Source of the DNA: Rhizophagus irregularis
Lineage: Eukaryota > Glomeromycota > Glomeromycetes > Glomerales > Glomeraceae
Direction: 5' to 3'
Assembly: GCF_026210795.1 (NCBI RefSeq)
Contig: NC_089440.1
Coordinates: 372,001 to 436,000 of the forward strand
Length of the DNA: 64,000 nucleotides
Part shown: positions 1 to 64,000 of the stretch, piece after piece
Position numbering within the stretch: position 1 is the stretch's first letter
How the letters are laid out: every line of letters starts with the position of its first letter
Position numbers and translations under genes: made by a program
Notes under the pieces: generated by a model
Database searches by the model: none
The model's input: only the letters and a program-made list of their open reading frames with translations
What the model was told of the DNA's origin: nothing

Positions 1-163
1 TTGTATGTTTATTCATTCAACCTTAAATAATATAAATTATAAAAATATATGATTTGGAAAATTTTATTAATGTTACTATATATAATTAAATTCTATTTTG
101 TAATTTTCTTGGTGACATCACAAGAAAATGTAATCACGTGTGATCGGTGTGATTTCCACACAA

Positions 164-255
164 GATTTATCATGTGATTTTCATTGTAGAATAAATAAGG
201 TCGATCAAACTTTGTGCGTATAATTGTGTAATACAAATTTCTTTTTCTTAAAAAA
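164..255 (+). promoter_or_regulatory. Promoter block shared by BTB-TLDc genes 1, 2 and 4
   Basis: In order the block holds TTTATCATGTGATT, a GAATAAATA box, GTCGATCAAACTTTG, and GTAATACAAATTTCTTTTTC, then a T-run/A-run junction directly before the ATG. The same order occurs at 4976-5071 and, reversed, at 47198-47310. Conservation outside the coding region between diverged gene 4 and genes 1/2 suggests a real regulatory module. The factor that binds it is unknown. Confidence 0.55.
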
Positions 256-1757
256 ATGGCCTTTGAATATTCTCAAGAAATAAACAATGATTTGGAAAAA
301 TTATTTGAAGCAGAAGAAGAATATAACGTTATTATCTATTCTGGTGAAAATAACAATATAAAAGAATTTCATGCACATTCAATTTTATTACGCATTAGGT
401 CTCAATATTTTCGTTCAGCATTCTCTAAGGAGCGGTCTGAGAAGAAGGATGGAAAATATGTTTTTAATTTTCCTAATATTTCTCCCCAATTTTATAAAAT
501 TATTTTAAGGTAATGAGAAAAATAAGTATTGAAATAATATGTATTAATATAAACTACCACGATAACTTCAATATGTATATTTTTTTAATATTTAGATTTA
601 TTTATTGTGGGAAGATCGATTTGTCGAAATTACAGGGACCAGATATCCTAAAACTTTTGATAGCAGTGGATGAACTAAAAATTCAAACATTAATTCTTTG
701 TATTCAAGAATACTTGATTAAACATCAACATGAGTTTTTACAACAAAATCCTTTAGAAATTCTTGAAACTGTCTACCAACGTGAAACTTTTACAAATTTG
801 TGGAACTATTATCTTGAAGAAATTTGTGCTAAGCCAGATACATTGTTTAAATCTAATAAGTTTACAAATTTAAAAGCACCTTTATTAGAATTACTTTTAA
901 AAAGAGATGATTTATCATTGGACGAAATTGATATATGGGATAGCTTAATCAAATGGGGTTACGCTCAGCATCCTTCTATTCAACAAGATGTTAAGAAATG
1001 GAATAAAGAAGAAATTACAATTATGGAAAGAACTCTTCATAAATTTATTCCTTTGATTAGATTTTACCATGTAGATTCGGAAGATTTTTTTTTAAAAGTA
1101 TATCCTTTTAAAATATTAATACCTGAAGATATACTTGATAATGTACTTGCATTTCATATGGCACCAAGTAAGAAATCTAGTCTTAATATACAACCCCCTA
1201 GAAAGTCAAAAAATGTATATGGTTCTGTTATAATTGGACCACAACATTTTGCTATTTTTTCTAGTTGGATTGAAAAGAAAGATGCTTCAAGAAACATTCC
1301 TTATAATTTCAATTTACTTTATCGTGCTAGTAGGGATGGTAACACAGCTGCAGCCTTTCATACTAAGTGTAATAATAAAGGAGCTACTATTGTTATATTA
1401 AAAATTCCAAATTCGGAACATATATTGGGAGGTTATAATCCACTTCAATGGGGTTCAAATGCATGGAAGTCTACAAGGGATAGTTTTTTATTTTCATTTA
1501 CGAATAAAAATGATCATAACAGTGCAAAAGTGGGTCATGTTAACACAGATTATGGTAATGCTATATATTGTCATCAAAATTATGGACCAGCATTTGGCGG
1601 TGGTCATGATTTATTTCAAGATAGTGATAGTAAATGGAAAAATTATTCAGGTTTTTATTCTTATTCTGAAGTTGACATACCACAAAGTCATAAGTCGGGT
1701 TGTTATAATATTTTTGACGTAGAGGATTACGAAGTTTTTCAAGTTATTAAAAAGTGA
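256..1757 (+). CDS. BTB-BACK-TLDc domain protein (copy 1)
   Basis: Two exons, 256-509 and 596-1757, are joined by an 86-bp GT-AG intron (510-595). The intron splits an Arg codon, and the protein continues R-FIYCGK for 471 residues. Residues 1-120 hold a BTB/POZ domain ('YNVIIYSGE', 'HAHSILLRIRSQYF'). A BACK-like helical region follows at about 130-240 ('LLLKRDDLSLDEIDIWDSLI'). The last 180 residues are a TLDc domain ('LLYRASRDG', 'GGYNPLQW', 'FGGGHDLF', 'DYEVFQVIKK'). BTB proteins of this build usually act as Cul3 ubiquitin-ligase adaptors, and TLDc domains are linked to oxidative-stress responses and V-ATPase binding. That role is family knowledge, not shown here. The intron position is shared by all five copies in the window. 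The frame is intact. Confidence 0.93.
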
Positions 1758-2986
1758 ACAATTTGATTATTGATTTTGTCCAACCATTTTATAGAGGAAA
1801 TATTTTATTATTTGTTTAAATAAATATAAAAATAAATTCCAATAATTATTCATCATGTTAATCTGTGTACTTAAAATAGCTAAAATTTTTTTAAAAAAAG
1901 CAAATATTTCACGTATGTTTTTATTAATATTAACTGACTGATAGAATAAGCAATAAATTAAGTTTCAAGTTTGTTGATTTAGTTTTCACTTTATTAATCT
2001 ATAAATGTGATGACAGACCAGAGATAAATTAATCACTAATCATTATAACTGCTTACTAAACATTTTCATTTGGATTCTGTTAAAAATAATTTCATTTTTG
2101 ACTATAGAGATACTTGTTAAAACTATAATATTTCTTTATATAACGTAAATTCCCACTCATTGACATAATTTACAATGATAAATTAAAGCTTTACATTGGA
2201 AATCTATCGAATATTATTTTTTAAATATAAAATTATGAATTTAAAAATTTAAAATTTGATCTTGTTCATTGATCTTCCTTATAAATAAATCTCCAATTTT
2301 CCGCGAATATATCTGATTTTTGAAATCAATACAATAAATAAAACTGTTAATAAAAAAAAATTTTTAACTATTTGATAACAATTCTTTTTAAAAATTTAAT
2401 CTTTCATTATATCCAGTTCTAAAAGTTTGATCGCTATATCTTATAAAGGATAAAAGGAATTCATACGTTAGTATGATTACACCCTTTTGTAACAAACTAA
2501 ATTACACAACTACTTTATATATATATATATTGTACCCTGCTACTATATATAATTTTTTTTTTTTGCTATATATATAATATACTAAGAACTCCAAATTCAA
2601 ATAAAAAAGAAATGTTGACCATTCTTTATTATATACAGTCTTCGAGATTATCTAAAAAAATATTATTAATTTATTTAATAAAAAACCTCGCATACAAAAT
2701 TAAAATTTTAGTATTATTCCTATATAAATATTATTTTCTATTGACACTTATTATTTGACTAATTTAGCCCAACTTTTTATAATTAACAGGATTTTTAAAA
2801 TGTAAACTGGATGATAAAATCTTATAGAATATAAAATAATATAAATATCAGTACAATTATGGTACATGAGATTTCATACAGATCACGGAATTTGAGTATG
2901 ATTGGACAATTCATATTTGGTTATTTCGTATTTATTTATATTATAATTAGTATCAATTTAACTAATTTAGCAATGAAACGATACCC
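1758..2986. other. Gene-free AT-rich flank
   Basis: No ORF with recognisable motifs was seen. The first 500 bp repeat the flank of gene copy 2. The rest is AT-rich, with short TA repeats near 2518-2530 and 2565-2580. Confidence 0.6.
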
Positions 2987-3140
2987 CAGTAAATAGTTTT
3001 TGTATAAATTTATACCAGACGGGCTCATTGGCTCGAAATTAGCTCAAACTTATGCAAAAAATAATCCAAATTTAAGCCAATCTAGAGCCAATTATATAAT
3101 GAGCCCATTTGGTACAAATTTATACAAAAACTATTTACTG
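2987..3140. mobile_element. MITE-like inverted-repeat element, 154 bp
   Basis: The ends are inverted repeats of nearly 30 bp: CAGTAAATAGTTTTTGTATA at the left and its complement at 3121-3140. Matching inner blocks around GGGCTCATT follow. There is no coding capacity. A target-site duplication is not obvious because a second element abuts at 3141. Confidence 0.7.
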
Positions 3141-3380
3141 CATCAGGAATTTTTTTCCGTTTAAAATCCACATGGAAATCCACATCAAATACTGTGGAAA
3201 TATGTGGAAATCTAAATAGTTCCAGTATTTTCCGAATACCTTGTGACGAAACACGTGGTATTTTCAGCATAAGTCCACGAAATTCGGATATAGGATATTG
3301 GGAATGTGTGGAATTCCACGTATTTCTGAGCAAACCCACGTGGAATTACATGGACCGACCCACCTAAAAACTTCCTGATG
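3141..3380. mobile_element. MITE-like element with CATCAGGAA termini, 240 bp
   Basis: The termini CATCAGGAATTTTTT and AAAAACTTCCTGATG are inverted repeats with one mismatch over 15 bp. The interior repeats 'ccacatggaaatc'-type words. It lies directly against the previous element with no gap, so one may have inserted at the edge of the other, or both may be parts of one composite element. Confidence 0.6.
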
Positions 3381-3525
3381 TGGGTACTAATTTAGTAATC
3401 TATTTTTACACGTAACCTATTAAAAAATATTCATGAAAAAAAAAAATTTCATATCTACAAAAAATAAAAATAAAAATAAAAAATTTTTAACATAAAAAAG
3501 TTTTTTAAAAATCATAACAATTAAA

Positions 3526-3763
3526 ATGAGAGAAGAAAGCAATTTTAAATATTTTCTTCCCTTATGAAATTATGCCAACCATCTAATTCCTCATAATTAT
3601 GTTGCTAAAACTAAATATGGAAAAGCGAATCATGTTGTTGAATATTCAATTGAATATGTGGAGTCAAAACCTTTATTTAGAGTTTGTTTTGGTACAAATT
3701 TACAAGTGAAGTACAATCCTCCGTCAGAATCTTCAACGAATGCTGCTTGCAAATACTATCAGG
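3526..3763 (+). pseudogene. Fragment of an unrecognised coding sequence
   Basis: An open stretch from the ATG near 3526 is broken by a TGA at about 3565 and then runs open to 3762, with non-random composition ('VVEYSIEYVESKPLFRVCF'). It ends where a 200-bp insertion begins. I do not recognise the family. With no 5' or 3' continuation it is probably a relic, possibly split by the insertion. Confidence 0.35.
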
Positions 3764-3768
3764 TAATA

Positions 3769-3968
3769 GAGGCCTACAAACAGAACCGGAACCCAGAAAC
3801 TTGGGCCCAGCCTGAACCCAGTTCTGGGTTTGGGCTGGCAAATTTTCTTTCAATATTCACTCGGGCCAGGTCCAGGCCGGCACATGATTTTTCGTTAAAC
3901 CCGGATTTTCGTAACAAATTGATAATAATGATAGTCCGGGTTGTAAAATAAGAGTCCAATGCAGATCC
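3769..3968. mobile_element. GC-richer 200-bp insertion flanked by a 13-bp direct repeat
   Basis: CTATCAGGTAATA occurs at 3756-3768 and again at 3969-3981, as expected of a target-site duplication. The insert is much richer in G+C than its surroundings and contains imperfect hairpins (CAGCCTGAACCCAG against CTGGGTTTGGGCTG). It lacks terminal inverted repeats. It may be a SINE-like or other short retroelement; its class is uncertain. Confidence 0.55.
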
Positions 3969-4530
3969 CTATCAGGTAATATTTATTAAAGACTTTTTCT
4001 ATTGCAAATACTTAAAACTATTTTAAATTATTGGGAGCTTGAAGAAGGAGTCTGATCCTATTATTTGGTCTTAAATTAGTATCAAGTGTTGAAAAAATAT
4101 ATCTCTCTCCTTCACGTTGGAATATTTATTCGATTTTTGCTAAAGATCAATATGCTTCTCTAGAAACATGTCCCTTATCCAATGATTTAACTACTGCTTC
4201 AACTCGTTTTATCTTTTCAACTTTATCTAATTGCCAAAATTAACATTATATACATTTGAAATGTTACTTGCTTAAAGTTTATTTCATCTGTCTTATGAAA
4301 TATATTTTTCTTTTTCTGATTCAACAACATTTAATATGCGTTGTGATAGTGTTACCAGTATATTATCGATCGACGATAATATTGCCGGAAATTGCTCAAA
4401 AGTAAGTGTTTAACTTATAAAATTAATAGAATCTAAAATTTCTAAATTTCAAATTTTTAAATTAGCCAGAATTACGCATAATTCTGGCCGGAATTAAGAT
4501 TGCGCAAAATCGCATTTTTTAAAATGAGCA

Positions 4531-4674
4531 TCCTTAACTTACAAATCATGTGTACGATATTAACGTACGCACCGGCCGGAAGTTAAGTTTAACGTTATCA
4601 CGTGTAAGTGCATAACTCCCAATCTTGGGCCAGTGCGTACGTTAATATCGTACACATGATGCGTACATTAAGGA
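4531..4674. mobile_element. MITE-like inverted repeat, 144 bp
   Basis: The arms 4547-4572 and 4633-4658 are perfect 26-bp inverted repeats (inner part GATATTAACGTACGCAC). Imperfect pairing continues outward to TCCTTAA/TTAAGGA. There is no ORF. A related palindromic word, GCCAGAATT...AATTCTGGC, lies just upstream at 4464-4486. Confidence 0.7.
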
Positions 4675-4834
4675 ACCTCTTTTAAAATTACATGCCTCTT
4701 TTTGAATCACTAGATCAACCACTTTAACTTATATATTATATTTGTATAACAAAATTTGCATATTTGACCGATGAATTAAAATCCGCCGATATGTTGTAAT
4801 GCTGTATTAAATAAAAGTTTTATATTTATACGAA

Positions 4835-7207
4835 TTGTATGTTTATTCATTCAGCCTTAAATAAAATAAATTATAAAAATATATGATTTAGAAAAATTTA
4901 TTACTGTATTGTATAATTAAATTCTTATATATTTTATTTAAATTTTTACGAATTTGTAATTAGTGAACACAAGCCAAGATTTATCATGTGATTTGTCATT
5001 TGTAAGAATAAATAGGGTCGATCAAACTTTGTGCGTAAAATTGTGTAATACAAATTTCTTTTTCTTAAAAAATGTCCTTTGAATATTCTCAAGAAATAAT
5101 CAATGATTTGGAAAAATTATTTGAAGCAGAAGAAGAATATAATGTTATTATCTATTCTGGTGAAAATAAAAATATGAAAGAATTTCATGCACATTCAATT
5201 TTATTACGCATTAGGTCTCAATATTTTCGTTCAGCATTCTCTAAGGAGCGGTCTGAGAAGAAGGATGGAAAATATGTTTTTAATTTTCCTAATATTTCTC
5301 CCCAATTTTTTAAAATTATTTTAAGGTAATGAGAAAAATAAGTATTGAAATAATATGTATTGATATAAACTATCACGATAACTTCAATATGTATATTTTT
5401 TTAATATTTAGATTTATTTATTGTGGGAAGATCGATTTGTCGAAATTACAGGGACCAGATATCCTAAAACTTTTGATAGCGGTGGATGAACTAAAAATCC
5501 AAACATTAATTCTTTGTATTCAAGAATACTTGATTAAACATCAACATGAGTTTTTACAACAAGATCCTTTAGAAATTCTTGAAACTGTCTACCAACGTGA
5601 AACTTTCACAAATTTGTGGAATTATTATCTTGAAGAAATTTGTGCTAAGCCAGATACATTGTTTAAATCTGATAAGTTTACAAATTTAAAAGCACCTTTA
5701 TTAGAATTACTTTTAAAAAGAGATGATTTATCATTGAATGAAATTGATATATGGGATAGCTTGATCAAATGGAGTTATGCTCAGCATCCTTCTATTCAAC
5801 GAGATGTTAAGAAATGGAATAAAGAAGAAATTACAATTATGGAAAGAACTCTTCATAAATTTATTCCTTTAATTAGATTTTACCATGTAGATTCGGAAGA
5901 TTTTTTTTTAAAAGTATATCCTTTTAAAATACTAATACCTGAAGATATACTTGATAATGTACTTGCATTTCATATGGCACCAAGTAAGAAATCTAGTCTT
6001 AATATACAACCCCCTAGAAAGTCAAAAAATGTATGTGATTCTGTTATAATTGGACCACAACATTTTGCTATTTTTTCTAGTTGGATTGAAAAGAAAGATG
6101 CTTCAAGAAACATTCCTTATAATTTCAATTTACTTTATCGTGCTAGTAGGGATGGTAACACAGCTGCAGCCTTTCATACTAAGTGTGATAATAAAGGAGC
6201 TACTATTGTTATATTAAAAATTCCAAATTCGGAACATATATTGGGAGGTTATAATCCACTTCAATGGGGTTCAAATGCATGGAAGTCTACAAGGGATAGT
6301 TTTTTATTTTCATTTACGAATAAAAATGATCATAACAGTGCAAAAGTGGGTCATGTTAACACAGATTATGGTAATGCTATATATTGTCGTCAAAATTGTG
6401 GACCAGCATTTGGCGGTGGTCATGACTTATTTCAAGATAGTGATAGTAAATGGAAAAACTATCCAGGCTTTTGTTCTTATTCTAAAGTTGATATGCCACA
6501 AAGTTATATGTCGGGTAGTTATAATTCTTTTGATGTAGAGGATTATGAAGTTTTTCAAGTTATTAAAAAATGAATAATTTGATTATTGATTTTAGTCCAA
6601 CCGTTTTATGGAGGAAATATTTTATTATTTGTTTAAATAAATATAAAAATCTACAAATTCCAATAATTATTCATCAAGTTAATCTGTGTACTTAAAATCG
6701 CAAGTTCGCATTATTATAAATTTAATCAAAATTTATTATATTATTATTCTTTTAAGTATATTATTATGCCGTGAATAAGTTTTGAACTAGCTAAAAATTT
6801 TTAAAAAAAAGCAAATATTCACGTATGTTATTATTAATATTGACTGACTGATAGCTTGTTAATGAAATAAGCGATAAAATTAAGTTTCAAAATATATCTC
6901 AATTTTTTGAAGTTTGTTAATTTAGTTTTCACTTTTATTAATCTATAAATGTGACGACAGACCAGAAATAATCTAATCACTAATCATTATAGCTTAGTGC
7001 TTACTAAACATTTCATTTGAATTCTGTTATAAAGACTATAGAGGCGCTAGGTAAAATTATAATAAAATACTTACATAACGTATGTAATAATATGATCCAG
7101 TAAATTTTTGCTCAATGTCAATTTACAATAATGAATTAAAGTTATACATTGAAATCTATCGAACATCATTTTTTAAATATAAAATTATGAATTTAAAAAT
7201 TTAAAAT
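4835..7207. repeat. Segmental duplication, copy 2
   Basis: Direct repeat of 1-2255. It starts at TTGTATGTTTATTCATTCA, the same word that opens the window, and runs through gene copy 2 into its 3' flank. The copies differ by scattered substitutions and by indels in the non-coding parts. Confidence 0.9.
5072..6573 (+). CDS. BTB-BACK-TLDc domain protein (copy 2)
   Basis: Exons 5072-5325 and 5412-6573, with an 86-bp intron at 5326-5411, exactly parallel copy 1. The product is also 471 residues. It differs from copy 1 by roughly twenty scattered substitutions that cluster near the C terminus (for example 'SYMSGSYNSF' against 'SHKSGCYNIF'). All BTB, BACK and TLDc motifs remain and the frame is intact. 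The start is fixed by the shared ATG after the promoter T/A run. The very high identity points to a recent tandem duplication. Confidence 0.93.
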
Positions 7208-8194
7208 TAATTAATTAATTCATAATTTTAAGGTTGGTTACTGGACAAGTATTATTATTTGAAAACAATTTTTTTTTTTAGAAATTTGTTATTTGTGCCA
7301 ATGAATAAATTATTAACGCTTATTATTTTTAGGAATGCATAAATCAACCTAGATAAGCGATTACTACATTATATCCATCCATCTTCAGTTTCAATAAAAT
7401 TTTTTTTAATTTATCTATTTTTTGTATTTTTTTTATTTTTTTTCCTTTTTTTTATTGAGTTAGAAAGAGAAATGAAGATATGTTTTGGAGACGTGCAAAT
7501 AAATTTACTTTTATTTTCAATCACGTGATATAATTATGTTAGATTTGGCCGCAGGCGCAGTAATGTTGTAAGATCGATCAGCGTCACTAGCCGCAAGTTT
7601 ACTGCACCTGCGGCAAACTGCAAAATAATGGAAACATTTCCACATTTGTTAATCAGTATGGGTGATTATTAAATGAAATATTTTTATTGGAGATTATCCA
7701 AAAAATTGTATAATTAATGGGTCTCTTCAAATTTCTACTCCAAGTCTCTTCATAATGCGCAATAATCTTAACGAAACTTTTTTAATTTTTCTTTAAATAT
7801 GGACCGGATATTTGAAAACTAGTTCGCAAATTACCAAAAGATTAATTAAAAAATTATAATAATAAAAATAAATATACAATATACCATAAATATAATTTAT
7901 ACGACATTAAATTTAATTCGATGAAATTTTTTATTACTTTTAATATTTACCATTGTATATGACGTATTATCAATTTGTAACAATACATATACAGTATATA
8001 CATATGAAAATTAAAAAAGCTTTATGATATTAAAAAGGTCAATGAAAACCTTCAAGTTTGTACTTTTTTTTTTAAAAAAAATAACTAAAGAAATAAATTT
8101 TTCGTGTCAAATCTAACACTACTTTCCTTTCACTTATAGAGTTTAAAAATTTTTTTAATATGATTTAATTCCTATACAAAAATATTTAAAATAT
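6574..8194. other. Gene-free AT-rich stretch with one palindrome
   Basis: Flank of duplication copy 2, then AT-rich DNA. Positions 7548-7614 form a 67-bp imperfect palindrome with GC-rich arms (GCCGCAGGCGCAGTAA against TTACTGCACCTGCGGC), which may be a tiny MITE. No coding features were seen. Confidence 0.6.
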
Positions 8195-9014
8195 TTAAAA
8201 CGGATTTCTGCGATTATGATCAAAAGTAATTATGATTTTTGCGTTACGCCTAAAATAGAGAGAAATTATTATTATTAAATAATGATAGGAATACTTTCAA
8301 TGCTGACACAATAAAGTATACATACTTTGTATCCACTGTTCCTCCGATACTAAAAAAGGCTCCGTTATTGTATGTAGGCCACTCGGTTTGACCTGCATTT
8401 CTTTTATGCAATTCCTTGTACAAGTTATACTTTTCTTCTAGAGACTTATTTTTAAGTGGATGGTCTTCATATTCAAGGACATCGATACCTATTGAATTAC
8501 TGCCTCCGTTTAATTTTACCTAAGCATATAAATAATGATTAACTATTGTTCAAGCGTAACATATTCAATAGTCGAAAATAATAAACCGTCCGATAATTAC
8601 TTACTTTCCATGTAACTATAAGATATAGAGGACTCCCATTTGGTCCTCTTTGTCCAAAGATTTCATATGTTATCATTCCTTGTGAAGTGAACTTACCGAT
8701 TTTAGCAAAGAATTTTCTACAGAATGTTTGTATTAAAAAAATTTATTGTTTAAATGCACACTCTTATTTATTACGAAAACCTATAACATTTCTTACGATG
8801 GTTTTGGTGTCTCTCCTGGGTTTATACTCCAGTCCAGTGGGTTTTCGATTTCTCCAGGTGAGAAAATTTCAGGGGCGATAAGTTTCATTTCTCTATGTTT
8901 GTTATTAATTGTAACGGTTGCACTTGTTTTAAAACCTTTGAATTTTTTTGCAAATTGTCCTAAGAAAGTGAGAATTAATGGGATAGCAGTTTTAGCGACC
9001 ACGAGTTCCGCCAT
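8195..9014 (-). CDS. Unrecognised 192-residue protein, four exons; possibly actinoporin/cytolysin-like fold
   Basis: The exons are 9014-8797, 8716-8605, 8519-8326 and 8249-8195. All three introns (80, 85 and 76 bp) are GT-AG and the joined frame is open. The start is the ATG at 9014, because nothing upstream in frame is an ATG. Residues 1-25 form an apolar then basic, helix-like segment ('AKTAIPLILTFLGQFAKKF'). Alternating hydrophobic strands follow, with 'WSINPGETPKPS' and 'GPNGSPLYLIVTWK', and a last strand 'AKIIITFDHN'. An amphipathic N-terminal helix plus a beta-sandwich of this size resembles the pore-forming actinoporin / fungal fruit-body-lectin fold class, but that is a weak impression from layout. 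It could be another small beta protein. No signal peptide with a clear cleavage site was seen. Confidence 0.6.
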
Positions 9015-9119
9015 TATTAGTATTATTTTATTCAAGGAAATTTCTAATTTTCAGATATTCAGGAAGAGAGAGATTACTATATATATACAGTCCATATCCA
9101 CATAATCAAATGTTACAAT

Positions 9120-10115
9120 AACATAAAACAGTACATATCGGGTAATCTTGAAAGAAATGACAATAGCCACTTCGCAATATCAATTCCGATTTTTATGTAC
9201 GATACCATGGTTTCACATTTTTGACGTCGCACAATAACATAATTTTACATCATATTGATTAACAAATAAACTTTTTAATACTTTCATAAGCTTTAGATCA
9301 TGAATGAATAACTTTTAGAATTCTTTTGCTCCTTTCTTTAAAATTAGATTCAAATTTTAATATTAAATAGTCGTATAATTTTACAATTGATGATAATTAA
9401 TTCGCATTTTAATCATCACGCTACTGCGTATTAAGCAATCACGCCATTTTAAACGAAATCCGCTGTACGTTTATTTACAGTTGACTTAATACAGGAACGA
9501 GTGTTTCAAAGTTCGGTGGCTTTAATTTTGATTTATTCCCTTTTCAGAAATGATTTCCATGCAAAACTTGTAATGGACATACATGATGCGCATGATTTTC
9601 ATTGATTTTGGATACAAAAACAATTATTACAGTACACAACATCATTTCAAGACCATATTTATAAATTTCATTCATAAATATTTTCGTTTTATATAAACTT
9701 GAATCTGATGTTATCAAACGGTCAACGGTATCGAGACGATCAAATAAAAAATAATCCATTAATAAAAAATTCATTTTTAACGTTAAAACATTAATTTTTT
9801 TGAAGATGAGAAATGGTAATACACGCAACTATCACACTTTCAAAAGTGATAATAAAGAGGTTATTATATTTGTGATATTGTACTTGCATAGATACTACAT
9901 GCGAATAATGTAAAATGATTTTTATATTATAATTTATAAATTTATTTATTTATTTATTATTTTTTGTAACGAAAAAGTAACTTTGCTTTTTCTTGTATTT
10001 TAAGTTTTTCGCATTTTTCGCAAATATAATAATATATTTATTTTAATATTTATAATTTTCAATAAACGCCAATATTTCAATATTTATACTATGTATAGTG
10101 TATACAGTATAAGTT
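9120..10115. other. Gene-free stretch
   Basis: No supported gene. An ORF at 9544-9828 (minus) has no recognisable motif. A (TTTA)n run lies near 9940-9958, possibly the tail of an old LINE insertion. Confidence 0.5.
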
Positions 10116-10511
10116 GTAGGTAAGAATGGAATCCGGTGGATTCCGAATCTACATAATGTGGATTTCGGATTATATCATATCATGTGGAAATAGAATATTC
10201 CGTTTCCACATAAATTGTTTAATTAATAAAATGCAAAACATTACATTGGATCCCAATTGTAACTGATAATAAGACCATAGTCACAACTCACGAGGTTCCT
10301 TTTCAAGATATTTATTAGCTAAATCATCATAAAGTCTTTTTTTTAAAAAAAAAGAAAATATTCTTCTGGTTTGACATGGAAAGAAATTATGTGTCAAACT
10401 TCCAGTACAGTAAATACTGTAGGTTGGATCGTATGATATTCTATTTCCACATGACTTGATATGATCTGACACCACGTGAATTCGGAATATACCGGGTTCC
10501 ATTCCCACATA
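10116..10511. mobile_element. MITE-like element, about 396 bp, with about 80-bp inverted repeats
   Basis: Arm 10116-10197 and arm 10432-10511 are imperfect inverted repeats over about 80 bp. Landmarks are GGAATCCGGTGGATTCCG against its partner near 10480-10505, and ATGTGGAAATAGAAT against ATTCTATTTCCACAT. The centre holds T/A runs and no gene. Confidence 0.7.
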
Positions 10512-11936
10512 TATTATTATAAACGAAAAAAAGTTATCTTTAATAACCTGATTCCTTTAATCCTCTTCGCTGAATTATAAACGCCCCAAAAATATACCGA
10601 AAAAATTAATTGATTAAAAGAAAAATATTTTAGTTATTTTAGTTTATTTAAAATTTTAAATTTTCTTTTGAATTGTATCGTATTAAGAAAAAAAAATGTA
10701 TTGTTGATATATATTTCTTAAAAAAATTTCGTATTTCAAAAAAAAAAAAAAAAAAAAAATTTATTTTCTTAGAAATCATTTATCGAAATTCTTGCACATA
10801 ATCAGAACGAATTATGTAATTTAAAATCTTATTTTTATTTTATTTTTTTTTTTAAATAATTCGCGTGAATTCTAATTTAAAAAATATCAGGTTTATCGAT
10901 ATGGCGAAAAGAGACCTTTAATTTAATAGTTAATTTGATTTTAGTTTAGGATTTACATATTTAGTTTAGTTTTTTTTTATATATATATGATTAGTGAACC
11001 TTTAAATTAGAATAGTTTTAGGATAATTTTAGGATAGTTTAGATAGTTATAAACTTAGTTATAGGGTTTAGTATTTCGATACTTTGCTCTAAGTATTTTA
11101 AAATTAATTATGTAAATTTTAAATTTAAAATAATTAATAAAATGCGTTACTATTTCTTTTTTTTTTTAAAAAAAAAAAGATATGGCGAAAAGAGTACGAT
11201 GCACTGCAAATCCATTATAATCAAATTTCAAAATAGTTATTATATTTATTATATGACAAAAATAATATATTATAACTTTTCCAACTTTAAGATATCAGAA
11301 AACAAATTTGAACAATACATTTTTGCGATTTCGATAAATGAGTGTTGAAATATTTTCTGATTATATCAGTTAACTTCAGCCGGAATCAAAATTTTTATAA
11401 TTCTGGCCAAAATTAAGAACAATTGCTCCAATTTTATTGGTTCTCGAACCATTTTGATTAAGGTCACGTTTGATCCGATATAGCGAATATCCGTTATGTC
11501 GAATAAAATTCTGATAATATAATTTTAGAAATATAGTATTATATCATAGTTGTAGAAAAGAATTTAGCAAGATTTTTTAATTTTTAAATTATATAAAATT
11601 TTAGATTTGTTTGAAAAATTCTAATTGAACGTACGAACGAAATTATTTAAAATTATTTACGTCTAAACTTTAATATATTCTTTACGAAAACTTAATTCCT
11701 CAATATGCAGTAACTGCATATTTACTAACAATGTAGTAACAATGCAGTTACTGCATATTAAGAATCGTATTTCCATAAACAGATAAAGGTTACTATCGAA
11801 ATTTTTCTATCAAGATTGTTTTCTTTTTATTAAAAAACAAAAATTAAGGCGTAAAATATTTATATTAAATGCAAAAATACTTAATGAAAAGAATTAATTA
11901 ATTAAAAAAAAAAATGTTGATGTATATTTTTCACAA
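10512..11936. other. Gene-free, low-complexity stretch
   Basis: Long A and T runs (for example 10738-10760). A 49-bp palindromic repeat lies at 11369-11417 (listed separately). Two inverted copies of ATGCAGTAACTGCAT lie near 11706 and 11743. No gene was seen. Confidence 0.5.
11369..11417. repeat. 49-bp palindromic repeat, family copy A
   Basis: This is nearly self-complementary: ACTTCAGCCGGAATC pairs imperfectly with AATTCTGGCCAAAATTAAG. The same 49-mer occurs inverted at 22731-22779, and a partial copy sits at 4465-4498. It is a small dispersed hairpin-forming element. Confidence 0.6.
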
Positions 11937-13852
11937 TTATTTTCTTTTTTCAAAAATAATTCCAGCATCGCTTGGACGTTTTACTGGACCAAATATGTTT
12001 GGTCCCTCAATTTTACCACTTTCAGTACGTAAATTATATTTTAATATAATATTATGTAAAAAGAATTTAATTTCGTTTACAGCAAGTTGTCTTCCAGGAC
12101 ATCTAAATAATTTAACGATAATTAGGTTATTTTATATTTGCAAAAGATATTTTTTTTTTAAAAAAAACAAAATTAAATTAAATGATACGTACGCGTGTTT
12201 ACCACCTCCAAATATAACAAAGTTTTTACCGATTTTTGAAGCCGAAGCATTCGTATCTACATGTCTGAATGGTTCAAATGATTTTGGATTTGGTCCTTGT
12301 AAAGATTCATCTAGGTAAACATCATTCACATAAAGAAAGACTGGACGATTTTTTGGTACTTGTAATCCATTAGAGAACGTATAATCTTTTAATGCAATAT
12401 GTGGAATTGTTGCAAAACCATCAGATAATCTTAAAGACTCTCTAACAAAACTGTCTAATTTTTCCATATTATTAAGTGCTTCAAATGGAAGTAAACCATT
12501 TTCATCTGCTACTTTTTGAACTTCCAATTGTTCTTCATATAATTCTTGTACATATTCAGGTCGAGATGCTAAATTCATAATAGCATGTGTACAACTATTT
12601 GATGTCGTATGAATCGATACGAAAATAAATAAACATAATTTATCTGATATTTCTTCATAATTAATATTATTAGGATCAAAACTTTCTTCTTCCATAATAT
12701 CTTGAATGAAATCATCAGGACGTTTCCAAGAATTTCCATATTTTTCTTTCTCTTGTAACCGTTTAGTAATTTGATTTTTAAGGTGTTTAATAAGTACCTT
12801 TCGATGTTTAACTGCTGGATTATATAATTCTAAACTTAACAAAATATGTTTGACGAAATATTGAAGTCCTGGATAGATAAAATCAAGAAACGGTGGAATT
12901 CTCATAATTTTTACTGCATCAGTCGTAAATTCTGAAAATGTACTTATAACATCATCATATTGTGATTCCTCCTTTATAAAAGAAATATATATAAAAAAAT
13001 GTAAATTTATAAAATTTTTCCAAAATAAAAAAATATATATATTAAATTATAAATATACTTACTTCACCAACAAACATATTTGCAATTGGATTAGCAATAA
13101 TTCTAGTCATTAAAGGATATATATTTCTAATAACTTTTGGTTCATCACAATCACCGATATATCTTTGAGTGGCCAAATTGAGACATTTTTGCATACGTCC
13201 AGTATAAAATTTTAGTTTATTTATGATAGATTCTTTAAGTACTTTTGTCGAATTTGTAAATTTAATTAAACTTTTAAGCAATGAAGCTAATGGTAAAAAT
13301 TTTTCGAATGCTCGTCCAAAATCAAATGAATCATCTCTTGTTAACACTTCTTGTATATGTTCTTTTCCTATAAGATCGTAAAAGAAATTTATTAATTCGA
13401 TTATAAAAATTTGTTTGTTTTATCGTTGATTTATCATAAAATGACATATATCTTACCAACAAATGTATTTACTTCACCCCAAATATATAAACTGAAAATA
13501 TCACCGTACTAATACAATAATTGAAAAGTTAATTAACGTTAATTAAATTTTTTGACGCCAAAAAATTCGTAAGTTTACAGAATTTAACAAACCTCTTTTC
13601 TACATTGTTTAAGGAGTCCTTCACTATTGGTCACAAAATCATAAGTATGTCCAATAATTGGATATTTATAACGAACGAGTGGTGGCATATCCTAAAAATA
13701 TATATATATATATAAAATAAATAAAATAAATTAAAATAAAAAATAAAAATAAAATTCGATAATTTTTATCATACCAATTTTGGATCACGCATACGCTTCA
13801 AAACGTAAAGCGTTACCAATAGTACAGATCCTAAAATAATCGTTTGATACAT
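11937..13852 (-). CDS. Cytochrome P450 (intact copy)
   Basis: The six exons are 13852-13775, 13691-13593, 13508-13457, 13367-13063, 12971-12193 and 12102-11937. All five introns are GT-AG (83-91 bp), and the product is 492 residues. Residues 1-26 form an N-terminal membrane anchor ('IILGSVLLVTLYVLK') followed by 'PPLVRYKYPIIGHTYDF'. The I helix reads 'VSIHTTSNSCTH'. The K helix has the E-x-x-R pair in 'ESLRLSDG', and 'FEPFRH' follows. The haem loop 'FGGGKHACPGR' has the Cys ligand and is split by the last intron. P450s are haem mono-oxygenases, usually tethered to the ER; the substrate cannot be told. The HTTS-type I helix recalls fungal CYPs related to ent-kaurene oxidases. A broken paralogue lies 20 kb away in the same orientation. 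Confidence 0.93.
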
Positions 13853-13853
13853 T

Positions 13854-16799
13854 TTTTTTCTTTTTTTTTTAAAAAAAAAGATATTTAGGAAGAGTTTAAT
13901 TTTTTTTTTAACAAAAATGATACACGCTTTTATATATATCTGATGTTGAATTTTATCATCAAATGACGCAGTAATTTCTCATTGCTAAATGAGAATCTAA
14001 AAATAACGCCAAGTAAATAAGTAAAGTTTTTTTGTTTGTAAATATAAGGAATAATTAATGTTTCAGCATATTGATTCACCAACTCCTAAATACGGAAAAT
14101 TCTTTCTATATTTGGATATTTCAGGCCGAAATTTATCCGTTATTAATCACGTGAATATATAAGAAGTTACATTTTATTATATTATAACCTAATTCGAATA
14201 GTTTTATTTCCCAAATCCGGTAAGTAAAAATTACTGCGAAATTTGCGGACCGCATGATTTTGATCCAATAACATTCAGTTATCCACTATTTGAATATGTA
14301 TTAGAGTATATAAATATAGGAAAAAACTCGAGACAATGGGGTGTATCATCTACCATCAACAACCTATAACATGATAACCGCTTATTATTATGCTATTTTT
14401 AGCATTTAATAAGCATTTAATTATTATCAAATCTTTTATTACCTTTTTATGTACAATAAATTTATTTTTTAAAATAATAAATACAATAAACTATGCGTTT
14501 ATTAAATGCTAAATGTTATATCACAAATGTTAAATAAGCGGTAAATTTTGCGCAGATTTGTCTAAAGTATCATAAAAGTTTTATTATTGGAGATTTTTTG
14601 ACGATCACGGTTGTCTTGCTTCATTAGTCATTACGTAGTTCGAAAATTATGCGCACGTCTACACAGTACAATTTCTAGTATAATTTAATTTATTACGAGT
14701 ACCTCGTGAATCAAATAATATAGTCGCTCCTGTTCAACAGCTCATAAAAATTTTTACATAAAATAATAAAAAGTTATAGTTCGAAAAATGTATTCGCAAC
14801 TGGTTAATTCTACTATATCCGACAAAGAGATAAAATGAGAGAATTTACCTTTTAATATTACTAAACGTGAATATTTTATTATAAATATATTATAACCGGG
14901 ATTATCAGACAATCTTGTTGGCATAAACGTATGCAATTGCACCATCGGTGGTTTCAGTGAAACTAGATAAATCTATTGTACTATATTCCATACAATTTCT
15001 AGTCATACCTTTCGGGATCTATGTCTCAATGAGTATATAATATTTACACCATAATCTCGTATACTTTTGTATAATTTTATTCTATCTTAAAAAAAATTTT
15101 TTTATTTTTATTTCTATAAAGTTATTTGATTCTATCTTAAAAATGTGTATAGTTTTAATTTATCTCATTACATTGAATTATTTTCTGACTATGTGTTAAA
15201 TATTTTCGTAAAAATATTATTCCTTATTACAACAATGACTATTTCCTGTTCCATAATTTAATTTTTTTGTTCCAGTGATTGAATTTTTCCTTGTAACGAG
15301 TTTATAATAGAGTTCGTTGTATTCTTATTTAAAAAAAGTAACGCCTTCTTGTTTCAATTCTCTTCCAACGAGTTAATTTTTGAAAAGAACGGCTTTGGAA
15401 TGAATATCTGTTGACACTTGACATATTAGAGAAATTAGTCGTGTCAGATGCAAGGATTGTTGATGATTGAGAGCGTTCGCTTGGAATATTATTTGTCATT
15501 TGATCAATTAATAAGAGTATAATTAAAGATTACAGAAAATATTTACTTTAATATACTCATGTGCACAAAAATCGTCTTTACCACAGTCTCTTCTTCTATT
15601 TAAATCCTACCAGAGAAAAACAACTCTAATATTATACACCCGAGAGATTCTTTGGTAAAAGCTTCAACATCTATATTAGGTACTACTAATATATAAAATA
15701 TATTAGCCTTTAACATTAAAATATTTTGTAACTTCATTTTCATATCCGTACTAAGGATTCAATCTTATGAAAAAGGAAAATATAAAATAAATTACATTTG
15801 CACTTTTAAGCTTCATACAAAGATTTCAAATGTACCCTGTAAAAATTTGGTAATAAATCTAGAAATATGTATATATAATTACCTAAAAAAAGAGATACCT
15901 AAAGAAAGAAAGTTCATTGCTTTAAAGATTTTTAGATTTTTAAAAGATACTAAAGATAATGAAAGAAATAATTTCCAGATTAATGGATTTGTATATATAA
16001 TAAACGCGTGATTAAAGCCCTACTTTGACTTGACTCTTAGACTAATTCGATTAATAAAAAACATCAAAAATGCTTTTTAATAGAAACGACATTAGAAATC
16101 TAACTTTTTTTAGAAAAAAAGCTTTTAAGGTCGATTTTAGCCAAAAAAAAAATCGATCGGAATTATCTATCCATTCTATCCATTAAATTATCCGCAAATC
16201 AAATACTTTAAAATCGCTTTTCTTAACCATTACAAAAACATGTGATATCGATTAAGCTTTTTCCCTAAAAAATGTCAAAGAATGACGTACATTTAACACT
16301 GGAAAAATGGGTGGTACAAAAAAAATTTTGGGCTCATTTTTGACTGTTCACTAATAAATTTAGGGACTTAAATAAAATTTGTGACTAAAATACTGTCAAA
16401 TATTTATTTAATTTGACATGACGGGCGAGGCATTTCATAAATCCGCCGTGATGAGTTTTACTTAATTAAAATTTAAAAAAAATGCATGTTAACGTTATAT
16501 TAACTTAACGTTAACGTTAACTTTTTGTTCATTTCTTAACGTTAAATTAACCATCCACCACCCACAAGCCACAAAGGCCACAATACCAAAGATCTTTTTT
16601 ACTTTTTAATTAATAATTATTAATAAATAATAAAAAAAAAATATCAAAAGAAATTACCATAGAATTATTTCATAAAACAATTTGATCGGTAAATTTATAT
16701 TGTAACAAGATTACCAGGTTGAGCTGGTGGTTTTAATTTTAATCTGTCCTCATGTTTCTAATTTTGACCTCCACGATTCTCTTTATGTAGTAGTTGGTG
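13854..16799. other. Gene-free stretch upstream of the P450
   Basis: The first 440 bp or so resemble the upstream region of the second P450 (to about 34860), so they belong to the duplicated locus. A MITE-like inverted repeat lies at 14376-14543. The rest is AT-rich, with TTAACG-type repeats near 16490-16550. No gene was seen. Confidence 0.55.
14376..14543. mobile_element. MITE-like inverted repeat, 168 bp
   Basis: TAACCGCTTATT at the left mirrors AATAAGCGGTA at the right. Inner AGCATTTAATAA / TTATTAAATGCT words also pair. There is no coding content. The flanks do not show a clear duplication. Confidence 0.45.
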
Positions 16800-17569
16800 G
16801 GTTCTGGAAGTAGAAGCTGATCATGCTTGATGTTTATCTTAAGACTTTTGGTAAGACTTTTGCTGCCCCGCATCGCCAACGGTTTTGAGACATTATGAAG
16901 GTATCACGTGCTTGATATTTTTTATCTGTACGTGCTTTGATGTTTTTATCTGTACGTGCTTGATGGTTTTATCCGACCATGCTTGACATTTTTATCCGTC
17001 CGTGCTTTATGTTTTTATCTGATGTTTTTGTCCAACTGTGTTTGATTTAATCCAACTATACTCGATAATTTTATCTTTGTCAAAAATTAGTTTCTTTGTC
17101 AGCACAGGGTTGATATTTTGTCGGTCACATGTTTTTAAGTTTAGCGTAGTTTTAAAAAAATTTTTTTGTTTGATAGAATTTCTTTGGGAGTTTTTTTTAA
17201 TAGGTGAAAGTATATTTTGACGGAGAATTTTATTAGAGAATTTTTTCTTAATAGGGGGATTGTTTTGATAGAGAATTTCGGTAAAGATTTTTTTTTCTAA
17301 TAGGAGAGGAATTTTTTTTTTGATATAGAAATTCTTTTTAAAATTTTTTTAATAGGTAAGAATCTTTGAATTTTTTTAATAGGGAAAATGTGTTTTTTTA
17401 TGGAAGATTTTCGTTAGAAATTTTCTTTAATCGGGGATATTTTTTTGATTGAGATTTTCATTAGAGAATTGTTGGTTGAAAAGTTTTTTGGCTTGAAATT
17501 TTTTTTTTAATAAAGAATTTCATTAGAGATTTTTTTTTTATAAAAAATTGATTCATCTTATTTCCCATC

Positions 17570-17890
17570 ACTTCTTTTCATATCGGAATGTCGATCATTT
17601 TGGCCAAAATTAACGTCTCCCATCACTCCTTTTCATCTCCCATCACTTCTTTTCGTCTTCCATCACTCCTCTTCATCTTCCCATCATTTCTTCGTCTCCC
17701 ATCACTCCCCTTCGTCTCTCATCACTCCTTTGCATCTCCCATCAATTCTTTTCGTCTCCCATCACTCCTTTTATCTCTCATCATGTCCTATTTCTCCTTT
17801 TGTTTCCTATCACTTCTCATTACTATTTTTTACTCCCTTTTATCTTCTATTACTTTCCATTACTCCATTGTTATTTCATTTTTTTTATTA
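17570..17890. repeat. Pyrimidine-rich minisatellite
   Basis: About fourteen degenerate copies of a roughly 20-bp word, 'tctcccatcactccttttcg'. An ORF runs through it (17588-17920), but its Ser/Phe/Leu repetition only reflects the repeat, so I do not call a gene. Confidence 0.75.
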
Positions 17891-18384
17891 GCATCTTTCC
17901 CCTTGATCATTGTAATTTAATTATCTTTTATTTGTAATTATTGTTTCTTTTATTTGTACACTTCAATAAAGTGATTTTTTTCTTTAAAATCGTAAATGTG
18001 TGACTTGAATTTTGATATTTGCAAATAAAATTTCATTAAATAAGATTATTTTGAATAAATATGTTTACAAAAATTTTTTTATAAAATATCTTTTGAAATA
18101 ATAACCGATCAAAAATTAGATACATCAAAGTAGGTGTTTAAAAAGCCAATTATTTAATATTATTAATGATAAAAAGAAAAAACACTTCAAACAAATTTCT
18201 GTTATATACTTTTTTAAAATTTAAAAACTTTTTATGTAAATTTGTAAAAAAATTTTTATGAAATTAAAAAAATATTAAAACTAAAAAAAAAAATGTTAAA
18301 AATTAAAGTTAAAAATGGAATCAAGAAAAACCAAACTAAAGAAAATTATTAAATAAAGTAAGATAAATTTTTTTAAAAAAAATA

Positions 18385-18573
18385 CAGTCAGACCTCCATA
18401 ATTGCACACCCCTTGGGACCATATGCATAATTTTCAAATAGTGCATTTAAAGAGGGTGTGCATTTATAGAGGTAAAATAATTAGAGATCATAGTATAAGC
18501 TTGGGACCGAACTAGAGGGTGCATTTAGGGAGTGGGTGCAATTATGGAGAGTGCAATTATAGAGGTCTGACTG
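18385..18573. mobile_element. Tc1/mariner-type MITE, 189 bp
   Basis: The termini CAGTCAGACCTC and GAGGTCTGACTG are exact inverts and are flanked by TA on both sides (18383-18384 and 18574-18575), the target duplication typical of Tc1/mariner/pogo. Repeated 'gcatttatagagg' words fill the interior. It is non-autonomous and lies in the loop of the fold-back element. Confidence 0.85.
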
Positions 18574-20064
18574 TACCATAAAAATAAATTCTAGAAATTT
18601 GAAATTATTAAAATGAAACAAATAAAAAAAAAAAAAAAATACTAATGATTAATTTTTATTTTATTACTTTGTAGGCGAGCCATCTTGAGCTTTTTTGAGC
18701 CGGCATCAAGCCAATTTATTAAGTATGGCTCGGCTTGCAAGCTGGCTCGGCTCAGTATATAAAATTTGCTTAATTTACTATGCTATTTAGGATTCTATCA
18801 TAGTTTTTTTTTAATTTTATCTTAATCTTATTTATGTTATTAAATATTTTAGTCTCTAATGAAATTCTTTATTAAAAAAAATAAATTTCAAGCCAAAATT
18901 CTCAATACTCTTATTAAAAATAAACTGTTTTCAATAAAATTTTCTATTGAGACTTCTAACAAAATTCTCCATCAAAAAAATAAAAAACTTTTCAACCAAC
19001 AATTCTCTAATGAATTCTCAATCAAAAAAAATATCCCCGATTAAGAAAAATTTCTAACGAAAATCTTCCATAAAAAAACACATTTTCCCTATTAAAAAAA
19101 AAAATTCAAAGATTCTTACCTATTAAAAAAAATTCTCAAAAGAATTTCTATATCAAAAAAAAAATTCCTCTCCTATTAAAAAAAAAATCTTTGCCGAAAT
19201 TCTCCTAATAAAATTCTCCGTCAAAAAATACTTTCACCTATTAAAAAAACTTTTCAAAAGAAATTCTTTATCAAGGAAAACTCCCTCCTATTAAAAAAAA
19301 AATTCTTACCTCATTTGTTAAAAAAATATCTGACAAAATTATTTTTATCAAAAAAAATCAAAAATTCTCCAAAGAATTTTCTGCAAAAAAAAAAATTCTC
19401 AATGAATTCTCTATCAAAAAAAAAATCCTGTTAAAAAAAATTGTTCCAACAAATTAGGTATATGTCCAAAAAAAAAATCTTATTGGAGAATTTTTTTTTA
19501 ATAAGATTTTTTTTTTAATAATATTTTTTTTTAATGAAATTTAAATTTTTTAACGAAATTATCCATCGAAAAAAAAAACTCAGAAATGTCTCTATTAATA
19601 AAAAAATTCTCTAACGAAATTTTTTATCAAAAAAGTCTTTTATTAAAAAAAAAATTCCAAAAGAATTTTATCAAAAAAAGCCTTTGCCTATATTAAAAAT
19701 AAACATTCTCTACAAAATTTGTTTTATAAAAAAAAAGCCAATAAAATAAAAAAAAATTCTTCGTGTAAAAACTATGCTAAACTTAAAAAACATGATTGAC
19801 AAAATATCATCCCTGTGCTGATATCATCCCTGTGCTGACAAAGAAACTAATTTTGACAATAAAGTTGGACAAAAACATCAAGTACAGATAGATAAAACCT
19901 CAAGCATGGACAGATAAAATACCAAGCACGAAAAGATAAAAACATCAAGCATCATGTACAGATAAAACATCAAGCATGTACAGATAAACATCAGCACAAT
20001 GTCTGATAATTTTGTCGAGGAATTACTTGTGAAGTTATAATTATTTGAACCTGATAAGCATGAT

Positions 20065-20451
20065 TAGAGATGGCAACGGTCGGTCATGGTCAGTCATCGG
20101 TCGGTCATAACTGGTCAAGAACCTTTGACTGACCGACCGACCATTTGACTGACCGGTCTGACCGACCGGTTAACCGACCATTTGACCGACTGGTTAACCG
20201 ATCCTGAAAACGTTTGCGAAATGTAATTTAATTGAAATACTTAATAAAAAACATTTTTGCAACGTTTTCTATTAAAATAATTAAAAAAACATTTGCGAAA
20301 CATTTTTTTTATTAAATTACATTTCGCAAACATTTTCAGGATCGGTCGAATGGTCGGTCAAACGGTCGGTCAGAGGTCTTTGACCGACCGATATCGGTCA
20401 CGGTCATGACCAGTCATAACCGGTTAATGACCATGACCGTTGCCATCCCTA
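20065..20451. mobile_element. hAT-type MITE, copy 1 (387 bp)
   Basis: The ends read TAGAGATGGCAACGGTC and GACCGTTGCCATCCCTA. The 8-bp target duplication AGCATGAT is at 20057-20064 and 20452-20459, as expected for hAT transposition. The subterminal parts are arrays of GACCGACCG/CGGTCGGTC words, and the centre has GTTTGCGAAA-type repeats. It is the same family as 24733-25130. Confidence 0.92.
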
Positions 20452-20674
20452 AGCATGATCGACAAACAAGTTACTTGGTTTTATTTATTAAAGGATCAAC
20501 ATTTTATCAAAATTCGTAATTTCATATGATTGTACACCATGAAAGATCGTACAATGCTACAATGACTAAAAAAAATGTGGTGTAACTGACACAAATATAT
20601 AAATGTTAATTTGTGCAAATACTAAGCATTCTTTATCCCGTACGAAACAATTTAGTTCAAACTTTTGTTAAAAA

Positions 20675-22132
20675 ATGCCTTTCGAATGTCCTCAAGATGT
20701 TGCCAATGATTATGAGAGTTTACTTACTAATACTAATATAGTAGATTATGATGTTATTATTTATGCTGGTAATAACAATAGAGAAATTTATGCACACTCA
20801 TTTGTATTACGTACAAGGTCTCAATATTTTCGTACAGAATTCTCTAATGGATCGTTTAATAGGGAGAATGGAAATTTTATTTTTAATTTACCTAATATTA
20901 CCCCTCAATTATTTAATATGATTTTAAGGTATAGTAAAAGTTACTTGTACATGGATATCATACAAAATGCTAATAATTTGCTTGCTAAATTTCAGATTTA
21001 TTTATTGCGGAAAGATTGATTTGGATCAATTACTAGCTGGATCTGATATTTTAAATCTTTTGATAGCAGTAAATGAGATTAATATTCAAAGATTAATCGA
21101 CTATATTCAGGAATATTTGATTAAAAATAAAGATGATTATGTACAACAAAATTCTATTGAAATTCTTGAAAAGATTCATCAAAATAATGCTTTTATAGTT
21201 TTACAGAATATTTGCATCAAGAAAATTTGTGAAGATCCTCAAAGATTACTTAATTCAAGTAATTTTAACAGTTTAAGTACATCTTTATTGGCGTTACTAT
21301 TTAACAGGGACGATTTACCGCTAGACGAAATTGTTATCTGGGATAATTTGATTAGATGGTGTCGGGCTCAACATTCTAGCATTCCACAAGATCCTACACA
21401 ATGGAATAATGACAATATCACAAATATGGAGAGAACTATTCATAGATTTATTCCATTGATAAGGTTTTGTCATATTTCTCCGGAAAATTTTGCTACCAGA
21501 GTATTTCCATTTAGAGAAATATTACCAAATAATTTAGTTAATAATATGATTCAATTTAACATGACTAAAAATCAGCAATTCAATAATGATAGGCGACCTC
21601 CTAGATGTTACATTGATTCTGTTATAATTGACCGAAATCACATTGCAGTTTTTGCAAATTGGATTTATAGGAAAGATAATTCTGTGGATACATTCCTTAT
21701 AGGTTTAATCTTTTATATAGAGCCAGCAGGGATGGTAACGAATGTGCAGTATTTCATGAAAAATGTGGTAATGGTGCTACTATTGTTATTGTAAAAGTTC
21801 TAGGTTCGGAACAAATAGTTGGAGGATATAACCCACTTAGTTGGCATCCAAATGCGAGTGTAGAATGGAAATCTACTCGCGATAGCTTTTTGTTCTCATT
21901 TGCAAATAGAAATAACCTTGACAGTGCAAAAGTTGGTTATAGTAATGGTGATGCATATTCTATAGGTCGTAATTCTGATGGTATTCATGGTCCAATATTT
22001 GGTAGGGGTATTGATTTAAATCTTTATAAAAATGTTTGGTATAGCGATAAATCAGTATCTTATCCTAAAATAGATATACCAAAAAAGTTTATTGCAGATG
22101 ACTATGAAGTTTTTCAAGTCATCAAAAAATAA
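20675..22132 (+). pseudogene. BTB-BACK-TLDc gene 3, one frameshift
   Basis: Exon 1 is 20675-20928 and the intron is 20929-20995 (67 bp, GT-AG). Exon 2 starts at 20996 with 'FIYCGKIDLDQL'. BTB ('YDVIIYAGN', 'RTRSQYFRTEF') and BACK ('LFNRDDLPLDEIVIWDNLI') are intact. Near 21690 the frame moves by one base. The original frame runs on to a stop at 21794, while the TLDc domain ('LLYRASRDG', 'VGGYNPLSW', 'DYEVFQVIKK') continues in the other frame to 22132 without further breaks. A single lost base explains it. This is either a young pseudogene or a sequencing error. It is the most divergent of the five paralogues. Confidence 0.85.
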
Positions 22133-22658
22133 CTATTTAACATTCAATGCATGTAGTAAAAAAAAAAAATATTAAATTATCTAAGGAATAAACTGTATTT
22201 TATTTATACTATTTGATTAAGTCATTTTCTTTATCATTATTAATTTTACGTTATATCTGTTAAATGATTAAAAATAAATCCTTTTTTTTTAAATAATTCT
22301 AAATTTCTAATTCCAAATTATTATTTATTAAAAGAAATATTATAATTTATTTCAACAATCTGATAAATAGTCATCAATCTAATGCTTGTAATCATTTTTA
22401 TAAAGTGATAATTTGAAAATTTTTCTTCATACTTACTTATTATTAGGAATAATTTAGTGTTTCGTCAAATCATCAATACTCTCTCTTAATTTTTTATCTC
22501 TAATACAATTTCTTACCTAAAATCTCAAAGATTTCAATGATCTTCTCAAGGCAAATAATATTTATATCATTTTTCCTATAATAATTATATGAATACTTAC
22601 TAAACAATTCATATATGGTGAATTTCTTCCAGGCTATTCATGTATTTTATCTGGTTTA
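22133..22658. other. Gene-free stretch
   Basis: AT-rich 3' flank of the BTB-TLDc gene, with no recognised feature. Confidence 0.5.
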
Positions 22659-23018
22659 CACAGTGAAATTCGATAATCCGGATCACGTGAACATTAACCA
22701 ATAAAATTTAAGTAACATGATGTTGTGAATCTTAACTTTGGCCAGAATTATAAAAATCTTAATTCCGGCTGAAGTTATGTATTACTTATATCTTCAATTA
22801 AAAATATTTTATATTCATTTTCATGAACTCTGCGACTTAAAACTAAGATGAAAAAATTAAATTATAGCGTATATTAGTTTTATTAGTATGAATTTTTTGA
22901 AGATTCAGTATAATAGTAGATTTTCAGTATATTAAAATTTTTTCGCTATACCGGATATTCCGATAAACCGGATATTTTTAGTGGAACCGATAGATCCGGT
23001 TTATTGAATTTCGCTGTG
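22659..23018. mobile_element. Tc1/mariner-type MITE, 360 bp
   Basis: CACAGTGAAATTCGATAA at the left mirrors TTATTGAATTTCGCTGTG at the right, with two mismatches. TA flanks both ends (22657-22658 and 23019-23020). The GGAT/ATCC blocks just inside also pair. It carries the 49-bp palindromic repeat, so it was itself a target. It is non-autonomous. Confidence 0.75.
22731..22779. repeat. 49-bp palindromic repeat, family copy B
   Basis: This is the inverse of the copy at 11369-11417 with a few substitutions, and it sits inside the mariner-type MITE. Confidence 0.6.
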
Positions 23019-23184
23019 TACATTCTAGTTATATAAAATTTGTTTGTCATATAAATGGTGCAATGCTTGTACTTGTGATCAATGCTTCTATATTATTTTC
23101 ATATAATAAAGGGTGTTTAATAAGAAAAAAAGAAAAAAGATATTTACTTTATCTTTTTCAATTAGGGAGAATTTTGATATAGCA

Positions 23185-26100
23185 ATGGACCAATGTATTT
23201 GTAAAGGTAAAGCATATAACATGAATAATAACTAATATAAATTAGAATCATTCAAAATTATTAAAACAAACTTGCAATATAATAAAACTAGTTTTGTGTG
23301 ATACCCAAGAACCTGAAGGTAAATATAATATACAAAGTAAAATTGAAATATTAAGATTTTTATTTATTAAAAAAACTTAATTATAAATAATCAAATATAA
23401 TTAAACCAAATTTGCAATATAACAAAACTAGTTTCCAGTAATATTGAAGAAATTGGCACCGGTGAATCTAGAGGTATATCAAACAGGCTGAAATATTAAA
23501 TTTTTATTTATAAACAATTCAAATACTATCTAGGATAACTATATTATATAAAAATTATAATAAATATTTAGCTCGTAAGTTAATAATGAATTACTCATTA
23601 TTTTTATTGTATTCCATACAACTAAATAATTTATTTAATAATAATACTATAGTTGGTAAGTTATCAGTTATTTAAATCTTTAGTCCTTTACTTTATTTAT
23701 TATACAAAACATTCAAATAACTAAATTCTTTGTTTAAATAACTATTTAATAATTAATTATATTACAGATGGTAAGTTACAATATATTATATTATATTTAT
23801 TTGTTTAATATTTTAACATAATTCAACTAATTATATTCTTAATTTAAATAACTAGATTGTAAGTAATATATTTAATTTACAGTAAATACTTTTATATTAT
23901 CTATATTTAACTAATTAATAATTAATAATACTACAGGGTGTAAGTTATATGATATCTATATTTATATTATTTACGTAATTTAACTAATTTCTTTATTTAA
24001 AAAATTATTTCATAGATGGTAAGTTATTTATTAATTTTATTATTACTTATTGTTATAATATTTACATATAATTTAAACTAACCAATTTATTTATTTAAAA
24101 AATTATTTAATAATATAGAATGTAAGTTATTTATTTAATTCTATTATTATATATTGTTATAATATTTACATATAATTTAAACTAACTAATTTCTTTATCC
24201 AAAAATTATTTTGTAATTTAATTTAGTTTGTAAGTCATAATTTATTTATTTAATTCTATTGTTACTTAGTATTGTTATAATATTTACATATAATTTAAGC
24301 TAACTAATTTTTTTATTTAAAAAATTATTTTGTAATTTATAAGTCATAATTTATTTATTTTAATTCTATTATTATTACTTATTGTTATAATATTTGCATA
24401 TAATTTAAATCAACTAATTTCTTTATTTAATAGAACGTAAGTTATAAGTATTTTTATTACTTATTGTTAAATATTTACATATAATTTAAACTAATTTCTT
24501 TATTTAAAAATTATTTATGATCTAGCTTGTAAGTAACTCTATTGTTATATATTTTATATAATATTTATTTGTTAACTGAATTCTTTCATTTAAAAAATAT
24601 CTGTTACTTTAGTCGGTAAGTTGTAAATCATAGGTTATTTTATGTATTTATTTAAAAATTAAGACTTATATTTCATTAAATTCCTATTTAAATTTTAGAG
24701 TAAGTAATAATTTATTTTGTATAAATCATAATTAGGGATGGCAACGGTCGGTCATGGTCGGTCATCGGTCGGTCATAACCGGTCAAGAACCTTTGACCGA
24801 CCGACCGACCGTTGACTGACCGGTCTAACCGACCGGTTAACCGACCGTTTGACCGACCGTTTGACCGATCCTGAAAACGTTTGCGAAACGTAATTTAATT
24901 GAAATACTTAATAAAAAACGTTTTCGCAACGTTTTCTATTAAAATAATTAAAAAAACGTTTGCGAAACATTTTTTTTATTAAATTACGTTTCGCAAACGT
25001 TTTCAGGATCGGTCAAACGGTCGGTCAAACGGTCGGTTAACCGGTCGGTCAGAGGTCTTTGACCGACCGATATCGGTCACGGTCATGACCGGTCATAACC
25101 GGTTAATGACCGTGACCGTTGCCATCCCTAATCATAATACAATCTATAATATAATTTTAATTTTTTAAATTTATAGATTTGGGAAAAGTGAAAATAAAAT
25201 TATAGATGATTTTATTCTTGAAAAAAAATTAAGATGGATTCCTTATAACAAATTTAAAAATTTTGTATATCTTAATGAAGGAGGATTTGGTACTGTAATA
25301 TACAAAGCTATTTGGTTAAAGAATAATGATGATGATGATGTAGAAGTAATTCTTAAATATCACAAGAATTTAAATGAAAACTTAAATGAATTTTTGAAAG
25401 AAGTATGATAGTTATAATTTGCTATTTGTAATTTAAATTAAAATTTAATTATATTAATAAATTATTATTATTTTTTCTAGTGGGAATATAATGCAATTGT
25501 TTTAAGTTCAAACGATATTATAAACTTTTATGGATTCACAGAAGATCCAAATACATCGAAATATATGGTAGTAATGGATTATGCAAATAAAGGTAATTTA
25601 AGAGAAAATTTAACAGGAATAGTCGAAAATAATTGGAATCAAAAATTACTTATGTTGTACGAAATTATTTCTGGACTTAATAAGATACATGAAGAAAAAC
25701 TTATTCATTGTGATATTCATGATGGTAATATTTTAAATCATGATGGTGAAAAATTTATATTAGTGATTTAGGATTATGTCAACCTGTAAAATCGTTTTTG
25801 AAAAAGTATGATATTTATGGTGTTATATCATTTATGGCACCTGAAATTTTAAGAGGTAGATCTTATACTCCAGCTAGTGATATATATAGTTTTTCTATGA
25901 TTATGTGGGAGTTTACATCTGGAATACCACCATTTAATAATAGAGCACATGATCTTCAACTTACTTTAAGTATTTGTAAAGGTGAACGTCCTGAAATTAT
26001 TGAAAATACTCCACAATGTTATGTAGATTTAATGAAAAAATGTTGGAATGAAGATCCATTAAAAAGACCATCTTCTGAAGAAGTATTAAAAATTATTAAA

Positions 26101-26560
26101 AAATGGATTTTCCATCCTGATGATGATGAAATTAATGAAAAATTAAAAAGCAACATTATGGAATTTATAAATGCACCAATTGGGAGTAACAAACTTGCTA
26201 CTAAATCTCATCCTGAAGCATGTTTTACAAGTCGCTTACTTGATTTTACTAGTAAAAAATTGAATGAAATTCTTGAAAGTGAAAATTCACAAACATATCA
26301 TGCAAGACATTCAGATTTGAATGTTTGTGTAATTAGAGATTTGAAGTCATTAGGTATATATTATAATATATAAAAATTAATCTTGCAAATTATTTATATG
26401 AAATTAATTAATTTATTTAATTATTAAAACAGATGAGAATACTAGTAAAAAGTTGAATGAAATTCCTGAAAGTGAAGATTCACGAGCTAGTGTAAAAGCA
26501 AATGAAGTGCTAGTAAGTGAAGATTTAAATGATTATATAATTAAGGGACTGGGTCATTAG
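23185..26560 (+). CDS. TKL-like protein kinase gene with a micro-exon 5' region and one frameshift
   Basis: Proposed start ATG 23185, with exons 23185-23206, 23292-23318 and 23432-23473, all ending in phase 1. The micro-exon array 23572-24615 follows. The kinase exons are 25177 (or 25206)-25402, 25481-26353 and 26433-26560. The N-lobe has 'LRWIPYNKF', the glycine loop 'NEGGFGTV' and the Lys strand 'VEVILKYHK'. The C-lobe has the catalytic loop 'HCDIHDGNIL', 'ISDLGLC' and 'MAPEIL'. This preamble and kinase type is hugely expanded in Rhizophagus; function is presumably Ser/Thr or Tyr signalling, targets unknown. One T is missing from a T run at 25754-25756, which shifts the frame just before 'SDLG'. 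It is a decayed gene or a read error. The 5' exon assignment is inference; the kinase part is firm. Confidence 0.75.
23572..24699 (+). other. Tandem intron array with 3-nt micro-exons
   Basis: Eleven sites have an acceptor AG, exactly three bases, then GTAAGT. The triplets are at 23572 CTC, 23653 TTG, 23768 ATG, 23856 ATT, 23937 GGT, 24016 ATG, 24119 AAT, 24227 TTT, 24434 AAC, 24526 CTT and 24613 TCG. A twelfth site (24699) has one base between AG and GTAAGT. Spacing is 78-112 bp, with one double unit where a deletion near 24338 removed a site. Most intervening sequences carry a CTAAC/CTAAT branch-point-like word before the acceptor. Intron bodies have diverged widely but the splice motifs have not. 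In phase 1 the first eight triplets read A-L-D-D-W-Y-E-F, and the ninth would create TAA unless skipped. Confidence 0.7.
24733..25130. mobile_element. hAT-type MITE, copy 2 (398 bp), inside an intron
   Basis: TAGGGATGGCAACGGTC and GACCGTTGCCATCCCTA are perfect inverts. The 8-bp duplication ATCATAAT is at 24725-24732 and 25131-25138. It is about 90% alike to copy 1 at 20065 and has the same CGGTCGGTC arrays. It sits between the last micro-exon and the first kinase exon, so it lengthens that intron to about 475 bp without touching the splice sites. Confidence 0.95.
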
Positions 26561-26669
26561 GTATGTACTATGATATATAAAAGAATTAATCTTGCAAAAT
26601 TGCTATTTATGTTAAATTAATTTTATTTAATATTAATTATTTAGATATTAAAGCAGATGAAAATTAACT
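26354..26669 (+). repeat. Duplicated terminal exon-intron of the kinase gene
   Basis: The junction TCATTAG|GTATATATTATAATATA at 26347 and TCATTAG|GTATGTACTATGATATA at 26554 are copies. Each is followed by about 75-110 bp of similar intron and an acceptor 'aaaacAG' or 'aaagcAG', then ATGA. The second terminal exon would end in AAAATTAACTAA at about 26664. The copy has a one-base shift, so translation probably stops at 26558-26560. Confidence 0.6.
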
Positions 26670-27886
26670 AATCATTGTTTGTAAATTATAGTTTTATAAC
26701 TTTTCCAATTATGAGATATAAATTATCAAAATAATATTTCCAATAATAATGTAAAATTTTTTATACTTATTCCAATAGCTGATTGTACTTAACTTAATTT
26801 ATATTTCAGTTGTTGACATTTATTTTTAATATTATTTAAATATTTTGTTAAGAAACTACACAAATGATATCTGCTGGATTATACAAAGCATTTTTTTTTC
26901 TTGATAAACAAACTTTATTCTATTTTGATGTACAAGTACAAATGTACTTACTAAAATGAACATATATATTAATTTATTGCTTGATGTAATCAAATTAAAA
27001 AAAATTCAAATGTATAATAAATTATTATGTCACAAATCACAGTAAATAGTTCACTTGTTTATCAATAAGAAACCTTATCGTTCATCATATTTTTATTAAA
27101 CATGATGGCAATAACACATGATTGATATAATAAAGTAAATGAATATTTTGTAGGAAAAGTTTAAATAAAGCTAATAAAGCGGACTAAAAATAGCATAAAA
27201 ATGAAGAAGCTTATTTATGATGTTTTATTAATTAATGCACGATCAATAACGTCAGAATGATAACACCATTATTGATATATCGGTCCTGTGACCAATAAGT
27301 CAATAACTATTTAATAAATATTTTGCTGTTGAGAAAATATAGGGCGTAACTAGATTGTTAGGTATATTTTCGAGTAAGTGAGTAACTGAGCTATTTTAAA
27401 AATTTGTTTTTATCTAATAATTTAAATAATAAAAATTAGCGAATAGTAAAATTTTATCAATAAATTGTATAAATTGACTGACATATAAAAAAGTCATTTT
27501 TTTTTTGCATTTTACAAAAAGTCTATCTGAATTACCACCGGCCAGTATTAACCTAGAAAATCTTTTCCTTGTGTAAAAAAATTACATATACTTTTATTTT
27601 GGAATCATTTAAAGAGTCATGTTTTAAGTCAAAGTGATGGGCTTTCAATGATTTTTATTGGAATTGGAATTGGAAGAATTGGGAGTCCACTTCCAATGTC
27701 ATTTGCGATGATTGACACGTGAAAATCATCAAGTAATTAACATTTTTCGCTTGTTATCCCGATTGATAAACCGTTAATTGATATTTGTATGACATATAAT
27801 GACAGATCAGAATTCGGTACTTTAGGAAAAAAAAATTATTCAAACATACATTGCATCGTAATTTTTTTTTTTTTTGATACTGCGTT
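26561..27886. other. Gene-free AT-rich stretch
   Basis: 3' flank of the kinase gene. No ORF with motifs, inverted repeat or RNA gene was seen. Confidence 0.5.
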
Positions 27887-28417
27887 TCAAAATTCGATCT
27901 GCAGACTGTAATTTGGCGTTAAATAATGCAGGCTTGCGTAAACTATGAATGCAAATCTTTCTTTTTGGATAGCTTCAATCTCATCACACACATATTCAAC
28001 ATACATTGCATCGTAATTTTTTTTTTTTCGATACTGCGTTTCGATAATTTGATCTGCAAGACTGTAATTTGGCGTTAAATAATGCAGGCTGACGTAAACT
28101 ATGAACGCAAATCTTTCCTTTTGGATAGCTTCAATCTCATCACACACATATTCAACATAGATTGCATCGTAATTTTTTTTTTCAATACTACGCTTCGTCT
28201 GCAGACTGTAATTTGGCGCTAAATAATGCGGGCTGGCGTAAAGCCATACAGAGCACACAAAATCTTTCTTTTGAATAACGCAGTCAGCTTCAGCCCCATC
28301 ATATACATCATATTTAAATATAAAAAGTATATAACATAGGATTTCATAAATTTTATTCTTTATCTCCGATATTTTTATTTTTATTTTATTTATTTTAAGA
28401 GATGGATATTTTCTCAA
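27887..28417 (-). CDS. Possible protein made of a threefold repeat of about 50 residues
   Basis: The minus-strand frame holds three copies of a unit such as 'AIQKERFAFIVYASLHYL' followed by 'TPNYSL', plus an acidic linker 'YVEYVCDEIEAIQ'. At DNA level the repeats begin near 27899, 28055 and 28199 (period about 145-155 bp). The frame stays open through all three despite indels in A/T runs, which argues mildly for coding. The 5' end overlaps the start of the divergent gene at 28402. I do not recognise the unit; it may only be a DNA tandem repeat that happens to be open. Confidence 0.35.
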   Translation of the reverse strand: MRKYPSLKINKIKIKISEIKNKIYEILCYILFIFKYDVYDGAEADCVIQKKDFVCSVWLYASPHYLAPNYSLQTKRSIEKKNYDAIYVEYVCDEIEAIQKERFAFIVYVSLHYLTPNYSLADQIIETQYRKKKNYDAMYVEYVCDEIEAIQKERFAFIVYASLHYLTPNYSLQIEF

Positions 28418-29148
28418 TTATCTCAATTATCTGTCTTTTCTTTTTTGGCATTGGCATTATGTTTTGTCAAATATTAACTGCATTAGTTAAATTTATTATT
28501 CGAAGAGATTTTTGCATAAATTGTATATTTAATATATTTGATAATAAGGGGTGTAAACGATGCCAAATAAATTATTTAAAAGAAAATTTTACTAATTGGA
28601 GCAGTGGGAATGAAAAAATTGATAATTTTATTCAAAAAAGACAATCCGAAATTAATGATCCTTATGAAACAGTACTTGAATGGATACCATATAATCAGTT
28701 TCATGACATTAATCTTTTTACAGCAAATTGGAAAGATGGACCATTATATTGGGATAGATATATAAGAAAATATAACAAAAAATCAAATGAAGTGGTTCAT
28801 TTAAAATATTTGTATAATTTTCATGATATTGATGAAATTCTAAATGAGGTATGAAAATTTTACACAAATTTAATTTAAATCTTTTATTTTAATTTATCTT
28901 TTAATACTTAATAGGTTGAAACACATTCACCTAATTTTAAAATCTATGGAATATCACAAAATCCAGATACGATGGTTTACATTATAATTTTTCGAGATAA
29001 AGATTATTGTATAGGATGTAAAAAAATATATTCAATTGCGCAAAATAAGTGGTGCGAGAAATGCCTAACAAATGATTTAGGAAAAATTTTTGACAATTTT
29101 ATCCAATTAAAAAAAATGGGGATTATGAATGATGAAAATTCCTTTTGA
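28402..29148 (+). CDS. Truncated kinase-family protein with two Cys-pair modules
   Basis: Exons 28402-28848 and 28915-29148 are joined by a 66-bp GT-AG intron, giving 226 residues. Residues 3-30 are a hydrophobic segment ('IISIICLFFFGIGIMFCQIL'), probably a membrane anchor. Next come 'CINCIF', 'GCKRCQINYLKENFTNWSSG' and 'LEWIPYNQFHDI', the usual preamble of Rhizophagus TKL-like kinases. There is no glycine loop, catalytic Lys or HxD motif. Exon 2 begins with a hinge-like 'YGISQNPDTMVYIIIF' and then runs straight into a second Cys module ('YCIGCKKIY', 'WCEKC'). The kinase core has therefore been replaced or lost, and the protein cannot be an active kinase. It may be a decoy or scaffold, or a chimeric relic. 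Confidence 0.7.
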
Positions 29149-29330
29149 TCAAGTGCCAAAGTAAATATTATGTAATCTACGTTCATTTACGTATTGTTTT
29201 TTATATATGGTACTCTTTTATATGTATTATTTTATTTCTTATATTTTATGTTATATCAAAATCCCTAGATTTTTCTTACTAGATTTAGTTTGTATTAAGT
29301 TAGAGATCAACTTAAAATAAACTCTTATTA

Positions 29331-29355
29331 GGTTTTTGAAGTCATCAAAAAATAA
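29331..29355 (+). pseudogene. Relic of a TLDc C terminus
   Basis: GTTTTTGAAGTCATCAAAAA followed by ATAA encodes V-F-E-V-I-K-K-stop, close to the 'EVFQVIKK' end of every BTB-TLDc gene here and nearly identical in bases to 22112-22132. No further TLDc sequence was recognised upstream, so it is a short remnant at best. Confidence 0.35.
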
Positions 29356-29449
29356 CTCATGATTTCTATTATAAAAATGAATTAAATTACTCTTTATTGA
29401 ACTAAAGGATATGCTATATTTTATCAATTTTACTTGCGTCATGATCGAT

Positions 29450-30408
29450 TTATTTATTTATTTATTTATTTTATTACTAAAAGAGTGGTAGAACCCAGAC
29501 TATTACAGATAAAAGAAGAAAGAATTTCAAAGAAAAAGCTTAAACCCAATATGTGTGTATAGAACTTTGTTCTTCATTCCCTACAGAACCTCACCCTTCG
29601 ATCTGAACTATTTGGTAAAGTAGGACTACGCTAATTAATCAAATGGGAACCATAAAAACCCACCGAGAAACTAGCAAAAATCTACAAAAAGCAAAAGTAA
29701 AAAGGACATAATGTAGTCTAACCTAAACAAATAGTGTTCATGAGTAGAGCGGAGGGGTTATATATTGTAATAAAACAAATTGTGATCAAAGGTTATAGTA
29801 TCCAAAAAATTAATTGATAAAGAATTTATCCACGGTAAATTATGGCGGAAATTGGAGCTTGTTAAATAGATCCAAAATGTGGCATTATCAAGATTGCGTA
29901 ACGATGTCATGAACGGGTTATTATATCCCACATTCACCATAGTATTATAGTTGCGAATATTAGAAGAATCATTATCGTTATCGATTCTACACTTTTTACG
30001 TTGTTGTTTTGGTCGTTTTACGAAAGACTTTTTGATAATACCATTGGTTCTTTTATATTCTTTCCACTCTAGATTACGAGTTTTCCATAAAAGTTCATAA
30101 ATATCACGGTGAAGATCGAACAAAAAGGATAAGAGTAATTTTTTGATCAGTTTTTTGTGAAATTTGGCAGCTTTTAAAGGTTCTAAGATGCAATTAGGGA
30201 TCATATTGATCAAAAGACAATGTATTTCAGGAGCGTCCAAGATTGAAGTGATAGGCGAATTAAATCCAGTAAATAGTGGGATGTTGAAATTAATGTCATT
30301 TATGTTAACTTTATCTTAGATCGGTAAATTAATTCATGTTTTTTGAAAATGGTCGTTAGAATGTCAATTGATCTTGGACAAGTCCAAAAATGTTCATTAG
30401 TTTCTATA
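29450..30408 (-). mobile_element. 5'-truncated LINE, 3' portion
   Basis: The 15-bp duplication TGCGTCATGATCGAT lies at 29435-29449 and 30409-30423. The minus strand ends in a (TAAA)n tail (29450-29475). Coding remnants include 'NEHFWTCPRS' near 30385, typical of the C-terminal zinc-binding region after a LINE reverse transcriptase, and an ORF at 30240-29758 with 'LLWKTRNLEWKEYKR'. Stops separate the two. This is a classic truncated target-primed insertion. Confidence 0.8.
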
Positions 30409-30423
30409 TGCGTCATGATCGAT

Positions 30424-32489
30424 GATTTAAATCACGCGTAATATATTTGATTGGATAAATAGCACGTGATTGAAGATCCCCACTGGTTCAATATCTACAA
30501 AATCTAACGCTGGAAACTGGAATTGGACAAGCGTTGCGTAAGTTTGACGAAAAGTTTTTTTAATAATTTACTAGCAGTCACCCGTTGCTTCGCACCGGGA
30601 CCAATGATTTTGTTTAAATAGAAAAATTTAGTATTATAATGTAATACTAAGTAAAATTAATTATAATTAGGAATTTAATATAGTAATAATAGTGTAATAA
30701 TTAGTCAACAGAAGTATTTTCGAAAAAACTTTAATATTATGAAAATACTACAAATATTTTTATTAATTAATTATAAAATATTGTAAAAATAAAAGATATC
30801 AATTTTTTCTTGATTTTTATGAATTTGAAAATCAAACTAATTATCCAGTGTTCAATTTAACTAAAAAATTTCAATCATATTTCTCATATTTCTATCAACG
30901 TCGATCAATTTTCCTACATGTTATATTGATTTTAAAAATAAAAAAATAATAATTTTGTAAATATATTTAATATATTATTTTATTTCTTTATTTAATAATA
31001 AAAAAAAATTGAAAGAAAAAGAAAAAAAAATTAAAAAAAAAATTGGGGGAAAGAAAAAGGATAAAGAAAGAAATTGGTTTAAAAAAAGGGAAATTTCTGA
31101 AAAAAGGAATCTGAAAAAAGAATAAGTACCGAAAAAAATTCTGACAATAATTCAGTCCAAAAAGAGTGAAAAAAAAAATAACTTAAAAAAAAGGTCGAAA
31201 AAAAATAATATAAAAAAAATTGGTTTTAATAGACCGAAACAATAGGATAATCATAAAAAAAAAAAATTTTTCAGTTTGGGAAAAAAAAACTAAACCGAAA
31301 GAAGAAAAGGGAGAAAAAATTTTTTTCGGTTTGAGCTAATAATATTTGAATTAATAATCAGAAAAAAAAAATTCTGATTAAGATAAAATTTCATTAACTG
31401 TAATTGGATTAGTTGATTGGAATGCACATGGATCGAATAGTTTTTGACCATAAATAGATCAGGCGGAGGTATGTCACGGGTTTTTAATATGGCATGTTAC
31501 ATAATTCAAATTATTTATGCGGAGAAACAATATCTATTGACTAAAAAAAAATCTCTAAACATCGAAAAAGCCGTAGGACATAGTTCTAATCTGATTATAG
31601 TCTTGACCCAAACCAAAAAAGAATAAACAATATTTTTTGGGTCAAAAAAAAAATCCAACAAAAAAAAAGAATAACAAAAAACCGGTTGTTAACCAAAAGA
31701 AACAATAATAATAAAAAGAGGGATAAAAAAATTAATAAAAAAAAGACTAAAAAGGTAGTTTTGGTCTTTACGGTAAAAACTGAAAAATAAAAAAAAAATT
31801 ATTATTATAGAAATGGTTAGTTGTGGTAATTAAGAGAGCGGAAATGACCGCAAATAAAATACGATAAATACGAAATAGATCGAACGCACACTTTTCAATG
31901 TTACACAATTCAAATTATTTATACAAGGTAATCTAGATATGACAATTTTTTTTAATTAGATTGTTATCATATAAAATAAATTTGTGGTATTAACGAAATG
32001 ATTAAAACGAAACAACATTAGGTACAAAAATATAATTTTGTAAACTAAATAAATAAATAAATAGTAAATAGTAATTCACCAAATAATCGATACTCTCATA
32101 CTCTGTATTAATTCTTATATTTTAAATATAATTCTTATCTAAAACTCTCATGATATAATAATTAGTCTATTATTACGAAATATAATACAAAAGTTACGTT
32201 ATTGATGCATTATTAAGTAAAAATCAACTCAATCCATATTTTGCAAATTTTACGTATATTTTCCATATTTTACCTAAATATTTATCTTTTTGACGATAAC
32301 AAAAAAAAAAAATTTTCTTAATATTCCACATTTCCGTAAACAGATAAGTGTTTATTTAAAATAAATATTTTTGTTACAAACTGGTTTAGAACAAAATTTA
32401 TAGCTATACAAAATGCGAAATAATAAAAAAAAATAAATAATAAATGATTAATTGATACTAATGTAACTAATGTATATATATATTTTTAA
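30424..32489. other. Gene-free stretch, purine-rich
   Basis: A short strong hairpin, CCCGTTGCTTCGCACCGGG, lies at 30581-30599. From about 31000 to 31800 the plus strand is A/G-rich with many A runs. An ORF at 31444-31626 lacks motifs. The last 150 bp resemble the 3' flank of the first P450. Confidence 0.5.
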
Positions 32490-34339
32490 TTATTTTCTCT
32501 TTTCAAAAATAATTCCAGCATTGCTTGGAAGTTTTATTGTACCAATCATTTTTGGTCCCTCAATTTTACCACTTTCGGTTCGTAAATTATATTTTAGTAT
32601 AATATTATGTAAGAATTTAATTTCGTTTACAGCAAGTTGTCTTCCAGGACATCTAAATAATTTAATAATAATCAATTAGGTTATTTTATATTTGTAAAAG
32701 TTTTAAAAAAAAAACTTAATTGAATAATACACTTACGCGTGTTTACCACCTCCAAATACGACATAGTTTTTGCTAACTTTTGATGCCGAAGCGTTCGTAT
32801 TTAAATGTCTGAATGGTTCAAATGATTGTGGATTTGGACCTTGTAATGATTCATCTAGGTAAATATCATCAACATAAAGATAAATTGAATGATCTTTGGG
32901 TACTTGTAATTCATTAGAAAATGTATAATCTTTTGATGTAACATGGGGAAGTGTTGCTACATGTTCAGATAATCTAAAAGATTCTTTAATGAAACTATCT
33001 AATTTTTTCATATTATTAAGTGCTTCAAATGGAAGTATACCATTTTCATCTGCTTCTTTTTGAACTTCTAATTGTTCTTCATATAATTCTTGCATATATT
33101 CAGGTCGAGATGCTAAATTCATAATAGCATGTGTACAACTATTTGCTGTCGTATGGACCGATACGACAATGAGCAAACATAATTTGTCTGCTATTTCTTC
33201 ATAATTAATATTATTAGGATCAAAACTTTCTTCTTCCATAATATTTTGAATGAAATCATCAGGACGTTTCCATGAATCTCCATATTTTACTTTCTCTTGT
33301 AACCGTTTACAAAATTGATTTTTAAGGTGTTTAATAAGTACCTTTTGATGATTAATTGCTGGATTATAGATTCCTAAGCTTAATATACTATTATTAATAA
33401 AAGCTTGGAGTCCCGGATAGATAAAATTAAGTATTGGTGGAATTCTCAAAAGTTTTGTTGTATCGATCGTAAGTTCTGAGAATGTAACTATAACTTCTTC
33501 ATATTGTGATTCTTCCTATATAAAGAGATATATTAAAATAGCAAATTTATAAATTTTCCAAAATATATAAGTACATATAATAAAAAATATAATAAAATAC
33601 ATACTTCACCGATAAAAATATTTGCAAGTGGATTAGAAATAATATTAGTTATCATAGGAAATATATTATGAATAAATAACATTTGGTTCATCGCAATCAC
33701 CAATATATTTTTGAGTAGCAACGTTAAGACTTTCTTGCATACGCTCAGTATAAAGTTTTAACTTATTTAAAACATAATCTTTAATTACTTTTGGCCGATT
33801 TGTAAATTTAATGTTATGTTTAAAAATTGAATCTATATCGACTTGTTTTCCAAAAACAAATGAATCATCTCTAGATAATACTTCTTGAAAATGTTCTTTT
33901 CCTATAAGATTGTATAATATGGGTTTAAAAGAAATTTAATTAATTCGAACATAAAAATGCACACAACTTACCAATAAATGTTCTCACTTCACCCCAAACA
34001 TATAAACTGAAAATATCACCGTACTAATACAATAATTGATATAACGTTAATTAAATTTTTCTGACGTCAAAAAATTCTTTAAAAGTCAACAAACCTCTTT
34101 TCTACATTGTTTAAAGAATTCTTCACCGTTGGTCAAAAAATCATAAGTATGTCCAATAATTGGATATTTATAACGAACGAGTGGTGGCATATTCTAAAAA
34201 AAGAAAAAAAAAATTGAGAAAAAACAACAAAATTCTCGATAAATTATTATTATTATCATACCAGCTTTGGACTACGCATACGCTTTAGAATGTAAAGTGT
34301 TACTAATAGAATAGATCCTAAAATAATCGGTTGATACAT
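32490..34339 (-). pseudogene. Cytochrome P450, frameshifted second copy
   Basis: The exon layout is that of the intact copy: 34339-34262, 34193-34095, 34023-33972, 33901-33605, 33515-32737 and 32652-32490, with introns in the same places. Anchor ('IILGSILLVTLYILK'), 'HTTAN'-type I helix, E-x-x-R ('ESFRLSEH') and haem loop ('FGGGKHACPGR') are all conserved. In exon 4 one extra base near 33665-33690 creates an in-frame TAA at 33666-33668, after 'GDCDEPNVIYS'. The downstream frame is otherwise open. This suggests a recent pseudogene, or a base-call error. Flanks about 400 bp upstream also match copy 1, so the whole locus was duplicated. Confidence 0.88.
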
Positions 34340-37300
34340 TTTTTTTTTAAAAAAAAATAACAGATAAAATTTTTAAAGTATTTAAGAAGGATTTTTAAGA
34401 AAAAAAATTCCAAGATAATAAGATTACTTATATAATTTTTTTCCTTTATCAAATGAGTATAAAAACGCTTTTTTATACTTGGCTGTAAAGGTTTTTCGCA
34501 TTGTTAAATGAAAGTTAAAAATAACATGCTAAAATAGGCATGTGTGATTGTTATAAAGTATATTAATACAAGGACTAATTGATTTCCTTTATTGTCGCAG
34601 CAATAATGTTAATTAATTCAACAACTTTCCAAATACAGGAATTGTGATATACCGGAGATTGTTAGAATGTTTCATGCCGAAATTTATCCTTAATCACGTG
34701 ATGATTCAAGAATGGATTTGAGTTACTTTAATAAGGTAGTATTTTGTAGCACTTTAATCATCGATTTTTTTTTTTGTCTTCCAAATCTAGTGAATAAAAA
34801 CTATTTACGGAATGCATATTATTCGTAATTTTGATCCATTCAAGTTTTGCGTAGTTCATAAAGAACGCAAATTTGGTTGTTTTATTTACATACTATATAC
34901 TGTACTGTACAACCTTTATTTCGCAATTTCATTTCCTATTAATTTCTCGTCATAAAAGTAAAAAAAAAAAGTTATAATTTGTTTATTATACAATATTCAA
35001 AATTCAATTAAAAAAATATAAACATATAAAATAATTAAATACTGATTATCAATCTAAATGAATAATTTTGGATAATAAGAATAAACAAGATTATTGAGTA
35101 ATTATTATTTGGTCTGAATAAATATTAAAGGTTTGATAATTATCTAATAACAAAAATATCGAATTAATAGTAATTATAATATCATAAATTTAAATGTATT
35201 TTTTTTAATCATATGTCAGTTATTTTTTAATGTAATAAATAATTAATTTCCAAGAAAGAATTTCTCTATTTGTTGAAACTGATAGTAATGATTTTAATGT
35301 TTTACTGCGGAATAAGTTAAAGTTATGAGTGTAATTATTTGTTTTAATTTGTAGTGATATAAATTTATCATACTCTTGGGAACCTCGCAAGTCACATCTA
35401 AAAAAATGGTTTTATAGGATATTTTCGTTGCAGTAAAAAATGTTGCTGGATAATTTGTGTTGAAGAAAGCGCGTTAGGTATAAGTTCGTTGAAAAATAAA
35501 TGTTTGTCAATAAAACATTAGTATAGCATATCTGCAACGCCAAAAATTGTCCTAAAATGGCCTTTAATATAAATAGGTATGATTTTTAAGAGTTTTTTAG
35601 TTGCCTTATTTCCAAATCATCTCTAACCTTCTATAAAAAATAATAATGTATTATTTTGTTATCAAAATTAGCTTGGCGACTCTTTGGAACATGAAAACTT
35701 CTTGAATAGATTTCAAATACTATCATTTACAATAAAATTTACTCTATTATAGTATATTGTAAAAAAAATAAACTAAAGGAAACATTATATTTCCAAAAAT
35801 AATTTTTCATTTTGGTGTCATTCCATAAGTAGTAAGTTTCTTCCAAATCCATGACATTTTTTTTTGTAAAAGTAAAGGATTTTGGAAGGTCATGATGAAC
35901 GTGTCTAGTAGCAAATGAGAACACATTCAAAAATGTTAGGTGATTCCTTTTTGGATGATTAATTCATCATTGTTTGAAGCCACAGAGGAAGGTAAAGGAG
36001 AAGCACATGCCTATTATAAAGGTTTAAAAGATCTTTGGCTGTTTTTTGCTTAAAATATTGTCACAAGTCATTTTATTTATGTGAAGAAGCCTCTTCATAG
36101 TTCATCTTAGCTTTGATTAAGTAGTCATATAAAGTGGGTCAATTGGTGTAGAGGATATTATCTTTCATGAAATTTTCATCAATAAAAAGTTTGCTGTTAA
36201 CTTTTATATCGTAACTAAAGTATTGTTATTGACTGTTCAATGTCGGGAAGACCATTTTTCGGTGCTTCCTAATAGGTGAAGTATCCATGGTATAACTGGC
36301 CAAACTATCACATACAGTATGTTGTTTATAAGCACTTAGAGATTTTGCAAAAAATAAAAGAAAATAAAATAAAATGTTTCAACAATTTATTTTGGGGTTT
36401 CCATTTTTGTTAGGTCACATTTACCAAATATCAGCACCTAAAATAAGTGTTTTCGCACTAAATTTGTTTAAATTTTTGTACATATATGAAATACATTAAA
36501 AATATTATTAAATTGAATAATAAAATAAATTTGCTATAAAAATACTTACTTTAAGATGAGGAATAATAAATGATTCAAATGTCCACCAAATAAATTCATA
36601 TAGTGTTTCGTTATGTTTTAATGCATCTAAATTATTGAAAGGTTTTTTGCTGTAAGGTGGATATTCCAATTTTCAATTTCTTCTAATAAAGAATTCCATT
36701 CATTGACAGTTATTTCTTTCCAATAACTAGGTGCAACATTGCACTTTTCTCATGACTTATCATCACAATGTGAAATTATGAAAAAAAAATGACTAGATTT
36801 TCTGGTGCTGTAAAGACACTTCTACAAGCATAGAAAGAGACTATATAAATATTTGTATTAAGAAAGCTTAATAAAAATAAAAATTTTTAAAAAAATTATT
36901 TGTGTAAAAAAATGGTCGAATGTGCAACTGGAAAGAGATTTTTCTATACTTTTGGACAATTAACATCATATTATTATTGATGAAATAGTATTGTTGATAT
37001 TGAAAAAAGTATTCTAAATGCTGAAAAAATTATGAAAACCATGAAAAATAACAAGTTACAGATGATAATTAAAATAATTGTATTGTTTTGGATGTACATT
37101 TTGACTAAATTTGAAATAAATATGAAATGTTTGTTGTGCAATATAATCAATTTTTCGCCAATTAAGCAAAATTTTGCTATACATTTTAGTACTTTCTCAG
37201 ACAGCATTCACTATATAAAAAATTTTCATATTCAGGGGTCCTGAATCCTTGTTGCAGACTTGGCATACTTTTGTGGCATAAAATTTGTTATAAATCTAAC

Positions 37301-39689
37301 ACATTCTTCTAAAATCTCTTAAGGCATTGTCATGGATCAACTGGTTTCTGAAATGAATATAATTATTTTATTTATAGATAGTAGGAAAAAAAATCTGGAT
37401 TATCTTTCTACTAGCTTTTACCAACAATGATGAAGAGATAGAATAATAGGTGGAAGATTTATACTATAAATTTTTTTTTGTTTCTTTGATAATTTAGATA
37501 CTAGCAACAAATTATCACTGATAACTTGGCTGGCTAAAGGGACTTTCCAGGTTAGTTCAGATATTGTTATTAACCCTTCTAAAATAACTACTAATTCCTG
37601 ATAAAGCTCCAATGTTTCTCTTTAAAATAACTGAATATAAATAAATATCTCATATAAACTTATATATATAGTATACCAATAAAAAAAGTTTTCCTTTTAT
37701 CTTATTTAAATTATGTTTAATCTGCTCTGAGGTAAGAGGCCTCTTTATTCTACAGGTAGAAAGACCATGCTCATACAATGCATTCTTCCTTAAAGCATAC
37801 TGTTTTTATAACTCCAACATCATACCCCATTCACTTTTAATGACTTTTTTATATTCGATTTTTTCTCAATACACATTTTTTTGAATATATTCAAACATCC
37901 TACAAATTGCTAATACAATTAAAAGTGATATTAAACTAATAATGTTATAGATCATTTGTGGTGCAGTAAATTAAATGACTATCAAATAACTAAAATCACA
38001 GATATCTATTTGACTTATTTTCTATTCTAATAACTCTCCTCCTCTAAGTTTTGAGCTCCTGTGAAAGGGTCTAATAAACAATCATAATTTGGCATCCAAA
38101 CTTCACATTTAATAGAAAGGTAAATTCTGAATAAGAATCAAGTTCAGATTTATTATGTAGCATATCAACAGCAGTTCTACAAACGTCGAAAACAATGAAT
38201 AAAGAAGACTAATATGCAAATACAAAGTAGAGAAGCCTTTCCACTTCTCAATAGTATTTGTTTAACTGATTTACATCATCTTCTATATAACTTTCAACAT
38301 TGATCAACTTAGAACAATTTTTATCTTAATCCAATACATTCTAATAAATGCTCTTCAGACTCACTTCTTAACAATTTATCTAATTTTTCAAGTTCCCTTA
38401 ATATACCTTTCCTACTGTTAAATTACATTTATTAAATCTAATATAGAAACATTAGAAATTAATTGTTTCTACTAAAACTAGATCATGTTCTGTTTGCAAT
38501 TATTTAAATAGTATTATTATTACTATTGTAGGCTAATAAATTTATAAAATTTTTGAGATCCAAAATAATTTCCTATTATTTCAGTTTTCATATGATTAAG
38601 CTTGCAGTTTTAAGTTTTCCCATTGTATTTATGCCCATTGAGATCTTAAAATACAAGAGAATAAGAGGATAGGTAAGGCCAATAGGATCAACTATGCAGT
38701 TTTTTATATTTGATCCATTATTAATTATTAATGCAATAACTTTTTCCCCTATATTTCACTTATCAAAATTTTTAGCTAATAGTATATTTTCCACTTAAAA
38801 GACTTATTATATTTTCAAAAAGCTTAAAAGATCTACCATTTCATTGATTATTTTCCATTTAATTTAGACATTTACGAAAACTACATATTTTGAAAATTTG
38901 GAATCTTTGAAAATATATTAATTTTTGTGGATAATGGAGGTGAGCATTTTTCATACAACTATAACTGTATATGAGCTTAATTTTGAACTTAAATGTATTC
39001 TGAATTATATTCAACTCTAAAATTGTTGGTTTAATAATAATAAACCAGAAACCAACATCTTGGTTGTATTTATTTCCCATCATCATACAAGATGTTCCTT
39101 GTCCTACGAACCAATTTTGATTATATGTGTAGCACATCATTAATTTGAATTGAATTTCTGTCAAATTTTTTATTTCTGAACTTCTTATTTTTTGAAGTTC
39201 TGATCTTTGTATTTGCTATATCAAGAAAGTAGGTATTCCAGCTTCTTTTTTGAAGATTTAATATTATTTGTTAATGCATATGTGCATGGAATTTCTACAC
39301 TAACTTTAAGATTTGGTGCATATTAACAGTGGAACTTAGACTAATATTATGAGGTGGATTTAAAACAGCTTTTTCTAAATTCTAACATCTGTATTATTTA
39401 TAGATTAAATAGATTTTACATTTTTTTATTTTTCTTAATGAAATTTTTTTAAAAAACAATTCATTGTTCATTGATCTTTGTAGATATCAATTCACAAATT
39501 CTTGTCAAAATAAAAGTTAAGATTTTTTAAGAACAAAAATATGATGTAAATTTTCTATTGATAAGTGACATCAATATACAGCTATAGATTTGATTCAAAT
39601 AAATTTTTCTAAGTCCAATTATGTTGCATAATATACTAACAGTAATCTTAAGTTGGAGAGTAAATAAATATTTATAGAAAAAATTTATT
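34340..39689. other. Gene-poor region with decayed minus-strand coding relics
   Basis: The first 500 bp are P450 flank. From about 36540 to 39300 the minus strand has short open pieces with protein-like composition, each ended by stops or shifts: 'YWKEITVNEWNSLLEE' (about 36700), 'ALRKNALYEHGLSTCRIKR' (about 37760), 'EVWMPNYDCLLDPF' (about 38080) and 'YTYNQNWFVGQGTSCMMMGN' (about 39100). They follow the same strand and order as the RRM relic at 40.3-39.7 kb and may belong to one large old element. I could not identify the protein. Confidence 0.4.
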
Positions 39690-40345
39690 ATATTTCCATT
39701 GGCAGGAAGTCCAGAAAGAACTGCTACAAATTCTCTATGAGCAGCTTTTTGATCAACGGAGTAATGACAGGGGGTAACACGCAGACAGGTGGAAAAGCAG
39801 TAAACTGCCCATTGGGTCGTAAACCAGGAGATGGCGTTGGCATGGTCATAGACAATGCGAGCTTGCTGCATTTTAGCACCTTTTCTTGAGTAGAGGTGTA
39901 GAGAGAGCAGATTGCTGAATTTCTTGAAGTAGGATTGGAGTTGAGGTTTCGTGATGAAGAACGGTATATAAGTGACTTGGATGGCACAGAGATCTTCATC
40001 AGATCGGAGTTGTTTAGGGTCGTATAAATGGAATTGTAGGTCCGGAAATTCAGAGTGTGTACTATTAACACACATGTCACGAGCCTCCGCAGTGTGAAAG
40101 TGGATGATGAGACGTTTAGCATCCCCTGAACCAGTCATACAAGCCCGACCAGTATACGATTCATAAGTTTCTAAAAATAAATTGTTAACGGCATCAATGA
40201 TTGCCTTATTAGTTTTAAGTTTCTCAAGAGTTTGGGGAGCGGAGTTGGGCGCAGCTGCAGCAAGGAATTCTTGACGATTAATGGTAATGGTGGGGAGGGA
40301 TCCATATAGTGTTGAAGAATTGTTATACAGATCTAAATAAATGAG
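39690..40345 (-). pseudogene. RRM-like retroelement ORF1 relic
   Basis: The frame is open from about 40345 to 39690 without an ATG at its head: 'TITINRQEFLAAAAPNSAP', 'SGDAKRLIIHFHTAEARD', 'LHLYSRKGAKMQQARIVYD', 'STCLRVTPCHYS'. This is the N-terminal part of a family very abundant in Rhizophagus, with two RRM-like folds and usually a zinc knuckle further on, associated with LINE-type elements (recalled family knowledge). Homology stops near 'LSGLPANGN', so it is truncated at both ends. The base composition is clearly richer in G+C than the surroundings. Confidence 0.65.
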
Positions 40346-43300
40346 TTATTTTTCATGTTAATTAAAGTCTTTCAAGTCAAGTTTTAGGATTACTTCTTCC
40401 ATTTCTTCACTTCTAATCTCCTCATGTCTGATTTCTTCTTTTTTCTCTTCTTCTCCCCCCTCTTGACCCTTTTAAAAATATGCACTCCTAACCTCCAAAT
40501 TGATTAAATGTGTTGTTATGGATTAACTCCCTATTGTGTCTAGTTCTAGTTGCTTGAATTGTGTTTTTCTCATGATCTTTAAAACTTTTCTGATTTTGTC
40601 TTCTCCAAGTTCATTTTTAATATTACCCATCCATGTCTAGGTAAAAGACACTTGTTCATAAAATGTGCTTTTTGGTATCTTTATATTTTTTGTATATGAT
40701 ATATTTTAAGAAAGTGAGAAGCTATTCATGGCAAGTAAGGTGATATGTTCTCATTGTACTCTTTTGAGGCTTTTGAAATTCTGCGAAATCTATTTTTAAT
40801 GGCAATGTCAATTAAAGACTTTCTTCTCTTAAGAATTGCTCAAAAGTTTACAAATTGTTACTCTTTGATTTTTCTATAGTATCCAGATTGTTAGGAAAGA
40901 AACAGATATTTCTTTATTTGCAACTAATATTTCCTTGTGATTTGACCAAATTTATTCACTTTCTTTTTCCATTAGAGTAATAATTCCTTAACCAGGTTTA
41001 TTATACTCTTTGAAGATAATTATAATAAATTTATTACTTAAATTTTTAAAATGTTTGTGTCAAAATAACAATGATCTCTTGAGTTCCACATTTAGTTCTT
41101 CCATAATAAGCTTCTATTCCTCTGGTTTTAAGGTATTCTATCAAGACAAGTCTGAAATAAATATAGCCAGGTTCTGGACTCCCTTTCAGCTTGGTTATTT
41201 TATGTCTTTCTAAAACTTTATCTTTACAAACCATAAATTCAGAAAAAATTCTTTCATCGTGAAATATAATATCTTTTCATCAATTCTTCTACCATTCCAG
41301 GACCATATAATACACATTTCATACACTCCAATTCATTTCAATAGTTTAGTATAAATAGTATGCATAAATTAGTGAATCATTTATCTAGTAATTTTGCTTA
41401 TTATAATTGGTATGCATATTTTTTTCTTTAGATTTAAATTGTTTGTATAAAAAAATTATTTTAAGTCATCTAAAGCATATGATTTTGGACCCTTAGCTCT
41501 GTATTAAACCCATATTCATCATTATTTCTTTCAGTATTATCTTCTATGGAATTATTATAATATAATTAATAATTTTAAGTTCATTCATGTAAATTTATGA
41601 ACATTTTGATCATTATTAAATTCATTATAGTTTTTTTTGAATCTTGAATAAGCCCATCTATAATATTGATATCATATATATGGCCTTAAATAATGCTCTT
41701 GTATTTATACATTTTGTTGGCTGACTCTTTAATATGAAAATAAAATGACCTTGCAATATTATTATTTATTATTTTTCCTTTAAAATAGAAATAGTATATT
41801 ATATTTGTTAATGATAAAAATATTTTGTCTTAAATAAATTAAGATATTTGAATCAGAATCAAAGTGGAATTTGACAATTTTAAACTTTATCAAAGATTAT
41901 GTCCTGATTTCTGTACCACTACTCTCACTACCCTTGTAAAAGCCTTTATACCTTTGTCCACTACTAAATATATATTTATTTTAAAATATGATAATTGAGT
42001 AATATTATCTATATTTAACCACCAATTCTATGATATAAAGCACCTTGAATTCTAAAAGTATAAACACCTTCTCTAGCATTTGGAAGATTTTCATCAATGT
42101 TTGCCCAGAATCTTAGCATTTATTGAAATACTTATAATAATTTCCAGAATGGATTTTCAATCTTATGTAATGAATAATCTTTGACAATCCATCTGTTAAT
42201 ATACCTTTCATCATATTGGGTGTGTGTAATTGAATTGTTGAATAATTAATTAATGGGTTATTATTTAATTCATTTTTTGGTATAATACATATGGACATGG
42301 CATCTTGCTAATGATGTAAGTGCAAGGTGTGGAAATTTTTTAATGTTCAAGCACTTTTCCCATTCTTGCCAGTCTACATATCTATTTAATTTATTATTAA
42401 GAGTTATTACTAGTATATTCTCTTAAGACTAAATAAATATAGATGAAACACATTTGAGTATTAGTTTGTAAATAATATTTTTTAATGTTGAACCTTTTTT
42501 TTCAATAACAAAACTCTACTTTTCAATACTTCTTTTTCTTGTAGGCTTTTTTCCAATAATAAAACTCTGCTTCTCTTTTTTGAAGTATATTTATTTATCA
42601 GGCTTTATTTTGCAAAGGGTGTTTTTAGTAATTTTACAACTTCAATGTATTGTAATTTTTTATATTTTCTTCTTTTTTTCTGTATATAGAAAAATCAGTT
42701 ATCCATATATATTTTTCTTTATATAGAATGAATACTGAATTGATGTATTACTATTAAATATTCTGTCTTATTAATTACTTAATCCATGGACTATATATAC
42801 TGTGATATCTATGTATGATGATGTATTTATTCATCTGGTCTGCATAAAATGCTAATTTCTTCCTGTAACTATTCAGAAATGGTTTACTGCTGGAGCAGAT
42901 TCATAATTATGTCATGGATTTCAGCAGATACAATAGAGTTGTCCCTTAAAATATAATATGCATTGAAAAAAATCTTGTGATAATTTTTTTCAGCATCTTG
43001 GAAGAAGGAGAGGAAGTTTGACAAACAAAAATTTTGCAGAAGAACTGCTGGTTGTGAGGAAAGAGAAAAGGACTTTCTAAGATTTTGATCTTTAAAAGGC
43101 CTTACTGTAAGTTACAATCAATTAAGTCAGTTTTCGAAAAATGTAAAAAACTTGCATTTGAAATCTTAACTCTTTTTTAATATTTTAATGTCATAATCAA
43201 CAATAGACAATTTTAGAAATTAAATCAAATCTTCAGTAGTGCAACTTCTTATTGTGCTTTTATAATCCATGCTAATAAAGCTTTTTTTTTAGATTACTCA

Positions 43301-45706
43301 TTCAAAATGTGTAGGATAAAAACCAATAAAACTTGAAATAAAGAATGTAGAAAACATAAGTATACAAGTACTTTCAATTCCATCATTGGAATTTCTATTT
43401 ATAAGTTCTTTTTTGAATGTTGCAAATAGCCATATAGTTGTATTTTAAGGATAGTATATAGTTGTTTATAAACTAATAAAATGGTATTTGTTCACAAATA
43501 TCATTTGATTTGGTAAAAAATATTGCATGCAATTTTTTTTTTTTTTGCTCTTTAATTTATTTTTTAGAGAAATATTCATCTTGGTAGGCTGTGAAGGTAA
43601 GTAATTATTAAATAACAAATTTTCTAATTTGAATTTATTGCTTAGATTTCTGATTTGGGCTGACAGCCATGGTAAGGCTTATATAGGGCTTATTCCCATT
43701 TGATAATATTAAATCATGAATTCATTCACAAATAATATTGGTATTTTTTTAAGTTCAATTACTTAGATTACCAAAGCCTTCTGGCTTAGACTGGTGGCTA
43801 TGGTAAGCTTAATCAATTTTTCATAAAATATTAATATATTTTGGTAATTTTGATAATCTTTTGTAAAAATCTACAAATAACTGCCACAAAGCCATATTGT
43901 AAAGCCATGCTACAAAGCCACCTTAGATGAGATGATTAATTATTTAATTCTAAAGTTTACTATGATCCAAAATAATCAATCCTTAAGATAATAGCAATTT
44001 TGTTATTTGAGTTTGCCAATTACTTATTTTTTAGTTAAAGATCAATAGCATAAAATGTTTGTTTAGGAAAATTTTTTAAAGTTGATTTATGCTTAACATT
44101 ATTAAATAAAAATTTAACATTAATAGTGTAAGTTACTTTTTTTAATACAAATGAAAGTAAATATAATAAAATAATTTTATGAAAGAGAAATATTAAAAAT
44201 TTTACATTTTTATTCTGTTTGTAAGTGAGAAATAGAGAAAATTTTTTAATAAAAAAAAAAAAGATGTAAATAACAAAATCTCTAACCATTTTTGTTTTCA
44301 ATTGCCTTCTTTTGGTTACACAAATTTTATTCACGATCACGTTTATTACGTGGATTTTAAATGGTTCATTTTATATCAATTGTTTATTATTTGAGGATGA
44401 GTTTTGTGTTAAGAGAACTTTTCCTTAACAAAAATCAAGTGCTTGATTCCATTACACTGATTACTTAGGATTGTGTATGATAGATATAATAATTGATTCA
44501 AACAAATTCATTAGCTTGAATTTTGATCGTCTTTAAAATGATTTTTTCTATTTTACTCAACGTTTATTATATAAAATCATTACATAAAAAAAAATTTATC
44601 ACACATAACAGAATATTCCAAACATAATTTTTTTTTCTTTAAATATTTAATGTCTATTTAGAGCATCTCAAAATCGGTTAACCCAGTTAAATACTATTAG
44701 AGTCATAATTTTGGAAAGGATAATTTGTATCTTATTTACTTGTTGCCGCGTGTGTGCCGAAATTGTTATTAACCAGCAGTTAAGTCAACATCATAACATT
44801 GAATCTTTCTTTAATAAAAATGAGTTCATCTTTTATCTTAATACTGTATGTTCAATGAATAGATACTTCAAAAATATATTAAAACATAATACGTAAAATA
44901 TTTATATGTTTATGTAATTCTTGTTTTTTTTATTAAGTGAAATTTTATAAATTGTATTATACATATAAAATGCTTAACCACATACAATAGACTTGAATTG
45001 ATAATAATAATAATAATACTTTGATTTTCAACAATAATTTATTATTAAAGTTCGTCATAAGGCGAGGATTTCAATATGTCGAGATTTAATTTAAAAAATA
45101 TATTTGGATTCTGAAGATCATACTGCATTTTATTTACAGAATTAATTCATGGACTGCGAACTTACAGTGATTAAAAATTCTAGCTGCTTTATAATTAGGT
45201 TATTTACAAAGTAATAAAAATGATAATATTACTCATTTGTTAGTTGGTCAACGATGGTTTTAAACGCACAGTCATGAAATAAAAATGGAAATTATAAATG
45301 ATAGTTAAATCTAATATGCATTTGTTCATAAAAATTTAAAATGTATATTATTATCAATTAAAAAAAGTGAATCAAGTTTTAAATATTCAGTTTGATAAAT
45401 ATATCATTTGGAGGTTCAGATTCAAAATTATAATTGATTGTACTTTATGATAAAACATTCTCGATTTGTAAAAGATCAATTTCAAGTGATTAAAATGTAA
45501 TTTATACATACCACTATAAATCATTATTTAAGTTTAGGACCTATTAAATGCTCCATATACTACATGTTTATTCAAATTTTCAAATTAATTTAAACCAGAA
45601 TCTTATTTTATAATCTGACATATGAAAGGGAATAAATGTACCTATATATTTCTGAACTGATTTTCTTAAATAAAAAAACCACATCAAAATTGGAATGGCA
45701 AACTAG
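40346..45706. other. Long gene-free AT-rich region
   Basis: ORFs here (for example 41010-41213 and 44035-44340) have no motifs and look like chance. Two copies of a short word, CCATGGTAAGGCTT / CTATGGTAAGCTT, lie near 43665 and 43797. A (TAA)n microsatellite is at 45002-45018. No inverted or long terminal repeats were recognised. Confidence 0.45.
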
Positions 45707-47197
45707 TTATTTTTTAACAACTTGAAAAACTTCATAGTCATCGGCTTTAAACCCATATTCTGGTATACCAATTTTAGGATAAGAGCATGAAGTATTTGTA
45801 TAGCCATACCAATTCCCACCAGAAAATACTAAATCACTACCTCCACCAAAGTATGCACCAAAATTTGAACTATAACGTATAGAATATTGATTACCAGTAC
45901 TATAACCTACTTTTGCACTTTGAAGGTCATCTTTATTTTTAAATGAGAATAAAAAGCTATCATAAGTAGATGCAGATGTAACAATTGGATCCCAATTAAG
46001 TGGATTATATCCTCCAACTATTTGCTCTGAATTGTTGATTTTTACTATAACAATAGTAGCTCCTTTATTATCACATTTAGTATGAAATGCTGTAGCTGTA
46101 TTACCATCTCTACTAGCACGATAAAGTAAATTAAAATTAAAAGGAATAGTTTTTTCATTATAATGAAACTGATTTTTCTTTTCAATCCAACTAGAAAACA
46201 TGGCAAAATGTTTGTTATTAATGAAAATAGAATCATAAATACATTTTGGTTTTCTAGGAGATTGTATATTAATATTTAATTGTTCATCTGGAGCCATATG
46301 AAATACAAGTAAATTATTAACTAAATCCTTTGGTATTACCTTTTTAAAGGGGTATACTTTAGTTATAAAATCTGCTGAAGAGATATGATAAAATCTTATT
46401 GATGGAATAAATCTATGAATAGTTCTTTCCATAATTACACCTGCTTCTTTATTCCATTTCTTAACATCTTTCTGAATAGAAGGATTTTGAAAAAAACACC
46501 ATTTAATCAGGTTATTCCATATATCAATTTCATTCAATGATAAATCATCTCGTTTTAAAAGTAACTCCAATAAAGGTGCTTTTAAATTGATAAATTTATC
46601 AGATTTAAATAGTATGTCTGGCTTAGCACAAATTTCTTCAAGACAATAATTCCATAAATCCGTGAAAGCTTCGTGCTGGTAGACCATTTCAAGAATTTCT
46701 GTAGGATTTTGTTGTAAAAATTCATGTTGATGTTTAATCAAATATTCCTGAATACAAATGATTAAAGTTTGTATTTTAAGTTCATCTACTGCTATCAAAA
46801 GCTTTAGAACATCTAGTCTTTGTAATTTCGCCAAATCAATCTTTCCACAATAAATAAATCTAAAATATATAAAAAAAAAATTAGTTACCGTGGCAATAAT
46901 TTTATATAAATATACATTCTTTTATATTTGTTTTTTTCATTACCTTAAAATGATTTTAAATAATTGAGGGGAAATATTAGGGAAATTAAAAATAAATTTT
47001 CCATCCTTTTTCTTGGTCAATTCATTAGAGAGTTCAGTACGAAAATATTGAGACCTAATACGTAAAATATTTGAAAACGCATGTATTTCTTTTCCGTTTT
47101 CATTTTCACCGGCGAAAATAATAACATCATATCCTTCATCAGTTTCGAACAATTTTTCATAATCACTAATAGCTTCCTGACAATATTCAAAAGACAT
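45707..47197 (-). CDS. BTB-BACK-TLDc domain protein (gene 4)
   Basis: Exon 1 is 47197-46944, the intron is 46943-46860 (84 bp, GT-AG, same codon as the other copies), and exon 2 is 46859-45707. The product is 468 residues with an intact frame. BTB: 'YDVIIFAGENENGKEIHAF'. BACK: 'LLKRDDLSLNEIDIWNNLI'. TLDc: 'LLYRASRDG', 'VGGYNPLNW', 'YFGGGSDLVF', 'DYEVFQVVKK'. It is likely an adaptor-type protein as for gene 1. Upstream, 47198-47310 repeats the promoter block of genes 1 and 2. The leader directly before the ATG is a T-run joined to an A-run. Confidence 0.93.
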
Positions 47198-47925
47198 GGT
47201 TTATAATTTTTTTTTTTTTTAAAAAAAAGAAAAAGAAAATTTGTATTACAATGTTTGATCGACGTTTATTCATTTATTCTTTATTAGGTAATCACATGAT
47301 AAATTTATAATGAGTAACAGTCACACAATCGTACAATAAGCTTTTTAAATTAACCAATTCAAAGTTAAAAATTAAAATGCTCTGCAAATTCTAAATTTTT
47401 AATCTTAAAGACGTAACAAAATAGTAATTTAAAAAATTAGGGAGAAATATTAGGGAAGTTAAAAATAAATTTTCATTGGTCAATTCGTTTAAACAAAACA
47501 TTACGCAAAAATTTTGAGTGTACATGTATTTCTTTTCACTGACACGGATAATAACGTTATTACGTTATATTCTTTATCAGATTTAAAGGAGCTTTTACAT
47601 AAAATTTGAGAAATCATATATTAAATAAATAAAAAAATATATAGAATATACATTTAATTTTTGGTAATAATATAATTATATAAAATTTGGTCTGTAGACT
47701 GTATATACAATTATAAGATGTTTAAAATTACATAAAAACATGATAAAGTTTAAGCTCAATAAATCAATTTAAAACTTAATTAATTGATAAGTAGGAGGTT
47801 TAGTTTTATAAGCATAATATTCACAAACATCAATACAAAAATCTGAATATATTTCTTTGGTATCATCAGATAATTTGTGCCACTTCTTAGAAATAACTAA
47901 TCTAAAATATTTATTAAGTTTATTA

Positions 47926-47956
<31 letters not shown>

Positions 47957-48449
47957 CTGTAATGCATCTTTATTAGAATCTCGATAATCAGATTATACAC
48001 TCTAATATAAAAGATACCTAGAGCCAGGCCGTGTCAAGCACGAGCCCACCCTATAACAGAGTAATTTTCGGACAAAAGATACATTACAAAAATAATATAA
48101 TAAAATAAATACTTTACCTACTAAACCTAAAAATTGCAAACTATCTATTTGTGAAACCTAACTACTTAAATCTACTTTGAAATAATATAGGAGAAAGGAA
48201 TGAAATATGTAATAACGCTAGGTCAGCTAAATGCTGCTACAAAAGATGAGCTCAAAAGTCTCACACCTAAACTATTTTATTTCATCTATTCCTCCTTAAT
48301 CCTACAAAATGTAAAAGTTAGTATTCTAAAACTAATAATAAAAGGAAAAGAAAAAGAAAAACATTTTTATATTTTTATTTTATTATCGGAAAATTTTTAA
48401 CGTGATTCACATGACTTCGATTAAAATGTAATTCACTTCTTCTTCTCCA

Positions 48450-49248
48450 TTAGTTCTTCTTCTTATTCTTCTTCTTCTTTTTTCCACCTGCCTTCTTTGG
48501 TGATGATGTTGATGCTTGCGCTTCTACCTTTTCCTTCTTCTCTTTTTCGATTTCATTTCTCATGGTCAATTGAATTCTTTGTTGCTGCTGATCTTCTCGA
48601 TAATTGATTGCCCAGCTATCCTCTGTGAGAGATATATCTTCTTCGTCAGAAGGCTCAAATTCCTCCATGTCATTCTCTCTTTTCGGAAATTCTAATAATG
48701 GTCTTTTTTCCCCAATTTTCTTATCATCTTGGTAGCGATTGTTATTCTCCAATCTTTGTTTAAAATTATCGTTTAGGGTGGTATATTCCAAGAATATTTT
48801 CATTTTTTCCGCTAAACTTATAATTTTGTTTCCAACTAGGAAAAAATTATTTTTGTCCATGGCCCATTTTCTAGCTTCCACATGACTCGTAATTCCATGT
48901 TCACTGCGTATCGTATTGATGGCCTCGTCATTAATTTTATTCCATTCCATTTCGTTGGACGTTTGATTGAAGATTTCTTTCACTTCCTTCAGTTTGTCGA
49001 CCAAACCCTCGTGTGTTGATTCTTGATACTGAACATAATTAATTTTTTTTCTTTGTTCTGTAATCTTTGATGATTTCAACCACTTCCTCTGGTGCTACAT
49101 TATCTTTCTTTAAAGAAACTTGCTCTTCTTTTTTCCCTGAGGTGTCAATTTGATCTTGCGTATTGTCTTCTCCTACTCTCCAATTTTTGATCATCTCGAC
49201 AACTTCGTTTTCGTCTGGCGTCTTACTTATCCTTGATGGTTGTTCCAT
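48450..49248 (-). CDS. Second ORF of the retroelement (charged, Lys-rich tail)
   Basis: The frame starts at the ATG at 49248, 44 bp after the first ORF ends. A run of eight A near 49041-49048 puts 'YRTKKKN-stop' in one frame and '...INYVQYQEST' in the next. With seven A the two pieces form one ORF of about 265 residues. It begins with two related helices ('EVVEMIKNWRV' and 'EVVEIIKDYRT'), has an acidic part ('EFEPSDEEDISLTEDSW') and ends in a Lys-rich tail ('GGKKKKKNKKKN'). I do not recognise the family. It may be nucleic-acid binding, by its charge. The alternative is two separate small ORFs (49039-49248 and 48450-49079). Confidence 0.6.
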
Positions 49249-49292
49249 TTTTGATGGGTGTAGTAAGCTTTCTTTTCGTGAAGCGAAGTTCC

Positions 49293-50510
49293 CTAATTCT
49301 CTGTAGATTCTCTCTGGTGGTGTGGTAGGTGTCTTCGGTTCACTGGCGGTGAGCTTGTTCTTTTTTCTGGCGTTATAACCTTTGCTTGAGCAGTCTTTTC
49401 TTTCTTCGATCTTGTCTTATCATCACCGTCTTTATAAATTGTCTTCTTGTTTCTCACAAGCCAAACTCTATTGATGTCTCCATGTGTGCATGAATCCTCC
49501 ACTGCTTCTTCCATTTCTTTGAGGTTCTTGAAATACCCAATCACTTTCCAATTTTTTGTGATTTTGATAATTTTAATGAATGCCGTTTTGGAAGTTTGTT
49601 GCAGTTTTTTCGTGAAGTCGTATGTAGTTCCCTTCTTTATGGATTCCATTTCCTTGTTAGTTAGGTCTCTTACAGTCTGCCATTGATCCCGTTCTCGTCG
49701 TCCTTTCAAACCTAGTTTCACGTCGTACCATCTAATAAAGTGTTTGCTAATACAAATACCGAAATGTCCATCCAAGAACGTTTTTTCAAAATTTTCGTTC
49801 AAAGCGATTTTTGCCTTAACGGTTTTGTATTTATATTGCCCTCGAATTTGCAGTCTATAAACCGTTCCTATCTTCATCAGGTTTGTTCTTACGTCGTCCT
49901 CACTCCAATATTTTGGTATATCGTAGAAAAATATGTCACATGCCTCCTTGGCCTGCTGATCATTACTGATATTTTCAGGTAAAACTGGTATCTCTAAAAT
50001 TTCTTCCCGTTTTCTCCTGTTTGATGTTGATCTGCCTTTTTTGGATTTATTCGGCTGATCTATTTCTTTGTTGATGCCTGTTTTAACCTTTTTTAGTTCT
50101 GATTTCGTTTTCTCTACTTCTTGCGAAATTTTCCTTATTTGCTCATTTTTCTGCGATATTATTTGTGCTTGTTGTTTCTCCTCATTGACTTTTCTGTCCA
50201 TCACGTGATCCTTCCTCCGCAGTTCTTCTCGCAATTTCGAATTTTCCCATGAGAGTTGTTTTATTTCGTCTATGTAGACTTCGAAAGACGTTGCTGAACA
50301 CTTTAAAACTATATCCTTTATCGTTTCTTTTCTGCGTACAGCGTCATTCTGTATTAACTCCAGGAAATTTTGTTCAGTTTTGCTAAGACCGCCGTCTCTT
50401 GGTGCTCTTTCTTGACTTTTTGCTGTGGTTCTTGGGTTCGCACTGAAAATATTTTTTGTTTCTTTCAGAAACCTATATCTATATTCTGTAAATTTGTATG
50501 CTGACTCCAT
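49293..50510 (-). CDS. First ORF of the retroelement: coiled coil plus RRM-like domain
   Basis: 405 residues from the ATG at 50510. Residues 85-150 are a coiled coil ('ENSKLREELRRKDHVMDRK', 'ISQKNEQIRKISQEVEKTK'). A basic stretch follows ('KSKKGRSTSNRRKREE'), then an RRM-like fold at about 190-265 ('DIFFYDIPKYWSEDDVRTNL', 'YKTVKAKIALNENF'). A second alpha/beta part includes 'IIKITKNWKVIGYFKNLKE', and the tail is Lys/Arg-rich. Coiled coil plus RRM is the layout of LINE ORF1 RNA-binding chaperones. The poly(A) tail and target duplication of the host element support that reading. Confidence 0.75.
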   Translation of the reverse strand: MESAYKFTEYRYRFLKETKNIFSANPRTTAKSQERAPRDGGLSKTEQNFLELIQNDAVRRKETIKDIVLKCSATSFEVYIDEIKQLSWENSKLREELRRKDHVMDRKVNEEKQQAQIISQKNEQIRKISQEVEKTKSELKKVKTGINKEIDQPNKSKKGRSTSNRRKREEILEIPVLPENISNDQQAKEACDIFFYDIPKYWSEDDVRTNLMKIGTVYRLQIRGQYKYKTVKAKIALNENFEKTFLDGHFGICISKHFIRWYDVKLGLKGRRERDQWQTVRDLTNKEMESIKKGTTYDFTKKLQQTSKTAFIKIIKITKNWKVIGYFKNLKEMEEAVEDSCTHGDINRVWLVRNKKTIYKDGDDKTRSKKEKTAQAKVITPEKRTSSPPVNRRHLPHHQRESTEN

Positions 50511-50847
50511 TTTTGAGGTTTTTTATTAGGGTTTTATTAGTAAAAACACTCGTAAAAGACGTTTTTCCTTCCGCTAAAAATTTGGGCAGAATGATCGTCA
50601 GAAAGAGTTCCCCATTAAGTTTATTATGTCCTTCAAGTTCCAGATTTAATTGTTTATAAAAGACAATATAGCAATTTGGTAATCTTGAATATCTTCCATT
50701 ACGTAATTTTCATGGACAGAAGGTGTTGAATGATAATTTAATTGGATGATTTACTTGAATATTCTTATAAATAATTTTACGTTGATTTTTAGCTAGTTCG
50801 ACTGCAGAAGCTGCAGAAGTTGAGATTATATTCTCTTCTTGCGACAT

Positions 50848-51664
50848 AATAATTTTTTGTAAAATATTAAAATTTCTTGAAGGAAAATAAATTTATTATG
50901 CACGAACGGGACTAAAATCCGATTGGTAATCCTTTTATATATGTACAAGTTACACGGAAAAATAACGTTTCATTTAATATTACTCAGATGATCGTTTGTG
51001 AACGTTTTCTGCAAAAATAGATATTTTAATGTCAATCAGTCGATCATCGATTATGATTCCATCATTTAACGAATTTCATTTAATCTTAGATATACGTATT
51101 GTAGTTTAATATACAAAACACATAAGAAAAGACATAAGACCATGGATAATAGATAATAGTGGCATTTGAACAATCTTATAGAAATTTTTAATGCTGAATT
51201 TAAATGTGCTATTAAAAATGGTTGTTAAATAGATTTTAATCTTTTATTTTATGTTAATCAATTTATCTGATTATTATTAAAGCAAAACACTTAATTGATA
51301 ACATATTTGAAATATTCCTTCAAAATTTTGATTGTGTCTATAATTTATAAAAAACAATTACGAGTCAACTCGGCTAAAGCGCATAAACTTTTAAACTAAA
51401 ATAGAATAATGAATCTGAGTCTTAAAATATGAAAATTATTTAATGTCATTCTTTAGAATATTTTTTTTTTTTTAAAAGGAAAAAATTTTATTAGTATTGA
51501 GATAATTAGCAAAGTAATCAACCCAATGTCAAATACACCATGTCAATAAAGTATCTAAACTAATACAAAATTTTGATCAATACTACAAAAAAAAAACTAA
51601 CTATGTTGTAATTAAGCTAATTATAGCATATAAAAAAAACTACTCTATTGAACGATTACTCTCT
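50848..51664. other. Gene-free stretch
   Basis: Upstream region of the HMG-box gene. AT-rich, with a T-run/A-run junction near 51462-51478. Nothing else was seen. Confidence 0.5.
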
Positions 51665-51665
51665 A

Positions 51666-52650
51666 TCACTATTTATTTATTTATTTATTTTATTTTTTTT
51701 ATTTCTAAAGAATGGTAATCAAAGTCTATTATCACTATCACTATCACTATCACTATCTTTCCCATTACCTTGAGTTAGAGCAACACGTTTTTTGTTAGAA
51801 TTTAATGTATCACTACCCGTTTCAACTTCTTTACCTTTAACACTAAATTCTGAATTCAATCTATTAAAATCTTCAACCAGATTCTTATTGTGAACCGTCG
51901 AACCCGTTCGATTAGTCGTCCCTCCAAAAAACTTTGGCGTCTTTGGAGTTCTCCGTTTTCTAAAGATCCATTTTTGCTTATAATTTTATCCTGTGTTTCA
52001 ATCGGTAAACCTGGTCCTAAGTCATCTTTTGTCGCAGAATCATTATATTGCCTTCATCAGATCATTTTCATTGTTAAAATATATTAGAATACATCTCACT
52101 TTGTTTATTCTAATAATTTTACTGAAGTGACCTTCATAAGTTCTAACATGTTCCTTGATGATTATATCGTCGGATTTCTCGTTATCTATCTTCACTTTCT
52201 TTACCGCTTGCCAACTGTACATATCCTTGATGTCACGTGGTGATAATTTAGAATCAAACATCCTGAAAAAATATTCACGTCCTTTTCTTGTTACTAATAT
52301 GTTAGAGGCTCCTCGCAAATATTTCAACTCCATTATTTTTGTTTAGCGAATTTTAGCCCGGATGGTTTTATATTTGTAGCAACATTTGACCTTTAAATTT
52401 TCTACGTAACTGTCGTAACCCGCTTCTTTAATATTTCCAATACCATAGAACGTTAGATCACGTGTAATATCAGAAAAATTTTCTTCCAGATAAACCGTGT
52501 GGCTTGTTAATTTAACCGGAGTTTTGTTGATCATCCCATTTTGAGATTTTTGTGTATTCGATTTTCTCTGATTATTACACCTCCTGCGTGATGACTTTTT
52601 TCTTGAGCTCTACTGTGAACTCGTGATTTAAAGAATATTTATCCATAATG
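51666..52650 (-). mobile_element. Decayed ORF1-type retroelement with (TAAA)n tail
   Basis: The minus strand ends in a (TAAA)n run (51669-51690). Pieces of a protein remain: 'LTFYGIGNIKEAGYD' with 'YKYKTIRAKI' (52534-52343), then 'YFFRMFDSKLSPRDIKDMYS' (52333-52043), and a C-terminal part with a D-S repeat (51735-51770). 'YKYKTIRAKI' closely parallels 'YKYKTVKAKI' of the intact element's first ORF, so this is a related ORF1 with several shifts. No target duplication was identified. Confidence 0.6.
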
Positions 52651-52739
52651 CCTTAATAAATTAATAAATTAACAATCAGAGTACTGACATTAAATTTGAT
52701 CATAAATCGTACATTAATAATAAGACTCGTAGGGTTGGA

Positions 52740-53423
52740 TCGGTCCGGTCCGGTCCGGTCCCAAAAAGACCGGTCTTTCAACCTGGACCGGACCGGACCG
52801 GGACCAGACCGATTTAAATTCAAGAAATTTTGTCCCCATTATTTTAAGACCTCTAAAACATTAAAGAACGTTGCGAAACATTTTTTAACATGTAATTTAA
52901 CAAATAAACAACGTTTCGCAACATTTTTTAATTATTTTAATAGAAAACGTTGCGAAAACGTTTTTTATTAATAAGTTCATAAAAAAAAACGTTTTTCGCA
53001 AACGTTTTTAATTATTTTAACAAACAACGTTGCGAAAACGTTTTTATTAAGTAATTTACGTTTTGCAGCGTTTTTTATTAAGTAATTTAATAAAAAAACG
53101 TTTTCGCACGTTTTTTAATTATTTTATTAATAGGAAACGTTACAAAAACGTTTTTTATTAATAATTTCACGAAAAAAAGGTTTTTGCACATTTTTTAATA
53201 AAAAACGTTGCGAAAATGTTAAAAACCGAACTGATAATCAGTTTTGGCAAAAATCGTGCCCTAGAAGTACATGAGCACAAAAATTTGGCTCATTTTTATT
53301 GGATATTAATAATATAAGATTGGTCCCGGTCCGGACCGGTCCTCAGATCTTGGACCGAAGACCGTGAAGACTGGTCCCAAGACCGACGCAGGACCGGTCT
53401 TTGCTAGGACTGATCCAACCCTA
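52740..53423. mobile_element. hAT-type non-autonomous element, copy 3 (684 bp)
   Basis: The ends are TAGGGTTGGATC and GATCCAACCCTA, with the 8-bp duplication AAGACTCG at 52732-52739 and 53424-53431. Subterminal arrays read GGTCCGGTCC. The interior (52860-53220) is an array of AACGTTGCGAAAACG words like the centre of the two hAT MITEs at 20 and 24.7 kb. It is a relative with different tips. Confidence 0.9.
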
Positions 53424-53431
53424 AAGACTCG

Positions 53432-54014
53432 ATATAATAACGATATACTCAGACTCATAAAATTTGTGAATAAATGTTAAAATTTTTCATCGTACTTGAA
53501 TTTTTATTTTATTTATCGTTTATTCCTGGTCGAAATTAAATGATCAGCATAAAATTTTACCTTTTTTAAAACCGATGTTTCCCATGTACAAATAGAAATT
53601 GTCAAAAAAAATTAAATATTAAAAAACGTGAACAAAATTGTATAAATTCCCCATAGTTCTTTTTTATTTTCTCTGGCATCCTCAATAAAATTATTAACCA
53701 GGTGTATTGGTTCGTTTATACATTCTCTGGGTAACCTGCAATAATTGTCATGATTTGGGTTCAAATTTGTCAAACGTAGGCTACTACAGGTTATTGCCCC
53801 AAAAATTATTGCCGATCAGTAATTTATCCAGATAGGAACGTTAGAAACGTATATTACACACTACATATACTGTACATATACAGAACTTTGATGCACAGTG
53901 ACATCATATAAAATTTTAGCCAACTTTAATTTCTTTAAAAAAAAAAATAATAAGTATATTTTTTTTCACATTAAGTTTTAGAAAAAAAAGCCAATATTAA
54001 AATAATTGAGAAAC
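53432..54014. other. Gene-free stretch
   Basis: AT-rich region between the hAT element and the LRR pseudogene. It has a T-rich to A-rich leader near 53930-53948. No other feature was seen. Confidence 0.5.
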
Positions 54015-56435
54015 ATGTCACACAAACAAATATTGGATTATGTTTTTAATCCAAAGAAAAAAAAATAATGACTTACGAAAAAAACAAATTTCTATTAAGG
54101 ATTATATCCCTGGTACTAGTGATGAATTAAATTATGTACGTGAATACCCAAATTTGGAGAAATTAGAAATATTTGAATATTTTGAATATATTAATAATTC
54201 AAATATATCAACTACTGAATTACTATATCTAGATTATTGTAAGAATTTAAAAGAATTAACTTGTTCTCGTATTAATCTAACTATTTTAGATCTTAAACAA
54301 AATAACGAATTAGAACGTTTAAATTGTTATAATAATTTAACCAGTATTAATTTTTTAAAAAATTTATCTAACCTAAAAATCTAAAAATATTAAAGATTGA
54401 TAATAATAATAATATTAAACCAACTACTCTTGATTTCTTAAGACCTTTCGTTAATTTGGAAAATTTATCTTTAAATTCTTATGTAAATTTAAAACAATTA
54501 GAAGGAAGTTATAATCAATTTTATGGTTCTTTAAAACCTTTAGAAAATCTCAGTAAATTAAAAGAATTAAATATTTCCAATACTGATATTGATAGTGGAT
54601 TGGAATTTTTATCAGAAAGTATTGAAATATTTCGTTGTTCAACAGATTATTATAAAGCTAAATGTAAAGTTATTGCTGATATTTTTGCCAATGAACAAGG
54701 AATATTAGAAACAGATATGAATGGAATAAAGCATACAAGCAAAAACTTCAATATGAATCTCAAGAATTAAAAACTCAATTGATGGAATTGAAACAAAAAA
54801 AAGAGGATTCTGATCGAAATCTTCTTAATTTAGAAATGATTGCTGAAATTTATTATCAATGTTCTCAAATGGAAATTAAAACCAATCAAAAAAAGTATCA
54901 AATGATTTAAATGGAATTAATTAATTTGCAACAACAGATTTTTTAACTTGAGCAAGATAATCAAGAATTAAAACTTTTGTCAAATAGGCAAATTATGGAA
55001 TTTACAGAAAAAGAAAATGCTTTTAAAACTCAAAATTAATTGAAAGACAAACTTAATTTACAAGAACAATTAGATCAATCAGAAGCAAGAAATCAAGAAT
55101 TAAAACTTTTATCAGCTAAACAAATTAGGGAATTTGCAGAAAAAGAAAGTACTTTTCAAATTCAAATTGATTTCCTGCAAAATGAAAATCATACCTTGGT
55201 TGGAAGTTTAGCTATACAATTGAAACAAAATAAACTAACTAATAAGCAAGTACAGTCTCAAATTGGAAAATTAAAAAAAGATAAACTTGAACTGCAAGAG
55301 AAATTGATTAAATCAGCTGCTTGCATTCAAAAATTAAAATCTCAAAAAGCAAACTTGATTAAACAGAAAGATTCATTGGAAGATAAATTAAATCAATCCC
55401 AAACCACTTATTAACAAATAGAAAATGAAATTATCGATAATAGTAATATGTTGAAAGCTCTCTTGCAATCTCAAGACCTTAATGGTAAAGAGAATGAATT
55501 AAAAGCCGAGTTAGAAAAAGAAATTTTACAACTAGAAGGAAAATTGAATAACGAAAAACAAATCAAAGCACAATTAAACCAAGCTTTACAATTTAAAGAA
55601 AACAAAATAAATGAATTGGAACGAAAATTAATTTATCTAGATCAAGAACGTATTGGACAATTAAAAGCAAAAGAAAGAGAACTAATTGAAATCAAAAAAG
55701 AGTTAGTGGATAAATTAACCAGAGGAGAAGACACCAAAGAAATTCATAAAGAAAAACAAGCTAAGAAAAAAGAGTTGAATGAGATCAGACAAGAATTAAT
55801 GAAAACTTCAGCTTCTTGTGATGCTAATAGAAAAAAATAAATTCTCAACCAAGCTAATAATTTTCTAAAAGCCAAGGATGACTTCTTAATTTCTCGGGGA
55901 AAAGCTATTAAAAAACTACAAAAGTGTTATAATAACTTAGAAGGCTCTACTAATAAAGGAAGACACGCTCGAAATGAAATAATTGGTGATGGTGTTACAT
56001 CACTTGGAAAATCTATTCCAGTTGCTGGGAGGGCTTTTTGTTTTCTTGGATATGGTTAATATAGAAAATAAAATCTCTAAAGTAAAATTTGCTAATAAAC
56101 GTACTAAAGAATTTCAAAGTATTCTTTTAGAATATAATGAAGCTGGATTATTTCAGCTTAATAATGATCATATTCATTTAACAAATATTATTCAAGAAAA
56201 TGAAGACTTGAAAATTAGTCAAAAAATTAAAGATATTTTTAAGTTGGATCTGTTTGATATTAATGAATACAAAATTTTTAAATATGCTACTAATTCTTGG
56301 GAGGGAAACAGGGAATTCTTAGATTCTATTGCAATGCTAGCAGATATAACTTCTTTAAGAAATAATTTTGATGAGTTGAAATCAGAACTTAGACAACAAG
56401 AAAAAGAATTTAAAGAATTTAACACAAATGAATAA
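54015..56435 (+). pseudogene. LRR-coiled-coil protein gene, heavily decayed
   Basis: From the ATG at 54015 ('MSHKQILDYVFNP') the reading passes through at least four frameshifts (near 54070, 54385, 54715 and 56035). The first part has leucine-rich repeats ('LLYLDYCKNLKELTC', 'NNELERLNCYNNLTSIN', 'LKELNISNTDI'). From 54720 to 55860 it is a long coiled coil ('LNLQEQLDQSEARNQELKLL' type heptads). In one frame that segment has five in-frame TAA codons (54908, 54943, 55037, 55412 and 55838) in otherwise open sequence. The end has 'GKSIPVAGRAF' and a helical tail to 56435. LRR/coiled-coil proteins of this kind are common in Rhizophagus; function unknown. Confidence 0.75.
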
Positions 56436-59213
56436 TGTGTTATATTTTAAGGCTTAGTAGTGTTTGGTTTTAAATTCATGTATATATTTTTTTGAATGTC
56501 AGTTGCAATTATGTAACATATAAATATTATAATTAGGATTGTATTCTTTATGTAATAGCTTTCCGATTATTATATCTGATGTTTGTTAAAGAATTTCTGT
56601 TTCAAATGCAATATAAGTGGTCATTTTATTTTGAACTAAATATTATTTTATTATAATAAATTTTTAACCATTAAATCCTACAACTAGATAGGGATTGAAA
56701 TCTATTATATCAAAATTGAATTAATCGTTTAATACGAATAAAAATCGAATCTAAAATATCGGAGGTAATTTTGGCCAAATATGTAATACCGGCCTGCATT
56801 ATGAATTATATAAATCACGGAATATTGCAAAAAAATTATTTTGTGGAACGGAATCGACAAATAAGAGAATGGTCTACCATATACCACGTGATCATTTGTT
56901 TCGTCAATATTTAAATATTTATGTAGTCTACTTTGAAGAAGTTAGTTCTGAAAATGTATTTCTCGGACTTAAATAAATGAATAAAATCCCAACAGGAACT
57001 GCAACATTACATGATCATCATTGATCAAAAATTAAAATTATCTATGTATAGAAAACATATATTGCTAAGTTAAAAAAAAAATGTATTACTAAAAAATTTA
57101 TAGTTAAAAAATGTAATGCTAAAGTTATAGTTAAATTTTATCAAATTTTTAAAAAAAACGATTTAGAGGAATGCACTTTAAATGTAACGACTTATTAACA
57201 CTTTAAAAGCCAACAATATTTATTATATAATTTATAATTCGTTACAAAAAAAAATTGATGTATAATATTCATTTAAAACGATAATTAATTTAGTTTTTTG
57301 TTGTTCTGTTTCTATGTAAGTGTTACACCTGATCCTAAAATTTCATTGGCCATATAAGCGGCGTGACGGACTCACGGACAGACATCGCATGCTTTCAAGT
57401 CCAAATTAGATGCTAATATTATTTATAATATATATTAGTATAAGATAATTGATATTTTTATGAATAATTAAATATTACTCGCATGCGATGACTATTATGA
57501 TGAGTCAATATTAAACGATTTATAAATAATACAGTAATAAAAAAATTATTATTTTTTTTTATTTATTTAATAAAAAGGAGTATTGAAGACAATAATCATA
57601 ATTTCACTTTGTCAATTGTTAATATTACAGAATACAGATTAACTGTAAGGTAATGCGTCAATTTTAAAATTGCATAATACTTTAAAGAAAAAGAGCTTAA
57701 ATATTTATACACTCTCACATAGTATATATTTCTAATTAGATTTGCATACGCACATGTCTCTTTCCATGTTTTTTTTGTAACTATTAAATACTATGTTTTC
57801 AGCAAATTATATTTAAGTTTGAGAGATAAAAGCTATAATATTTATTAGCGGTAAATAAGATTTACGTGTAAAAATTGACTAAAACAATTTTGTAAATAAT
57901 ATTAGAATACGAAATTGTAGAATTTTAAAACCGCATTTTATAGTTTATTGTTTTCTCTTTAATAATATGGGATAATAAACATTTTATGATAAAAGAAACA
58001 TATAAATAAATTAGATAAAATTCCGATGCCGAATTTTTACAATTATTTTGATATGAATTAGTTTACTAAATGATATAAATCAGATGATTAAAAGTAAAAA
58101 AAGAAAAATTACAATTTATATGATCATTAGTAATTATAATGCAGCAGAAAGTGGAATTTAATAATAATGATAATTTCATGTCATTAGAAATAAGAATGAT
58201 TCACTAACCGTGAATCATATTAAATTTAAAGATTACCCACCAATTTAGTTAATGAATCTGTACGTTAATTTTGTTAAGTAAAACGCTATCCCAATAGATT
58301 CTCCTAAATGTTAATAAACAATTATAAGAATTCCAACTGGATTTTGCACAATAATTCAGTTCGATGATCAATTAAAATTTCTTAAATGTAGGAATTCAAT
58401 GAGTGAATATTAATCTAACCTATAATTATCAATAATTTTAATTCATCTGATTCTTATGATCACATTATATGATAAATGGACCGTTCCTTTTATCAACCAT
58501 TCGTTAGAAAATGCAGAACAAAATATTGAGTTCTGGTACAATAAATATTTGAATAAGCAGACATGAATTCCTTTAACATTTTGTTGTTCTACTGCATAAA
58601 TAATAATATCATGCCCAATTTCTGTTTAACAAAATTTTCATAATCCTTAGATAACACTTTCAAAAATTTTAAAAATATAATTGATGTTAAAATTTAGAGC
58701 CAAAGCCTTATTTTTATTAATTTATGTCGAAAAAGGAAATTATTAATGCATAAATTGTTTAAATTTAAATTTTCATTTTAGTATTAAATAGTCAGTATAG
58801 ATTATTTATTATATAATATAATTCTAACAAATATAATATATATACAAATGTAAAATCAATCCTATTTTCAAAATAACTTCTACTTTTATACTGTCCATAC
58901 TGATACATACCGTAAAATACACCATACACTAATTAGTTGTAACAGTACTGTAAAATAAAAGTCCGTTTTAGAAACCATGTAAAAAATCTAAGTATATCAA
59001 TTTCAAAAGATCAAAAACTCCAACATTTTAAGAGGCATTAAAATACTCCATGTACTGTGTTGAATCTTTTTTTTTAGTAACTGAACCTAACATAGATTAG
59101 AAATATACCATATAATATATATATATATATATATATATAAATAAGAACACTTAGACGACGTTTTATATAAAGAATTGTATAAATATATACATTAAAATTG
59201 AATAGCAAACTAG
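56436..59213. other. Gene-free AT-rich region
   Basis: No ORF with motifs. A slightly GC-richer patch (CGGCGTGACGGACTCACGG) lies at about 57360. A (TA)n microsatellite lies at about 59117-59139. The last 50 bp before 59214 resemble the 3' flank of BTB-TLDc gene 4. Confidence 0.5.
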
Positions 59214-60694
59214 TTATTTCTTAACAACTTGAAAAATTTCAAAGTCATCCACTTCAAAAATCTTTCCTGGTATACCAATTTTGGGATAAGAATGAGTATC
59301 ATCTCTATAGCTATGCCAGTTCCCTTCATAAAAATATAAATCAGTACCAAAGACCACGCCATGATCTGAAAAGAAACCTATAGAATACTTATTATTATTA
59401 CTATAACCTACTTTTGCACTTTGAAGGTTATTTTTTTCTGTAAATGAGAATAAAAAGCTATCTTTTGCAGACACCCATAAGTTACTTGAATTCCAATCCA
59501 ATGGATTATATCCTCCAACTATTTGCTCCGAATCCTTGATTTTTATCACAACCATAGTAGCTCCTTTTTTATCACATTTAATATGAAAGTCTGTATGCGT
59601 ATCACCATCCCTACTAGCACGATAAAGTAAATTAAAATTATATGGAATATTTCTTTCATTATAATAAAAATGATTTTTCTTTTCAATCCAACTAGAAAGG
59701 ATAGCAAAATAACTACCATTAATTATATTAGAATCATATTTAGGCATTCTAGGAGGATGTAAATCAATATTTAATTCCTTATTTGAATTCATATGAAATG
59801 CAAGTAAATTATCAATTATATCTTCAGGAAGCAACGCTTTAAAAGGATCTACCTTTAAAATAAAATCCTCTGAAGTTATGTGATAAAATCTAATTAAAGG
59901 ATTAAATTTGTGAAGGGTTCTTCTCATGATTGTAATTTCCTCTTTATTCCATTTCTTAACATTTTGTTGAATAGAAGGATGTCGAGCGAAACTCCATTTA
60001 ATTAGATTATCCCATACAACAACTTCATCTAATAATAAATCATCCCGTTTCAAAAGTAATTCTAATAAAGGTTCTTTTAAATTGATAAATTTATCCAATA
60101 ATACAGCTGGTTTTTCACAAATTTTATCAAAACAATAATTCCATATATCAGTGAAAGCTTCATTTTGATAAGCAGTTTCAAAAATTTCTATGGCATTTTG
60201 TTGTAAAAAGTCGCATTGGTGTTTAATCAAATACTCCCTAATACATTGAATTAATGTTTGAACATTAAGTTCATCCACAGCTATTAAAAGATTTAGAATT
60301 TCTGGACCTTGTAATTCCGTCAAATCGATCTTTGCACAATAAATAAATCTAAATATCAAATATTACATTAATAATCATAAAATTATTGTTATATTCAATT
60401 TTATACAAAAAAATCTCCTTTATTCTTTTCTTATACTGTACCTTAAAATAATTTTTAATATTTGAGGAGAAATATTGGGTTTATTAAGTATAAATTTTCC
60501 ATCTTTTTTATTTGCCCATTCATTAGAGAATGCTGCACGAAATATTGAGACCTAGTACATAAAATAAGTGAATGTGCATGAATTTCAACTTCATCTTCAC
60601 CAGCATAAATAATAACATCATATCCTTTATCAGTTTTAAATAATTTTTCATAATCATTTATAAGTTCTTGAGAATATTTGATCGACATTTCCAT
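59214..60694 (-). CDS. BTB-BACK-TLDc domain protein (gene 5), one-base frameshift in exon 1
   Basis: Exon 1 is 60694 (or 60688, aligned with the paralogue starts) to 60442, the intron is 60441-60349 (93 bp), and exon 2 is 60348-59214. Exon 2 is fully open: BACK 'LLKRDDLLLDEVVVWDNLI', TLDc 'LLYRASRDG', 'VGGYNPLDW', 'DFEIFQVVKK'. In exon 1 the T run after 'RSQYF' (60540-60542) has three bases where the paralogues have four, which shifts the frame before the rest of the BTB domain. Restoring one base would give a normal BTB. I list it as a gene because a homopolymer read error is as likely as decay. Confidence 0.8.
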
Positions 60695-60764
60695 AATGAA
60701 ATTTTTTTTTTGCAGTGTGGGTATGGCAAGCCGTACTAAGTCAAAAGGTTGATAACTTTTCATC

Positions 60765-60975
60765 ATGTTTTATGATGATTTTTCATCATGTTTCATGATA
60801 ACTTTTCATCATGTTTCATGATGACTTTTCATCATGTTTTATGATAACTTTTCATCATGTTGACATGATGACTTTTCATCATGTTGATCATATTTTTCAT
60901 CATATTTTATGATGTTTTTCACCATGTGACATGAAATTTTTTCATCATGTGTTGAATAATCTTCATCATGTTTCC
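60765..60975. repeat. Palindromic CATCATG tandem repeat
   Basis: Around nine copies of a 23-25-bp unit, 'ttttcatcatgtttcatgat', most with a self-complementary core CATCATG...CATGATG. It starts about 70 bp upstream of BTB-TLDc gene 5, so it may affect that promoter. Later copies are degenerate. Confidence 0.8.
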
Positions 60976-62560
60976 TAATATGAAATTAAAAATGTCTTGC
61001 CAAACTACTGGTTTTTTGATGTTCAGATTTAGAAAATAAGAAATTTTTTTTTTACAAACTTAGAAATTTACCGATTTTCTGGTATTTTGCCATTACACAA
61101 ATATATATCACATAAAAAATTTTATCACATCACGTTAACAGTATATGAACAAAAGAAAAATAATTCAATAAAAACAATACATATACATAAATATAGGTTG
61201 TAAAATTTTTCGTATGGGAAGAGTTCGTATGGGATATCTTTGATAGAAAATATCTTTTTTGAGATTTTTTGAGTTCGTATGGGAAGAGTTCGTATGGGAC
61301 TTTTTAATAAAGATTTTCTTTTTGTAGGGTTCGTATGGGATATTTTTAATAAAATTTTTTTTTTTTTTTTTTTTGAGATTTTCTTAGAGTTCATATGGGA
61401 GGATGTCTTTGACAGAAAAGCATTTTTTTGAGAGATTCTAGGGTTCGTATGGGATATTTTAAATAAAAATTTTTTTTTTTGAGATTTTCTAAGATTCATA
61501 TAGGATATTTTTGATAAAGATTTTTTTTTAGATGGTTTTTAATTTGATAATTCATCAAATAACATTGCGAGAACGTTTTTAATATATAATTCAATAAAAA
61601 AAAAGTTCACAATGTTTTTTTCAATAATTCATTAAAAGCATAGCAAAAACGTTATTTAATATATAATTCAATAAAAAAATGGCTCGCAACATTTTTTTTA
61701 TTGAATTATACATTATAAACATTCTCACGGCGTTATTTGATGAATTATCAAAAAAACATTGTGAAACTTTTTTTTTATTGAATTAGTATACATTAACGTT
61801 CTTGCAGCTATTAATGACATCAGGAAATTTTTTATGCACAGTAAATGCACAAAAATGTTGCAAAATTTTGTGCATAAAAAAAATTGATTTGCATACCCTG
61901 AAAATGCACAATGATTGTATATTTAGTAATGTGTAATTAATTGTTCAAAATTTTGCACATTTTTATATAATATATTGTAACTTTATTGAAATGTGCAATA
62001 TTTGCAACTTTAATAACATAACATTATAAATTGCGCAAATTTGATATTACTTAATTGCATAATTTGTATTCTAACCTAAAAATACAAGCTAAGGCTAAAA
62101 TCTAAGGCTAAAATCTAAGGCTAAAATTTAACACTAACGCTAAGCAAATTGACAAAATCTAAACCCAACCATAAATATAAAAATTCCAAGAATAGTAAAA
62201 TCGAAATACGCGAAAATATAAAAAATAACCAAGTAAAATTGTTAGTAAAATTGAAATTAACCGAAATCAATAAACGAAATCAAATACAACCGCAAATATA
62301 AAAAATCCAAAGAGTAAAATCAAAATAATACCAACCGTAAATATAAAAAATTCAAGGAAAATTAGCAAAATCGAAACGCGCATGTAATAACAATTAAACA
62401 AATAAAAAGTTGAAATTTACCAAATTGTCACATCCAAGGAGACCGAATAATGTAAAAAAGAATCGTTAGAAGCTGTTTGTGAAGATAAAAAATATTAAAA
62501 GAATAAAAAAAAATAAAAAACCATACCGAAATATCGCATCTAGAATAATATTTTAATAGG
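60976..62560. other. Repeat-rich gene-free region
   Basis: A tandem repeat with 'gttcgtatgggatattttt' words (period about 45-60 bp) lies at 61200-61520. The Lys/Ser-rich minus ORF there only reflects the repeat. At 61545-61800, decayed AACRTTGCGARAACGTTTTT-type words recall the core of the hAT elements. A TATGCAAATC / GGGTATGGCAAG pairing between about 61895 and 60722 might mark an old element, but this is not convincing. Confidence 0.45.
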
Positions 62561-62569
62561 TAGTAAGCA

Positions 62570-63460
62570 TTAGTATACTTCAGAAGGTTCACTTCCTACA
62601 AAATAATGAAATGTTAGTACATTTCTTCAAAGTAAACATTAAACAAACTGACCTCCACACACTTACCCCATATTCCAGGAAGCTGAAACCCTGTAAATTA
62701 AAGAAAAAAATTAAAAAATAATTTATTTTTTTTTATTTTTTTTAAAAAAACAATAAGTTTTGAAATGAAACTTACCTATCGAACATTCAAGAACAGAAGC
62801 TGAAACCTACAAAATAGAAAAAAAATAATTTTTTTTTTTAAAAAAAATAAAGTTTTGAAGCGTGTTCAAAATGAACTTACCTATCCAAAGTCCAAAAACT
62901 GAAGCCGAAACCTACCAAATAAAAGAAAATAAATTAATTAAATAAAAAAAAAATTTAAAAAAAGACTCGAAGCTTTTGCTTCAAAACCATCTATCAAAGC
63001 CCAAAACTGAAGTTGATATCTACAAAACAAAAAAAAAATCAACATATAATTTTTTTAAAAAAATTATTTAAAAAAGTGTTTACTTCAAAATTCACCTATA
63101 AGAGCCCAAAAACGCCAATATCTACAAATAAACAAAAAAAATATTATTAAAAAAGTATATTTATATTGAATAATAAAAGTTTTGAAGCTTACACTTCAAA
63201 ACTTACTCATCCAAAGTCTATGATCCAAAACCCGAAACCTAAAAATAGAAGAAAGAAATTAAAAAAAAAATATTTTAAAAGTTTCAAAGCGAAAGCAAAG
63301 CTTCAAAACTCACCTAACAAAGACCAAGTATCAGAAGACGTAACTTACAAAATAAAAAAAAAGAAAATTATTAAAAGTTTAAAAAAACTTTTTTAAAAAA
63401 AAAGTTTTGAAGCGTTTAACCACCTAACAAGGCCCAAATATCAGAAGGTGAAACCTATAA
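62570..63460 (-). repeat. Tandem array of short exon-like modules (24-32 nt, AG...GTAAGT)
   Basis: Units about 105-120 bp apart each contain, on the minus strand, a T-rich tract, AG, a short conserved block (GTTTCAGCTTCTG... type), and a GTAAGT or GTGARN donor. Clear blocks are 62667-62690, 62776-62806, 62881-62911, 63096-63121, 63207-63238, 63314-63343 and 63424-63454. Three are exactly 31 nt and one 32. One unit (about 62990-63018) lacks a donor. Intervening sequences hold GAAGC...GCTTC pairs. It may be an untranslated or coding multi-exon gene, or only a satellite whose unit happens to look like an exon. Confidence 0.55.
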
Positions 63461-64000
63461 AATAAGAAAAAAAAATTTTTTAAGTTTCAAAGCCAATATC
63501 TATACAATAGAAGAAAAATATTTAATAAAGAATAAATAATAGTTTCAAAACGAAACTTTGAAAAACATTAAATTAAAAGAAAAAAATAAATAAAAAATAA
63601 TTTTTTTATAGTTTCGCAACGAAACTTTGAAAAGAAAAAAAAATAATTTATTTAGTTTTGCTGTGAAACTTCAAAGAGTTTTAAATAAAAATAAATTAAA
63701 GAAAAAAAATAAAATAAAAAATAATTTTTTTTATAGTTTCGTAACGAAACTTTGAAAAGAAAAATAAAAATAATTTTTTTAAAGTTTCGTTGTGAAACTT
63801 CGAAAGAGTTTTAAATAAAAAAAAATTTTTAAATTAATTTGTTAAAGATTATCACTTATCTATTATATACGTGATAATCATTCTTCGGAAAGATATCATA
63901 TGTCAAAATTTTGGTCGAAATTTCGCACAGTCTGAACTTTGGCCAAAATTTAGCCGAAAGTCATATGACCAAAATCGACTAGTGGAATGCAGTGGTTATA
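63461..64000. repeat. AT-rich repeats ending the window
   Basis: Alternating AGTTTCGCAACGAAACTTTG-type words recur every 60-110 bp between 63540 and 63810. They look like a continuation of the same repeat family without the exon-like blocks. No gene was seen. Confidence 0.5.

Follow-up and report, generated by a model that had tools for sequence, protein, structure and literature searches.

A row of phase-1 exons of 3 nt each, joined by the spliceosome and closed by an exon of a single nucleotide, probably codes for a short peptide that separates the N-terminal exons of a Rhizophagus gene from its kinase domain; from the sequence, we put the probability of this reading at roughly 85%. The array that we started from, in a 64-kb stretch of DNA (hereafter the window; C12:372001-436000), is one small member of a genome-wide system of arrays. 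The window copy itself is short and decaying, and the interest of the arrays lies in the family. A first-pass annotation of the window had proposed that 3-nt micro-exons form a symmetric phase-1 array upstream of a kinase, and this much stands for the Rhizophagus genome; the 1-nt exon and the genome-wide extent were both absent from it. Alternative skipping, which it offered as the purpose of the array, is not supported, since stop codons are avoided at the junctions between neighbouring exons alone.

Eleven AG-NNN-GTAAGT sites (AGNNNGTAAGT) lie between 23570 and 24621, all on the plus strand and spanning 1.05 kb, with none elsewhere in the window, and their triplets are exactly those that the annotation had listed (Table 1). 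The shuffle check that it proposed bears out the excess: 100 dinucleotide shuffles gave a mean of 0.99 and a maximum of 4 sites, and none reached 11. GTAAGT occurs 12 times between 23001 and 24800, 11 times at 3 nt after an AG and once (at 24700) at 1 nt after an AG; in a free length spectrum of array stretches, nearly all GTAAGT are placed 3 nt past an AG. The 22-, 27- and 42-nt exons upstream of the array were also confirmed, and together they give phase 1, in agreement with the frame of the array. The merged unit at 24230-24433 is likewise real, with about 10 nt carrying acceptor, exon and donor missing relative to the preceding unit (by eye and by gap alignment). Rfam returned no structured-RNA match at gathering score in window positions 22000-28000.

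Table 1. Parts of the array gene in the window, with window coordinates.
Feature	Coordinates	Strand	Support
Exon 1, 22 nt, MDQCICK, ends in phase 1	23185..23206	+	like-built N termini in public models P0002, P0004
Exon 2, 27 nt	23292..23318	+	like-built N termini in P0002, P0004
Exon 3, 42 nt, ends in phase 1, donor GTATAT	23432..23473	+	like-built N termini in P0002, P0004
3-nt exon 1, CTC	23572..23574	+	motif search
3-nt exon 2, TTG	23653..23655	+	motif search
3-nt exon 3, ATG	23768..23770	+	motif search
3-nt exon 4, ATT	23856..23858	+	motif search
3-nt exon 5, GGT	23937..23939	+	motif search
3-nt exon 6, ATG	24016..24018	+	motif search
3-nt exon 7, AAT	24119..24121	+	motif search
3-nt exon 8, TTT	24227..24229	+	motif search
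Lost-unit remnant (one ~10-nt deletion took acceptor, exon and donor)	24325..24345	+	by eye
3-nt exon 9, AAC; TTT-AAC is the sole in-frame stop in 12 arrays	24434..24436	+	
3-nt exon 10, CTT	24526..24528	+	motif search
3-nt exon 11, TCG	24613..24615	+	motif search
Putative 1-nt exon A (TTTTAG-A-GTAAGT), phase 1 to phase 2	24699..24699	+	
MITE-like inverted-repeat insert, 8-bp target duplication ATCATAAT, inside the last intron	24733..25130	.	
First kinase exon, A-TTT GGG ..., phase-2 entry	25177..25402	+	
Second kinase exon, ends at a frameshift-made stop; kinase continues downstream in another frame	25481..25771	+	

We searched the whole genome (146.7 Mb in 32 contigs) for the same architecture. 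The single motif occurs 9493 times versus 5234 for the reversed pattern, and three consecutive units spaced as introns would space them occur 2302 times versus 24, while the triple pattern with 4-nt exons is found once (reversed, twice). Ten array loci were chosen from about 100 first-listed motif places (the kinase loci L009 and L043 to L050, and L010), and two further kinase loci, L054 and L055, were added through matches to public proteins. The 12-array set analysed below consists of the window and the eleven kinase arrays, which lie on contigs C1, C2, C11 and C15; the arrays are mutually related. Units were called by fixed donor rules within hand-set ranges, dropping matches less than 40 bp from the last one and admitting exons of 3 or 6 nt alone, which gave 433 units: 11 in the window and 18 to 66 in each of the others. 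Scaled roughly from the 142 triple matches among these 433 units, the genome would hold about 7,000 units; scaling the single-motif excess by the share of units with GTAAGT (363/433) gives about 5,100, again roughly. The downstream part of the array gene is a kinase domain (Pfam), with Rhizophagus relatives among the best 120 of 1170 matches, and the kinase part of an intact locus (L048, C2:279000-288900) shares 100% identity, across 80% of the query, with P0001 (Rhizophagus irregularis DAOM 197198). Arrays also lie upstream of an AIG1-type GTPase and of another kinase type.

Splice sites were examined from 315 anchors in the branch region. An intact AG-(3 or 6)-GT/GC came after 300 of the anchors; 12 were followed by the acceptor alone (some of these have rare donors, and one unit was counted twice), 3 by neither and none by the donor alone. 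The donors of the 433 units are GTAAGT in 363, GTATGT in 26, GTAAAT in 20 and others in 24. We suggest that these near-perfect GTAAGT donors exist because a 3-nt exon would give U1 no dependable exonic bases, for which each intron may have to compensate. Five called exons are 6 nt long (TTGTTG, CAGATG, GGAGTA and, twice, AGAGTA), and CAGATG could equally be ATG. Some units deviate in other ways: GC-AG introns with donor GCAAGT occur at L009 3798 and L054 5490 in otherwise GT-AG arrays, and sub-lineages of units are marked by AAG and ATG triplets paired with donor GTAAAT in L047 and by a GGC triplet paired with GTATGT in L046.

In a phase-1 reading, each codon combines the last base of one 3-nt exon with the first two of the next, some 90 bp away. 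Among the 421 neighbour junctions of the 12 kinase arrays (433 units), a single such codon is a stop, against 17.9 expected. When exon order was shuffled, the null was 18.0 and none of 5000 shuffles gave as few, and the other junction frame holds 72 stops against a null of 61.0. Counting distinct neighbour pairs, which counters block duplications, left 1 stop in 218 pairs against 10.6; the shuffles keep the relatedness of the arrays, and the distinct-pair count merely lessens its effect. The one stop is TTT-AAC of the window, at the deleted unit. Under a stricter first donor list there were two phase-1 stops in ten kinase arrays against 15.7 (0/2000), and the second, in L047, was gone once we admitted GTAATA as the donor of a unit that can be seen in the sequence. 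Because the bases of each codon are split across an intron, a DNA motif cannot account for the avoidance of stops; the arrays would have to be read whole and in order. Hence the sequence evidence says that whole rows are, presumably, spliced together and translated. Every exon of the intact relatives would then be joined successively in genome order, adding one residue each, and the predicted chain of L048 would run ...KESK-ALDDWWGWKHEGTVYLGESVFKFVIVSDRRIFE-FGKS... (conceptual translation).

The single-nucleotide exon is retained across loci. The pattern TAG-A-GTAAGT located 63-93 bp ahead of AG-ATTTGG has 91 sites genome-wide versus none for the reversed pattern, and for at least 72 of the 91 a same-strand kinase match lies no more than 1.5 kb downstream. 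Three of the remaining 19 (L009, L047 and L049) were read in sequence as kinases, bringing the sites ahead of kinase exons to at least 75 of 91. A base other than A in the 1-nt exon, sought with a TTTAG pattern, occurs at 3 sites genome-wide. The window's own 1-nt exon escapes the 91-site pattern because the insert at 24733-25130 lies in the last intron. The frame was followed at nine of the 12 loci (all except L044, L045 and L046), with the start of the kinase exon placed by motif. In 9/9, the upstream frame without the 1-nt A meets a stop in the kinase exon, and with the A it enters the conserved start E-F/Y-G-x-S. Judged by reading frame, the putative 1-nt exon A (24699) is needed between the array and the kinase exon.

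Two alternatives compete with the ordered, coding chain. Combinatorial alternative splicing, in which exons are skipped freely to yield many short protein variants, would draw on called units that are 3 or 6 nt long, such that a skip never shifts the frame. Junctions that skip one exon, however, carry stops at the chance rate (20/409 versus 17.5 expected), as do those skipping two (22/397 versus 16.9), three (22/385 versus 16.4) or four (18/373 versus 15.9) in the same 12 arrays. Stops are avoided at neighbour junctions and not at skip junctions; therefore, it looks as if selection had acted on entire arrays as ordered chains, their exons would be included constitutively, and we reject combinatorial skipping as the main use of the arrays. 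Occasional skipping is still compatible with these counts; free skipping we regard as improbable. The same lag test, with neighbour junctions alone protected, led us to reject a satellite without a coding role, namely one large intron filled with a non-coding tandem repeat whose unit chances to carry AG-NNN-GTAAGT. Tandem Repeats Finder does report part of the window array stretch as a 104-110-bp tandem repeat with 81-82% matches, and one public model (P0004) omits the array and joins exon 3 directly to the kinase exon (by eye). Yet the avoidance of stops across introns is specific to exon order, a direct splice to the start of the kinase exon meets a stop at 9/9 loci tested, and both splice sites are kept while the triplets vary. 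We consider this explanation barely credible.

A chain of the same exons in phase 0, closed by a 5-nt exon AGTAA in place of the 1-nt exon, is the path of another public model, P0002, which reads about 30 L055 triplets as complete codons before ending in LSK (by eye). The 12 arrays are indeed free of any stop triplet in phase 0 (0 versus 15.7 by column shuffle). Against this reading, exons 1-3 end in phase 1, the avoidance of stops at phase-1 junctions would be needless, the donor following AGTAA varies among loci, and L057, a later array of 23 units, contains a TGA triplet in phase 0 (it has 0 phase-1 stops where the null is itself 0). A phase-0 chain is very unlikely, and we retain the phase-1 chain closed by a single A. 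A third model, P0059, links the L054 triplets in phase 1 before entering the kinase exon (by eye), and so the public models disagree over the array stretch. We searched the protein collection with the conceptual L048 protein (best 120 of 1170 matches) and with a 128-residue piece from the array onward (83 matches). Among the 203 proteins retrieved, 66 carry the kinase-start motif preceded by three or more residues. Over the last 75 residues, the leaders of these 66 differ, and several are of low complexity and resemble the triplets in phase 0. The full predicted phase-1 peptide is in none of these 66 public leaders (by eye). An isolate comparison through P0094 gave a best match of 93% identity, and a clear partner locus was not found.

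We then compared the rates at which exons and introns change. The first five exons read A-L-x-D/N-W in 7/12 arrays; in 10/12 arrays, the identity of the first five triplets (0.57-1.00) is not clearly above that of their introns (0.85-0.88 over aligned columns, 0.65-0.80 with gaps counted). Between nearest units whose flanks are 8% different, exon letters differ by 24-39%, and AG and GT are unchanged, which is partly imposed by unit calling. With the opposite flank as the test, in-register pairs within arrays (105 and 91 pairs) differ by 8% in introns and 26-31% in exons; without the in-register filter, the closest class within arrays differs by 28-30% in introns and 31-35% in exons, the neighbours having been picked on flanks and the unfiltered intron difference being, we think, mostly from missing gap alignment. 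It is suggestive that exon letters change about three to four times faster than introns in the closest in-register pairs. This fits diversifying selection, constrained or homogenised introns or, in part, an artefact of the filter.

A second type of intron occurs in arrays of other genes. L010+L011 (C1:1722000-1736000) holds 68 called units (the last doubtful) with introns of this type, upstream of a coiled coil and the AIG1-type GTPase (Pfam E 1.3e-17). Its stops number 0 in phase 2 against 2.4 expected (P 0.006), 6 in phase 1 and 3 in phase 0, and a 26-nt exon, chosen by eye, would connect the array in frame with the coiled coil. The start codon of this gene would be split over two exons (AT-G), and its peptide is in part proline-rich and duplicated; a search of the protein collection with the first 110 residues of the conceptual GTPase protein gave no match at E 10. 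L056 has 19 units upstream of a cysteine-rich kinase. By eye, its 29-nt exon 1 ends in phase 2, and one of two acceptors would let the following exon continue in that phase. Its array is free of stops in phases 2 and 0, with a single stop in phase 1. Pooling L010+L011 and L056 with the doubtful unit dropped gave 0 phase-2 stops against 1.58 (P 0.04), a weak test. The second-type intron pattern is found at 28 places genome-wide, in L010+L011 and L056 only.

The stop at TTT-AAC had been interpreted as a built-in off switch, a reading that our results do not support: the two exons adjoin, and the stop arises, solely because the unit between them was deleted, and the kinase frame of the same gene is broken as well. 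A frameshift at 25740-25771 leads to TAG. A public model, P0130 (listed as Rhizophagus irregularis DAOM 197198), includes the window's first kinase exon (by eye) and shares its frameshift end, and therefore the window gene is probably a pseudogene. P0130 starts with MTGHNR, a string encoded by the window's inverted-repeat insert (by eye). This insert has terminal inverted repeats TAGGGATGGCAAC..., with ATCATAAT on both flanks, and we take it to be hAT-like. A repeat at 20077-20201 (CGGTCGGTCA/GACCGACCGG) is related to it, and further tandem repeats in the window lie at 27837-28242 (156-bp unit) and 60750-60974 (23-bp unit).

An array might grow or shrink by tandem duplication or loss of a unit made of an intron plus one codon. 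Each such gain or loss would alter the protein by one residue and keep the frame, so that splicing would turn a satellite of about 100 bp into a peptide whose length and sequence vary. We tentatively extend this to a genome-wide diversification of peptides at the DNA level instead of through alternative splicing, in which such intron-plus-codon satellites lengthen, shorten and alter single residues in perhaps a hundred signalling genes (kinases and AIG1-type GTPases) and the variable peptide possibly acts in recognition, although we would not bet on it. By estimate, such a device would include several thousand exons of one codon and about ninety of one nucleotide in a single fungus. If RNA confirms the chains, there is practically no minimum size for an exon, even where dozens follow one another, and the splicing machinery is able to chain tiny exons faithfully. 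At the N terminus, the public models of array genes that we inspected would be incorrect. Splicing would also be seen to render a satellite repeat harmless, or even to make it useful by supplying protein variation.

We found no report of such arrays in Rhizophagus among the titles and abstract openings searched, a scope outside which most subscription journals and bioRxiv fall; a paper on SP7 effectors has no bearing on the arrays. Introner elements disperse one intron sequence into many genes, with target duplications, whereas the units here stand in tandem within genes. The exons of aphid bicycle genes are small, and we know of no row of one-codon exons in them. Bicycle genes are a fast-evolving family recognised by exon structure (PMC9168663), a likeness to the arrays, but their proteins are unrelated to those of the array genes. 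Tandemly duplicated, mutually exclusive exons are multiplied within one gene (PMC9741552), as here, but one exon is used per row, and in our arrays it is the neighbour junctions that are free of stops. Plant micro-exons of 1-15 nt include the 1-nt exons of APC11 and VPS55 (PMC4674806, PMC8831610), and those of VPS55 have well-conserved GTRAGT donors and are often missed by annotation (PMC8831610). The arrays share their build, 1-15 nt between an AG and a strong donor; the plant exons are single, at conserved places in old genes, whereas the arrays comprise, by estimate, thousands of exons in tandem rows. The micro-exon genes of schistosomes consist mainly of short symmetric exons, of 36 bp or less, that can be removed with the frame kept (PMC8293314). 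Short symmetric exons are found here in the array part only, as 3-nt exons with one 1-nt exon, in tandem rows (11-66 called units in the 12 kinase arrays) within fungal kinase and GTPase genes. The array gene does not belong to the schistosome families, having a kinase domain (Pfam) with Rhizophagus relatives among the matches listed, and skip junctions are unprotected; stops occur there as often as chance predicts, an argument against variation by skipping.
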